This document shows positions 1 to 56,122 of a stretch of 56,122 nucleotides of DNA, one piece after another. Position 1 is the first letter of the stretch. Each line of letters begins with the position of its first letter. The position numbers were made by a program, and so were the translations under genes. The DNA comes from Rouxiella silvae. GTDB taxonomy: Bacteria; Pseudomonadota; Gammaproteobacteria; Enterobacterales; Enterobacteriaceae. The stretch lies in assembly GCF_002093625.1 (NCBI RefSeq), contig NZ_MRWD01000036.1, forward strand, positions 1 to 56,122, in the 5' to 3' direction. A model generated the notes under the pieces. It worked only from the letters and a program-made list of their open reading frames with translations. It was not told where the DNA came from and did not search any database.

Positions 1-1
1 C

Positions 2-457
2 GTCTATTATAAACCTTTCTACGATACTTATTTATTTATCATTGAACATTGTGCAGAAGAATATCTATTCTATTTAAGAATGAATTTAGAGCGTGATATT
101 GAGGAGTCTCATAACCAGATTGCGTCATTAGAGGCCAAGTGTCATGAAGCTCAAAATGAGATCGATGAGTTTATTGATAGAGTAGAATATTTAACTTCTG
201 AAGCACACAGTACGCAACTCACGCTCGATGAAATTAAAGCGGCGAAAGAGCTCCTTATTGGCGAACACGAAAGTATTCGTACAAAATATGACACCGAGTT
301 AGCGGCAAGAGAAGAGAAAATTGCTCAGCAAAATGAGCTGATTGCCACGGTGATAGCTGACGCTACGGCAAAAGAGCGAATGATAGAAAGTCTCTTACAG
401 TCACGCTCTTGGCAAATAACGTCGCCGTTGAGATGGGTGATGAACAAGTTAAGGTAA
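2..457 (+). CDS. 3' end of a coiled-coil polysaccharide-biosynthesis type protein (partial)
   Basis: The frame is open from base 2, so the gene begins upstream of the window and the ATG at 80 is probably internal. The visible 151 residues are a long charged heptad-like coiled coil (many Glu/Lys/Leu/Ile). They end in a short tail, RSWQITSPLRWV, close to the stop. That kind of tail (RSWR-T-PLR) is familiar from the C termini of glycosyltransferases and methyltransferases of O-antigen or capsule clusters, and such clusters often sit beside the his operon in enterobacteria. No catalytic domain is visible here, so the enzyme type cannot be told. It converges on hisI across a bidirectional terminator. 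Confidence 0.6.
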   Translation, partial: VYYKPFYDTYLFIIEHCAEEYLFYLRMNLERDIEESHNQIASLEAKCHEAQNEIDEFIDRVEYLTSEAHSTQLTLDEIKAAKELLIGEHESIRTKYDTELAAREEKIAQQNELIATVIADATAKERMIESLLQSRSWQITSPLRWVMNKLR

Positions 458-481
458 AGGCCTGACTCGTTCGATAAGCAC

Positions 482-523
482 AAAAAAAAGCCGCGTAACG
501 CTATGTTTGCGCGGCTTTTTTAT
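482..523. terminator. Bidirectional Rho-independent terminator
   Basis: An A-run is followed by a GC-rich stem (AAGCCGCG paired with CGCGGCTT, arms about 488-495 and 510-517) and a T-run. It lies between the two convergent genes and has U-tracts on both strands, so it can end both the polysaccharide transcript and the his operon. Confidence 0.85.
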
Positions 524-530
524 TAGAATA

Positions 531-1189
531 TTACTTGGCGTGACGTTGACGCAGATTCTCAATCACCGTGCTGAAATCGAGGTCCTGATCTTGCAGCAGC
601 ACCAGCAGGTGATATACCAGATCCGAAGCTTCATTTTTCAGTTCAAAACGGTCGTTGACGGTGGCGGCCAGCGCGGTTTCAACGCCTTCTTCACCGACTT
701 TCTGCGCAATACGCTTGGTGCCGCTGGCGTAAAGGCTGGCGGTGTAGGAGCTGTCCGGACTCGCCGTTTTACGTGACGCCAACAGTTGTTCCAGCTGGTA
801 GAGAAAACCCCAGTCGGAGCTAGCAGGGTGGAAGCAGCTGTTATTGCCTTTGTGGCAGGTTGGGCCAATCGGGTTTACCAGAATCAGCAGTGTGTCGTTA
901 TCGCAGTCCGGCGTGATGCTGACAACGTTAAGGAAGTTGCCGGAGCTTTCGCCTTTAGTCCACAGACGCTGCTTGGTGCGTGAGAAAAAGGTGACTTTGG
1001 CCGTTGTCTGCGTAACGTTAAGGGCTTCCTGATTCATGTAGCCCATCATTAGCACTTCACCGGAAACCGCATGTTGCACGATGGCAGGCATCATGTTGTC
1101 GGTTTTTCCCCAGTCAAGCTGCGCCAACTGTTCTGTACTTAGCATAACCGGATCTTTAACAGGTTTAACTTCATTGACTGCTGAATTAC

Positions 1190-1193
<4 letters not shown>
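531..1193 (-). CDS. hisI: Bifunctional phosphoribosyl-AMP cyclohydrolase / phosphoribosyl-ATP pyrophosphatase
   Basis: This cytosolic enzyme does the second and third steps of histidine synthesis: hydrolysis of PR-ATP to PR-AMP, then opening of the purine ring. The N-terminal PRA-cyclohydrolase part shows the [16 protein letters not shown] block, the DCDND metal site and a CHKG-SCF cysteine pair. The C-terminal pyrophosphatase part has the [10 protein letters not shown] helix. The chosen start is a GTG whose bases overlap the TGA of hisF and which is preceded by GGAG. An in-frame ATG at 1145 would give 204 residues, close to the 203 of E. coli, and remains possible. It is the last gene of the operon. 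Confidence 0.95.
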
Positions 1194-6830
<5,637 letters not shown>

Positions 6831-6834
6831 CGTC

Positions 6835-7734
6835 TTACTCCATCATTTTTTCAATTGGCAGTACCAGAATAGAGCTGGCACCCAAGGCTTTCAGTTTTTC
6901 CATGGTTTCCCAGAACAGTGTCTCGCTGCTGACCATGTGCATGGCGACGCGCTGTTTGTCGTTGGCCAACGGCAGAATGGTTGGACGCTCGGCACCCGGC
7001 AGCAGGGCGATGATTTCGTCCAGACGTTCGGTTGGCGCGTGCAGCATGATGTATTTGGACTCTCGCGCCTGAATAACCCCCTGAATACGGGTCATTAGCT
7101 TGTCGATCAGCAGTTGTTTGGACTGTGGCATTTCGCCGTCGCGCTGAATCAGACAGGCTTTAGAACGATAAATAACTTCATCTTCTTTCAGACCGTTGGC
7201 TTCAAGCGTTGCGCCGGTAGAAACCAAGTCACAGATTGCATCGGCCAGACCCGCACGCGGTGCCACTTCAACGGAACCGTTGAGCAAACAGGATTTGAAA
7301 TCGAGGTTCTTTTTGTCGAAATACTGTTTGAGGATGTGTGGATAAGAGGTGGCGATACGTTTATTGCTCAGGCTTTCGGGACCGGCATAATCAAAGTCCA
7401 GCGGCGTTGCCAGCGACAAGCGACAACCACCGAAGTCGAGACGGCGCAGCGTGAAGTAGCGTGGGTCTTCGCCTTGGGCGCGGCGCGCCAGCAGCTCTTC
7501 TTCCAGCACGTTTTCGCCGATAATACCCAAGTCAACCACGCCGTCCATCACCAGTCCTGGAATATCGTCATCGCGTACGCGCAAAATGTCGATTTCCATG
7601 TTCTCGGCGAAGGCAATCAGACGCTGTTCCTGTAGGTTGATTTTGATCCCGCAGCGCGCCAGCAGTTCACGAGAATCGTCGCTCAGGCGACCGGATTTTT
7701 GCATGGCGATACGTAAACGATTTTTGTCCAACAT
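6835..7734 (-). CDS. hisG: ATP phosphoribosyltransferase, long form
   Basis: The committed step of histidine synthesis (ATP + PRPP to PR-ATP), feedback-inhibited by histidine. The 299-residue length is that of the long form, with a C-terminal regulatory ACT-like domain (ending VLPIEKMME). No HisZ partner is therefore expected. The PRPP loop region reads [14 protein letters not shown]. It is the first structural gene of the operon and lies directly behind the his attenuator, which controls it. Confidence 0.97.
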
Positions 7735-7804
7735 AGTGACCTCTGTCCTTTCTATACTTATGATTTAATTTAATATTTAAATTGGTTCAGCAAATAATTT
7801 AGGT

Positions 7805-7837
7805 AAAAAAAAACCCTCGGAAGAAATCTTCCGAGGG
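7805..7837 (-). terminator. his operon attenuator terminator
   Basis: On the minus strand a stem (arms 7828-7837 and 7814-7823, 10 bp, tetraloop) is followed by nine Ts. It lies between the His-rich leader peptide and hisG, exactly where the classical his attenuator sits. Ribosome stalling at the leader His codons would favour the alternative antiterminator. Confidence 0.93.
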
Positions 7838-7903
7838 CTCTCTGCTGCATTCTGCGCCACTGGAAGATCTTAAAAGTCTCCCAGCACCAATCTGCCTGAA
7901 AGA

Positions 7904-7951
7904 CTAGTCAGGATGATGGTGATGATGGTGGTTGATCAGAATGTTTAGCAT
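7904..7951 (-). CDS. hisL: his operon leader peptide
   Basis: A 15-codon reading frame (MLNILIN, six His, PD, stop TAG). The six consecutive histidine codons (CAC CAT CAT CAC CAT CAT) sense charged tRNA-His. E. coli HisL has seven His in a row. A weak GAGA-type ribosome site lies upstream. It is followed by about 65 bases of pairing sequence and the attenuator hairpin, all on the minus strand ahead of hisG. Confidence 0.93.
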   Translation of the reverse strand: MLNILINHHHHHHPD

Positions 7952-8265
7952 TGTTTGTTTCTCAATGTGAGTATTTTATTTCCCTACCGCTGTCTCAGCC
8001 ATAGGGTCGTATTCAATTGTCAATTAACCTAAACCACCGCGCCGAGGTGTGCAACCTTTTTCTGGTTTGATGAATATTATTAATATTAATCATCATTTAA
8101 TGATAAGCGCGAATGGATTGTATAGAAGACTGAGTGCTTTGCTGGTGATGTGATTGCTGACAATGACTTAAAAATCATTACATATTAAGCTGTTGTTTCG
8201 GACCGGCTGCAGGGGTAGCCTGCTAAACTTACCGCACGAGAAGTTCGCAAGTATTGGAGAGCATC
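7952..8265. promoter_or_regulatory. Divergent promoter region his leader / yeeZ
   Basis: This 314-base gap separates the leftward his leader from rightward yeeZ and must carry both promoters. On the minus strand a consensus -35 box TTGACA is at 8018-8023, but no good -10 box lies at 16-18 bases, so the exact his promoter is not settled. The AT-rich stretch 8060-8110 could serve yeeZ. No gene is visible. Confidence 0.5.
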
Positions 8266-9099
8266 ATGAAAAAGGTATCGATAATGGGTTTAGGCTGGCT
8301 CGGAATGCCGCTGGCCATGGCGCTGAATGCCAGGGGATACCAGGTTGTCGGTAGCAAAACTACCTTGGACGGCGTAGAAGCCGCCAGAATGAGCGGCGTC
8401 GAGTGTTATCAGCTCAACTTTACCCCTGAAATGGCGATGGAGTGTGACGCTGACGACCTCGACGTATTGCTCAACGTTGATGCACTCATTATCACGCTGC
8501 CCGCCAGAAGAACCGTTGAGGGCAGTGAACTCTATTTTCAGGCGGTGCAGATGTTGGTCGACAGTGCACTGGCCCACGGGGTCGGGCGCATTATTTTTAC
8601 CAGCTCAACCTCGGTTTACGGCGAAGGGACCGGCACAGTGCGGGAAGATTCTCCGCTACAGCCGGTGACACCGAGCGGCAGAGTATTGAAAGAGCTTGAG
8701 GAGTGGTTCCATCGTTTGCCAAACACCTCAGTTGACGTGCTGCGTTTGGCCGGGCTGGTGGGTGCAGACCGTCATCCCGGACGTTTCCTTGCGGGTAAAA
8801 CCGACGTCAAAGGTGCAAACCACGGCGTCAATCTGGTGCATCAGGACGACGTTATCGCTGCAATTGTGCTGTTACTCAGCCTGCCGCGCGGCGGTCACAC
8901 CTTTAATCTTTGCGCACCGGCTCATCCGGCGAAACAGCAGTTTTATCCCATGCTGGCCAGAAAGTTGGGCCTGACTGAACCTACCTTTGCGCCAGAGCCC
9001 CAGGACTCGAGCGGCAAACTGGTTGACGGTAGCCGCATTGTTAAAGAGTTAGGTTTCGACTACCTTTATCCCGATCCCGTTCGCATGCCGATTAACTAA
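8266..9099 (+). CDS. yeeZ: NAD(P)-binding epimerase/reductase-like protein YeeZ
   Basis: A Rossmann-fold protein of the extended SDR group. The dinucleotide loop GLGWLG is at residues 8-13, an SSTSVYGEGTG block follows, and there is a C-terminal segment typical of the YeeZ family. It has 277 residues (E. coli 274). The ATG at 8266 is chosen because GGAG lies seven bases before it; an in-frame TTG at 8254 is less likely. Position next to and divergent from the his operon matches E. coli. The substrate is not known to me. Confidence 0.85.
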   Translation: MKKVSIMGLGWLGMPLAMALNARGYQVVGSKTTLDGVEAARMSGVECYQLNFTPEMAMECDADDLDVLLNVDALIITLPARRTVEGSELYFQAVQMLVDSALAHGVGRIIFTSSTSVYGEGTGTVREDSPLQPVTPSGRVLKELEEWFHRLPNTSVDVLRLAGLVGADRHPGRFLAGKTDVKGANHGVNLVHQDDVIAAIVLLLSLPRGGHTFNLCAPAHPAKQQFYPMLARKLGLTEPTFAPEPQDSSGKLVDGSRIVKELGFDYLYPDPVRMPIN

Positions 9100-9210
9100 T
9101 ACCGCCTACAGGCCAGCGTCTCGCCGCGTATTGACCTTTTGGCGGGATGTTGGCCCTGATCTTGCTTTACTCTGTAACGAAATGGAGTAATAAACAGGAG
9201 CAGCGCCACC

Positions 9211-9990
9211 ATGATCCAGCCCATCACCCTATCAATGATCGACATCCGTAAATCCTTTGGCGAACACCAGGTTTTAAAAGGCATTTCTCTGGACGCGCGC
9301 AAAGGCGACGTTATCTCGATTCTTGGTGCCAGCGGCTCGGGGAAAAGCACTTTTTTACGTTGTATCAACCTGCTTGAAACGCCAGATTCTGGGACGGTCG
9401 CGGTTGGCGGTGAGACTATTCACATGCGGCGCAACGGGCTGGGGAATCAGCTCGCTGCCAATCGTAAACAGGTTGAAAGTATTCGCGCGCGGCTCGGCAT
9501 GGTATTTCAAGATTTTAACCTGTGGTCGCACATGACGGTGGTCGAAAACGTCATGGAAGGGCCACGCTTTGTGCAGAAAAAAAGCCGCAAAGAGTGTGTT
9601 GATAAAGCCGAAGCACTGCTCGAGCGAGTAGGGCTTTATGAACGGAAGAACTTTTATCCGTCACAGCTCTCAGGCGGGCAAAAGCAGCGCGTGGCGATAG
9701 CTCGCGCATTGGCGATGGACCCAGACGTGATGCTGTTTGATGAACCCACCTCGGCGCTGGACCCCGAGCTGGTCGGCGAAGTGTTGAAAGTCATGCGCAG
9801 CCTGGCTGAAGAGGGCCGGACTATGCTGGTGGTCACTCACGAGATGGGCTTTGCACGCAATGTCTCAAATCAGGTGGTGTTTTTGCATCAGGGAGAGATT
9901 GACTGCAAGGGAACCCCTCAGGACCTGTTTGGCTCTCAGGGTTCCCCGCGTTTTCAACAGTTTATTTCAAGCCACATGCAGCCTGCCTAA
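9211..9990 (+). CDS. Polar amino-acid ABC transporter ATPase (HisP/GlnQ type)
   Basis: Cytoplasmic ATPase of a polar amino-acid importer. Walker [10 protein letters not shown] is at residues 39-47, the Q-loop is VFQDFNLW, the signature LSGGQKQR at 153-160, Walker [15 protein letters not shown] near 173-186 and the H-loop VTHEMG near 208-213. It has the HisP-type insert after Walker A ([10 protein letters not shown]). An AGGAG precedes the ATG. No membrane or binding subunit adjoins it. The binding protein and two permeases at 15084-17407 lack an ATPase, so this is the likely missing subunit (inference). Confidence 0.9.
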
Positions 9991-10019
9991 CCTGGGCTGT
10001 CACGCTCAGGCAGCTATTT

Positions 10020-11150
10020 TCAAATATTAAAGCGTTCTGGGCGGAATGTGGCCAACATCGGATGTTTTTCACCGCTGATGATTTCACTGGCCAGTAACTC
10101 GCCGACGATCAGCGCCAGCGTTGCCCCTGAATGGGTAAAGGCCACGAAACAATTCGGTACTTCCCGCAGTTCCCCCAGCACCGGTTCACCGTCGCCAGGG
10201 ACTGGTTTGAGGCCAATTTTCCAGCTTGCCGCCTTTAACGGCGGTTCACCTGCCAGCACGTTCGCCGCTTCGGCTACCAGCTCGTTGACCACGGCTTCGT
10301 CAATGGAATAGTGACCGTTTTCATTAAGGGTGATTGCCGACTCATACCAGTCGTGATCTAGAGCCAGGGTGTTGCCCGGATTAGGGCGCAGCGCCACTCT
10401 CGGCGTATTCATGACTACCTTTACACTTTTCTCGACCGGTTCAGTCATCACCAGCATCGACAGCGGCGATCCGTTGGGGATAGTCACGCCCAGCGGAGCA
10501 ATCACGTCGGGGGTTTGTGGTCCACAGGCGACCAGCACCACGTCGGCGCTGAGCGTTTCTCCGTTGGCCATGGTCACGCCCGTAGCCTTGCCCGTGCTAT
10601 CGGTAATGACTGCGGATTTTCCTGCATTTTCAATCAGTTTTCCGCCGAGATGATGAAACTCCGCAAGCAGATGGTCGGCCAAATGCGGCAGGCTGACCCA
10701 GCCCTCGCCGGGGTTATACAGCGCTGTTTCAGAAACGGCGCTGCTGGCGACGCGTTCATCCACGGCGTTAACCGTTGCGCGGCCGGTAAGCTGGGACGCA
10801 TAGCCGTGGGCGCACTCATAGGCGTGGCGAGCGAGGGTGGCCGATTTTGCCTGTTCACCGCCCCAAAACAGTCCGCCGTCAAAGCGTAGCCACGCGTGTG
10901 ATGCATTGTCTTGGGCGTAAAGTGTACGATAACGGTCAATGCCAGTCATTCTGAGTGCATGATATTCCAGCGTGCGGTCGGCGGCAGAGTTTAGCCACGA
11001 CAGCGAACGTCCCGACGCGCCGGAGACCTTCTCAGCCTCGGTAATGAGTGTTACCGACTGCCCGCGTCGCAGCAGATGTACTGCGCTGGAGATGCCAATT
11101 ATTCCACCGCCGATCACGGCGATTTCCTTTTGCCTATTTTCTGCTGACAT
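10020..11150 (-). CDS. FAD-dependent amino-acid oxidoreductase (DAO family)
   Basis: A D-amino-acid oxidase/DadA-type flavoprotein of 376 residues. The FAD-binding GGGIIG lies at residues 14-19, followed by the conserved GASGRSLSWLN block, a PGEGWV segment, and a C-terminal FVAFTHSGATLA that closes the FAD site. The ATG at 11150 has AAGG upstream and puts the Rossmann fold at the N terminus; a TTG at 11201 would add 17 residues without sense. It lies next to amino-acid ABC transporter genes, which suggests oxidation of an imported amino acid, imino acid or opine. The substrate cannot be read from sequence. Confidence 0.85.
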   Translation of the reverse strand: MSAENRQKEIAVIGGGIIGISSAVHLLRRGQSVTLITEAEKVSGASGRSLSWLNSAADRTLEYHALRMTGIDRYRTLYAQDNASHAWLRFDGGLFWGGEQAKSATLARHAYECAHGYASQLTGRATVNAVDERVASSAVSETALYNPGEGWVSLPHLADHLLAEFHHLGGKLIENAGKSAVITDSTGKATGVTMANGETLSADVVLVACGPQTPDVIAPLGVTIPNGSPLSMLVMTEPVEKSVKVVMNTPRVALRPNPGNTLALDHDWYESAITLNENGHYSIDEAVVNELVAEAANVLAGEPPLKAASWKIGLKPVPGDGEPVLGELREVPNCFVAFTHSGATLALIVGELLASEIISGEKHPMLATFRPERFNI

Positions 11151-11257
11151 ATGTTGTGCCTTATTTTGCGTGTTAAATGAGAAATAAATCCTTCCGGCCA
11201 AGCGGGAAATTCACCGGTTTTGACCTGGATTGATAAAATAAAAAATTGAGCGAGAAG

Positions 11258-12034
11258 CTAAAGTACTTCGGATAAAAAACGCCGTAAGCGCGCCGACTGA
11301 GGGTTATCAAAAATCTCCCCCGGGGTACCTGCTTCGACGATTTCCCCTTCATCCATAAACACCACCTGATCCGCCACCTTACGAGCAAAACCCATCTCGT
11401 GAGTCACTACAATCATGGTCATACCGCGCTGACATAAGTCAGCCATCAGATTCAACACGCCTTTGACCAGCTCTGGATCCAGCGCCGAGGTGGCCTCATC
11501 AAACAGCATCACTTCGGGGTCCATGGCCAGCGCGCGGGCAATGGCGACGCGCTGCTGCTGGCCGCCGGAAAGATAGCGCGGCCGGTGATCGGCACGTTGC
11601 TCAAGGCCGACCTCTTTCAACCGATCCGCCGCTAACTGATAAGCCTTCGCCTTGGGCAGTTTTTTGATTTTCCACGGCGCCATCGCCACGTTTTCCAGCG
11701 CGGTGTGATCCGGAAAAAGATTAAAATGTTGAAACACCATGCCAATGCGCAGACGCAGTGCATCGGGTTTGTCCTTTAATACCGAACGGCCCGAAACAAT
11801 GACGTCGCCCGACTGCGGTTCATGCAAGCGATTAATGCCGCGCAGCAGGGTTGATTTGCCGGAGCCAGAAGGCCCGATGATGCAGGTGGTGGTCCCCGGA
11901 GCGACCTTGAGAGAAACCTTGCGAAGAACCTGAATTTCGCCGAATGCCAGCGTCAGGTCACGAATTTCTACGCTGGCGCCGTGAAAAGTCAGGTGTTCGT
12001 CAGTGTCGAACGAAGATACTGGAGAAGAAGTCAT
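11258..12034 (-). CDS. Polar amino-acid ABC transporter ATPase
   Basis: ATPase of 258 residues with Walker [11 protein letters not shown]-loop VFQHFNLF, signature LSGGQQQR, Walker [15 protein letters not shown] (Ala where most relatives have Pro) and H-loop VTHEMG. It is the third gene of a tight minus-strand operon: binding protein 12899-13726, permease 12036-12824, then this gene one base after the permease stop. Together they form a complete importer. Confidence 0.93.
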
Positions 12035-12035
12035 A

Positions 12036-12824
12036 TTATTGTCCCCGTCCGCTGGTTAATGGCGCAATCTGCTGCATTTCATCGACCTCTTTCAGGCTGC
12101 TGACCGGGCGCGTCATTTTGCGGCGTCCAGTGCGGAACCTGTCGTCCACGTAGTTCACCAAATGCGTCATCGGCACGGTAATCATCAAATAGAACAGCCC
12201 CGCCAGCATCAATGGCGAAAGGTTGCCGGTGAGTACGGCGGCGTCTTGGCCAACGCGGAAAAGCTCGCGCTCGTTGACCATCAGTCCGAGCAAATAGACC
12301 AGCGACGAGTCTTTAATAATGGCAATAAACTGATTCACCAGTGCGGGTAATACGCGACGGATCCCTTGTGGGATAATCACCAGCCGCATAGCGCGACCGT
12401 AGCTCATGCCAAGTGCGCGGCAGGCCTCAAGCTGACCCTTTTCAACGCTTTGAATTCCCGCGCGAAATATTTCACCCATGTAGGCACTGGCGATCAGGCT
12501 GAGGGCAAAAATGCCCAGCGGGTAGGGTGAGGGGCCAAACAGCTCATAGCTGTAGCGCGCGAGGCCTTGCCCAATCAGTAAAATGGTTAAAATTGACGGC
12601 AGGCCGCGAAACAGGTCGGTATAAATGCGTGCCGGTGCGCGCAGCCAGCGCGATGGGGAGATGCCCATCAGTGCCAGAATCAGCCCGATAGTCGTACCGA
12701 GTACCGTAGCGGCAATCGAAATAATCAGCGTATTCATCAGCCCGACTTTTAACAGTTGGGGCAGCACCTCGGCCATCGAATGAAAGTCGAAGAAAGTCCG
12801 GGAAATCATGTCGAACAGACTCAT
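12036..12824 (-). CDS. Amino-acid ABC transporter permease
   Basis: An integral inner-membrane permease of the HisM/GlnP family, 262 residues. Several hydrophobic helices precede the EAA loop ([24 protein letters not shown]), which docks on the ATPase. The ATG at 12824 has GAGG seven bases upstream and starts just before the first helix; a longer frame from 12863 adds residues without a good ribosome site. The C-terminal 30 residues are polar and cytoplasmic. Confidence 0.92.
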
Positions 12825-12898
12825 AGTGGGCCTCGCTCTATAAGAGGGTGGGGTTGCCCCCACCGCAGGGTGAACAGTGTGTCATTGCGCGCGCGAGT

Positions 12899-13726
12899 TT
12901 ATCCCGCGTTTGGCAGATACTGTTTCGGCATAGGTGAACCCGGGAACCACTTTTCGTACAGTTTTTTCCAGGTGCCGTCCTGCATTGAGGCTTGTATGGC
13001 TTTGTTTAACGCGGCTTTGAACTCCGGCTTGCCCTTGGCAATGGCCACGCCCGCCGGTGCATCGAACGAGGGAATGTCGGCCGCATGAATCAGATTAAAG
13101 CGAGTGGCATAGTCTTTCGCCGCCTCATAGTCGAGGAAGTCAGCATCGACTGTTCCGTTGTTTAAAGCCGAAATAGCCGCGTTGTTATCAGGAAAACGCA
13201 CCAGGTCGGTTTGGGTGAAGTGCTGCATGGCATAGCTTTCCTGCAGCGTGCCTTGCACCACCGCCAAACGGTGTTTTGCCAGAGAGTTCACGTCGCTGAC
13301 GCCGGAGTCTTTACGCGTTAACACGGTTAAATAACCGGCAAGATATCCGCTAGAAAAGTCGACCGTTTTTTCACGTGCGGGGGTGATACCGATGGCGGCA
13401 ACGCCTGCGTCATAGCGGCCGTTGGCCACCGAGGGTAAAATACCGGCGAAGTCCTGGCCGATAAACACCACCTTTTTAATGCCGATGCGGTGCGCTACGT
13501 CGGTGAAAAACTCTACGTCAAAACCGGTGAAATTACCGGAGGCATCGGTGAAGGTGTAAGGCTTGGCGTCTCCGAGGCTGGCGACGCGCAGTTCACCGGG
13601 TTCGATCAGTCCGTAGGGGTTGTCCTGTGCGCCTGCGGCGTTTGCCGTTGGGGTTAAAATAGAAAACAGTGATACGCAAGCAAGCAGAGTGGTGGCCAGT
13701 TTGAACAGGGTCTTTTGCGATTTCAT
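12899..13726 (-). CDS. Periplasmic amino-acid-binding protein (SBP family 3)
   Basis: A secreted solute-binding protein of 275 residues. The signal peptide ends near ANA-AG (about residue 30). SBP-3 features follow: [32 protein letters not shown], and a C-terminal [12 protein letters not shown]. It is the first gene of the importer operon. Two operator-like palindromes and a divergent LacI-type gene lie just upstream, so it is probably under that repressor. Confidence 0.93.
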
Positions 13727-13790
13727 ATTGAGTCCGTTTTTGTTGTAGTTAACATCAACGACTATTGAGCTTTGGCCTATTATGTTTTTT

Positions 13791-13804
13791 CGAGACCGGT
13801 CTCA
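13791..13804. promoter_or_regulatory. LacI-family operator, site 1
   Basis: The perfect 12-bp palindrome GAGACCGGTCTC (13792-13803), with a central CG step typical of LacI/GalR operators. It lies 65 bases upstream of the binding-protein ATG, between that gene and the divergent regulator. Confidence 0.8.
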
Positions 13805-13836
13805 ATGCAGGAGCTGAATATTGAGTCAGGTCATTG

Positions 13837-13850
13837 TGAGACCGGTCTCA
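13837..13850. promoter_or_regulatory. LacI-family operator, site 2
   Basis: A second copy of the same palindrome, here 14 bp perfect (TGAGACCGGTCTCA). Its centre is 46 bases from that of site 1, about four and a half helical turns. It lies about 80 bases before the regulator start, so both divergent promoters could be repressed together. Confidence 0.8.
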
Positions 13851-13928
13851 AATCAGTTACAATGATACTAGCAACGGGATTATCGAATCGTCAATCACCC
13901 TTAACGGAAGCTGTGATACGAATAACTT

Positions 13929-14993
13929 ATGACCATAAACTCATCACGAATCAAGGCCCCGACGGTAGCCGACGTGGCGCGTCAGGCGAAGGTCTCCAAG
14001 GCGCAGGCCGCGCGCGCGCTAGGTGGATATGGATCCGTTAGCGAAGACGTATTAACCCGAGTGATGGCAGCAGCGCAGAGCCTCGCCTATCGGCCCAACG
14101 AACTGGCGCGCAGCATGAATACCGGGCGCTCTAATACGCTGGGAGTGATCGTCGGCGATATAGAAAATCCGCACTTTGGTTTGGCGCTGCGCGGCATCTC
14201 AGACGTGGCACGTCAGGCGGGATATCACGTGCTGCTGAGCAACAGCGACGAGACGCTGCGGGTGGAGCAAGATGCCGTGCGGGTTATGCTCGAAAAACAG
14301 GTTGATGGCGTCATTATTGCCCCCTGTTCATCACGCGTGGAGGACAACCTGCATCTGCAGCAAATTGTGGCTGACGGCAGGGTGCTTAAGCTGTTCGACC
14401 GCGCGATACCTGATCTTGGCGTCGAAACTATCGGCATCGATTTCACGCCATCTTCACGTGAGGCGACGCTGGCGCTGCTTGATGCAGGACATCGGCGGAT
14501 AAGCTATATCACCAGCATGCCTCTTGAAGGTATTTACAACGCCACCAAGGGGTTAGGCGTCACGCCGGTCGCGCAGCGTGTCGCGGGTATGGAGCAGGCG
14601 TTTGCGCAGAAAAACGTGCCTTTTGACCCGCTGATGATTAAAGGAAACGCCAGCAGCGAGGCGGCGATTAGCGCCATCATTGACACGTTGTTTAACTCTC
14701 AACCTTCACCGACGGCCCTTATCGCCTCTGACAGTCTGATTGCGATGAGCGTCCTGCGAGAATTGGGTCATCGCGGTCTGCGGGTGCCGGTAGATCTTTC
14801 TTTTGTGATGTTTGATAACTTCCCGTGGACTGAAATTGTTTCACCGCCGCTGTCGGTGATTGCCCAGCCGGTGTATGAAATGGGCCGTGAGGCGGCCAGA
14901 AGAATCATTTGTGAACTGCGCCAGGAGGAAGCAGGACCCATGCCTAATTTTTCGGCACAGTTTATTCAGCGGCTCTCGATAGGGCGTATTTAA
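13929..14993 (+). CDS. LacI/GalR-family transcriptional regulator
   Basis: A 354-residue regulator. The N-terminal helix-turn-helix (residues 12-31, TVADVARQAKVSKAQAARAL) is followed by the hinge helix PNELARSM (56-63). A periplasmic-binding-like sensor domain starts near LGVIVGDIENPHFG. It is divergent from the amino-acid importer operon and separated from it by two identical palindromes, so it most likely represses that operon and itself. The effector is unknown; a LacI regulator over an amino-acid importer is less usual than over sugar genes. Confidence 0.9.
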   Translation: MTINSSRIKAPTVADVARQAKVSKAQAARALGGYGSVSEDVLTRVMAAAQSLAYRPNELARSMNTGRSNTLGVIVGDIENPHFGLALRGISDVARQAGYHVLLSNSDETLRVEQDAVRVMLEKQVDGVIIAPCSSRVEDNLHLQQIVADGRVLKLFDRAIPDLGVETIGIDFTPSSREATLALLDAGHRRISYITSMPLEGIYNATKGLGVTPVAQRVAGMEQAFAQKNVPFDPLMIKGNASSEAAISAIIDTLFNSQPSPTALIASDSLIAMSVLRELGHRGLRVPVDLSFVMFDNFPWTEIVSPPLSVIAQPVYEMGREAARRIICELRQEEAGPMPNFSAQFIQRLSIGRI

Positions 14994-15022
14994 CGCATTA
15001 AGTCGCTGTTGCTCCCTACCAA

Positions 15023-15054
15023 CCTTACCCCCGCTGAAAAGAGCGGAGGTAAGG
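15023..15054. repeat. Intergenic hairpin between convergent genes
   Basis: A 13-bp stem with one mismatch (arms 15023-15035 and 15042-15054, loop GAAAAG) lies between the LacI-type gene and the convergent binding-protein gene. No T-run follows on either strand, so it may be a transcript-stabilising or Rho-assisted end, not a classical terminator. Confidence 0.5.
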
Positions 15055-15083
15055 ACTCACGATATTTGAAAGCGTCCGCCATA

Positions 15084-15941
15084 TTATTGTGGCACGGTGT
15101 CCATACCAAACCATTTGATGGCCAGCGTTTTCAGCGTGCCGTCCTGCTTGACCTGAGTAATGGCATCGTCGAACATCTTTTTCAGCTCAGGATCGCTTTT
15201 ACGGATGCCCACCGCAGAACCAGAGCCGAGCAGACCGCCGATGAACAGTGGACCCGTCAGTTGCATATCCTCATTACCCGCTTTTGCCTTGGCGCCGTTC
15301 AGATAGGTGGTTGAAGCAAACACCATGTCAACGCGGCCGGACTTCAGGTCAAGATCGTGCTCTTCAGTGGTTTTATACTGACGAATAGTGACGATGTCTT
15401 TCATGTATTTCTGCAAAAACTGCTCGCCAATCGACGAACCCTGCACGCCGATCACTTTGCCTTTCAGCAGTGGGGCAATTTTTGCCACTTCCGCCTGCGC
15501 ACCGGCTTCGTCGGTGGTTAAGGAGAAGCGTTTACCTAAATCGGGGAGCTTGGCCAGCGGGCTGTCTTTTAATACGGCAAAGGTTTGTCCGGTATTGCTG
15601 TAAGGAATCGAGAAATCGATGATTTTCCTGCGCGCATCGGTGGCAGAAAGTCCGTCCATTATCGCGTCGAACTTACCGGCATTAAGCGCGGGAATTACGC
15701 CGGCAAAAGGCTGGACCACGATTTCGCATTTGACGTTCATTTTCTGGCATAAAACTTTATAGAGATCGATTTCAAAACCATCGAGCGTGCCATCAGGTTT
15801 AGTAAAATTGAACGGACGGAATGCCCCTTCAGTCGCAATTTTCACTACGGTCCATTTTTTTCCCTCTTCTGCATGACCACTGAAGCTGGTGACTAACGTT
15901 GCTGTTAAGCATAAAGCACTAACCAAGCTTGCCAATTTCAT
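15084..15941 (-). CDS. Periplasmic binding protein of the HisJ/ArgT/opine type
   Basis: A 285-residue solute-binding protein. The signal peptide is cleaved near GHA-EE (residue 24-25). The mature part has the SBP-3 landmarks EGAFRPFNFTKPDGTLDGFEIDL, DGLSATDARRKIIDFS and DGTLKTLAIKWFG. The pattern is that of basic amino acid or opine binders (HisJ, ArgT, OccT), but ligand residues were not tested. It is the last gene of the operon M20D-permease-permease-SBP. Confidence 0.9.
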   Translation of the reverse strand: MKLASLVSALCLTATLVTSFSGHAEEGKKWTVVKIATEGAFRPFNFTKPDGTLDGFEIDLYKVLCQKMNVKCEIVVQPFAGVIPALNAGKFDAIMDGLSATDARRKIIDFSIPYSNTGQTFAVLKDSPLAKLPDLGKRFSLTTDEAGAQAEVAKIAPLLKGKVIGVQGSSIGEQFLQKYMKDIVTIRQYKTTEEHDLDLKSGRVDMVFASTTYLNGAKAKAGNEDMQLTGPLFIGGLLGSGSAVGIRKSDPELKKMFDDAITQVKQDGTLKTLAIKWFGMDTVPQ

Positions 15942-15968
15942 GTTCTACAACCCCTTTAGTATTGATAG

Positions 15969-16691
15969 TTATTGAATAACATTGTGTTTTTTCACGGCTA
16001 ACGTCATGGTGGCGCGTAAATGTGGTGTCAGACGGTATTCAAGCAGCATGACAATTCGGCTAATGACCAAATTGATTAGCAGATAAATCACGCCGGTCAC
16101 CATAAACACTTCAAGCGCCCGATAAGTGTCGGAAATAATTTGTGCGGCGATGCCGGTAATATCCATCAGCGTGATGATTGAACACAGTGAGGTGGACTGC
16201 ACCATTGAAATCAGCTCGTTGCCGTAGGCAGGAAGGGCCTGGCGAATCGCGATGGGCAGAATTATCCTGCGTACCATCAGCAGGCGAGACATCCCGCAGG
16301 CGCGGGCGGCTTCAAGGGCCCCGTGGGGAACACTTAGCAGTCCACCCCGCAAAATTTCGCTGCCGTAGGCCGCCGTACACAGCGAAAGTGTTAGCAACGC
16401 GCAGCCGTAAGGTTCACGCAGCATCGGCCATAAAAAGCTGTGGCGAACGCTTTCGAACTGGCCCAGTCCGTAGTAAATCAGAAACAGCTGCACCAGCAGC
16501 GGAGTGCCGCGAAAGCAGAAAACGTAAATTCTCGCCGGTTCGCTAAGCCAGCGGTAGGGTGAAAGGCGGGCAAAGGCCAGCAGCAGGGCAAAGCAAAAGC
16601 CGATCGCTACCGAATAAAAACTCAGTTGCAGCGTGAGCGGAATGCCCGGCAGCAACTGCAGCAGCGTGTCCCACAGAAACTCGATGTCCAT
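15969..16691 (-). CDS. Amino-acid ABC transporter permease (HisM/OccM type)
   Basis: Inner-membrane permease of 240 residues with about five hydrophobic helices and the EAA loop GALEAARACGMSRLLMVRRIILP. The start ATG shares its first base with the last base of the stop codon of the preceding permease gene. With the neighbouring permease it should form a heterodimer, like HisQM. Confidence 0.92.
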   Translation of the reverse strand: MDIEFLWDTLLQLLPGIPLTLQLSFYSVAIGFCFALLLAFARLSPYRWLSEPARIYVFCFRGTPLLVQLFLIYYGLGQFESVRHSFLWPMLREPYGCALLTLSLCTAAYGSEILRGGLLSVPHGALEAARACGMSRLLMVRRIILPIAIRQALPAYGNELISMVQSTSLCSIITLMDITGIAAQIISDTYRALEVFMVTGVIYLLINLVISRIVMLLEYRLTPHLRATMTLAVKKHNVIQ

Positions 16692-17407
16692 TAGCGTTTC
16701 ACTCCGCGTGAATAATGCACTTCGGCTTTACGCAGCGACCAGCCAGAACAGGCCGAAATCAGCAGGTAAAGCAGCGCCGCGGCACAGTAGAAGTCAAAAG
16801 GTTTACCGGTTGATCCCGCGCCGGTTTGCGCCTTGTTCATCAGTTCCGCTAAACCGGTCACCGACACCAGTGCCGCTGCTTTCAATACCACCTGCCAAAC
16901 GTTGCCCATTCCCGGCAGCGCGTGGCGCAGCAGAAGCGGAATAATAATGCGCCGAATGCGTACCGGTGTGCTCATGCCAAAGGCTTTTGCTGCCTCCAGC
17001 TCACCCGGCGCAATGGCATAAAACGCCCCGCGAAACACTTCGGTTTGCTGAGCGCCGGCGGCAATTCCAACCGCCAGCATCCCGGCGAGAAAACCGGGAA
17101 AACTGATAAATTGCCCCTCACCGAACAGCTTGCCGAGGCTAGTCAGCAACTGACTGCCGCCAAAATAGAGTAAATAAATAATCAGCAGGTCAGGGATGCC
17201 GCGCACCACAGTGGTATAGGCATCAGCCAGATACCGCACCGGACGATTGCCGCAAACTTTTGCCCACGAGAACAGGCCGCCTATCACACCGGCCAGTAAA
17301 AAGCCGCACAGCGATAAGGCTATGGTCATCAATGCCCCCGATAGCAGCATTGGCCCCCATCCGCCTTGGCCGAAGCTCAGCGTTTCTAAAAATCCCAGAT
17401 TGCCCAT
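16691..17407 (-). CDS. Amino-acid ABC transporter permease (HisQ/OccQ type)
   Basis: Inner-membrane permease of 238 residues with the EAA loop GELEAAKAFGMSTPVRIRRIIIP. It directly follows the M20D hydrolase (35-base gap) and adjoins the second permease. No ATPase is present in the operon; the HisP-type gene at 9211 is the likeliest partner. Confidence 0.92.
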   Translation of the reverse strand: MGNLGFLETLSFGQGGWGPMLLSGALMTIALSLCGFLLAGVIGGLFSWAKVCGNRPVRYLADAYTTVVRGIPDLLIIYLLYFGGSQLLTSLGKLFGEGQFISFPGFLAGMLAVGIAAGAQQTEVFRGAFYAIAPGELEAAKAFGMSTPVRIRRIIIPLLLRHALPGMGNVWQVVLKAAALVSVTGLAELMNKAQTGAGSTGKPFDFYCAAALLYLLISACSGWSLRKAEVHYSRGVKR

Positions 17408-17442
17408 TTCTCTGTCCTTGTCGTTAGCCGGTTTGGCCGTGC

Positions 17443-18903
17443 TTAATGGCTACCGGGAAACGGTGGCTGCACGTCATCAGGGATCGGATTTACAAACGGC
17501 GTGCCTTCGAGCAGGCTGGCGTGTTCGATTTTTGCATCGGCAATCAGCCGTGGCTGAATAAAAAGACTGACAGCCGTGCTGGCCATCAGCTTGGCAGCGT
17601 GGGTTAACCCCTTGTGCGCCAGCGCCGATTTGCCCTGTGCCACCAACTGCCAAGAATGCCCCGGCGTACCGATGGTGTAAGTTGCGCTACGACACTGCAC
17701 GGTCGGCACCACCCAGCTCACTGAACCGACGTCGGTTGAGCCAATCATCGAGCTTTCAGGTCGGTCGAGCGGCAGCACGTAGTCACACAGCGTTTCACCT
17801 GGGCGATAGGCGGAGCCGGTACGCTGATAGGCGCTGCGGATCTCTTCTTGATTCATCGACTGCTGAAAACGCGCCGCGTAGGCATAGTCTGCATCGTTAA
17901 AGCCCGGTCCGCCGAGCTGCTCAAGATGTGACTGCATCAGCGTTTCGAGCACACGGTTGCCGACCAGATTGGCGTCACCGCTGAGAATATTGCGTTTCAT
18001 GCGAGTTTCGGTCATCAGCGCCGCGCCCTCGGCGACTTTATCGACCCGTTTAAGCAGTTCGGTAAGTTCCGGCAGCGTGCGGGTGCGCACGAGATAGCGC
18101 ACAGTTGCCTTGGCCTGTACCACGTTGGGGGAAAAACCGCCGGTGTCGGTAATGGCATAGTGAATACGGGCACTGCTCGGCATGTGTTCGCGCAGATAGT
18201 TAATGCCCACGTTCATTAGCTCAACCGCGTCAAGTGCGCTGCGGCCCAAATGTGGCGTCGAGGAGGCGTGAGCGGCGCGGCCATAGAAGTGGTAGTTAAG
18301 TTCGTTGCACGCGAGGGAATGAGCATCCATCACGCAGTTAAACGCACCAGGGTGCCAGCAGATAGCGACGTCAACGTCTTCAAACAGTCCGGCACGCACC
18401 ATAAAACCTTTGGCCGAACCGCCTTCTTCTGCGGGGCATCCATAATAGCGCACACGACCCGGCAATCCGCTCGCCTCAAGATAATCTTTCACCGCCGTAG
18501 CGGCCAGCAGCGCCGACGAACCTAACATATTGTGACCGCAGCCGTGCCCGTTGGCTCCCTCTTCTAAGGCAACAGGCTCCGCCACATCGGCCTGCTGACT
18601 GAGGCCTGGAAGTGCGTCATATTCCCCCAGAATGGCGATAATTGGCCCACCTTCACCCGCTTCACCCATCATGGCGGTGGGTAAACCGGCCACGCCTTCG
18701 GAAACGCGAAATCCCTGTTTTTGTAACAGTTCGAGGTGTTCTTTAGAGGATTTGTATTCGGTGTAATTAACCTCGGGCGTGGCCCAGATACGGTCGCTGA
18801 GGTCCCAAAAGATGCTCTTTTTCTCATCGATTAACGACCAGACGTGTTTGAGCAATTCACCGTCGGCTGACGATGAAGATTCTGTCTCGGGGATCGGCTG
18901 CAT
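17443..18903 (-). CDS. M20D amidohydrolase related to p-aminobenzoyl-glutamate hydrolase subunit B
   Basis: A metal-dependent cytosolic amidohydrolase, 486 residues (E. coli AbgB 481). The metal-binding block GHGCGHN is at residues 119-125, followed by EEGGSAKG and CWHPG, which carry further ligands; a dimerisation lid follows. ATG 18903 is chosen because TAAGGA sits nine bases upstream; an ATG at 18939 would add 12 residues. It is first in an operon with two amino-acid permeases and a binding protein, so it probably cleaves the imported N-acylated amino acid or dipeptide-like compound. No AbgA partner is seen. Confidence 0.87.
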   Translation of the reverse strand: MQPIPETESSSSADGELLKHVWSLIDEKKSIFWDLSDRIWATPEVNYTEYKSSKEHLELLQKQGFRVSEGVAGLPTAMMGEAGEGGPIIAILGEYDALPGLSQQADVAEPVALEEGANGHGCGHNMLGSSALLAATAVKDYLEASGLPGRVRYYGCPAEEGGSAKGFMVRAGLFEDVDVAICWHPGAFNCVMDAHSLACNELNYHFYGRAAHASSTPHLGRSALDAVELMNVGINYLREHMPSSARIHYAITDTGGFSPNVVQAKATVRYLVRTRTLPELTELLKRVDKVAEGAALMTETRMKRNILSGDANLVGNRVLETLMQSHLEQLGGPGFNDADYAYAARFQQSMNQEEIRSAYQRTGSAYRPGETLCDYVLPLDRPESSMIGSTDVGSVSWVVPTVQCRSATYTIGTPGHSWQLVAQGKSALAHKGLTHAAKLMASTAVSLFIQPRLIADAKIEHASLLEGTPFVNPIPDDVQPPFPGSH

Positions 18904-19150
18904 GGCAATAGTCCTTATTGGCGTAGAAGGTTTACTCATCTATACATGTCTATTTGCCAAGCAATAAGGAGGCCAAGAATTCAATATATTTAAATTCAGA
19001 GAGAAAGGGGGGGAAAGACAGGCCTGAAGGGATAACGCGCAGAAGCACACCGGCGTAGATTTGAGCCAAAATGATCCATTTAACCGGTACAGTGTGAGGC
19101 GATGGTGCGACGGAGGATGCCGCAGCCAAAAATGAAATGATGACGAAGAA

Positions 19151-19843
19151 TTAGCCGAACAGTTTTAACAAAATCGGGAATAAAAACGGTGCCAGCAACG
19201 AGGTAATGATGCCGCAGATGACCAGCGCCAACGAGCTGAATGCGCCTTCCTGATAGTCAACTTCCGCACAGCGGGCAGTGCCCAGGGCGTGTGAGGCATT
19301 GCCCATTGCCAACCCGCGCGAGGCTTTGGTGGTGATTTTAAAAATGTTCAAAATGGCATGTCCAAAAACAGCGCCCAAAATGCCAACAAAAATCACACAC
19401 ACCGCGCTAATCGCCGGGATGCCGTTAATTGACTGTGCGGTGGCCATCGCAATCGGCGTAGTGACTGATTTTGGCAGTATGGAAGCGGCAATCTCTGGCG
19501 TGGCCCCCATCCATAGAGCAATGGCGGTGCCGGTGGTCATCGCTACCACGCTGCCGATAAAGCAGATACTGATAATGGATTTCCAGCGTGCGCGAATTTG
19601 GTGCAGCTGTTCGTACAGAGGGAAAGCCAGCGCCACCACCGCAGGCTGAAGCAGGTCATTGAGAATTTTACTGCCGGCAAAATAGCGCGCATAAGGAACA
19701 TGGGTGATGAGCAACAGCGGAATAATCACCACCATCGACATCAATAACGGATTGAGCAGCGGCATGCGCAGTTTAATTGCCAGTTTGCGGGTCGCGAAAT
19801 AGACCAGCAGCGTCAGGGGTAATGACCACCAGATCTCGCTCAT
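19151..19843 (-). CDS. yohK: LrgB/CidB-family membrane protein YohK
   Basis: An integral membrane protein of 230 residues (E. coli 231) with many hydrophobic helices and the conserved SITPIA-like block ([10 protein letters not shown]) and [12 protein letters not shown]. LrgB/CidB proteins are linked to export of small metabolites or murein hydrolase control. Its start overlaps yohJ by four bases, so the two are co-translated. Confidence 0.88.
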
Positions 19844-20238
19844 TGTTCGTCCTCCGTTTTACCCATAACGGGGGGTTCTCGGTGTATATAGTGTGACGAG
19901 AAAGCAACCACCAGCAGCACAATCAGCGTGCTGACCACGCAAGAAACCACCAATGGCCCAAACTGGCTACGCAATGGGTCGTAATAGTTCATTACGCCAA
20001 CGCCGATGGGCACAAACAGCAGCGCCATGTAGCGAAGTAATACGCTGCATCCGGGTTTGACCCACTTGTAAGGTAAGATCTGAGTGGAGAGCAGAGTAAA
20101 AAGGATCAGCATGCCAATAATACTGCCTGGAATCGTGATGGGAAGCAGGGCGGAAATCGCGTTGCCTGCGTATAAACAGGCATAAATTAGAATAAATGCC
20201 CGAATATATTGAATAGGTAGTGTCAAAATGGATCGCAT
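19840..20238 (-). CDS. yohJ: LrgA/CidA-family holin-like protein YohJ
   Basis: A four-helix inner-membrane protein of 132 residues, the length of E. coli YohJ. The core [17 protein letters not shown] ... [21 protein letters not shown] is characteristic. ATG 20238 follows AAAGG and gives the expected length; a longer frame from 20265 does not improve the match. It is upstream of and overlapping yohK. Confidence 0.9.
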
Positions 20239-20369
20239 AGCCTTTGTCCCAGTCGATAACTGCATTCATCATACAATTAAATTATCGATGATGCTAGTGT
20301 GATCTGCATCACGTTGTGTTGCACCTTATTGATAAAAGTTATGACATATTGATTCAGTGCCCACAATAG

Positions 20370-20408
20370 AAAAAGCCCGCCTTGCCTGATGATATCGGCG
20401 AGACGGGC
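20370..20408 (-). terminator. Rho-independent terminator of the sugar-binding protein gene
   Basis: On the minus strand the stem GCCCG-TCT pairs with AG-CGGGC (one mismatch) and is followed by five Ts. It lies 35 bases past the stop codon at 20443. Confidence 0.7.
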
Positions 20409-20442
20409 GTTTAACTGTGCTTCAAGTGAGTGAAGGCTGGAA

Positions 20443-21519
20443 TTACTTTTTGTATTTGGCTTCCAGGGTAGCAAACCACGGCGCAGTAAAGTCTTCTGAC
20501 TTGCCCCAGCCTGGAATGATTTTACCCAATGCGCTGACGTTAACCGCGCTCGGTTGGCTCAGCAGCAGAGACTGTGGAATAACTTGCGCAGGGAATTCAT
20601 AGGTATCCGGCGTTTTATCACCGGCAATTTTCAATGCCACCAGACGCAGGTTAACGGCACCAATCAGTTGGGTATCAACGGCGGCGGTGAATTTCCACGG
20701 GCTGTCTTTCTCACGCATCAACTGCAAGTCCTGATTGGACGCATCAATGCTATAAAGCTTAATTTCAGTGCGGCCATTTTCTTTAAGCGCTTTATAGGCA
20801 CCTTGGCTAAAAGCGTCCCATGCGCCCCAAATTGCATCGATTTTACCCTTTGGATATTTGGCTAAAATCGCGCCGACCTGATTGGCAGTATCACCCTGCA
20901 CGTCGGAAGAAACCGCGCCAATCGACTCAAGCTGATGAATGCCAGGATTATCTTTGAGGATCTGCTGATAGGTCACGTTGCGACGTTCCATCGGCGGGAA
21001 TCCGGCAACCCACAGGCGCACAATGTTAGCTTTGCCGTTGAAATCTTTAACCAATTCGCCCATTGACGCCTTAGTTAACGAGGTGTCGTCCTGACGCGTA
21101 ACCGTCACGCCCGGCGTACCTTCAGTCACTTCAGTATCAAATACCGACACTGCAATACCGGCGGCAGTAATATGCTTGACCAGATTATTAGAGTAAGGAC
21201 CGCGGCCCTGAGAAAGAATAATACCGTCGTATTTTTGGCTGATTGCCTGATTCACAAAGTCCTGAAATTTAGCATCGTCCCCGTTGCTTAAAAAAGTATC
21301 AACCTTAAAGCCAAGCGCACGACCCTGCTTGATAGCCCCGGCCAAAAACTGGGTGGTATTGTCGTCAGAACCCAGATTACGGATAACCGCAATACGCACC
21401 GGACCACTGTGTTGGGCGATAGCGGCAGGCACGGCGGCCAACACCGGCTGCTCAGCTGCAAAGGTAGGCACGGCGGCAAACAGGCTTAAAGCGAGCAGTG
21501 AGGCGGACATTTTTTTCAT
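20443..21519 (-). CDS. Periplasmic sugar-binding protein (ribose/Peripla_BP_4 type), orphan
   Basis: A 358-residue secreted binding protein with a signal peptide ending near TFA-AE (residue 21-22). It has the two-lobe ribose-binding-like core: RIAVIRNLGSDDN, DGIILSQGRG, VSVFDTEV, WGAWDAFSQGAYKAL and YSIDASNQDL. ATG 21519 has GGAG eight bases upstream. It is single, with its own terminator and no permease or ATPase nearby. It may serve a transporter encoded elsewhere or a chemoreceptor. It is divergent from the aldose dehydrogenase gene. Confidence 0.85.
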   Translation of the reverse strand: MKKMSASLLALSLFAAVPTFAAEQPVLAAVPAAIAQHSGPVRIAVIRNLGSDDNTTQFLAGAIKQGRALGFKVDTFLSNGDDAKFQDFVNQAISQKYDGIILSQGRGPYSNNLVKHITAAGIAVSVFDTEVTEGTPGVTVTRQDDTSLTKASMGELVKDFNGKANIVRLWVAGFPPMERRNVTYQQILKDNPGIHQLESIGAVSSDVQGDTANQVGAILAKYPKGKIDAIWGAWDAFSQGAYKALKENGRTEIKLYSIDASNQDLQLMREKDSPWKFTAAVDTQLIGAVNLRLVALKIAGDKTPDTYEFPAQVIPQSLLLSQPSAVNVSALGKIIPGWGKSEDFTAPWFATLEAKYKK

Positions 21520-21867
21520 TATAGACTCCGTCAGGCGTTGGCTGAGATCGAGAAATAAGTACGGCACAAATAAAAATACAGAATAGTTATTTTTAGACAT
21601 CTATAAGGCTAGGTGTCCAGTTGAGCAAGCAGTGTAACCGCTTGTTTAAAAATTGGGAATGGGCTGGATTTATTATTTTTAGCACAGTGTTTATTCACTT
21701 TGGTTATAAGTCAGTCACCGGTGAGAGGGGTGACAAAGTTATGTAGATGCAGACTTTTCAGTGATTTAGCCGCGCTAAAATTTACAGTACCTATACAATA
21801 AGCCGCACGAGAGTCGAGATTACTGGTCTAAAATTAGTGTTTAGTCATTTTAAGAAGGGATACTTTT
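21520..21867. promoter_or_regulatory. Divergent regulatory region of sugar-binding protein and aldose dehydrogenase genes
   Basis: A 348-base AT-rich gap that must contain both promoters. A short palindrome CACCGGTG lies near 21716-21723, a possible operator core; no promoter could be assigned with confidence. No reading frame of note is seen. Confidence 0.4.
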
Positions 21868-23043
21868 ATGTCGATTTCATTCAATAACCTTTCCGCTATA
21901 AATCAAAAAGCTGCCTGGGGTCTGATGCTGGCCGTGGGTGCTGTTTCACTTCCTGCTTTGGCTTTCGCACAAGCCGCAGGCAAGCCGGTGCCGACGGTAG
22001 CAGTAAAAGTACAGACTGAACTTACCGGGCTTAATCATCCGTGGTCTTTGGCATTTTTGCCGGATAATCAGGGCGCACTTATCACCGAGCGCGGCGGCAA
22101 TCTGCGCCTATGGCAGCCGGGTAAGCCGCTCTCTGCGCCGATTACCGGTGTGCCGAGTGTTTGGGTTGAAGGGCAGGCCGGACTGTGGGACGTGCGCATC
22201 GCTCCGGATTTTGACAAAACTCGGCGAGTCTACTTAAGCTATGCCAAAAAAGATGACAAGGGACAGCCGCACGCCGAACTGGGGTATGGCACGCTCTCGG
22301 CCGATGGGCTGAATCTTGAAAACTTCAAGACTATTTTCGTAGAAACGCCTGCGCTTGAGAGCGGAATTAACCTCGGCGGCAAGCTGCTCTTCGACCCTCA
22401 AGGCAATATTCTGATGTCACTGGGTGATAACAATCAGCGCATCGAGGCGCAAAATCTCAATTCGCTACGCGGCAAGGTCATTCGCCTGACCGCAGAGGGC
22501 GGCATCCCGCAGGACAATCCGTTCGTCAAGCAGCTGGGTGCGCATCCTGAGATCTATACCTTTGGCAACCGAAATCCTCAGGCGCTGGCGTTTAATCCGT
22601 GGAGCGGTGATCTTTGGGAAACGGAGCACGGCCCGCGCGGCGGTGATGAGGTAAACATTCTCAAGCCGGGCAATAATTACGGCTGGCCGCTGGCGACCTA
22701 CGGCATTAACTACTCTGGCATGCCGATCCCAGAAGCCAAAGGTACCCACATCGACGGTATGGAGGACCCGCTATATTACTGGCGTATTTCGCCTGGGGTG
22801 AGCGGCATGGCGTTTTATAACAACGCCAAATTCCCCGCGTGGAAAGGTACCCTGTTGGTGGGCGCGTTAAAAGAAACCTCGCTGATACAGCTCAAAGTCA
22901 ACAATAAAAGGGTGCTGAGTGAAAAGCGTATGCTGACCAATTTGGGGCAGCGCATTCGTGAAGTGCAGGTAGGTCCGGATGGATATGTGTATGTACTAAC
23001 CGATGAAAGTGCCGGTAAATTACTTAAAATTTCGCCTAAATAA
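21868..23043 (+). CDS. PQQ-type soluble aldose sugar dehydrogenase (YliI/Asd-like)
   Basis: A periplasmic six-bladed beta-propeller quinoprotein of 391 residues, with a signal peptide ending near AFA-QA (residue 34-35). The family landmarks are HPWSLAFLPD, ITERGGNLRL, GQAGLWDVRIAPDF, GNRNPQALAFNP, WETEHGPRGGDEVNILKPGNNYGWP and GALKETSL. These shape the PQQ and calcium site. Such enzymes oxidise aldoses to lactones and pass electrons to the respiratory chain. The ATG has AAGGGA upstream. It is divergent from a sugar-binding protein. Confidence 0.88.
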   Translation: MSISFNNLSAINQKAAWGLMLAVGAVSLPALAFAQAAGKPVPTVAVKVQTELTGLNHPWSLAFLPDNQGALITERGGNLRLWQPGKPLSAPITGVPSVWVEGQAGLWDVRIAPDFDKTRRVYLSYAKKDDKGQPHAELGYGTLSADGLNLENFKTIFVETPALESGINLGGKLLFDPQGNILMSLGDNNQRIEAQNLNSLRGKVIRLTAEGGIPQDNPFVKQLGAHPEIYTFGNRNPQALAFNPWSGDLWETEHGPRGGDEVNILKPGNNYGWPLATYGINYSGMPIPEAKGTHIDGMEDPLYYWRISPGVSGMAFYNNAKFPAWKGTLLVGALKETSLIQLKVNNKRVLSEKRMLTNLGQRIREVQVGPDGYVYVLTDESAGKLLKISPK

Positions 23044-23052
23044 AGCCAATTA

Positions 23053-23087
23053 CAGGGCCTCGCCGATGACGATTCGGCGAGGCTCTG
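23053..23087. repeat. Strong intergenic inverted repeat between convergent genes
   Basis: A 14-bp stem with one G-U pair (arms 23053-23066 and 23074-23087, 7-base loop) lies between the aldose dehydrogenase stop and the MHS transporter stop. No T-run follows on either strand. It probably marks the shared transcript end or protects the mRNA 3' ends. Confidence 0.65.
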
Positions 23088-23091
23088 TAGA

Positions 23092-24369
23092 TCAACGACT
23101 GTTTTGCTGTGACTTGACTAACGCCCACAGGCTGAGCAGCGCAACGATCATCAGGTAGTAGCTCGGTGCCAGGCTGGTTCCGGTGGCGGTGATGAGCAAG
23201 GTGCAGATAAACGGCGCAAAGCCGCCAAAAACAGTTACCGCAATGTTGTAGCCGATAGCCATGCCGCTTGCGCGGGTGCTAACCGGGAACAGGTCGGCCA
23301 TCATCGAAGGTACTGCCGAGAAGTAGACCGATTTTAGCAGCGCCATCCAACAGACCAATGCAATCAGAGAGAACGCCGTGGTGTAGTGGGTCATCAGCCA
23401 GAAGCCAGGATAAATGGTCACCAGCAGCAGGATAAGCGAGCCCCACATCAGGGGTAAACGTCCCACTCTTTCAGCCCAAAGCCCCATAATCGGCGTAGCC
23501 ACGGTGAGGATCACCCCTGCCAACAGCGTAGCGGTAAAAGCAATCTGACCTGAAAAATGCAGCGTTTTGGTTGCGTAGGTTGGCACATAGTTCAACATAT
23601 AGTTGACCGCCGTTGATACCACCATCAAGCCAACCGCCATGCACAGCAGAGACTTTTGAGTGCCAAACAGCGTTTTGAGCGGCGATGCCGTTTTGTCAGA
23701 TTTAACAAAACTCTCGGCCTCGTCAATATTACGGCGGATGTACAACCCGACCGGACCAATCAATAGGCCGAAGGCAAACGGCAGACGCCAACCCCAATCC
23801 TGAATCTGAGATTCGGACAGCCACTGCGACAGACCCAGCCCGAACGCCGACGCCAGCAGCGTGCTTGCCCCCTGCGTGGCGAACTGCCAACTGGCGATAT
23901 ACGCCTTACGCTCGGGAAAATGCTCAACCAAAAACGCGGTAGAGCTGCCAAATTCCCCGCCCGCCGAAAAGCCCTGAATCAGACGCGCCAGCAAAATAAG
24001 CAGCGGTGCGGCCATACCAATCGTGGCGTATGACGGGGTTACTACGATAATCAGGCTGCCGAGGGTCATTAATCCGATTGAGGCCAGAAGTGAAGCTTTG
24101 CGACCGGCGCGGTCGGCAAAGGCACCTAAAACGACAGCGCCGAGCGGGCGAATAAGGAATGACACCCCGAAGCTACCAAAGGCCAAGAGCAGCGAAACGG
24201 TTGGGTCGGTGGTTGGGAAATAGGCCCGCGCGATATACGCCGCAAAAAAAGCATAGACCGCGATGTCAAACCATTCTAAGGCGTTGCCAACGCAGGTCAC
24301 AAACAGTGTTTTGGTCAGGCTGGGTTTCACCGCCGTGCGGGCAGGGCTTGCTGGGGATAGGTGGCTCAT
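23092..24369 (-). CDS. MHS-family MFS transporter
   Basis: A 12-helix inner-membrane proton symporter of 425 residues. The metabolite:H+ symporter hallmarks are the N-terminal GNALEWFD, the loop RPLGAVVLGAFADRAGRK between helices 2 and 3, and RLIQGFSAGGEFG in helix 4. Relatives carry proline, citrate, shikimate or oxoglutarate. It overlaps the M20 peptidase gene by four bases (ATGA), so it probably imports that enzyme's substrate or a related peptide or N-acyl amino acid. Confidence 0.9.
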   Translation of the reverse strand: MSHLSPASPARTAVKPSLTKTLFVTCVGNALEWFDIAVYAFFAAYIARAYFPTTDPTVSLLLAFGSFGVSFLIRPLGAVVLGAFADRAGRKASLLASIGLMTLGSLIIVVTPSYATIGMAAPLLILLARLIQGFSAGGEFGSSTAFLVEHFPERKAYIASWQFATQGASTLLASAFGLGLSQWLSESQIQDWGWRLPFAFGLLIGPVGLYIRRNIDEAESFVKSDKTASPLKTLFGTQKSLLCMAVGLMVVSTAVNYMLNYVPTYATKTLHFSGQIAFTATLLAGVILTVATPIMGLWAERVGRLPLMWGSLILLLVTIYPGFWLMTHYTTAFSLIALVCWMALLKSVYFSAVPSMMADLFPVSTRASGMAIGYNIAVTVFGGFAPFICTLLITATGTSLAPSYYLMIVALLSLWALVKSQQNSR

Positions 24370-25805
24370 TTTACACCACCTTGAATCGCGTTACGGGCTG
24401 CATGCTGGTGGTGTGCTGCCAGCAGGGCGTTACCGCGGCAGCCCAGGTCCCAGAACAAACGTGTCATAATTTCTAGCCCTTCACGGGCAATTGAAATCAG
24501 CATGTGCTCATCTACCGCGTGTTGTCCGCAGGCCGGATATGAGTGAGGAACCCACAGCGTCGGCAGGCCCAGAATATCGGCAAACACTTCATTGGGCAGC
24601 GAACCACCAAGGTTCGGCAGCAGCGCCGGTTTTTTATCGCTGCTTTGCTTCATCACGTCGAGTACCCAGTCGACCAGAGGGTCGGTAGGGTCGAAGCGAG
24701 TGGCAGGAGAACCGCGCAGAAATTCAACTTCAACCTGCTTGAATCCGTGTTGATCAAGATGATTACGCACGTGTTGCTGCAGATTTTTCCAGTCGGTTCC
24801 TACCACGAAGCGCAGCTGGCATACCGCCGTTGCGCTAGCCGGAATGGCGTTCATCGGACGCGCCGGGTTACCGGTTAAAAATGACAGCACTTCCATCTGG
24901 TTCCAGGCAAAAAGACGTTCTGCTGGACTGAGTCCCGCTTCCCCCCAGTTGACGTCAATTTCAGGGTCGCCCGGCGTAGAAGCAACCTCAACGTCGGCAA
25001 GAATTTCACGAATTGCCGCGCTGACCGCAGGCGGTTTTAGGGCCGCAATCTGCATTTGACCCTGCTGATTGATTAAACAGGAAACGGCATTAGCCAGCAG
25101 CGTGCCTGGGTTAGGCAGTAAACCGCCCCAATTGCCCGAGTGGTAGTCTTTGTCGCGTGCGTTGACTGTCAGGCGGAAGTTAACCGCCCCGCGTGAGCCA
25201 AGAAACAGTGTCGGTCGCTCGGCGTTCAGGCGCGGTCCGTCGGAGGCCAGAAATATGTCTGCACGTAATGTTTCTTTGTGGATCCGGCAAATATAGGCCA
25301 GCCCGGGGGAGCTTATCTCTTCGCCCATTTCGAACAGCAGCTTGCAGTTAAAGCCAAATATTCCGTCGCGTGCGGCAAAAACCTGCTCCAAAGCGGCCAG
25401 ATTAACACTGTGCTGTCCTTTGTTATCGGCACTGCCGCGGCCATACCAGCGGTCGCCGTCTTCAAACAGCACCCACGGGTCCAGACCCTCACTCCAGTTT
25501 TCGTCGTCGCCAAATACCACATCGCCGTGGCCATAGCTCAGAACCGTCGGCAGAGAGGGGTCTTCAATACGAGTGGCAATAAGGAAAGGGCGGTTGGCTG
25601 CATGAGGATTATCGAGAAGCTGCAACTCAAAGCCCATTGCGAGAAGTGAAGGACTAATTTCCTGGTCAAAATAGCGCAGTAATAATGCATCACGCTGTGT
25701 CGATTGACTCTCGGTTGCCAGCGCAACGCGTCTTGCTAATACGGCTTTGAATTCGCCGCGATCAAACCAGCCCAGTGCCTGGCTCACTGCTTTTTCAACT
25801 GTCAT
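24366..25805 (-). CDS. M20-family metallopeptidase (ArgE/DapE/carnosinase-like)
   Basis: A cytosolic dizinc hydrolase of 479 residues. Metal ligands are visible in YGHGDVV (H93, D95), GRGSADNKGQ (D127) and EMGEEISSPG (catalytic Glu162, ligand Glu163). The middle portion is the dimerisation domain. The C terminus has VPHSYPACGQHAVDEH with the last ligand. It heads a two-gene operon with the MHS transporter. A divergent LysR-type gene starts 165 bases away and is the likely regulator. It is probably a dipeptidase or N-acyl amino acid deacylase. Confidence 0.88.
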   Translation of the reverse strand: MTVEKAVSQALGWFDRGEFKAVLARRVALATESQSTQRDALLLRYFDQEISPSLLAMGFELQLLDNPHAANRPFLIATRIEDPSLPTVLSYGHGDVVFGDDENWSEGLDPWVLFEDGDRWYGRGSADNKGQHSVNLAALEQVFAARDGIFGFNCKLLFEMGEEISSPGLAYICRIHKETLRADIFLASDGPRLNAERPTLFLGSRGAVNFRLTVNARDKDYHSGNWGGLLPNPGTLLANAVSCLINQQGQMQIAALKPPAVSAAIREILADVEVASTPGDPEIDVNWGEAGLSPAERLFAWNQMEVLSFLTGNPARPMNAIPASATAVCQLRFVVGTDWKNLQQHVRNHLDQHGFKQVEVEFLRGSPATRFDPTDPLVDWVLDVMKQSSDKKPALLPNLGGSLPNEVFADILGLPTLWVPHSYPACGQHAVDEHMLISIAREGLEIMTRLFWDLGCRGNALLAAHHQHAARNAIQGGVK

Positions 25806-25970
25806 AAAATGTCTCGATGTTGTGTTAATTATTTTTTTATGGGTATTCCCCTTTGGCTATCTAATAGAAAACTTATCTTTGCCACAATAATAATAATTGC
25901 AACGAAGCCTTGCTTAAATTATAACGCTGACATGCACAAAATAGAGGCATGCAGGGTTTTGGGGCAAAAT

Positions 25971-26894
25971 ATGCACAGTACGGAAATTCGATATTTTTTG
26001 GCCGTGGCAAATACCGGTTCGCTCAGTGCCGCCAGCAAGCAGCTTTTTGTCGCTGTCTCGGCTATCAGTAGACAGATCCAGCAGCTTGAGGCGCGCATCG
26101 GTGCCACCCTGTTTGAACGCCACGCACGTGGCATGGTGCTCAACGATGCGGGGCAAATCCTAGAAAATCACGTCCGTAAAAGCATGATGGACATGGAGTT
26201 TGCGATTGCCGAGATCCAAGGGTTGAAGGCGGTGCGCCGCACAGTGATCCGCATAGCCTGCACCGACGGAACGGCGTTTGACCTGCTTCCGCAGATGTTT
26301 GCACGTTTTAGAGTTATTAACCCTGGAGTCATGTTTTATCTAAACGTCGGCACGGCGATGCAGGTTTCTGAAAATATTCGCAGTGGTGAATATGATTTGG
26401 CCCTGCAATTTAGCCTGTCGCCGGAGCGGGGCGTGGACGTACTGGCTTCTTATCCGGCCACCGTGCGTATGGCAATGAGGCCCGATCATCCCCTTGCATA
26501 CCAAAATCTCCAGCTAAGCGACTTGCATGCATATCCGCTGGCACTTAACGAACCCAGCAGCACCATACGCCAGTTGTTTGATTTATCGTGTCGGATGAAC
26601 GGGATTTTTCTTGAGCCTGCCATGAGCTGTAATCGCTTTAATACGCTGTACGATTTTATGCTGAATACGCCGGGCGCCATTGTAGCCTGCAGCCATTTTT
26701 CGGTACTGTTTAAAGCGCGACGAGACGGACTGGTGATGAAGTCGATTAACATTGAGCAACTGAGTCAGCGTACGCTCCAGCTGCAAACGCAGGCTGGCAG
26801 GCACCGTTCTGCCGCACTCAGCCAGTTCATTGAGTTTGGATGTGAATTACTTAACAGAGAGAGTGCCGCCTTTGAGCGCGACTTTTACCGGTGA
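25971..26894 (+). CDS. LysR-family transcriptional regulator
   Basis: A 307-residue LysR regulator. The N-terminal winged helix-turn-helix reads FLAVANTGSLSAASKQLFVAVSAISRQIQQLEARIGATLFER, in the normal position when translation begins at ATG 25971. The effector domain follows. Frames starting at 25809 or 25932 would add unrelated hydrophobic residues. It is divergent from the M20-MHS operon, the standard LysR arrangement, and probably activates it in response to the peptide or its product. Confidence 0.9.
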   Translation: MHSTEIRYFLAVANTGSLSAASKQLFVAVSAISRQIQQLEARIGATLFERHARGMVLNDAGQILENHVRKSMMDMEFAIAEIQGLKAVRRTVIRIACTDGTAFDLLPQMFARFRVINPGVMFYLNVGTAMQVSENIRSGEYDLALQFSLSPERGVDVLASYPATVRMAMRPDHPLAYQNLQLSDLHAYPLALNEPSSTIRQLFDLSCRMNGIFLEPAMSCNRFNTLYDFMLNTPGAIVACSHFSVLFKARRDGLVMKSINIEQLSQRTLQLQTQAGRHRSAALSQFIEFGCELLNRESAAFERDFYR

Positions 26895-26924
26895 TACACG
26901 ACGTTATTGAACCCCGTGTTGAAA

Positions 26925-27632
26925 CTAAGACGTCACCGCCGCTCTTACCGGATGCCGTGACCAATTAAGCTCAGGCCAGCCTTGAAGCGCGGCAACCTCA
27001 CGCAGCGCGCGACAGCCATTTACCACGCTGGGCTTATCGACAAACTCCAGCAGCGGCAGGTCATAAATAGAGTCACTGTAGGCGTAAGTTTGCTTAAACG
27101 CCGGCGTGGAAGGGTGCGCGAGCCAGCTCTCAATGCGTCGAACGCTGCCTTGGTGAAAGGTCAGTTCACCAAGAGTATTGCCGGTAAAACATAGAGGACT
27201 GTCGTTAACTTCTGCTTGCAGCGCAAAAACATGCTCAATGCCAAGCCTGCGGGCCACGGTTTTCACCAGATGCTCACCCGACGCCGACACCAGTGCGATG
27301 CTGTCGCCGCGCTCTTTATGCCAGGCTATTTGCTGTCTGGCCTGCGGATAAAGGCGGGGTAAAATATCACGATGAACAAAGCGTTCAACCCATCCCGACA
27401 CGGTGGAACAGTGATAACCGCTCATGGGAGCCAGCGTGAGTGCAAGATAAGAAGTAATAACGGCGGGATCGGGCGGGGAGTCGGAATAGTGGCTGACAGC
27501 GTGCATATGTTTAAGGTGAGTATGCAAACTGTCGCGCGGCGTGTAGCCTTGCGAAACCAGCCAGTGAAGCCATAGACTGGCGCTATCATCGCTAATCAGC
27601 GTTTTATCGAGATCGAACAGCGCTAAATTCAT
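26925..27632 (-). CDS. HAD-superfamily IB phosphatase
   Basis: A 235-residue HAD hydrolase of the SerB-like IB subclass. Motif I DLDKTL has the nucleophile D7 and acid D9, motif II is LVSASGEHLV, and motif IV is AYSDSIYDLPLL. A helical cap lies between motifs I and II. Substrates of this subclass are phosphomonoesters such as phosphoserine; the one used here is not evident. It stands alone, convergent with the LysR gene. Confidence 0.85.
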   Translation of the reverse strand: MNLALFDLDKTLISDDSASLWLHWLVSQGYTPRDSLHTHLKHMHAVSHYSDSPPDPAVITSYLALTLAPMSGYHCSTVSGWVERFVHRDILPRLYPQARQQIAWHKERGDSIALVSASGEHLVKTVARRLGIEHVFALQAEVNDSPLCFTGNTLGELTFHQGSVRRIESWLAHPSTPAFKQTYAYSDSIYDLPLLEFVDKPSVVNGCRALREVAALQGWPELNWSRHPVRAAVTS

Positions 27633-28043
27633 AACCGAGTTCCCGCGTTTAATGACGACCTATTTTCAGGTTAGCGGAAATTTCTGTGAAGCGTAAGACA
27701 GAATAAGAAAATTTTTGTTTAACCTTGCCGCAGAATGAACGCGCTGGCTACACTGATTTTTATATGATTAATCAATTATGTTGATAAATCATTTAGATCT
27801 ACCGGCTTCTCACCCGTTAACCTATGCAGATTGTGAGTAAAACAGGGAGTTTTTGGCAAAAGTCACACAATTGCGTTCCCGAAAGCCCACAAAAACGCAA
27901 TTATGACTACTATTCAAAGAAACTTTACATTACAGAGGTTTCTTATCGACGAATAAAACGGTACTTTTTATACCGATAGAGTTCAAACCTGATTGAAAGA
28001 TAAGATAAATTTCAGTTACCCGGACAGAAGCGCTAATAAACCT
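27633..28043. other. Intergenic region upstream of dacC
   Basis: A 411-base gap between divergent genes without a credible reading frame. It contains a 7-bp inverted repeat (AAGAAAC at 27917-27923 and GTTTCTT at 27938-27944) in AT-rich DNA, a possible regulatory site. Promoters for both flanking genes must be here but were not resolved. Confidence 0.4.
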
Positions 28044-29312
28044 ATGACAATCTCTTTCTTATCCAAACGGAACCTTCTTTGTACGTTCAGCGGCACCGTT
28101 TTACTGCTGACGTTTCCTGCTGCGCACGCTGACACCGCTCCGGCAAAAGCGGTCGAGCTCGCGGCCCCTTCAACGTCGACTCCGGGCGCGCCAGCCGCCC
28201 CGCAAATTAACGCAAAATCTTGGGTGCTGATGGACTACGGCAGTGGAAAAATTATTGCCGAGTCGCAGCCTGACGCACGTCTTGACCCTGCCAGTCTGTC
28301 CAAAATTATGGTCAGCTACGTGGTCGGTCAGGCGTTAAAATCAGGAAAAATTCACGAAAGCGATATTGTCACTGTCGGCAAAGACGCGTGGGCGACCGGC
28401 AATCCGGTGCTTCGTGGCTCATCGTTGATGTTCCTTAAGCCGGGCGATCAGGTTCCGGTATCAGAGTTGAACAAAGGCGTGGTTATTCAGTCAGGCAATG
28501 ACGCCAGTATCGCGCTTGCCGACTACGTAGCAGGCAGTCAGGATGCCTTTGTTGGCCTCATGAACCGCTATTCTCAGCAGCTGAACCTGGCGAATACCCA
28601 GTTTAAAACCGTTCACGGCCTGGACTCGGACGGCCAGTACACGTCGGCGAGAGATATGGCACTGCTTTCTAGAGCGCTTATCCACGATACGCCTGACGAA
28701 TATGCGATGAACAAGGAAAAAGAGTTCACTTTTAATCGCATACGTCAGGTTAACCGCAATCGTCTGCTGTGGAGCACTAACCTAAACGTTGACGGTATCA
28801 AGACCGGCTACACTTCTGGCGCGGGCTACAATTTGGTGTCGTCAGCAGTAGACTCCACCGGCATGCGGTTGATTGCGGTGGTAATGGGTGCACCGAGCGA
28901 CCGTGTACGTTTTAGTGAAAGTGAATCGCTGCTGACTTGGGGTTTCCGTTTTTACGAAACCATCACCCCAATCAAGGCAGCTGACGCCTTTACCACTCAG
29001 CGCGTCTGGTTTGGTGCTGATAAAACGGTGCCGCTGGGCGTAGCCGAAGACGCCTCACTGACCTTCCCGAAAGGCCAGCTTAAAAACCTGAAAGCCAGCT
29101 TTACGCTCACCAAGCCGCAGCTTGAGGCACCGATTACCAAGAATCAGGTTGTTGGTACCATAAACTTCTCGCTGGATGGCAAAGTGATTGACAGCCGTCC
29201 GCTGGTGGCAAAAGCCGATGTCCCTGAGGGTGGCTTCTTTAGTCGCATTTGGGACTTCGTAATGATGAAAATTAGCGGTCTGTTTAGCAGCTTCTTTGGC
29301 AAATCTGCCTAA
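28044..29312 (+). CDS. dacC: D-alanyl-D-alanine carboxypeptidase, PBP5/6 family
   Basis: A periplasmic membrane-anchored enzyme that removes the terminal D-Ala from murein pentapeptides. The signal peptide ends near AHA-DT (residue 29-30). The three active-site motifs are SLSK (84-87), SGN (150-152) and KTG (253-255). The C-terminal beta domain is followed by an amphipathic anchor ([20 protein letters not shown]). An extra Ala/Pro/Thr-rich linker of about 20 residues follows the signal peptide, which makes it longer (422) than E. coli DacC (400). ATG 28044 is chosen from the signal peptide; the ribosome site is weak. Its neighbour ybjG supports dacC over dacA. Confidence 0.9.
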
Positions 29313-29333
29313 CTGCTACGGGCGTTGTAAATG

Positions 29334-29364
29334 AAAAGGCGAGGGATCATTCCTCGCCTTTTTT
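29334..29364. terminator. Bidirectional Rho-independent terminator
   Basis: AAAAGGCGAGGGA pairs with TCCTCGCCTTTT around a TCAT loop, with A- and T-runs on both sides. It separates the convergent dacC and ybjG genes. Confidence 0.88.
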
Positions 29365-29367
29365 GTA

Positions 29368-29973
29368 TCATTCCTGAACCCAGCCTTTGCGAATCGGCAG
29401 CGCGAAACTAAAACGATAAATCTTTTCAAGCACAGAGCCAATTTGCGAGCCAAACAGGTTCCAGACCAGCTGTGAGAAAAGGCAACCGAGCATACCGACC
29501 AGAAAACCGCCCAACATATCCATCGGCCAGTGAACGCCAACATAAACGCGCGACCACGCAATGCCAATGCCGATGACCAGGAGCAGCACGCCTGACCATA
29601 GGCGATGCCAAAACAGGAAGGCGAGAGCAAAGGTGAAAATTGCCGTGCCGTGATCGCTCGGGAAGGAGCTGTCTGGGCTGTGATGCAGAAAATTAAAGCC
29701 AAAACCTTCGACAAACGGACGGGCGTGAGGAAACAGTTCGGATAATGTTTTGGCGCAGGTCATAGCAAAAATCAGTGCTATCGCCGTTTTGCTGACCAGC
29801 TCGCGTTGAAAAGCAATGTGATTATGACGGCCCCAAAGCCAAAGCCCAATAATTAACACCGGCACGATAAAAATCATGTCGTTTGCCAGGAATAACGCAA
29901 TATCCAGCAGCCACTTTGGCGAATCTGGCGTCGCATTAATCCAGGTAAACAGCATGTGGTTAAGCTGTTCCAT
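29368..29973 (-). CDS. ybjG: Undecaprenyl-diphosphate phosphatase, PAP2 family
   Basis: An inner-membrane enzyme that recycles the lipid carrier undecaprenyl diphosphate and can give bacitracin tolerance. The PAP2 motifs are visible: ARPF with the upstream lysine-type region, SFPSDHGT (PSDH at 105-108) and SRVYVGVHWPMD (141-152). It has 201 residues (E. coli 198) and keeps the typical ending FALPIRKGWV. It follows dacC in convergent orientation, as expected in this block. Confidence 0.93.
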   Translation of the reverse strand: MEQLNHMLFTWINATPDSPKWLLDIALFLANDMIFIVPVLIIGLWLWGRHNHIAFQRELVSKTAIALIFAMTCAKTLSELFPHARPFVEGFGFNFLHHSPDSSFPSDHGTAIFTFALAFLFWHRLWSGVLLLVIGIGIAWSRVYVGVHWPMDMLGGFLVGMLGCLFSQLVWNLFGSQIGSVLEKIYRFSFALPIRKGWVQE

Positions 29974-30341
29974 TTATACCCTCATCTTTTGGTCGGCAAA
30001 TAGGCGCCGAAAATTGTGTACTGCAAATCGTTTACTGCAAATTGACTGACATAATGACCGTTGAAATCAACTTCAGTTCAACGTTAAAGCTTAAGGTACA
30101 GAGGGTAAAGAGTGTGACAAAATATAAATGCACCTTATTTAAGCTCTGTATAGGTTATGAACCGCATTGATATTACTGGATTTAAATTAAGGAATACTTA
30201 AGGCGATAAGTGAGGAGGCGATTTATTGTGCGCAATAAGGGATTATTCTTAATTTAGATTCATTTATGCAATCGAATAAAAAACGGACAAGGTTGAACTT
30301 GTCCGTTTATAGTCTTTGCTCACAATTTGAATGACCAATAA
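29974..30341. other. Intergenic region between ybjG and the hydrolase gene
   Basis: A 368-base gap. It holds the ybjG promoter side and the terminator of the isochorismatase-like gene at 30278-30308. I see no reading frame or other structure. Confidence 0.5.
30278..30308 (-). terminator. Rho-independent terminator of the isochorismatase-like gene
   Basis: An 11-bp perfect stem (arms 30281-30291 and 30298-30308, 6-base loop) is followed on the minus strand by six Ts. It lies 34 bases after the stop codon. Confidence 0.88.
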
Positions 30342-30893
30342 TTAAGAGCGGGCTTCTAAAAATGCTGCGGTGTCCATTACGTGCGCTATCGGTCCATTCA
30401 GACAGGCATTGTGGTGAGCGATTATATCGGCAGCAGAAAGTTGGGGAGTGTTAATACAGCTGTGCGCATCGGCGATCAAAATGGGTTTAATGCCCAAAGC
30501 CAGCGCTGAACGACAGGCAGTGTCTACGCAGTATTGAGTTTTGAGCCCAACAATCACCGCTTGGTCAATCTGCTGTTGGTGCAGTAACTCGGCCAGAGAT
30601 GTACCGTCAAAGCAGCTGGCTCGGTTTTTATCAATAAAAGTATCGCGCTCGGCATCCCTATTTAACTCGGGAACTACATTCCAGACAGCTTCCCCGGCTG
30701 CATAAGGGGAACCTGGAGGACCCGCGTGGCGCACAAAAAACACTGGCCGATTGTGCTGATGAAAATGATCAATGAGCTGATTAATGTTGCTCAGCAGTGC
30801 TTCGCGGCCAAAGGGCAGTGGCTCCAGCGAACATTGACCGATTTGCATATCGATGACCAGCAATGCCTGATTTGACGAAGTATTTTCCTGCAT
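30342..30893 (-). CDS. Isochorismatase-family cysteine hydrolase
   Basis: A 183-residue cysteine hydrolase. The catalytic triad is in place: Asp15 in LLVIDMQ, Lys89 in FIDKNRASCF and Cys122 in GLKTQYCVDTACR. The family includes nicotinamidase, isochorismatase, biuret and carbamoyl hydrolases. EntB-type carrier domain is absent and the specific substrate is unknown. ATG 30893 has AAGGAG seven bases upstream. The gene is single, has its own terminator, and lies 36 bases behind a hairpin-plus-T9 terminator that follows a threonine-rich leader peptide, so it seems to be under transcription attenuation by threonyl-tRNA supply. Confidence 0.88.
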   Translation of the reverse strand: MQENTSSNQALLVIDMQIGQCSLEPLPFGREALLSNINQLIDHFHQHNRPVFFVRHAGPPGSPYAAGEAVWNVVPELNRDAERDTFIDKNRASCFDGTSLAELLHQQQIDQAVIVGLKTQYCVDTACRSALALGIKPILIADAHSCINTPQLSAADIIAHHNACLNGPIAHVMDTAAFLEARS

Positions 30894-30928
30894 GGTTTTC
30901 TCCTTGTTTAAGCCGGCCACGTCAGGAT

Positions 30929-30960
30929 AAAAAAAAAGCCCTGCCGTTTTCGGCGGGGCT
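30929..30960 (-). terminator. Putative attenuator terminator ahead of the hydrolase gene
   Basis: On the minus strand a 10-bp stem (AGCCCCGCCG with CGGCAGGGCT, one G-U) closes an AAAA loop and runs into eight to nine Ts. It sits between a Thr-rich leader and the hydrolase ribosome site, so it would block the gene unless antiterminated. The 5' arm CCCGCC (30957-30952) can instead pair with GGTGGG (31002-30997) in the leader reading frame. Confidence 0.82.
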
Positions 30961-30990
30961 TCAGTTGTCATTTACACAGCGCGCAACAAC

Positions 30991-31056
30991 CTACGACCCA
31001 CCAGTTAGGGGCGTTGTTGTCGTAGTGGTGAACTTATTAGCGCGATATGTTTTCAT
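30991..31056 (-). CDS. Putative threonine-rich leader peptide
   Basis: A 21-codon frame (MKTYRANKF, then six Thr, then PLTGGS, stop TAG) on the minus strand. Eight of 21 residues are Thr. The six consecutive codons are ACC ACT ACG ACA ACA ACG, so all four Thr codons occur, which argues against a simple DNA repeat. The last codons GGT GGG are the antiterminator arm. The upstream ribosome site is weak, and the best promoter would start the transcript almost at the ATG. Function is inferred from layout only. Confidence 0.65.
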   Translation of the reverse strand: MKTYRANKFTTTTTTPLTGGS

Positions 31057-31062
31057 TCTTTG

Positions 31063-31091
31063 AATATGTCACTGGCAGTTGGGTTCGTCAA
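31063..31091 (-). promoter_or_regulatory. Candidate promoter of the threonine leader
   Basis: On the minus strand a TTGACG box (31091-31086), a 17-base spacer and CATATT (31068-31063) resemble a sigma-70 promoter. Transcription would begin near 31056, giving a leaderless or very short 5' end for the leader peptide. Confidence 0.5.
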
Positions 31092-31099
31092 GTTCGTTA

Positions 31100-31140
31100 G
31101 CAAACTAATGTTAAGAAACATTTTCTTAACATTAGTTTGC
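31100..31140. repeat. Perfect 19-bp inverted repeat
   Basis: Left arm 31100-31118 and right arm 31122-31140 are perfectly complementary around a CAT loop. The arms are AT-rich (GCAAACTAATGTTAAGAAA and its complement). It lies 8 bases upstream of the -35 box of the leader promoter and before the rightward methyltransferase gene. There is no T-run. It could be an operator for a dimeric regulator or an mRNA structure. Confidence 0.85.
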
Positions 31141-31280
31141 GGTGAAAATCGGTTTGTTGAGGTCGAAGGGAGAATTACCGCGTTAATTTCGACAAAATGC
31201 CAGTTTACTATGGAATCGATTTTAGGGCCTGCATCGAGTGACACGCCACTGTGGCTTTCATCTTTGAACAGCGAGTATTC

Positions 31281-31869
31281 AATGGATTTAAAAACGCTTA
31301 CTACCTACGACCAGGACGCCGAACACTATGCGCAGGAATGGGAGTCTCAACCCGCAGGCGATGACCTCAGGGAAACGGTGAAAAAGTTCTTTACGCAAGG
31401 GCCAACCATTGATGTTGGCTGCGGCAGTGGCCGAGACGCCGCCTGGCTTTGCGCCAATGGCTATCCCACCCTTGGCGTTGATGCCTCTGTAGGCCTGTTG
31501 AGTCAGGCCCACGCACTGCATCCGGAGCTTATCCTTGTTCATTCGGCACTGCCGGAATTACCGGGGATTGAAGAACACCACTATGAAAATGTGCTGTGTG
31601 AAACGGTGATTATGCATTTGCCGGTTGACCTGATTGAGTCTTCAGTGCACAAACTGCTGATGCTGCTCAAGAGTCAGGGCATACTCTATTTGAGCTGGCG
31701 GGTGACTGAACACCAAGACCGGCGTGACGAGAAAGGGCGGCTGTATGCGTCTTTCGATGAAAGAATTGTTATCAACGGACTGGTAGGTGCGCAGCTATTG
31801 ATGGATGAGAAAGTCGTGAGCCAATCTTCAGGGAAAATCATTCGCCGCATTGTGGTCAGAAAAGATTGA
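31281..31869 (+). CDS. Class I SAM-dependent methyltransferase
   Basis: A 196-residue Rossmann methyltransferase. Motif I DVGCGSG is at residues 44-50, with an acidic residue ending beta-2 (TLGVDAS) and the post-motif region VLCETVIMHLP. The ATG at 31281 starts right before the domain; a longer open frame from 31060 runs through the inverted repeat and is unlikely to be translated. The target cannot be told. The next gene is a GST-like protein in the same direction 48 bases on. Confidence 0.8.
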
Positions 31870-31917
31870 GTTAAGATTTATTATCAACAAGTTAATCTTA
31901 CAGGGAACATCGCACAC

Positions 31918-32565
31918 ATGTATCAACTCTATTATTGCCGTGGAAAAGCCAGCCTGACGCCGCATATGCTGCTTGAAGAACTTAACGTTCCCTATGAGTT
32001 GGTCCCTGTAGAGGTGAAAAACAACCAGCATAAAAGCCCGACGTATTTAGCGCTTAATCCTGCGGGAAAAATTCCTCTGCTAATTGATGACGGCGTAGTT
32101 ATTTCTGAAACGGCGGCTATTTGCCTCTACCTAACTGATAAACATCCTGAGAAAAATCTTGCCCCGCCAGTCGGCACCGTTGAGCGTGCAGAGTTTTATA
32201 AATGGCTAATTTATCTCACCAATACACTGCAAACCGAGCTGATGATTTATTTTCGTCCGCAGCAATACAGCCTGATTGATGATGTCAATATCAAGCACAA
32301 CGCCTACAGGAATATTGCCGCTATGCTCGATATTATCGAGAATGCGCTGGTGGCAAATCACGCAAAAAATAAAGGGCCATATTTACTGGGGGAGGAATGT
32401 AGCGCAGTGGATCTGTTTATTTTAATGCTTGCCCGTTGGACCCGCGATTTTGCCTCTCCGGCACGTGCAAGGCTTCGCTTTAGTGAATATTTACAGCGGG
32501 TGTCAAGCCGACCGGCGGTGTTACGTACTTTTGAGGCTGAAGAGATTCATTCTCCCTATTATTAG
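31918..32565 (+). CDS. Glutathione S-transferase family protein
   Basis: A 215-residue cytosolic GST. The thioredoxin-like N-terminal domain shows LNPAGKIPLLIDDG and the glutathione-contacting ISETAAICLYL. The all-helical C-terminal domain has LGEECSAVDLFILMLARW. It may be co-transcribed with the methyltransferase. Its substrate is not evident. Confidence 0.88.
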   Translation: MYQLYYCRGKASLTPHMLLEELNVPYELVPVEVKNNQHKSPTYLALNPAGKIPLLIDDGVVISETAAICLYLTDKHPEKNLAPPVGTVERAEFYKWLIYLTNTLQTELMIYFRPQQYSLIDDVNIKHNAYRNIAAMLDIIENALVANHAKNKGPYLLGEECSAVDLFILMLARWTRDFASPARARLRFSEYLQRVSSRPAVLRTFEAEEIHSPYY

Positions 32566-32805
32566 AATAATGTAATTTTAAGGTTATTTTATGTAACTTA
32601 CTGTTTAGCTTGTCTAAACCTCTAGGTTTTTGAGGTCTTTTTTGACGAAAATATGAATAAATCGCACAAATTAATCGTACTAAAGATCGTTAGTCTGATA
32701 GTCTCATTTGATATTTAAAAATGTTTAATTTGACTTAAATGATAAATGCCGCGTAGGGACGTTTATTTTAGGTTTTACACCTCATAGTGCCTTGTGAGGT
32801 GATGT

Positions 32806-33468
32806 GTGATTGTGCGGTCCATTATAATTATGAAAATAGTCAGTGTGTGTCGGTCCGGCGGCGAGTATTCGGCCAAGCATGTACAATGGATACATGACCA
32901 ATTGCCCAAAGGCTATGATGCGGTGTGTTTTTCAGATATTGAAATTCCTGGCGTAAATACGATCCCATTTAAATATAACTGGCCAGGTTGGTGGTCTAAG
33001 ATTGAGATTTTTAATCCTGAAGCAATAGATGATGATATTTTTTATCTTGATCTGGATACTGTTATTGTCGGCGATATAACAAAACTACTCGCCAATAAGA
33101 AAATGGCTATGCTTGCTGATTTCTTTTTCCCCGCAGAAACTAAAAATTCCTCCATTATGTATATTCCCAAAGAAATGAAGTCAACAGTGTGGGATACCTT
33201 TTTACGTTACCCCGAAATGTTTATGAAGTCTCACGCTGGGGGAGGCGATCAAACCTTTATTACCGCCTTACTGCCTCAAGCTGTTGACTGGCAATCGCTG
33301 TTTCCGCGCTCAATAGTCAGTTATAAAAAACATGTGGTTAAGAAGCATCGAAAACTTGAACATGCGACGGGCAACGGTGAAATACCCCTTGGGGCAGAGA
33401 TAGTTTGTTTTCACGGTAAGCCTCGCCCGTGGGATTGTGGCGAACCATGGGTACCCGTGCTCAAATAA
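32806..33468 (+). CDS. Glycosyltransferase-like protein with a DxD motif
   Basis: A 220-residue protein with a nucleotide-sugar transferase look. It has an N-terminal beta strand KIVSVCRSGGEYS, a WSKIEIFNP segment, the metal motif FYLDLDTVIVGD (DxD at 82-84) and a late SHAGGGDQTFI. This resembles glycosyltransferases of the GT-A fold. The start is uncertain: GTG 32806 follows GAGG, ATG 32830 is eight codons on. It is AT-richer than its neighbours and flanked by AT-rich DNA, which suggests acquisition. No partner genes are seen. Confidence 0.7.
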   Translation: MIVRSIIIMKIVSVCRSGGEYSAKHVQWIHDQLPKGYDAVCFSDIEIPGVNTIPFKYNWPGWWSKIEIFNPEAIDDDIFYLDLDTVIVGDITKLLANKKMAMLADFFFPAETKNSSIMYIPKEMKSTVWDTFLRYPEMFMKSHAGGGDQTFITALLPQAVDWQSLFPRSIVSYKKHVVKKHRKLEHATGNGEIPLGAEIVCFHGKPRPWDCGEPWVPVLK

Positions 33469-33567
33469 GTGAATGTACTTATGGCGTGATGTGTTGCTCA
33501 ACCGCGAAGTATAATAACGATGATCAATAATTTTGCCCTGTAAGGGCCTGTACAACAATACTCCCCG

Positions 33568-33831
33568 CTATTCTTCTTCGTCCGCCAGACGCTCCTGATA
33601 ATCATTGAATGCCTGAAGCACGGTTTCGCGTTGCTCTATGTCTTCGAAACACAACTCCGGCAGCATTTTGACCAGTCCAACCATCCGTCGCGCATAGCCG
33701 TGATGACTTTGCCCTTCGGGTAAAAGCTTACTGGCCCTGTCGTATAGCCAGTCGCTGTAGACCCACGATTGCTGAACAATTTCCAGCAGTTCCTCGGTAA
33801 TGCGATCGCCGGTGACCTCGGGATATTTCAA
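33568..33831 (-). CDS. Small acidic protein of unknown function
   Basis: An 87-residue soluble, helical protein ending in an acidic DEEE tail. I do not recognise it. The sequence has many Glu, Leu and Trp residues, no membrane segment and no metal motif. Its start region overlaps the weak rightward frame at 33857. Composition and codon use look like a real gene. Confidence 0.55.
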   Translation of the reverse strand: MKYPEVTGDRITEELLEIVQQSWVYSDWLYDRASKLLPEGQSHHGYARRMVGLVKMLPELCFEDIEQRETVLQAFNDYQERLADEEE

Positions 33832-33856
33832 CTCTGCTCAGACTATAGCCCAGCAG

Positions 33857-34087
33857 ATGACGACCCTAATGGAAACTCATAGCCAACTTATAACGGTCGA
33901 AAATGAATTGAAGAAAAATTTAGCAATGACGAAATTGCACAATAAAAGAATGAAATCTGAGCGGCCGGCGGATAAAGAACGCTTATCTAACAGACTGCTA
34001 GAACAAAAGCATAGTCTGGAGTTGAAAATCGAGTCCCTAAAGTTAACAATATCAACGTTAGGTGTTGGAATTAATGCAAAGAATTAA
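33857..34087 (+). CDS. Possible small coiled-coil protein
   Basis: A 76-codon frame rich in Lys, Leu and Glu with heptad-like spacing, especially in its last 50 residues. No convincing ribosome site precedes the ATG at 33857, and an upstream in-frame ATG at 33800 would overlap the leftward gene. I do not recognise it; it may be real or chance. Confidence 0.35.
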   Translation: MTTLMETHSQLITVENELKKNLAMTKLHNKRMKSERPADKERLSNRLLEQKHSLELKIESLKLTISTLGVGINAKN

Positions 34088-34411
34088 CGGGTCTCTAGCC
34101 TTTAGGAACGTAGGGTTTTGCTGAGTCAAAAAGATTCATAATAATCAACTTGGTGAAGTCGCTATAAATCTAATACTGAACCCGGGGCCGTTGACCAAAA
34201 ATTGTGCTCTCTCTGTAGAGCAGGCAAGAAAAAACCCGGTAGTCTTGAACCTAATCAGGCGGGACTAACGGGCTCTCCAATATGGGGACTTCTAAAGTAA
34301 AGCAGTGGCAATAATTAAGACTGCTTGTACTAAAGAAAGTTCTTCACGGTTCAAAAAAAATACAATTCATTATTGATATTTCAAAACCACTAGCCTAGTC
34401 AATGGGTTACT
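34088..34411. other. Intergenic region downstream of ybjL
   Basis: A 324-base gap between convergent genes. It contains the putative ybjL terminator at 34229-34272; nothing else stands out. Confidence 0.5.
34229..34272 (-). terminator. Probable terminator of ybjL
   Basis: On the minus strand a 10-bp stem with one mismatch (arms 34263-34272 and 34235-34244) is followed by six Ts. It lies about 140 bases past the ybjL stop. Confidence 0.65.
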
Positions 34412-36094
34412 TTATGAACCAGGCCAGATAATCACTATTAGCGTACCGGCAAGGGTGAGCAATACGTTAGCAATAGCGTAAGTTCCCGCATAACCCAGCG
34501 CGGGAATGTTACTGCGAGCGGTATCACTGATAATTTCCATCGCCGGTGCGCAGGTTCGTGCACCCATGATTGCGCCGAACAGCAGTGCGCGATTCATTCG
34601 CAGAACGTAGGCGCCAAATATAAAGCAGATAACTACCGGCACCAGGCTGACTATCAGCCCTGATACCAGCATTTGTCCACCCACCGCACCCAGTCCGTGG
34701 TTAATACCCGCTCCCGCACTTAAGCCAACCCCCGCCATGAACACCATCAGCCCAAACTCCTTCACCATGTTTAACGCCCCTTGCGGGATGTAGCCGAAAG
34801 TAGGGTGGTTGGCGCGCAGGAAGCCGAGCATGATGCCGGCGAACAGCAGTCCCGCCGCATTGCCGATGCCGAACGTAATGGTTTTAAACTGGAAGGTAAT
34901 CAGGCCAATCATCAGGCCAACAATAAAGAAGGCGCAGAAAGCCAGCAGGTCGGTCACCTGACTATGAATCGAGATAAACCCGATGCGTTCAGCTACGCTT
35001 TTAACGCGTCGTGCGTCACCGCTAATTTGTAGCACGTCGCCTTTATTGAGCACGATGCTGTCATCGATGGGCATTTCAATCTGACTGCGTATTACACGGT
35101 TAAGGAAACAGCCGTGGTCGGTAAGATTTAGCTGGCTGAGGCGTTTGCCCACAGCATTGTTATTCTTCACCACGATTTCTTCCGTTACGATGCGCATGTC
35201 GAGCAGGTCGCGGTCAAAAACCTCTTTACCGTTGCGGAAACTTGGGTCAAGGCGTGAATGCGCGTCCGGGTAACCCACCAGTGCGATTTCATCGCCGTAT
35301 TGCAGCACCGCATCGCCGTCTGGCGTAGCCAGAATGCCGTTGCGGCGAATGCGTTCAATGTAGCAGCCGGTTTGACGATAGATCCCAAGCTCGCGCAGGT
35401 TTTTACCGTCTGCCCAGGCAACCAGTTCTTGCCCCACGCGATAGGCACGAATAACCGGCAGGTACACTTTACGCTGACTGTCGGTATCCAGACCGCGCTC
35501 GCGGGCAATTTGCTGGGCGCTGGTGGAGAGATCCTGATGTTGCAATTTAGGTAAATAACGGGCGCCAAAAATCAGGCTGACCAGACCAATCAGGTAGGTT
35601 AACGCATAGCCCAAGCTCAAATTATCCAGCTCGGGACCTAGCATTTTTGTGCTGCCGAGGGTATTACGCAGCGTATCGCCCGCGCCGACCAGAACCGGCG
35701 TTGAGGTCATTGATCCTGCTAGCATACCGGCGGTAAGGCCAATGTCCCAACCAAAGAAGCGGCCTAAACCAAAGGCCAACAGCATTGCAGTTCCTACCAT
35801 CACCAGTGCGAGCATGAGGTAGTTTTTACCGTCGCGGAAGAAAATTGAGAAAAAGTTAGGACCGGCTTCGATGCCGACGCAGAATATAAACAGCATGAAA
35901 CCGAGATTGAGGGCTTCGGTGTTGATGCTAAAATGTTGTTGCCCCAGTAACAGGGAAACGACCAAAACTCCAATGGAATTACCTAATTGTACCGATCCAA
36001 GTCGTACCTTTCCTAGGCATAGGCCAAGCGCCAACACCACGAAAAGGAGCAGGATGTAGTTACCATTTAACAAACTAGCGACATTTATATTCAC
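34412..36094 (-). CDS. ybjL: Putative transporter YbjL, AspT/AAE family
   Basis: An inner-membrane protein of 560 residues (E. coli 561) with very high similarity along its length. Two blocks of hydrophobic helices flank a cytosolic region with two RCK_C (TrkA-C like) domains around residues 200-370. Conserved segments include [20 protein letters not shown] and [12 protein letters not shown]. The family includes the aspartate:alanine antiporter AspT; the YbjL substrate is unproven. It is the first of the conserved block shared with E. coli. Confidence 0.95.
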
Positions 36095-36393
36095 AGGGTA
36101 TTACTTATTGGTTACCAGCAATTTATTGAAATATATAACGGCAAGAGATAAATTCATTCATGCTGCTTATCAAATCACGCAGCCAACGTATTGTACTCAA
36201 TCGCTGTTACTGTTTATCCGAAATCTCGGGCAGTATTCTAGTCCTTGTAAAGGCATACAGCCAGTTTTAGCCAGTGTTTAAGAGTAAAAACAGATGTATA
36301 GCTTAATGGACAGTGGCTGTACGGCTTCACTTTTGCTTGCAGCGGCCAAAAATTGCCCGCAGGTGTAGGTTAAATTAACCATGGAGAGAGGAC
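36095..36393. other. Divergent promoter region ybjL / ybjM
   Basis: A 299-base gap holding both promoters. A GGAGAGAGG ribosome site lies just before the ybjM ATG. No other feature is evident. Confidence 0.5.
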
Positions 36394-36765
36394 ATGAAAC
36401 GGGTTTTTCCCTTTTTAGCCAGCGTGATAAATGGGTTATTGTTTATAATTGTTTTTATTTCGTTAAAAGGTCATGTCATTAATGTTAATAAAGTTATTCC
36501 TGAAGGAGATATTTGCATGCTGCTGTATCTGCTGCCGGGAATAATCGCCAGTTTTATTAGCCGTGGTGAGAATTTTATTGCCTTATTCATCGGTTCAGTG
36601 ATTTGCATCCCGCTGTGTCTGCTGATTCGGCACTATTTCTTATTGGAAATCCGCAGTTACTGGGAAGAACTTGCCTATTTAACCAGCGCGGTATTCTGGT
36701 CGATGCTCGGTGTCATGCTAGTGACGCTTTATCGGGTATGGAGCAGGCAAACGCGCCGCCAATAA
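36394..36765 (+). CDS. ybjM: Inner-membrane protein YbjM
   Basis: A 123-residue protein with four hydrophobic helices (E. coli YbjM 125 residues, likewise next to ybjL). It begins KRVFPFLASVINGLLFIIVF and ends with a short basic tail. No enzymatic motif is present and the function is unknown. The call rests on topology, size and synteny. Confidence 0.75.
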   Translation: MKRVFPFLASVINGLLFIIVFISLKGHVINVNKVIPEGDICMLLYLLPGIIASFISRGENFIALFIGSVICIPLCLLIRHYFLLEIRSYWEELAYLTSAVFWSMLGVMLVTLYRVWSRQTRRQ

Positions 36766-37289
36766 GCGCGGGTTATGTAGAGGCAGGTTTGTGCATACAG
36801 ACCTGCGCCCCTTCCATAGTTAATTAAAATTTAATCTCACTTCCGGCTTTTTATTTTTTGTCTGATTATTTATTACTTAATATTACCTTTTTATATTAAA
36901 TAATATTCACTGTTGCACCCATGAAAATATCACCAGAAGTTGTATCAGCTTGTAATTCACAAGAAAATACGCGTAGTTATATTTTCGCGTCTATTTTGCG
37001 TATATATCTTTCTGCTGATCTGAATCAATGTGTTATATACGCCATCGGCATTATTCTTACGCCGGAGAAATGTGTTTAAGTTGCGGCGGAAGTAAATCTG
37101 CGACTCAGTATTATTGGTGATTTTAATTATTTAAAACCTAATAGAGATATTTCTTAGTAAGATATTTTTCATTTTTTGTATTTAACGGCGCCAGGGAAAA
37201 CTTTATGTTTTTTCACGATAGGTATTTCACCTAAAACATCGTGAAAGGTGTCTCTCTATCTAAAAATAGTGTGTAATCTAAGGGAAAGT
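36766..37289. other. AT-rich intergenic region upstream of the TraF-like gene
   Basis: A 524-base, strongly AT-rich gap. It contains the hairpin at 37211-37246 near the next gene. A 52-codon frame at 36921-37079 has no ribosome site and is not called. No promoter was resolved. Confidence 0.5.
37211..37246. promoter_or_regulatory. Hairpin/palindrome in the 5' region of the TraF-like gene
   Basis: TTTCACGAT (37211-37219) and ATCGTGAAA (37238-37246) are perfectly complementary, and AGGT/ACCT inside can pair too. It lies 44 bases before the ATG, a possible operator or translational control hairpin. Confidence 0.5.
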
Positions 37290-38501
37290 ATGAAGTTTGT
37301 CGGCAATCAGTATTCACTTATATCTTTATCGGTTCTACTTGCTTTGTCTGGAAGTGTTAATGCAGCAGGCACTTACATGGAAGCACGCAACGACGCAATG
37401 GGCGGTACCGGTGTAGCCTCTTCCCATTATGGAACGGCTCCATTGGCCAACCCTGCACTGATGTCCAGCTTTGGTAAGAGTGATGATTTCAGCCTGATTT
37501 TGCCCTCAGTCGGCGCTCAGGTAACCGATCCTAATAATATGCAAGACGGCCTTAAACAGGTTAAAGACGCACGACAGAATTACGCAAATGAACTTGGGAC
37601 GGGCAGGGTATCTGCGGCTACAGCCAAAGAATACAAAAGCAAATTGATAGATCTCAATAAGGCGAAAACGACCGGGCAAGTCAGTGCTGGCATTGTGACA
37701 GCAGTGCCGAACAGCGTGATGCCGTTTGCATTGGTAATAAAATCCTGGGGGACCGCCACATTAGAGGGCAAAGTCAACGGTCGTGACTTGCAATATCTTG
37801 ACGGTGTTGCGAATGGAACCATTAATCCCACTGATGCCGGTGAAAATGCACTGACATCTCATATGATTGGTCGTGCAGCCACAATTACGGATGTCGGTAT
37901 TGCGTTCGCCAAAGAATTTGAAATTAACGGTGTTAAGTCTTCGATAGGTATTACGCCTAAATACCAGCGCGTAGATTTATATAACAACAACATGACGTTG
38001 AAGAACTATACCGGTAAATATTTAAGCGCTAAAAACTACCTCAGCACCCAATCAAACTTCAACGGTGACATTGGGTTTGCGACTTATCCAACTGATCACT
38101 GGACATTGGGGTTGGTTGCGCAAAATATCGTGCCACGCATGATGGAAAGTAAAGAAATTAATGGCTTTAAAGAAACGTTTAAAGTGCGTACGCAGGTGAC
38201 CACAGGTGTTTCTTGGCATAACGATTTCTTCACTGGCGCAATGGATGTGGATCTCACACCCGCGAGTGGTTTTGCTAAAGATGAAAAGCGTCAATTTGCC
38301 AGCGTAGGGGCAGAGCTTAATGCCTGGGATTGGGCACAACTGCGCGCCGGTTATCGCCAAAACATGATGTCAAACAGCGGTAGCGCACTCACCGCCGGTG
38401 TGGGCCTTTCACCTTTTGGCGTGATACACGTGGATGTGGCAGCGATAAAGGGCACAGACCGTACTTACGGCGCTGTGGCACAGCTTAGCTTTACCTTCTA
38501 A
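37290..38501 (+). CDS. TraF-like outer-membrane beta-barrel protein
   Basis: A 403-residue exported protein. The signal peptide ends near VNA-AG (residue 26). After it come AMGGTGVASSHYGTAPLANPAL, a pattern shared by FadL-like barrels and the conjugal transfer TraF (TraF_2) family, and then repeated amphipathic strands ending in a C-terminal Phe (LSFTF), as outer-membrane barrels do. ATG 37290 has AAGGGA upstream. It stands alone, inserted between ybjM and grxA relative to E. coli. No conjugation genes are nearby, so the role is open. Confidence 0.75.
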   Translation: MKFVGNQYSLISLSVLLALSGSVNAAGTYMEARNDAMGGTGVASSHYGTAPLANPALMSSFGKSDDFSLILPSVGAQVTDPNNMQDGLKQVKDARQNYANELGTGRVSAATAKEYKSKLIDLNKAKTTGQVSAGIVTAVPNSVMPFALVIKSWGTATLEGKVNGRDLQYLDGVANGTINPTDAGENALTSHMIGRAATITDVGIAFAKEFEINGVKSSIGITPKYQRVDLYNNNMTLKNYTGKYLSAKNYLSTQSNFNGDIGFATYPTDHWTLGLVAQNIVPRMMESKEINGFKETFKVRTQVTTGVSWHNDFFTGAMDVDLTPASGFAKDEKRQFASVGAELNAWDWAQLRAGYRQNMMSNSGSALTAGVGLSPFGVIHVDVAAIKGTDRTYGAVAQLSFTF

Positions 38502-38564
38502 TTTGCCATGCTGTTTTTAAAACGACCTTATGAAGTGGGTTGAGTTAAACAGTGCGATGAAAAT

Positions 38565-38594
38565 AAAAAGGCCCCACTTTTCAGCAGGGCCTTT
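38565..38594. terminator. Terminator between the TraF-like gene and grxA
   Basis: AAAGGCCC (38567-38574) pairs with GGGCCTTT (38587-38594). The minus-strand side has a run of Ts for grxA; the plus-strand T-run is short. Confidence 0.75.
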
Positions 38595-38624
38595 AATCAA
38601 TCTTTCGCTAATAATCTGTTCTAA

Positions 38625-38888
38625 CTATTGATACAGCGCCAGATTTTCTTTTGCGTAAGCTTCAAATTCAGTGCAACCACCAATGTGTTTCTGGTCGAGG
38701 AAAATCTGTGGAACGGTCTCAACAGGTTTACCGACGGTTTTTTCCAGATCTGCCTTGCTGATGCCTTCGGCGTGAATGTCAACATAGCGGAAATTGAAAT
38801 CATCACGTTCTTCAGTCAGTTTTTCAGCCAACTCTTTTGCACGAACACAATAAGGACAGCTTGGACGCCCGAAAATTACTGCAAACAT
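38625..38888 (-). CDS. grxA: Glutaredoxin 1
   Basis: A small glutathione-dependent disulfide reductase, 87 residues (E. coli 85). The active site CPYC is at 11-14, the cis-proline TVP at 58-60 and the glutathione-binding GG at 70-71. It reduces ribonucleotide reductase and OxyR-type proteins. Position before nfsA-rimK is as in E. coli. Confidence 0.96.
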   Translation of the reverse strand: MFAVIFGRPSCPYCVRAKELAEKLTEERDDFNFRYVDIHAEGISKADLEKTVGKPVETVPQIFLDQKHIGGCTEFEAYAKENLALYQ

Positions 38889-39224
38889 GTAGACTCCTTA
38901 GAATTTAAAATACCTGTTTCACCAGGATTTAGTAAATTTGAGAAACGTATCGCAGAAATTTTTTATAATTTAGCGCAGAGCTCTCAATGCATGGAACTAC
39001 TATGCCTGTCTCCCTTGCGAAAAAAAAGAAGGAATTACCTGTCGCTTTGATGTGCTGTGCCTATCTGTTTAAAAAATCAGCACCCTGATGCCATGCCGCA
39101 CACTTTTGCTCGCCACGACGAAGCAATTAGTGCGCCAGCGCTTGCAATGGGCACTGCGAACATGAATCATTGCCGGCTTAAGGGGCCTATCTTACCCCCT
39201 CAAATTTAACCAAGGACATGCATT
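38889..39224. other. Divergent region grxA / nfsA lacking ybjC
   Basis: A 336-base gap. In E. coli the small membrane gene ybjC lies here upstream of nfsA; I see no equivalent frame. An AAGGAC ribosome site precedes nfsA. Promoters were not resolved. Confidence 0.5.
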
Positions 39225-39947
39225 ATGACGCCCACTATTGACCTCCTGCTTAACCACAGTTCAGTGCGATCTTTTACCGATCAGGCGCTGAGCGCTGAGC
39301 AGCGAGAGGCCATTATTGGCGCAGCACAGGCTGCGTCGACGTCGAGTTTCTTACAGTGCTCATCAATTATTCGCATTACCGACCCTAAGCTTCGTGAAAC
39401 GTTGGTGCATTACACCGGCGGTCAGCAGTACGTGGCTACTGCCGCTGAGTTTTGGGTATTTTGTGCCGATTTTAATCGTAATTTGCAAATCAATCCTGAA
39501 GCGGAACTCGGCTTGGCCGAACAGCTACTGTTGGGCTGTGTTGACACGGCGCTGATGGCGCAAAACGCGATGGCTGCTGCCGAATCTCTGGGTTTAGGCG
39601 GGGTGTTTATTGGCGGCATACGTAACAAGGTTGAAGATGTTGTGTCCCTGCTAAATCTGCCAAAATTTGTTATGCCGCTGTTTGGCTTTTGCGTGGGGTA
39701 TCCGGCGCAGGTCAACGCGTTTAAGCCCCGTATGCCGCAAAGCATGCTGGTACACGAAAACAGCTATCAACCGCTGGATAAAGACCAACTGGCGCAGTAC
39801 GACGCTGAACTTGAGTCTTATTACCTCAGTCGCGACAGCAACGCGCGCCGCGATAACTGGAGCGATTTGATTGTGCGTACGCTGAAGAAAGAGCAGCGTC
39901 CCTTTATGCTCGACGCGCTGCACAAGCAGGGTTGGGCAACGCGTTAA
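39225..39947 (+). CDS. nfsA: Oxygen-insensitive NADPH nitroreductase
   Basis: A 240-residue FMN flavoprotein, the exact length of E. coli NfsA, that reduces nitroaromatics by two-electron steps. Family markers are the N-terminal HSSVRSFTD, AQAASTSSFLQCSS (FMN binding) and LGGVFIGGIRN. It is followed 18 bases later by rimK and probably co-transcribed. Confidence 0.95.
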   Translation: MTPTIDLLLNHSSVRSFTDQALSAEQREAIIGAAQAASTSSFLQCSSIIRITDPKLRETLVHYTGGQQYVATAAEFWVFCADFNRNLQINPEAELGLAEQLLLGCVDTALMAQNAMAAAESLGLGGVFIGGIRNKVEDVVSLLNLPKFVMPLFGFCVGYPAQVNAFKPRMPQSMLVHENSYQPLDKDQLAQYDAELESYYLSRDSNARRDNWSDLIVRTLKKEQRPFMLDALHKQGWATR

Positions 39948-39965
39948 TCGACAACGGAGTGTCTG

Positions 39966-40868
39966 ATGAAAATTGCCATTCTTTCCCGCGACGGTAGCCT
40001 TTATTCTTGCAAACGCCTTCGGGAAGCGGGGGAGTCTCGCGGCCATGAAATTGACGTGATTGACCCCCTTTCATGCTATATGAACATCAACTGCGCTGCG
40101 CCCAGCGTGCACTACCGCGGGCGTCAGCTTGATAAGTATCAAGCGGTTATACCGAGAATTGGTTCAGCAATCACCTTCTACGGGACAGCCGTTTTGCGTC
40201 AGTTCGAAATGTTAGGCAGTTTTCCCTTAAATGAATCGGTGGCGATCACCCGCGCGCGCGACAAACTCCGTTCCATGCAAATCCTGGCCCGCGAAGGTAT
40301 CGACCTGCCGATCACGGGTTTTGCCCACTCACCGGACGATACCTCAGACCTGATTGCGTTGGTTGGCGGTGCACCACTGGTGGTGAAACTGGTTGAGGGC
40401 ACGCAGGGGATTGGCGTAGTCCTGGCCGAGACGCGGCAGGCGGCAGAAAGTGTGATTGACGCCTTCCGTGGACTCAATGCACATATTCTGGTGCAGGAAT
40501 ATATCCGCGAAGCTAACGGCAGCGATATTCGCTGTTTAGTGGTGGGTAAAAAAGTGGTGGCCGCTATTGAGCGCCAAGCCAAACCGGGTGATTTCCGCTC
40601 CAACCTGCATCGCGGCGGCACGGCGCGCAACGTTGACATCACGCCGCTGGAAAAAGAGGTGGCTATTAAAGCCGCACTCACACTCGGGCTCGACGTGGCA
40701 GGCGTCGATATTCTGCGCGCCGAACGGGGGCCATTGGTGATGGAGGTTAACGCCTCGCCGGGGCTTGAAGGCATAGAAACCACCACCGGCCTGGATATCG
40801 CCGGTATGATGATCGACTACATCCAGCAGCGTGCCAAACCCGGCTTTAAACTGAAGTCGGGTGGCTGA
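39966..40868 (+). CDS. rimK: Ribosomal protein S6-L-glutamate ligase
   Basis: An ATP-grasp ligase of 300 residues (same length as E. coli) that adds glutamates to the C terminus of ribosomal protein S6. The ATP-grasp features are visible: [19 protein letters not shown], the lid ILVQEYI and the metal-site [14 protein letters not shown]. It follows nfsA closely and precedes ybjN. Confidence 0.96.
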
Positions 40869-41105
40869 TGCGGTGAATAAATCAACGATGTGACGTTTTT
40901 GAGTCAAGGGTAGCCATAATTTAAGCGAATAATTGCTAATGTCGGCATTGATCGTGGCGTCGAACGGGAATTTTCCGTAAGCTGTCGCACTTAACTATTC
41001 GCTTAAAATGACCGATTACGTAAGAAAATTGCGTAAACTGATTTTCGAGTTCCGATATTTTTACGATTCGTCATCGTGCTTTTTGACACACTGAGGCTGA
41101 TTATT

Positions 41106-41588
41106 ATGGATTCACTCATCGTCCCTGATTTGGCGTTGTTACGACGCTGGCTCGATCAGCTGGGCATCTCTTTTTTCGAGTGTGATTCTTGTCAGGCTCT
41201 ACATCTGCCGCACATGCAAAATTTCGATGGGGTTTTTGATGCCAAGGTCGACTTGGTTGATAACGTGATCCTTTTTTCTTCGCTGGCCGAAGTTAAACCG
41301 ACTGCCTTAATCCCGTTAGTGGCTGACCTTAGCCAAATCAACGCCAGCTCGCTGACGGTGAAAGCCTTTGTCGATATTCAGGACGACAACCTGCCAAAAC
41401 TCATTGTTTGTCAGTCAATTAGTGTTGCCGTGGGCATTACCATCGAACAGTTCGCCCATTTCCTGCAGCAGGGCGAAGAGCAAATGTCGATGATCATTCT
41501 CGAAGCGCACGCCAACGACCTGCTGTTTGTGGGGGACGAAGACGAAAGCACTCCTCCCATTAGTTTGAATATTCCGCTGCTGCACTAA
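41106..41588 (+). CDS. ybjN: YbjN-family protein (sensory transduction regulator-like)
   Basis: A 160-residue cytosolic protein (E. coli 158) with the conserved SFFECDSCQALHLPHMQNFDGVFDAK and DDNLPKLIVCQS blocks. YbjN has a type III chaperone-like fold and affects motility and stress traits when altered. ATG 41106 has TGAGG ten bases before it; the frame open from 41076 is not needed. Confidence 0.93.
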   Translation: MDSLIVPDLALLRRWLDQLGISFFECDSCQALHLPHMQNFDGVFDAKVDLVDNVILFSSLAEVKPTALIPLVADLSQINASSLTVKAFVDIQDDNLPKLIVCQSISVAVGITIEQFAHFLQQGEEQMSMIILEAHANDLLFVGDEDESTPPISLNIPLLH

Positions 41589-42113
41589 ACCGCAGGCGGT
41601 TACAGCCGCACCTCTTCCTCAGAAGTTCACTCCGCCGAATTCTTGAACAGCGCAGACATCCCGATGGCTGCGCTGTCATTCATGCCTTTAACGATATTTT
41701 ATGCTAAGCATTGCCCTGTGTTACTGTTTGTTTCTCTTTGTATGGTCTGAAATGACGCAGGGTATAGACCAAAGTGCATAAATAATCGATTAATGACGTT
41801 TTTTCGCCGCAGGTCTGGTGTGATGTGTCTCACAACGTTATGCTGCACAAACTGCATGGCGAGTAAGATAGCTCGAAAAACCAATGGATTATTACACCGT
41901 TGATGCAGTAATCAGCGTGCATGGCTATGCATAGTATCTTTTAGCCAGGGTAGGCAAAAAAATGTTCAGATGGGTAAAGTTTTTACTAATCTATTTAATT
42001 ACTGGTTAGCAGACTTATTCGTTTACAAAGGCAGCGTTTTGTCTTGGTGGGGCTGATGAGCGCGATGACCGGAACATATTTTATTTTATCACCCCTGTTG
42101 GAGGTAATAACGG
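41589..42113. other. Intergenic region upstream of potF
   Basis: A 525-base gap. I found no convincing gene: a 26-codon frame at 41701 and a minus-strand frame at 41699-41884 lack ribosome sites. A dyad TGCAT/ATGCA occurs near 41920-41933. No sigma-54 box good enough to call was seen. GGAGGT before potF is a strong ribosome site. Confidence 0.5.
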
Positions 42114-43223
42114 ATGTTTACCCTGCGTAAAAAGTGGTTGTCTGGTGTTATTGCCGGTGTGGCTATGGCCGCGTCTGTCGCCGCGTCTGCGGAAGACAAA
42201 ACGCTGCATATCTATAACTGGTCTGACTATATCGCGCCTGACACGGTGGCCAATTTCCAAAAGGAAACCGGCATTAAAGTGGTGTACGACGTCTTCGACT
42301 CCAACGAGGTGTTGGAAGGCAAGCTGATGGCAGGCAGCACCGGTTTTGACTTAGTGGTTCCTTCAGCCAGTTTCCTTGAGCGCCAAATTTCTGCCGGCGT
42401 GTTTAAACCGTTGGATAAGAGCAAGCTGCCAAACTACAAAAATCTCGATCCTGAACTGTTAAAAATGGTCGCCCAGCACGATCCTGGCAACAAATATGCC
42501 ATCCCTTATCTGTGGGCAACGACCGGTATCGGTTATAACGTAGATAAAGTGAAAGCCGCACTGGGTAAAGATGCCCCGGTTGACAGCTGGGATTTGGTAT
42601 TAAAGCCTGAAAACCTCGAGAAGCTGAAAAGTTGCGGGGTTTCCTTCCTGGATGCGCCGGCAGAAATTTATGCCACAGTGCTTAACTATCTGCATCTTGA
42701 CCCTAACAGCACGAAAGCTACCGACTACAGCACGACGGCAACCGATTTGCTGTTGAAACTGCGCCCAAGCATCCGTTACTTCCACTCGTCCCAGTACATC
42801 AATGACCTGGCGAACGGCGATATCTGCGTGGCGGTCGGCTGGGCGGGGGATGTAATACAGGCATCAAACCGTGCCAAAGAAGCGAAAAACGGCGTTAACA
42901 TTGCCTACAGCATTCCTAAAGAGGGGGCGCTGGCGTTCTTCGACGTCTTTGCGATGCCTGCCGATGCTAAAAATACCGACGAAGCCTATCAATTCCTTAA
43001 CTATTTGATGAAACCAGAAGTCATGGCAGGAATAAGCAACGCGGTGTATTACGCGAGCGGAAACTCTGCCGCAACGCCGCTGGTGAAACCAGAAATTCGC
43101 AATAATCCGAGCATTTATCCGCCGGCAGACGTGCGCGCCAAACTCTTCACCCTCAAAGTTCAGGACCCGAAAATTGACCGCGTGATCACCCGTTCGTGGA
43201 CCAAAGTGAAGAGCGGTAAATAA
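42114..43223 (+). CDS. potF: Putrescine-binding periplasmic protein
   Basis: The solute receptor of the PotFGHI putrescine importer. The signal peptide is cleaved near ASA-ED (residue 26-27). The mature protein starts [20 protein letters not shown] and is of the normal length (369; E. coli 370). First gene of the pot operon, followed by a hairpin-containing gap before potG. Confidence 0.96.
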
Positions 43224-43272
43224 TCAGCAAGGTAGCAGGCGCAGCACACACATAAGGTGAAGCGCACACTTC

Positions 43273-43299
43273 GCGGCTCCGGAACGCTCTCGGGGCCGC
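43273..43299. repeat. Hairpin in the potF-potG gap
   Basis: An 8-bp GC-rich stem (arms 43273-43280 and 43292-43299, one G-U) without a strong T-run lies about 50 bases past the potF stop. It could protect the potF mRNA 3' end and so give more binding protein than transporter. Confidence 0.6.
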
Positions 43300-43415
43300 T
43301 TCGCTTTGCAGATTGGGGTGTGAATACATCAGATTACTGGCTAATGGTCCGGCGAGTTTCGGCAGGGCTGTTATGCTTAAATTAACTAACCCGCTTCTAC
43401 CGGAGACACCTCTGA

Positions 43416-44579
43416 GTGAACGACGCTATTCCAAACCCGCAGACTCAGCTCAACAGCGAACGCCTTAAAGGTGAAAAAAGTCTTAAAGAGTTCACGCCGC
43501 TGTTGGAAATTCGTAATTTGTCCAAGTCTTTTGACGGGCAATACGCCGTCGATGATGTGAATCTCACCATCTACAAAGGCGAAATATTTGCTTTACTGGG
43601 CGCGTCAGGGTGCGGCAAGTCAACCTTGCTGCGTATGTTGGCCGGGTTTGAGTTGCCCACTAAAGGGCAGATAGTGCTCGACGGACAGGATTTGTCGCAG
43701 GTGCCGCCGTATCAACGCCCCATCAACATGATGTTTCAGTCCTATGCGCTGTTCCCACACATGACCGTGGAGCAAAATATTGCTTTTGGTCTAAAACAGG
43801 ACAAGCTGCCGTCGGCTGAAATCAAGGCTCGGGTCGCTGAGATGTTAACGCTGGTGCATATGCAAGAGTTTGCTAAACGTAAGCCGCATCAGCTATCCGG
43901 CGGCCAGCGTCAACGCGTTGCACTGGCGCGTAGCCTGGCAAAACGCCCGAAACTGCTGCTTCTGGATGAGCCGATGGGGGCGCTGGATAAAAAGCTGCGT
44001 GACCGCATGCAGCTCGAAGTGGTCGATATTCTCGAGCGCGTGGGCGCCACCTGCGTCATGGTGACTCACGATCAAGAAGAGGCGATGACTATGGCGGGAC
44101 GTATCGCCATCATGAATCGCGGCAAGTTTGTGCAAATTGGTGAACCCGAAGAGATTTATGAGCATCCTAACAGCCGTTTTAGCGCCGAGTTTATTGGTTC
44201 GGTTAACGTGTTTGAAGGTTTACTCGAATCTCGTGAGGAAGAGGCACTGATTCTGCGTAGCCCGGGATTAATGCATCCGTTAAAAGTGTCGCCCGACGCC
44301 TCCGTTATCGACGGCGTGCCGGCCTTTGTAGCACTGCGGCCCGAGAAAATTATGCTCTGCGAAGAGGTTCCGGCAGACGGGTGTAACTTCGCTGTCGGTG
44401 AGGTGGTGAATATTGCCTACCTCGGTGACCTGTCGATTTATCACGTCAGATTGCACAGTGGCCAGATGATTACCGCCCAGTTGCAAAACGGACATCGTTT
44501 CCGTAAAGGGATGCCAACCTGGGGCGATGAAGTTCGCCTGTGTTGGGAAGCGGACAGCTGCGTTGTGTTGACCGTTTAG
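43416..44579 (+). CDS. potG: Putrescine ABC transporter ATPase
   Basis: The ATP-binding subunit of the putrescine importer. Walker A GASGCGKST is at 62-70, signature LSGGQRQR at 159-166 and Walker B LLLLDEP at 179-185, with a C-terminal TOBE-like regulatory domain. It has 387 residues against 377 in E. coli, with the extra residues in the N-terminal leader. The start is GTG with GGAG upstream; the following NDAIP matches the E. coli N terminus. Confidence 0.96.
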   Translation: MNDAIPNPQTQLNSERLKGEKSLKEFTPLLEIRNLSKSFDGQYAVDDVNLTIYKGEIFALLGASGCGKSTLLRMLAGFELPTKGQIVLDGQDLSQVPPYQRPINMMFQSYALFPHMTVEQNIAFGLKQDKLPSAEIKARVAEMLTLVHMQEFAKRKPHQLSGGQRQRVALARSLAKRPKLLLLDEPMGALDKKLRDRMQLEVVDILERVGATCVMVTHDQEEAMTMAGRIAIMNRGKFVQIGEPEEIYEHPNSRFSAEFIGSVNVFEGLLESREEEALILRSPGLMHPLKVSPDASVIDGVPAFVALRPEKIMLCEEVPADGCNFAVGEVVNIAYLGDLSIYHVRLHSGQMITAQLQNGHRFRKGMPTWGDEVRLCWEADSCVVLTV

Positions 44580-44594
44580 GTCGAGGGGATAAAA

Positions 44595-45548
44595 ATGACC
44601 ATGTTGACTGACCCACCGGAGGCCGCGCCTCCCGCTAAATCACGTTCGCTGCTCTGGCGGCTCCAACAGGCGCACGGTAAAAAGCTGGTGATCCTGCTGC
44701 CGTTGGTGTGGTTTATTTTGCTGTTCGTATTGCCGTTTTTGATTGTGCTGAAAATCAGCTTTGCCGATATGGCGCGCGCTATTCCACCCTACACCGACCT
44801 GATGAGCTGGGCCGACGGCGTGCTGGATATCGCGCTAAACTTTGGCAACTATATTCAACTGGCAGGCGACGCGCTGTACATCGAGTCTTATCTGCAATCG
44901 CTACAGGTGGCCGCAATTTCTACGCTGCTGTGCTTGCTGATTGGTTATCCACTCGCCTGGGCGGTGGCGCACAGTAAGCCGTCCACACGTAATATACTGC
45001 TTTTGCTAGTTATTTTACCTTCATGGACCTCATTCCTCATCCGTGTTTATGCCTGGATGGCAATCCTTAAAGACAATGGTGTGTTGAACAATTTTCTTAT
45101 CTGGTTGGGCGTTATCGACCATCCGCTGGTCATTATGCACACCAATCTGGCGGTTTATATCGGCATCGTTTACTCGTATCTGCCGTTTATGGTGTTGCCA
45201 ATCTATACCGCACTGACGCGGCTGGACTACTCGCTGGTGGAGGCTTCTTTAGATCTCGGTGCCAGGCCCTTCAAGACCTTCGTCAAAGTCATTGTTCCAC
45301 TGACCAAGGGCGGCATTATTGCTGGATCAATGTTGGTATTTATTCCTGCCGTGGGTGAATACGTAATACCTGAACTGCTCGGTGGGCCAGATAGCATCAT
45401 GATTGGCCGTATTCTGTGGCAGGAGTTCTTTAACAATCGCGACTGGCCGGTGGCTTCTGCGGTGGCCGTGGTGATGTTGTTACTGTTGATCATGCCCATC
45501 CTGTGGTTCCACAAATATCAGAATAAACAGCTGGGAGACAACGCATGA
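44595..45548 (+). CDS. potH: Putrescine ABC transporter permease
   Basis: Inner-membrane permease of 317 residues (as in E. coli) with about six helices and an EAA loop (EASLDLGARPFKTFVKVIVPLTKGG). It overlaps potI by four bases. It forms the channel with PotI. Confidence 0.96.
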   Translation: MTMLTDPPEAAPPAKSRSLLWRLQQAHGKKLVILLPLVWFILLFVLPFLIVLKISFADMARAIPPYTDLMSWADGVLDIALNFGNYIQLAGDALYIESYLQSLQVAAISTLLCLLIGYPLAWAVAHSKPSTRNILLLLVILPSWTSFLIRVYAWMAILKDNGVLNNFLIWLGVIDHPLVIMHTNLAVYIGIVYSYLPFMVLPIYTALTRLDYSLVEASLDLGARPFKTFVKVIVPLTKGGIIAGSMLVFIPAVGEYVIPELLGGPDSIMIGRILWQEFFNNRDWPVASAVAVVMLLLLIMPILWFHKYQNKQLGDNA

Positions 45549-46390
45549 ATCCGTTACCGGTTGTTCGTTCGCCATGGCGCATCGTGATTCTGGTGCTGGG
45601 CTTTGCTTTTTTGTATGCCCCGATGCTGATATTGGTGATTTACTCATTTAATAGCTCCAAACTTGTCACCGTGTGGGCCGGGTGGTCAACGCGCTGGTAT
45701 ACCGCGCTGTTTCACGATTCTGCAATGATAAGTGCGGTGAGCATGAGCCTGACCATTGCCACCGCTGCGGCCAGTATGGCCGTGGTGGTCGGTACACTGG
45801 CCGCGGTTGTCATGGTGCGCTATGGCCGTTTTAAAGGTTCCACCGGTTTTGCATTCATGCTGACGGCGCCGCTGGTCATGCCGGACGTCATAACCGGTCT
45901 CGCGCTGCTGCTGCTGTTTGTCGCGATGGGCCACACGCTGGGTTGGCCGGGCGAGCGCGGCATGTTCACCATCTGGTTGGCGCACGTGACTTTTTGTAGT
46001 GCCTACGTCGCGGTGGTGGTCTCGGCGCGCCTGCGAGAGCTTGACCGTTCGATAGAAGAAGCGGCAATGGACTTAGGCGCAACGCCGCTCAAGGTATTTT
46101 TTATTATCACGATCCCGATGATTGCTCCGGCGCTAGTTTCAGGCTGGCTGCTGGCCTTCACGCTGTCGCTCGACGACCTGGTTATCGCCAGCTTTGTGGC
46201 AGGCCCGGGCTCAACTACGCTGCCGATGCTGGTCTTTGCCAGCGTCCGTTTGGGGACCAATCCCGAAATAAATGCACTGGCGACGCTGATTCTGCTGGTG
46301 GTGGGTATCATTGGGGTCATTGCCTGGTGGTTTATGCACCGGGCCGAGAAACAGCGTGTGAAAGATATGCAGCGCGCCACGCGGCACTGA
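45545..46390 (+). CDS. potI: Putrescine ABC transporter permease
   Basis: Inner-membrane permease of 281 residues (as in E. coli), with the EAA loop EEAAMDLGATPLKVFFIITIP. Its ATG overlaps the potH stop. Last transporter gene of the operon; ybjO follows after 37 bases. Confidence 0.96.
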   Translation: MNPLPVVRSPWRIVILVLGFAFLYAPMLILVIYSFNSSKLVTVWAGWSTRWYTALFHDSAMISAVSMSLTIATAAASMAVVVGTLAAVVMVRYGRFKGSTGFAFMLTAPLVMPDVITGLALLLLFVAMGHTLGWPGERGMFTIWLAHVTFCSAYVAVVVSARLRELDRSIEEAAMDLGATPLKVFFIITIPMIAPALVSGWLLAFTLSLDDLVIASFVAGPGSTTLPMLVFASVRLGTNPEINALATLILLVVGIIGVIAWWFMHRAEKQRVKDMQRATRH

Positions 46391-46427
46391 GTACAACTGA
46401 TCTTTATAGATAGGGTAACAAGGAAGT

Positions 46428-46874
46428 ATGAAACTGGCCTTTATTCCGGTTCCGGTCATGGCAGGCGCGACGGCAATCATCGCCACGCGCCTGCTGGAGT
46501 TCGTTTTACTTTTTGACGCCTACGGTTATGTCGGCGTCCAAGAACTACTCAGCGTGGGCAGCGAGTCGTGGTTTAACAGTATTATTATGCTGGCGGGCCT
46601 GTTGATTGTGCTGCTCGAGTGCCAGTGTGCCTACGCTATGATGCGCGGGCGCGGCTGGAGTCGGCGGGTGTTTCTTGCCTGCCAGTTGTTGAGCGTTGTT
46701 TACCTGTTCTGCGCCTCCGAGGAGTGGATTGGACCGATGCTGTTTCGGTTAGATTACAACACCACGCCGCAGCTAATCGCCGAGTTGGTGCAGAGAAAAG
46801 TACCTGATCTGGCGGTGTTGCTGCTCATTTATTTGCCTTTAAGCAGTCGTCGTTTTTTCCGGCGTGATAAGTGA
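46428..46874 (+). CDS. ybjO: Inner-membrane protein YbjO
   Basis: A 148-residue membrane protein with about four helices and a basic C-terminal tail ([10 protein letters not shown]). It lies between potI and rlmC as in E. coli, where YbjO has 162 residues (DUF2593). AAGGA precedes the ATG. Function unknown; possibly co-transcribed with potFGHI. Confidence 0.85.
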
Positions 46875-46956
46875 GCCTTTACGCGCGTGGGGTGGTACAC
46901 TTCGCGCCAACTTTTTAACTGCCAGAATACGCAACAGCGATAACGGTCACTCATTT

Positions 46957-48099
46957 ATGCATTGCGCACAATATACCGCCGGAACCTGCCGGTCATGTCA
47001 GTGGCTCGACAAGCCTTATGCCACTCAGCTCGAAGACAAACAGCATGATTTGGCCGAATTACTCGGCGATTTGCCGGTTGGCGAATGGCGGGAGCCGGTT
47101 TACGGCGCAGAGCAGGCGTTTCGCAACAAGGCGAAAATGGTGGTCAGCGGCAGCGTTGAGCGCCCGCTGCTTGGCATGCTTCATCGCGACGGCACGCCGG
47201 TTGATCTCTGTGATTGTCCGCTGTATCCCGCAAGTTTTAGCGACGTGTTTCGTCATCTTAAAACCTTTATAGCCCGCGCAGGACTGACCCCTTACCATGT
47301 TGGGCGCAAGCGCGGTGAGCTTAAACACCTGTTATTAACCCAGAGCCAATTCAGCGGTGGACTGATGCTGCGTTTCGTTCTCCGTTCTGAAACTAAGCTG
47401 GCACAGCTGCGCGCTGCGCTGCCTTGGCTCATGCAGCAGGTTCCAGCGTTGCAGGTCGTATCGGCAAATATTCAGCCGGTGCATATGGCGATTTTAGAAG
47501 GGGAGACGGAGATTGCGTTGACCGACCAGCAGGCGCTTGAGGAGCATTTTAACCAGGTTCCGCTGTTTATTCGTCCGCAGAGTTTCTTTCAAACCAATCC
47601 ACAGGTTGCGGCTGCGCTGTATGCCACTGCCCGTGATTGGGTGGCCGAGCGTGATATTTCCAGCATGTGGGATTTGTTCTGCGGCGTAGGGGGCTTCGGA
47701 CTGCACTGCGCCGGGCCTGAGACACAGCTTACGGGCATAGAAATCAGCGCCGAGGCGATTGTCTGCGCAAAAATTTCTGCTGCACGACTGGGGCTGAAAA
47801 ACGTTGAGTTCAAAGCCCTAGACTCGACGGGTTTTGCGACCGGTAACGACGCCGTACCAGAGTTGGTGTTGGTGAATCCGCCACGCCGTGGTATTGGCAA
47901 CGAGCTGTGCCACTATCTTGATAGTATGGCACCGGCTCGGGTGCTTTATTCAAGCTGCAATGCCGTCAGCATGGCGAAAGATATTCGCGAGCTAAAAAAC
48001 TACCGCATAGAACGCGTGCAACTGTTTGACATGTTCCCGCACACGGCGCATTACGAAGTGCTGACGCTGCTAATTCGTGAAGACGCTGTTGACCTGTGA
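46957..48099 (+). CDS. rlmC: 23S rRNA (uracil-747-C5)-methyltransferase
   Basis: An iron-sulfur radical-free SAM methyltransferase modifying U747 of 23S rRNA. The N-terminal 4Fe-4S ligands start [14 protein letters not shown] (C3, C11, C14, with a fourth in CDCP). The SAM site is [16 protein letters not shown] and the catalytic Cys is in [16 protein letters not shown] 46957 gives 380 residues (E. coli 375) and begins exactly at the family N terminus; an open frame from 46864 overlaps ybjO and is not used. Confidence 0.95.
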
Positions 48100-48125
48100 A
48101 GAAGGGTCGTGCGGGAAGCGTAAAC

Positions 48126-48302
48126 TTAAAACAAAGAGAATAACATCACTACCGGCAGGCTCATCGGCCAGGTTAACCCGATTATACCTGAGGTCAGCAG
48201 CCGGATTTTAAAAGAATCGCGGCTCACTAACAGGGTAAATAGTGCGGCAATACCCAATCCGCCCCAGTAAATTGTTTTAATCACTTCCCACCACAAATGC
48301 AC
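48126..48302 (-). CDS. GhoT/OrtT-family small membrane toxin
   Basis: A 58-codon gene on the minus strand. It starts with GTG and has a very good AGGAG six bases upstream. Two hydrophobic helices are separated by a charged loop (SRDSFKIR). The C terminus reads GLTWPMSLPVVMLFSLF, almost the ending of E. coli GhoT and OrtT (TWPMSLPVALLFSLF). Those proteins depolarise the inner membrane under stress. No GhoS-like antitoxin gene is adjacent, so it is closer in layout to the orphan toxin OrtT. It is convergent with rlmC. Confidence 0.85.
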   Translation of the reverse strand: MHLWWEVIKTIYWGGLGIAALFTLLVSRDSFKIRLLTSGIIGLTWPMSLPVVMLFSLF

Positions 48303-48636
48303 GCTAACTCCTGCTTTTTAATAACACGACTCATCAGCGGGTATTCTATTCGGTTAACATTTTGCAATCAATTGGTAAGTGATTGTGTTCACAGATTTAC
48401 AAAGTAAACAAAATGTTAAATATTAATCGACTGTTTTAATTGAAGATTGATTTTGGCATCCTTAAACCTGTTAACCGAAGTGTGAAGGTGATCGATTGCG
48501 CGTTTCACAATCATTGCTTGTCCACAGTGGATTGACTGGTTTAAGCTGGTCGAGAGCTTAAAAGCTTCACACTAAAGGCCCAAAGAGGCCACCACAATGA
48601 TCACTACGCAGTATCACTACTTTTTTGGAATTCATT
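48303..48636. other. Region between the GhoT/OrtT-like gene and fliZ
   Basis: A 334-base gap with the divergent promoters. Near the fliZ side lie a small palindrome (GAGCTTAAAAGCTTC around 48554-48568), GGCC repeats and an 18-codon upstream frame (48597-48653) that overlaps the fliZ start. No fliA gene is present upstream of fliZ. Confidence 0.45.
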
Positions 48637-48653
48637 ATGCCAGCGGGAAATAA
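48597..48653 (+). CDS. Possible upstream ORF overlapping fliZ
   Basis: An 18-codon frame (MITTQYHYFFGIHY...) with AAGAGG about eight bases before its ATG. Its stop lies 17 bases past the fliZ ATG in another frame, so it could couple or limit fliZ translation. It may be chance. Confidence 0.3.
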   Translation: MITTQYHYFFGIHYASGK

Positions 48654-49173
48654 ATCACGGCCTCTGAGCCGATATCTCAAAGATTATAAGCACAGTCAGA
48701 CCCACTGTTCACAGTGTGGGAAAGAGCTCGACAGAATGGCTCTGGTGTTTCAAGGCCAGGTTATCAATAAAGAGGCGATTGCTAAAATGGATCAGCTTAT
48801 TGACGAAGAAGTGTGGCGGGGGCTGACTAAAGAACTTACCGCACTGTGCCGTTTTTGCAGCGAGATCTCTTTTAATAGCAACTCCTCTTATTTTGATATT
48901 ATTGCTTTCAAGCAGTATCTGTTTAAGCAAACCGAAATGAATCACAGCACGGTCAGGGAGTACGTCGTTCGCCTGCGCCGACTGGACGAAATTTTGGCCG
49001 CCAGTGATTATCCCCAGGACAGCATCAACGGGGAGAATATTCACCAGCGTATTATCAATGATGTCCCGGTTGCAGCCACGGATAACTATCGAATTGCTTT
49101 GCGAAAGTACGACCAATACCTCGCCTGGCAAAAAGAAAGCGCATCCAGCCCGGTCTATCTCGAGCAGGCTTGA
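48637..49173 (+). CDS. fliZ: Flagellar regulator FliZ
   Basis: A 178-residue DNA-binding protein that represses sigma-S-type promoters and links motility with curli and virulence. The N terminus RPLSRYLKDYKHSQTHCSQCGKELDR, a second CRFC motif, FDIIAFKQYLF, MNHSTVREYVVRLRRL and NYRIALRKY match FliZ closely along the length. In E. coli it follows fliA; here fliA is absent and the gene sits downstream of rlmC. dcyD follows after a terminator. Confidence 0.92.
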   Translation: MPAGNKSRPLSRYLKDYKHSQTHCSQCGKELDRMALVFQGQVINKEAIAKMDQLIDEEVWRGLTKELTALCRFCSEISFNSNSSYFDIIAFKQYLFKQTEMNHSTVREYVVRLRRLDEILAASDYPQDSINGENIHQRIINDVPVAATDNYRIALRKYDQYLAWQKESASSPVYLEQA

Positions 49174-49213
49174 AACTCGGCATTCATTACAGATAAATTG
49201 AACCCTAAATTCA

Positions 49214-49240
49214 GCAGGCATCTCAAGATGCCTGCCTTTT
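49214..49240 (+). terminator. Rho-independent terminator of fliZ
   Basis: A 9-bp stem (arms 49214-49222 and 49227-49235) is followed by TTTT and shortly by another T-run. It lies 41 bases after the fliZ stop. Confidence 0.82.
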
Positions 49241-49354
49241 AAATGCGTTTTTTTTCTTAAAGAGTATCGCGGTGAGAGGTATATTCACTGATATACTCCC
49301 CTCATACCTGCCTGTAAAACCTATAACTTTATGTCATCGCTTCGGAGGAACACC

Positions 49355-50374
49355 GTGCCTTCATCTTTGCCTGATTCATCTTCATTATCGATTTTGAAAC
49401 ATCAGTTAGAAAAATTTTCTCGCATTGATTTAGTGGGGAACAGTACGCCCCTCGAACGTTTGAATCGTCTTTCAGACTTCGTCGGTCGCGATATCTATAT
49501 CAAACGTGACGACGTCACGCCTTTGGCTCTCGGTGGTAACAAACTGAGGAAGTTAGAGTTTCTTGCTGCTGCTGCCATCGACGAGGGGGCTGATACCTTA
49601 ATCACCGCCGGTGCGATTCAGTCGAATCACGTGCGTCAAACGGCGGCCGTCGCCGCGAAGCTGGGCCTTAAGTGCCTGGCTTTGCTGGAGAATCCGATCG
49701 GCACCGACGCGCATAATTACCTGTCCAACGGTAACCGCATGTTGCTCGACCTGTTTAATGCTGAAGTGGTGATGTGCGATGCGCTGACTGACCCTATGGC
49801 GCAGATGGCCGAACAGGCCGAGCTGCTCGAGGCACAGGGTTTTCGTCCCTATATCGTGCCGATTGGCGGTTCAAATGCACTGGGTGCACTGGGCTATGTG
49901 CAGTGCGCAATTGAAATTGCAGAACAAAGTTCCGCCGGTTTTGTTGACTTCAGTGCAGTAGTGGTGGCTTCCGGCAGTGCAGGAACCCACGCGGGACTGG
50001 CCGTCGCGCTGCGTGAGCTGATGCCTACTACGCAGCTGATAGGTGTGACGGTGTCACGTACTGCCGATGCGCAGCGCCCTAAAGTTGAAGCCATTGCCCA
50101 AGATTTGATGCAAAAACTTGAACTGGAAGGTGACGCCCCTGAGATATTGCTGTGGGACGAATATTTTGGCCCACGCTACGGCGAACCTAGCCAGGAAGGG
50201 AATGCTGCCATAAAACTCCTTGCGGAACTTGAGGCGATGCTGCTCGACCCGGTTTATACCGGCAAAACGATGGCAGGGCTGCTTGACGGTTTGGAGCATC
50301 AGCGTTTTCCAGGCGATGGACCTATCCTGTTTGTTCACACCGGCGGTTCTCCGGCGCTCTTCGCCTATTTGTAA
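49355..50374 (+). CDS. dcyD: D-cysteine desulfhydrase
   Basis: A fold-type II PLP enzyme that breaks D-cysteine into pyruvate, ammonia and sulfide. The PLP lysine is in [13 protein letters not shown] (K63), followed by [23 protein letters not shown] and [18 protein letters not shown] 49355 has GGAGG six bases upstream and gives 339 residues (E. coli 328); an ATG at 49331 has no ribosome site. In E. coli dcyD is in the fliA-fliZ-tcyJ region; here the cystine-binding gene tcyJ is missing between fliZ and dcyD. Confidence 0.93.
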
Positions 50375-50428
50375 TACTTCACAGCAATAATGCTCCACAA
50401 TGAAGCATACGCACTCATTATTATCTTT

Positions 50429-50459
50429 AAGCGCCCTATAATAGGGCGCTTATTTTTTT
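50429..50459 (+). terminator. Rho-independent terminator of dcyD
   Basis: AAGCGCCCTA pairs with TAGGGCGCTT (arms 50429-50438 and 50442-50451) and is followed by a T-run. It lies 55 bases past the dcyD stop. Confidence 0.9.
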
Positions 50460-50780
50460 ATTTAAGGGTAATTAGGTCTGAAAGCTCGTCTTGCAGTTAA
50501 TTTATACTAATAAATAAAGTTTATCCGTAATTTAAAATTCACATCGTGTAACCTTTACAATACTTTTAACAAACTCGGTATTCGATTCGACACATATTCT
50601 ATAATGTTTAAAGTCACCTTATTTAAACGCGCTGGGATGGACAACAACGCTGAGATAACTTTTTATCATGAGTCAACTTTCATTTAAGAACGCTCTATTT
50701 ATGATGAAAAATTGATCGTGAAAGGCAATGTAAGTGGTCTTGGCCTTGCTGAGGCGTTAACGAGTTAATAAGAGGTGATG
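50460..50780. other. Intergenic region upstream of the DUF1275 gene
   Basis: A 321-base AT-rich gap without a credible gene. AGAGGTG lies just before the next ATG. Promoter not resolved. Confidence 0.5.
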
Positions 50781-51536
50781 ATGTTAAGCATGCTGATAAG
50801 ACGCAAGGGGCGCAGGACCCACACTGATGATAGAAATCTGGCGCTGGTGCTAGCCACCACGGCCGGTATCCTCAACGCAATGGCGCTAGGGGCGTTTGGC
50901 ATTTTCCCCTCCCACATGTCGGGAAACACCTCACAGCTTTCTTCCGAAGTTTCTAATACTGACTTAAGCGACGTACTGTTTCTGGCGGCTATGATCGGTG
51001 CGTTTGTAATAGGTTCAGTGACTTCACGGCTGATCGCCATTAGCGGGCTTAAAAATAATATTCGCACTATTTACAGTATTATCCTATTGCTTGAAGGGAT
51101 ATTACTGGTATTCATTTCTCTTTTTGAAACGTATTATTATTCATACGGAAATAGCCATGAGATAATCATTTTCCTAGGCTTCTTGATGGGGGTGCATAAT
51201 TCCACCTCAACCCAACTCTCGAGCGGAAGGGTGCGCTCAACGCATATTACCGGTACGCTCACGGATATCGGCATTGCATTCGCCTCGGTGTTGGCTTCAC
51301 TGCTAAGACGGGATCCGTCGAAACAGGTCAAGGTTCAGCGCAGTCAGCTGATTACCCATCTTGTGACCCTTTCTTCGTTTTTAATCGGCGGAATTGCCGG
51401 CCTGTTGCTGTTCAAGCAGTTTGGCTTCAACTCAATGGTAGCCGTTGGTATTTTTCTGGTGTTGGTGGCGATAGGTTCAATCACACTCACCATCATGATT
51501 TCGCGCAGAAGAATGATGCGACTGCATTTTTTATAA
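50781..51536 (+). CDS. DUF1275/YoaK-family membrane protein
   Basis: A 251-residue inner-membrane protein with about six helices. DUF1275 markers are an N-terminal TAGILNAMALGAFGIFPSHMSGNTSQL and the middle MGVHNSTSTQLSSGRVRSTHITGTLTDIG. The ATG at 50781 has AGAGG five bases upstream, and GTG/ATG at 50775/50778 are also in frame. Function of the family is unknown. Confidence 0.85.
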   Translation: MLSMLIRRKGRRTHTDDRNLALVLATTAGILNAMALGAFGIFPSHMSGNTSQLSSEVSNTDLSDVLFLAAMIGAFVIGSVTSRLIAISGLKNNIRTIYSIILLLEGILLVFISLFETYYYSYGNSHEIIIFLGFLMGVHNSTSTQLSSGRVRSTHITGTLTDIGIAFASVLASLLRRDPSKQVKVQRSQLITHLVTLSSFLIGGIAGLLLFKQFGFNSMVAVGIFLVLVAIGSITLTIMISRRRMMRLHFL

Positions 51537-51865
51537 GACCGTTTTATTCCGTCGTTAATCCGGTTGTAAGGTAAAAGCCTGCCGAGTCATGGGCAGGCCA
51601 TCCGAATTTCCCTTCTCAATGCCCAATATACAACCCACGCAAGCCCTTGCGCCACAAAGCTGCACGATGGAATTCCGCTTACAGCCTCATTACTGGTGTT
51701 GCTAAATCGGCAATGACCACTGATTTCGAATCATCCACATCTTAATAGTCCTTATTTTGGGAGCGGAGCCACGGCGTGCGTGCCGCCTCGTGGGCAATAT
51801 AAATAACTGAAACGCCTCAAGGGGCAACTGAGCACGCTCTTGCTGTCAATAATAAGGGTTAATTT
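51537..51865. other. Intergenic region upstream of the large OTU-domain gene
   Basis: A 329-base gap. A 7-bp stem (51577-51583 with 51592-51598, no T-run) may end the DUF1275 transcript. I looked for a type III secretion regulatory (hrp-box) sequence and saw no good match. AAGGG precedes the next ATG. Confidence 0.45.
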
Positions 51866-54800
51866 ATGGACAAAAACATCACACGTTATACCAGTAGTCG
51901 CCCTTATCACTTATTGTCACTCGTTCCAGAAAGTACCGTCAGTTCAATAGCGCCCGCAATGAACGCAGTCGTACAAAATCACACCGCTCGGATAAGCTCT
52001 TTTCATCCAGGAAATTCGCCAATATCGACTCATTTATCCGGGGAACATCCTAGCCCCTCAGGGGGGAGCCTGCGAGTCTCAGCCCCCGTCCTTGCTTCAT
52101 TCCCCAACGTAGATTTCCCGCCGTCACCTAAAACCTCTTATTTTTCCACTCTGCATTCTGGAGACTGCGCATCGGCTCCGGAGGTTTGTATTAAAGGTCT
52201 GCTGCAATCGCAGACCTTCAGTGCCGAAAAACCGGTTGACCGCGTCGCAGAGTGTATTCGCGTCGCCCTGCAAGGTGGCGAATGGGGCGCACTGACCGAT
52301 GACTTTGCCTCGCTTGAAAGCCAGCTCACCCCGGCAGTTAAAAAAAGATTGAATACTTTTCTCGATGACGTCAGGCAGCAGGCGTCGAATCTTTTGGCTC
52401 TGAGCGAAGGCGGTGATACGCCGTTAAGGGTTTTACAAAGTGGAATCGAACGTGATGGTTTCATGCGCACGTTTCTGTGGCACAGCTGTGAACCTAATAC
52501 CAGCCAGAGAGAAATGTACCTCGGCATGCTGGGCAAGATTATTGGAGAGGAGGGGGTGTTAGCCGTACAGCTGGTTTATTGTCTTAGGGATATTAATACT
52601 GGGTTGGCACTGCGTCGGGTTGATGCCCTGGATGATTATCTTGGAAAAGTGAAGCAATTGCTGGATAACGTTGAAAATACGGGCGGAGAACTGATTAAGG
52701 GGAGGATAAAAGGAACAATCTTCGAGCTGCGACGAAAAGTGGAGACAGGCCTTTTCGATGTTAAAAAAGGCCAGGATGCAATGAGCAAAACAACGCTCTC
52801 CCAGATGTTAACTGCCGTGAACGCGATGACAAGCACAATGCTCTCCCTAGGTGATAATTCTGAGGTTTCCATCCCTTCATGCCTTTCGGGGGCCTATTTA
52901 ACGCTGGATAACACGGCTGATGCTCTCCGCCGGGTGAGTGCAGTCGATAGCGACAAGTTGGCCAGGTTAATAAGTAACAGAGAGCAGTCCAAGAATGGAC
53001 TGAGTGTCAAACTAAGTAAGAAGTTATCAGTGAGGGATCGGCTGTCTTTGCTGGAGAAACAGCGAGAGGCCAATAACGCGCTGGAATTGTTTGCCAATGA
53101 AAGCGTCGAGGTAAGACGATTATTAAAAATTCTCCACAAGCCGGAAACTCACATTTCTCAGAGGTATATAAATGCCCTGAAGGAGTGCGAGATACCGCCC
53201 TTGCAGCAGGATAGAAGTCGGTTGCTTACCTTACTCAGGACTATCCTTGAAGAGTCCGCTTTCTACGATGCGGCCCTTAAAGCAGGCGAATTCCTGCCAG
53301 ATGCCTCGAGTGTGGGTACTATCGACAATAACATCAAAACTCTACTACAAGCGTTGGAAACTCGAGGGAAAAAAGTTCAGCGCGAGGCTATCGCGGACGA
53401 ATGCCTGGCTCTATTTTCTGCGCTAAACCAGTGGCTAGGACAAGGAGAAAATGCCCGTAAAGCCGCCGGTGATGATGAAAAAGACCGGAATTTTCGGATG
53501 CAACGTCACATGTACGCCTCAGAGCGTGAGGCAAGTTTACAGCAACAAATCGCAGTGGCTGAGGCGAGTGAAGCGGTAAGGCAGTTCGAAGACGAGAAAA
53601 CCGATGTCATGGTTTTAATCTACGGCACTGAGTATCGAATCATGGAAGGAGAGGGTCAATACAAATCAGCTATGACGGGGGCGGTAATTTCCCCAATAAT
53701 GGTGAAAATTTCACGCTCGGAGCAACTGAAATATCTGCGGGCAGAAGAGAAAGGTGAAAACGGTAAAGCGAGGGAATTATTACAAAAATGGGCTAAAGAG
53801 AACGTGAATAAGATCCCAGATTTTGAGGCGCAACGGACGTATACCGATAATCTTACTGGCACGCATTACAAGCTACACGTTGAGTGGAAGGTCGATGAAC
53901 TCGTCGCGTATTCCGGCAGCGATAGGCAATATCGCCCAGCGCAGAGTGTCCATTCTGTCATGAAAGAGACGCTTGACGTGATTAAGGACGCGGCGCCTGC
54001 GTTTTCACCCGCAGCGGATAAGTTTACTTCATCACTTGGTCATACTCTGACTCCGTCCACCCTGATAAACGCCAGACAGGCACAGCCCCTTCGTTATGAC
54101 CCAAGTCAACGACCACAGACGCCTGACTACTCGACGACAATCGCGCAATCGAAAGAGCATATGATGACGCTCGGGGCCGGGCAGAGAGGGATCACAAAAT
54201 GGGCTGATCCAATAACCTTGGGGCAGTTGAAGAACGCACTCATTGACCTGCCTTATGGGTTATCACCTGACAAAAGTTGGATCTTCCAACTGGATCCAAA
54301 GCAGATAATTCCGTATTACAAAGATATTCAGGTCAACATGGCCAAAAAGAAATCACACAAGACTTCCCATTCACGAAAGGTCAGCGTAGCAGAGAAGGTA
54401 TTAGCCGACGCAAATATTACTCTCTCTTTCAATAAGGCATGGGCCAATGATCATGGTTCAGGCGCCTCGCAAATCTCAGAGGCTAAACCGATAGCGGGAA
54501 ACCACAAAAAATGGGCCTCAAGCCAGGAAGTGAGACAGGGTTATGTCGCGGCTCAGTCTGTCTCCTGGGAGCAAGAGCAAGAAATTTCTTTAGCTGCTGC
54601 TGATTTGCCTGCTGAGGAACAGATTTCCCTACAAGATTACACGCGAATACCAAACAAACCAGACTCTTCCGGATCCCGCTATTCTGACTGCCTGCTTTTT
54701 TCACTGGTTCAGCATATGACTCAGTGCTACGACGTTGATGACCATAACAACAGGGAGTGGGTTTATCACTATCGCACGGCTCTGGTAAATCATGGCTGGC

Positions 54801-56122
54801 ATCGACCCGGAGTACAGGGGGGATTCGCAGAAGATGGTTATATGCACTCTAATAGCGAGTCAACACGGTTATTAATCAACGCCATTAATACTGACTTGGA
54901 ACGCGCGGGGCAGCGCCCACTTAGAGTCATTCTGCACCAATTCAGCCCAATAGAAACGGGGGGGAGTATTGCGGATTTTACAGACACACACGGGCCAATA
55001 GATGGACGCGTGGTTCATATTCGGTCAGGCGACCAGCATTTTGAAGCACTTGTGCTTAACAGCATCGCGAATGAGGTGAATAGAAACACCACCAGGCAAG
55101 CTAATAATATGGCTGATAAAACGTCGGTAAAGGGAAGGGTTAAGGCAGAGAATGGCAACAAAACAGAACATGAGCCGGATGTTGATGTGCCATTAACGTT
55201 AGAACAGAAAAAGTACATAAATAAGTACCCTACAGCAGATTTTTTACGATGGCTTTCTCATGTTATTAGTTATCCCATAATCGAGAAGAAATTATCAGGA
55301 GAGACATTTAGGTATGAGGCCGGTGAGATAAGTATTGGCAGTAATAACATTGAAAATATTGCTTCTGCTATCAAGATATACCAGAAAGGTGATGGCACAT
55401 TTATGGTTATCGTGACTGAAAAAACCAGTAATAATGAGAGTGAAAACGCAATAAAAGTGTTTGATAACGTCTCCATTTTAAACGCTGTGACAGCAGATAT
55501 TGAAAATTCAGAAGACAAGCAGAGTATTATTGATTTGTTTGATGAAAGGTATTGCCTGCAAAATTTAAAGGAACGCGCGTCAATATTATATGGCATATTG
55601 TTAAATAACACAGCTACATCGGCAGAACATATCGCTAGATTATGTGAGGCGATAAGTGAAAACTTAAGGGGATTACCCTTGTGCTGTACTTATATCGTTA
55701 TTCAGGAGATTTTTAAACTACTGCGAGGTACTGAAGACAGGTTATTAGGATCAGTAGCATTGTCCGTGGTTAAGTTTCTTGGCGTACCCCCTGGGGACAT
55801 GTTGGAAAGACTAACGCAAAACATGCTAAAGAACATGAATCTTCCTCAATCTCAATGTAATAAGACGGTGGACGTGGCGGTATATATATATAAGTTAGCC
55901 ATTAGGGCTTCAGATAGATATTTGTCAGGGTTTAACGAATCTATTGAGCTAATCATTAATGATTTCAATTCGGTTGATAATACAGCCAAACGTCTTCGGG
56001 ATTTATTTGTTAATGTAAGGTTGTGTGTTTTTAATATGATGAATAGAGACTCTCAACCCGTGGAGGACTATCAACCGTTGTTGTTGAACGTTTTCAATGC
56101 ACTCGAAAATGCTATTAATAAC
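51866..56122 (+). CDS. Very large OTU-domain protein, putative secreted effector (partial, runs off the window)
   Basis: An uninterrupted frame of at least 1419 codons to the window edge, with AAGGG seven bases before the ATG. Residues 1-100 are rich in Ser, Thr and Pro and lack a Sec signal. Residues about 110-600 are mostly helical, with a coiled-coil-like stretch near 545-580. A Lys-rich patch lies near 825-840. An OTU-type cysteine protease core follows: YSDCLLFSLVQH with Cys942, a middle DGYMHSNSESTRLLINAIN and RPLRVILHQF, then GDQHFEALV with His1058 and Glu1060. The Asp sits directly before the Cys, not three residues earlier as in eukaryotic OTUs. The C-terminal 350 residues are helical. 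AT-rich codons (ATA, AGG, AGA) increase towards the 3' end, which suggests foreign origin. OTU enzymes cut ubiquitin, so a role on host ubiquitin is possible. Confidence 0.75.
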   Translation, partial: MDKNITRYTSSRPYHLLSLVPESTVSSIAPAMNAVVQNHTARISSFHPGNSPISTHLSGEHPSPSGGSLRVSAPVLASFPNVDFPPSPKTSYFSTLHSGDCASAPEVCIKGLLQSQTFSAEKPVDRVAECIRVALQGGEWGALTDDFASLESQLTPAVKKRLNTFLDDVRQQASNLLALSEGGDTPLRVLQSGIERDGFMRTFLWHSCEPNTSQREMYLGMLGKIIGEEGVLAVQLVYCLRDINTGLALRRVDALDDYLGKVKQLLDNVENTGGELIKGRIKGTIFELRRKVETGLFDVKKGQDAMSKTTLSQMLTAVNAMTSTMLSLGDNSEVSIPSCLSGAYLTLDNTADALRRVSAVDSDKLARLISNREQSKNGLSVKLSKKLSVRDRLSLLEKQREANNALELFANESVEVRRLLKILHKPETHISQRYINALKECEIPPLQQDRSRLLTLLRTILEESAFYDAALKAGEFLPDASSVGTIDNNIKTLLQALETRGKKVQREAIADECLALFSALNQWLGQGENARKAAGDDEKDRNFRMQRHMYASEREASLQQQIAVAEASEAVRQFEDEKTDVMVLIYGTEYRIMEGEGQYKSAMTGAVISPIMVKISRSEQLKYLRAEEKGENGKARELLQKWAKENVNKIPDFEAQRTYTDNLTGTHYKLHVEWKVDELVAYSGSDRQYRPAQSVHSVMKETLDVIKDAAPAFSPAADKFTSSLGHTLTPSTLINARQAQPLRYDPSQRPQTPDYSTTIAQSKEHMMTLGAGQRGITKWADPITLGQLKNALIDLPYGLSPDKSWIFQLDPKQIIPYYKDIQVNMAKKKSHKTSHSRKVSVAEKVLADANITLSFNKAWANDHGSGASQISEAKPIAGNHKKWASSQEVRQGYVAAQSVSWEQEQEISLAAADLPAEEQISLQDYTRIPNKPDSSGSRYSDCLLFSLVQHMTQCYDVDDHNNREWVYHYRTALVNHGWHRPGVQGGFAEDGYMHSNSESTRLLINAINTDLERAGQRPLRVILHQFSPIETGGSIADFTDTHGPIDGRVVHIRSGDQHFEALVLNSIANEVNRNTTRQANNMADKTSVKGRVKAENGNKTEHEPDVDVPLTLEQKKYINKYPTADFLRWLSHVISYPIIEKKLSGETFRYEAGEISIGSNNIENIASAIKIYQKGDGTFMVIVTEKTSNNESENAIKVFDNVSILNAVTADIENSEDKQSIIDLFDERYCLQNLKERASILYGILLNNTATSAEHIARLCEAISENLRGLPLCCTYIVIQEIFKLLRGTEDRLLGSVALSVVKFLGVPPGDMLERLTQNMLKNMNLPQSQCNKTVDVAVYIYKLAIRASDRYLSGFNESIELIINDFNSVDNTAKRLRDLFVNVRLCVFNMMNRDSQPVEDYQPLLLNVFNALENAINN

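Follow-up and report, generated by a model that had tools for sequence, protein, structure and literature searches.

In Rouxiella silvae, a gene for an isochorismatase-family hydrolase is preceded by a short open reading frame (ORF) with a run of threonine codons, and the locus raises the question of how such a leader could control the gene and why threonine would be sensed in front of this enzyme. The amino-acid attenuators otherwise known to us control the synthesis or the charging of their amino acid. The locus lies in an analysed stretch of 56,122 nucleotides, which is called the window here, and has the following features.

31063..31091, minus strand: promoter TTGACG (31091-31086), 17-nt spacer and CATATT (31068-31063), read from the sequence
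30991..31056, minus strand: leader ORF of 21 codons, MKTYRANKFTTTTTTPLTGGS, from ATG 31056 to the stop TAG 30993-30991
31012..31029, minus strand: segment 1, six Thr codons ACC ACT ACG ACA ACA ACG, with four different synonyms
30997..31002, minus strand: segment 2, GGT GGG, the 5' strand of the antiterminator
30952..30958, minus strand: segment 3, CCCCGCC, common to the antiterminator (with segment 2) and the terminator (with segment 4)
30935..30962, minus strand: terminator hairpin 3:4 with one C/A mismatch (z -4.68; own-partner advantage across loci)
30945-30939, minus strand: GGCAGGG, within the terminator hairpin
30929..30937, minus strand: U-tract of nine T, whose first bases also close the hairpin stem
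30923..30927, minus strand: segment 5 (TCCTG), weak in this genome and the anti-Shine-Dalgarno strand in relatives
30900..30905, minus strand: segment 6, AAGGAG, the Shine-Dalgarno site of the hydrolase
30342..30893, minus strand: isochorismatase-family cysteine hydrolase of 183 amino acids, ATG 30893 (Pfam PF00857)

The promoter, the 21-codon frame, the Thr run, the terminator, the T run, the AAGGAG site and the hydrolase ATG had been described in a first-pass annotation of the letters, and all of them were recovered at the same positions. The terminator hairpin of the window has a folding energy of -18.4 kcal/mol, equalled by none of 200 shuffles, and the stretch from GGTGGG to CCCCGCC reaches -21.7 kcal/mol, equalled by 2 of 200. 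A simple terminator scan missed this hairpin, which has one internal mismatch. The hairpin of the window segment 5 with the Shine-Dalgarno site (5:6) is not significant, 180 of 200 shuffles being equally stable, and the promoter match in the window is by itself not above chance (one found versus a mean of 0.8 in shuffles).

Thr-rich leaders stand before the same hydrolase gene at 39 distinct loci, in Rouxiella, Ewingella, Winslowiella, Pantoea, Pseudomonas, Burkholderia, Paraburkholderia, Andreprevotia and further relatives, and the leader frame, its start and its stop are kept across loci of two bacterial classes. Thirty loci were taken from the family protein search (L006-L035); the 24 with the best scores are L006-L029, and an upstream ORF with 4 or more Thr in 8 codons is present in 23 of these, L017 being the exception. 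L031-L035 are without the leader, and L030 has a doubtful 4-Thr ORF at -300 that was scored as no leader. Further genome-contig and plasmid loci gave at least 5 Thr in 8 codons in 18 of 85 cases, two of which are duplicates; L036 and L037, which lie on the same contigs as L008 and L010, were dropped. Such frames are rare outside this setting: a count over 1.97 Mb of strand-bases gave 30 ORFs of 14-45 codons in which some stretch of 8 codons includes 6 or more Thr, and this leader accounts for 29 of the 30, one contig being counted twice. That background consists of the window and the fetched loci, with L001-L006 and L121 left out as repeats of the window or near relatives.

In a hydrolase tree of 76 rows, from which L050, L056, L095, L110 and L082-L115 were excluded, one clade of 41 (support 100/98) holds all leader rows, and its members without leader are L017, L040 and L117. 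The first-pass annotation had named homologous loci lacking the Thr run or the terminator as evidence against its reading; this comparison was run, and the leader is present in 38 of the 41 clade rows. The leader label requires 4 changes on the tree versus 25.8 in shuffles, and the simplest reading of its history would be one origin and three losses. Among the members of the hydrolase clade, the leader is present in 4 of 5 Pseudomonas loci and in 5 of 5 of Burkholderia and Paraburkholderia. The Thr-rich leader before this gene is not limited to the Enterobacterales, as it extends to Pseudomonas and the Burkholderiales.

Some single loci differ in other ways. L017 has small-ORF DNA upstream similar to that of L024 and L042, which are on neighbouring hydrolase branches, and keeps the hydrolase without a Thr leader, which makes it a natural no-leader control. 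The plasmid copy L056 has an intact leader and a hydrolase frame that is apparently broken right after the start. In L050 (Serratia marcescens 106R), the match begins at hydrolase residue 48, no leader was seen upstream, and the locus resembles a cut copy.

Thr codons are the conserved feature of the frame. The densest 8-codon stretches of the 39 loci contain 230 Thr codons, namely 140 ACC, 38 ACG, 35 ACA and 17 ACT, and at least two synonyms are used in 38 of the 39 leaders. As all four synonyms are in use, it is the amino acid that is kept and not a DNA word. Measured over the 39 loci, the first Thr codon lies 24-39 nt and the last one 6-18 nt before segment 2. Given the size of the ribosome footprint, the distance of the first Thr codon means that a stall at the early Thr codons would leave segment 2 free. 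In 24 loci the last Thr codon is 6-9 nt from segment 2, and a stall there would cover it in part.

The aligned loci are divided into six segments. Segment 1 is formed by the Thr codons, segment 2 is approximately GGYGG, segment 3 approximately CCCCGYC, segment 4 mostly GGACGGGG, segment 5 is TCTCCGTYC or a lineage variant, and segment 6 is the Shine-Dalgarno site. In a partner-swap test, segments were re-paired between species 5000 times, both for the full set of 39 loci and for 17 dissimilar representatives. The complementarity of 3:4, 4:5 and 5:6 is species-specific, as own partners beat 5000 of 5000 re-pairings in both sets, with the reservation that shared ancestry blurs all swap tests. 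Trimmed of its first bases, 4:5 still holds, with equally good re-pairings in 0 of 5000 (39 loci) and 2 of 5000 (representatives). The covariation of the 5:6 hairpin over the Shine-Dalgarno site is visible across the 39 loci and the 17 representatives and not in the window alone. Five of six non-partner combinations are without own-partner advantage, and one, segment 3 with the spacer between 4 and 6, leaned to own partners in the representatives (z -2.3, 72 of 5000). This pattern supports a predicted chain of segments, each able to pair with the next.

The first link of the antitermination switch behaves differently in this test, as 2:3 is conserved but does not covary (own partners -13.24 versus swapped -13.47). 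The pairing of GGTGGG with CCCGCC proposed in the first-pass annotation is kept across loci, approximately as GGYGG with CCCCGYC; it is obtained in folds that stop at the end of segment 3, and no compensatory changes are seen in it.

In RNA folded just to the end of segment 3, 2:3 has a mean probability of 0.86 versus 0.73 with a shuffled spacer, the former mean including L022 at 0.44, where segment 3 is misanchored. In the minimum-energy folds, the spacer between segments 2 and 3 makes an apical hairpin whose sequence varies. When the full-length RNA is at equilibrium, 3:4 for the most part beats 2:3 even with a stalled ribosome, and the exposure of the Shine-Dalgarno site is no different between stall (0.16) and stop (0.15), so the switch would have to be kinetic. 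When hairpins were frozen in the 39 loci, the mean exposure of the Shine-Dalgarno site was 0.33 with 2:3 and 0.14 with 3:4. Freezing 2:3 raised it by more than 0.2 in 15 of the 39 loci and lowered it that much in none; in the window it is 0.50 with either hairpin. The protector hairpin 1:2 has a mean probability of 0.68 (range 0.22-0.88, 39 loci), which is not above that of synonymous shuffles (p 0.38), and is slightly more stable than these shuffles (p 0.049).

The loci differ in what follows the 3:4 hairpin. In the window and in L007, 8 of the first 9 bases after it are T and the 5:6 duplex is weak (-4.6). Twelve Enterobacter-type loci (L015, L018, L020-L023, L025-L029 and L119) have 0-4 T in these 9 nt, and their 5:6 duplex is strong (-13.6 to -14.9). 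A trade-off between U-tract and 5:6 strength is seen across the 39 loci, which are not independent (Spearman 0.62, p 3e-5), and is not clear in the 17 representatives (Spearman 0.36, p 0.15); L014 and L016 have both a U-tract and a strong 5:6. The window is read as a putative transcription attenuator. For the Enterobacter-type element, a mainly translational control is suggested, with less certainty than the reading of the window, because its U-tract is poor and a hairpin hides the ribosome-binding site of the hydrolase. The transcriptional output proposed by the first-pass annotation is kept for the window, and the output of the Enterobacter-type loci looks translational instead.

These data bear on a first alternative, according to which the attenuator is purely translational and 3:4 terminates transcription in no species. 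The twelve Enterobacter-type loci would fit it, as would the own-partner advantage of 5:6 and 4:5, but it leaves the T-rich sequence and weak 5:6 of the window and L007 unaccounted for and has the trade-off over the 39 loci against it, unclear as this is in the representatives and with both features present in L014 and L016. We regard it as improbable and keep the reading of a transcriptional output in the window beside a mainly translational one in the Enterobacter-type loci.

The leader ORF has peculiarities at its own start. In the window, 6 nt separate the end of the -10 box from the leader ATG (31056), and no Shine-Dalgarno-like site precedes the ORF, a feature absent from the first-pass annotation. 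In 21 of the 39 loci, the distance from the end of the best promoter-like pair to the leader ATG is 6-8 nt and there is no Shine-Dalgarno-like site; the motif in these 21 is mostly TTGAC-17/18-CATNWT. Single promoter scores are modest, 5 of the 21 (L016, L039, L041, L047 and L048) exceeding the best of 100 shuffles, and the argument is made from the shared position and not from these scores. The other 18 loci, mainly Enterobacter- and Pantoea-type, have another spacing between -10 box and ATG. For this comparison, the leader start of L012 was set by hand to an ATG 12 nt upstream. Transcription in bacteria usually starts some 7 nt downstream of the -10 box, so a spacing of 6-8 nt would place the 5' end of the RNA on the AUG or beside it, and the leader in the 21 loci is probably leaderless. 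A leader-peptide RNA with its 5' end at its ATG is described for Sinorhizobium meliloti trpL in PMC7298713, a case that resembles the hydrolase leader in this start and differs in its Trp codons, its target trpE(G) and its host among the alphaproteobacteria.

Taken together, the anatomy of the window, the presence of the leader in nearly the whole hydrolase clade and the window hairpins 3:4 and 2:3, both far stabler than shuffles, uphold the attenuator proposed in the first-pass annotation, and the element is probably a ribosome-mediated attenuator controlled by its Thr codons, which would respond to charged tRNA-Thr. The RNA would start at or next to the leader AUG, where a ribosome would begin translation at once. 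With ample charged tRNA-Thr, this ribosome would reach the stop codon and cover segment 2 (or 1:2 would close behind it), 3:4 would form and transcription would end at the U-tract. With a stall in the Thr run, the free segment 2 would pair with segment 3 before segment 4 is made, and RNA polymerase would go on to transcribe the hydrolase. In those relatives whose U-tract is poor, 3:4 would free segment 5 to cover the Shine-Dalgarno site (5:6), which is the off state, and 2:3 would free segment 4, which would take up segment 5 (4:5), the on state.

Model R1 spans segments 3-6 (the 3' half), without any Thr codon, and was applied to 246 family genomes under stricter filters; as it has only 3 base pairs, it acts as a sequence profile. 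It gave 13 matches at E 1.8e-8 or better, all directly before the hydrolase and all of them loci from which the model was built, and the next-best match has E 9.2e-5. Within these filters, no other gene in the 246 genomes has a close copy of the element, and no Thr leader was found at the 17 loci examined among the weaker matches (L136-L152). Four of these weak matches, L137, L138, L140 and L143, lie before another gene and combine a C-rich/G-rich hairpin with a GGAGAAAC(A) start context; they have no Thr leader and are perhaps a different leader element.

Neighbouring genes are not constant. In 38 loci, where the ORF caller missed the hydrolase itself in 7, no family outside Rouxiella occurs in more than 4 loci, except one present in 8 at scattered places, which we take to resemble LysR regulators. 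Near L020 and L028 lie GNAT genes, and near L012 and L046 genes for binding proteins, each group confined to its own lineage; PADLOC gave no match.

The hydrolase matches Pfam PF00857 with 117.5 bits (cut-off 27), and D15, K89 and C122 are invariant across 24 aligned members; Asp, Lys and Cys are presumably the catalytic triad of the isochorismatase family. This invariance of Asp15, Lys89 and Cys122 makes an active enzyme probable. The nearest solved structure by profile is 2a67 (E 2.2e-40), of the same family and with the invariant Asp, Lys and Cys, which bears no more specific name than "isochorismatase family protein". The NCBIfam models all stay below their cut-offs for the hydrolase, the best scoring 53.7 bits versus 370. 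Its distribution is patchy, with matches in 35 of 392 family genomes (protein search, E 1e-20 or better) and none in the E. coli genomes searched. A class-wide search, which was thin, found it in 2 of 369 genomes, the window's own and that of L122, which is without leader.

A gene that would be switched on by stalls at Thr codons, has a patchy distribution, lacks constant neighbours and carries its own switch suggests that the hydrolase may relieve a problem of Thr charging. Obafluorin and borrelidin target threonyl-tRNA synthetase (ThrRS), the beta-lactone of obafluorin is hydrolysable, and obafluorin producers carry a second ThrRS, as stated in PMC10619133. It is possible, as a hypothesis, that the hydrolase detoxifies a ThrRS inhibitor, and it is likewise possible that its action on an amide sets free threonine or a related compound. 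A more specific version sees in the locus a mobile, self-contained detoxification unit, with a leaderless Thr sensor and a hydrolase that destroys a natural ThrRS inhibitor, induced by uncharged tRNA-Thr and with an output that shifts between transcription and translation by lineage; we hold it as tentative and rather unlikely in this complete form. A second, resistant ThrRS was looked for in 44 genomes (23 with the leader gene and 21 outside the hydrolase matches of the 392-genome search), and each has a single ThrRS match, which gives no support to a second enzyme in hydrolase-bearing genomes.

In a second alternative, the signal read by the leader is not the charging of tRNA-Thr but a drug at the peptidyl transferase centre, on which the enzyme, being of amidohydrolase type, could act. 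It is raised because phenicol stalling is favoured by certain residues, Thr being one of them: according to PMC8987054, chloramphenicol and linezolid stall best with penultimate Ala and less with Ser or Thr. Many leaders have Ala after the Thr run, for example TTTTTTASGG, and a gene that is found in 35 of 392 genomes and whose neighbour families outside the genus each occur in at most 8 of 38 loci looks like a detoxification gene. Thr is, however, among the weaker of the favoured residues, and an evolved sensor should prefer Ala, which in the densest 8-codon stretches accounts for 10 of 312 positions, versus 230 for Thr; a literature search for isochorismatase with chloramphenicol gave, judged by title, only cyanuric acid catabolism. 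There is thus little chance that the leader is such a drug sensor, and tRNA-Thr charging is kept as the predicted signal. A third reading, in which the Thr codons are a by-product of RNA pairing between ACC repeats and GGY repeats in an ORF not read as a sensor, is less probable still. The mean 1:2 probability of 0.68 in the 39 loci and the predominance of ACC would agree with it, but 90 of the 230 Thr codons are other synonyms, loci of two bacterial classes preserve the frame with its start and stop, and the pairing probability is independent of the actual synonyms.

Among known systems, the closest is the thrL leader of thrABC, which has a Thr-rich peptide, an antiterminator competing with a terminator, and a U-tract, and whose run mixes Thr with Ile. 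The hydrolase leader shares the Thr-rich peptide, the antiterminator and terminator and the U-tract, but it has hardly any Ile, its target is not Thr synthesis, it is probably leaderless and in many relatives it has a hairpin that hides the Shine-Dalgarno site. Against Rfam RF00506 (Thr_leader), the window scores 23.5 bits and L004 23.7 bits, below the 55-bit gathering cut-off, while a canonical Thr_leader is present elsewhere in the same genome (116.4 bits). The trp, his, phe, leu, ilv and pheST attenuators sense codon runs through alternative hairpins and act on genes for the biosynthesis of the amino acid they sense or for its synthetase; the hydrolase leader shares the sensing and the hairpins, whereas its target is neither a synthesis nor a synthetase gene. 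The cat and erm leaders are translational attenuators with hairpins that hide the Shine-Dalgarno site. Sequestration of this site is described for ileS T-boxes of Actinobacteria in PMC1262725. In cat and erm leaders and in ileS T-boxes, the leader or the tRNA state sets the exposure of the ribosome-binding site, as proposed for the hydrolase leader, which differs in that it would couple this exposure through segments 4 and 5 to a terminator-like hairpin.

Among the open-licence papers that matched, most of them judged by title and the opening of the abstract, no apparent description of such a leader before the isochorismatase family was found; PMC2704369, in the parts concerned, mentions thrL and an isochorismatase hydrolase in separate places. 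The element appears to work like a leader-peptide attenuator, and new are its target, its probable leaderless start and its apparent split output. An attenuator before an accessory hydrolase in two proteobacterial classes suggests a substrate tied to threonine or to the charging of its tRNA, and the link offers a testable route to this substrate. The aligned loci are also a natural series along which one conserved leader seemingly shifts from one mode of output to the other, transcriptional or translational, and many leaders of this series are apparently read from a 5'-terminal AUG.

Further elements are present in the window. Between the leader promoter and a divergent methyltransferase gene, a perfect 19-bp inverted repeat with a 3-nt loop lies at 31100-31140; by eye it is kept only in part in L007 and L008, and it is possibly an operator or a bidirectional terminator. 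A His_leader is found at 7805-7928 on the minus strand (106.4 bits), and the small RNA RybB at 34226-34306, also on the minus strand (78.8 bits).
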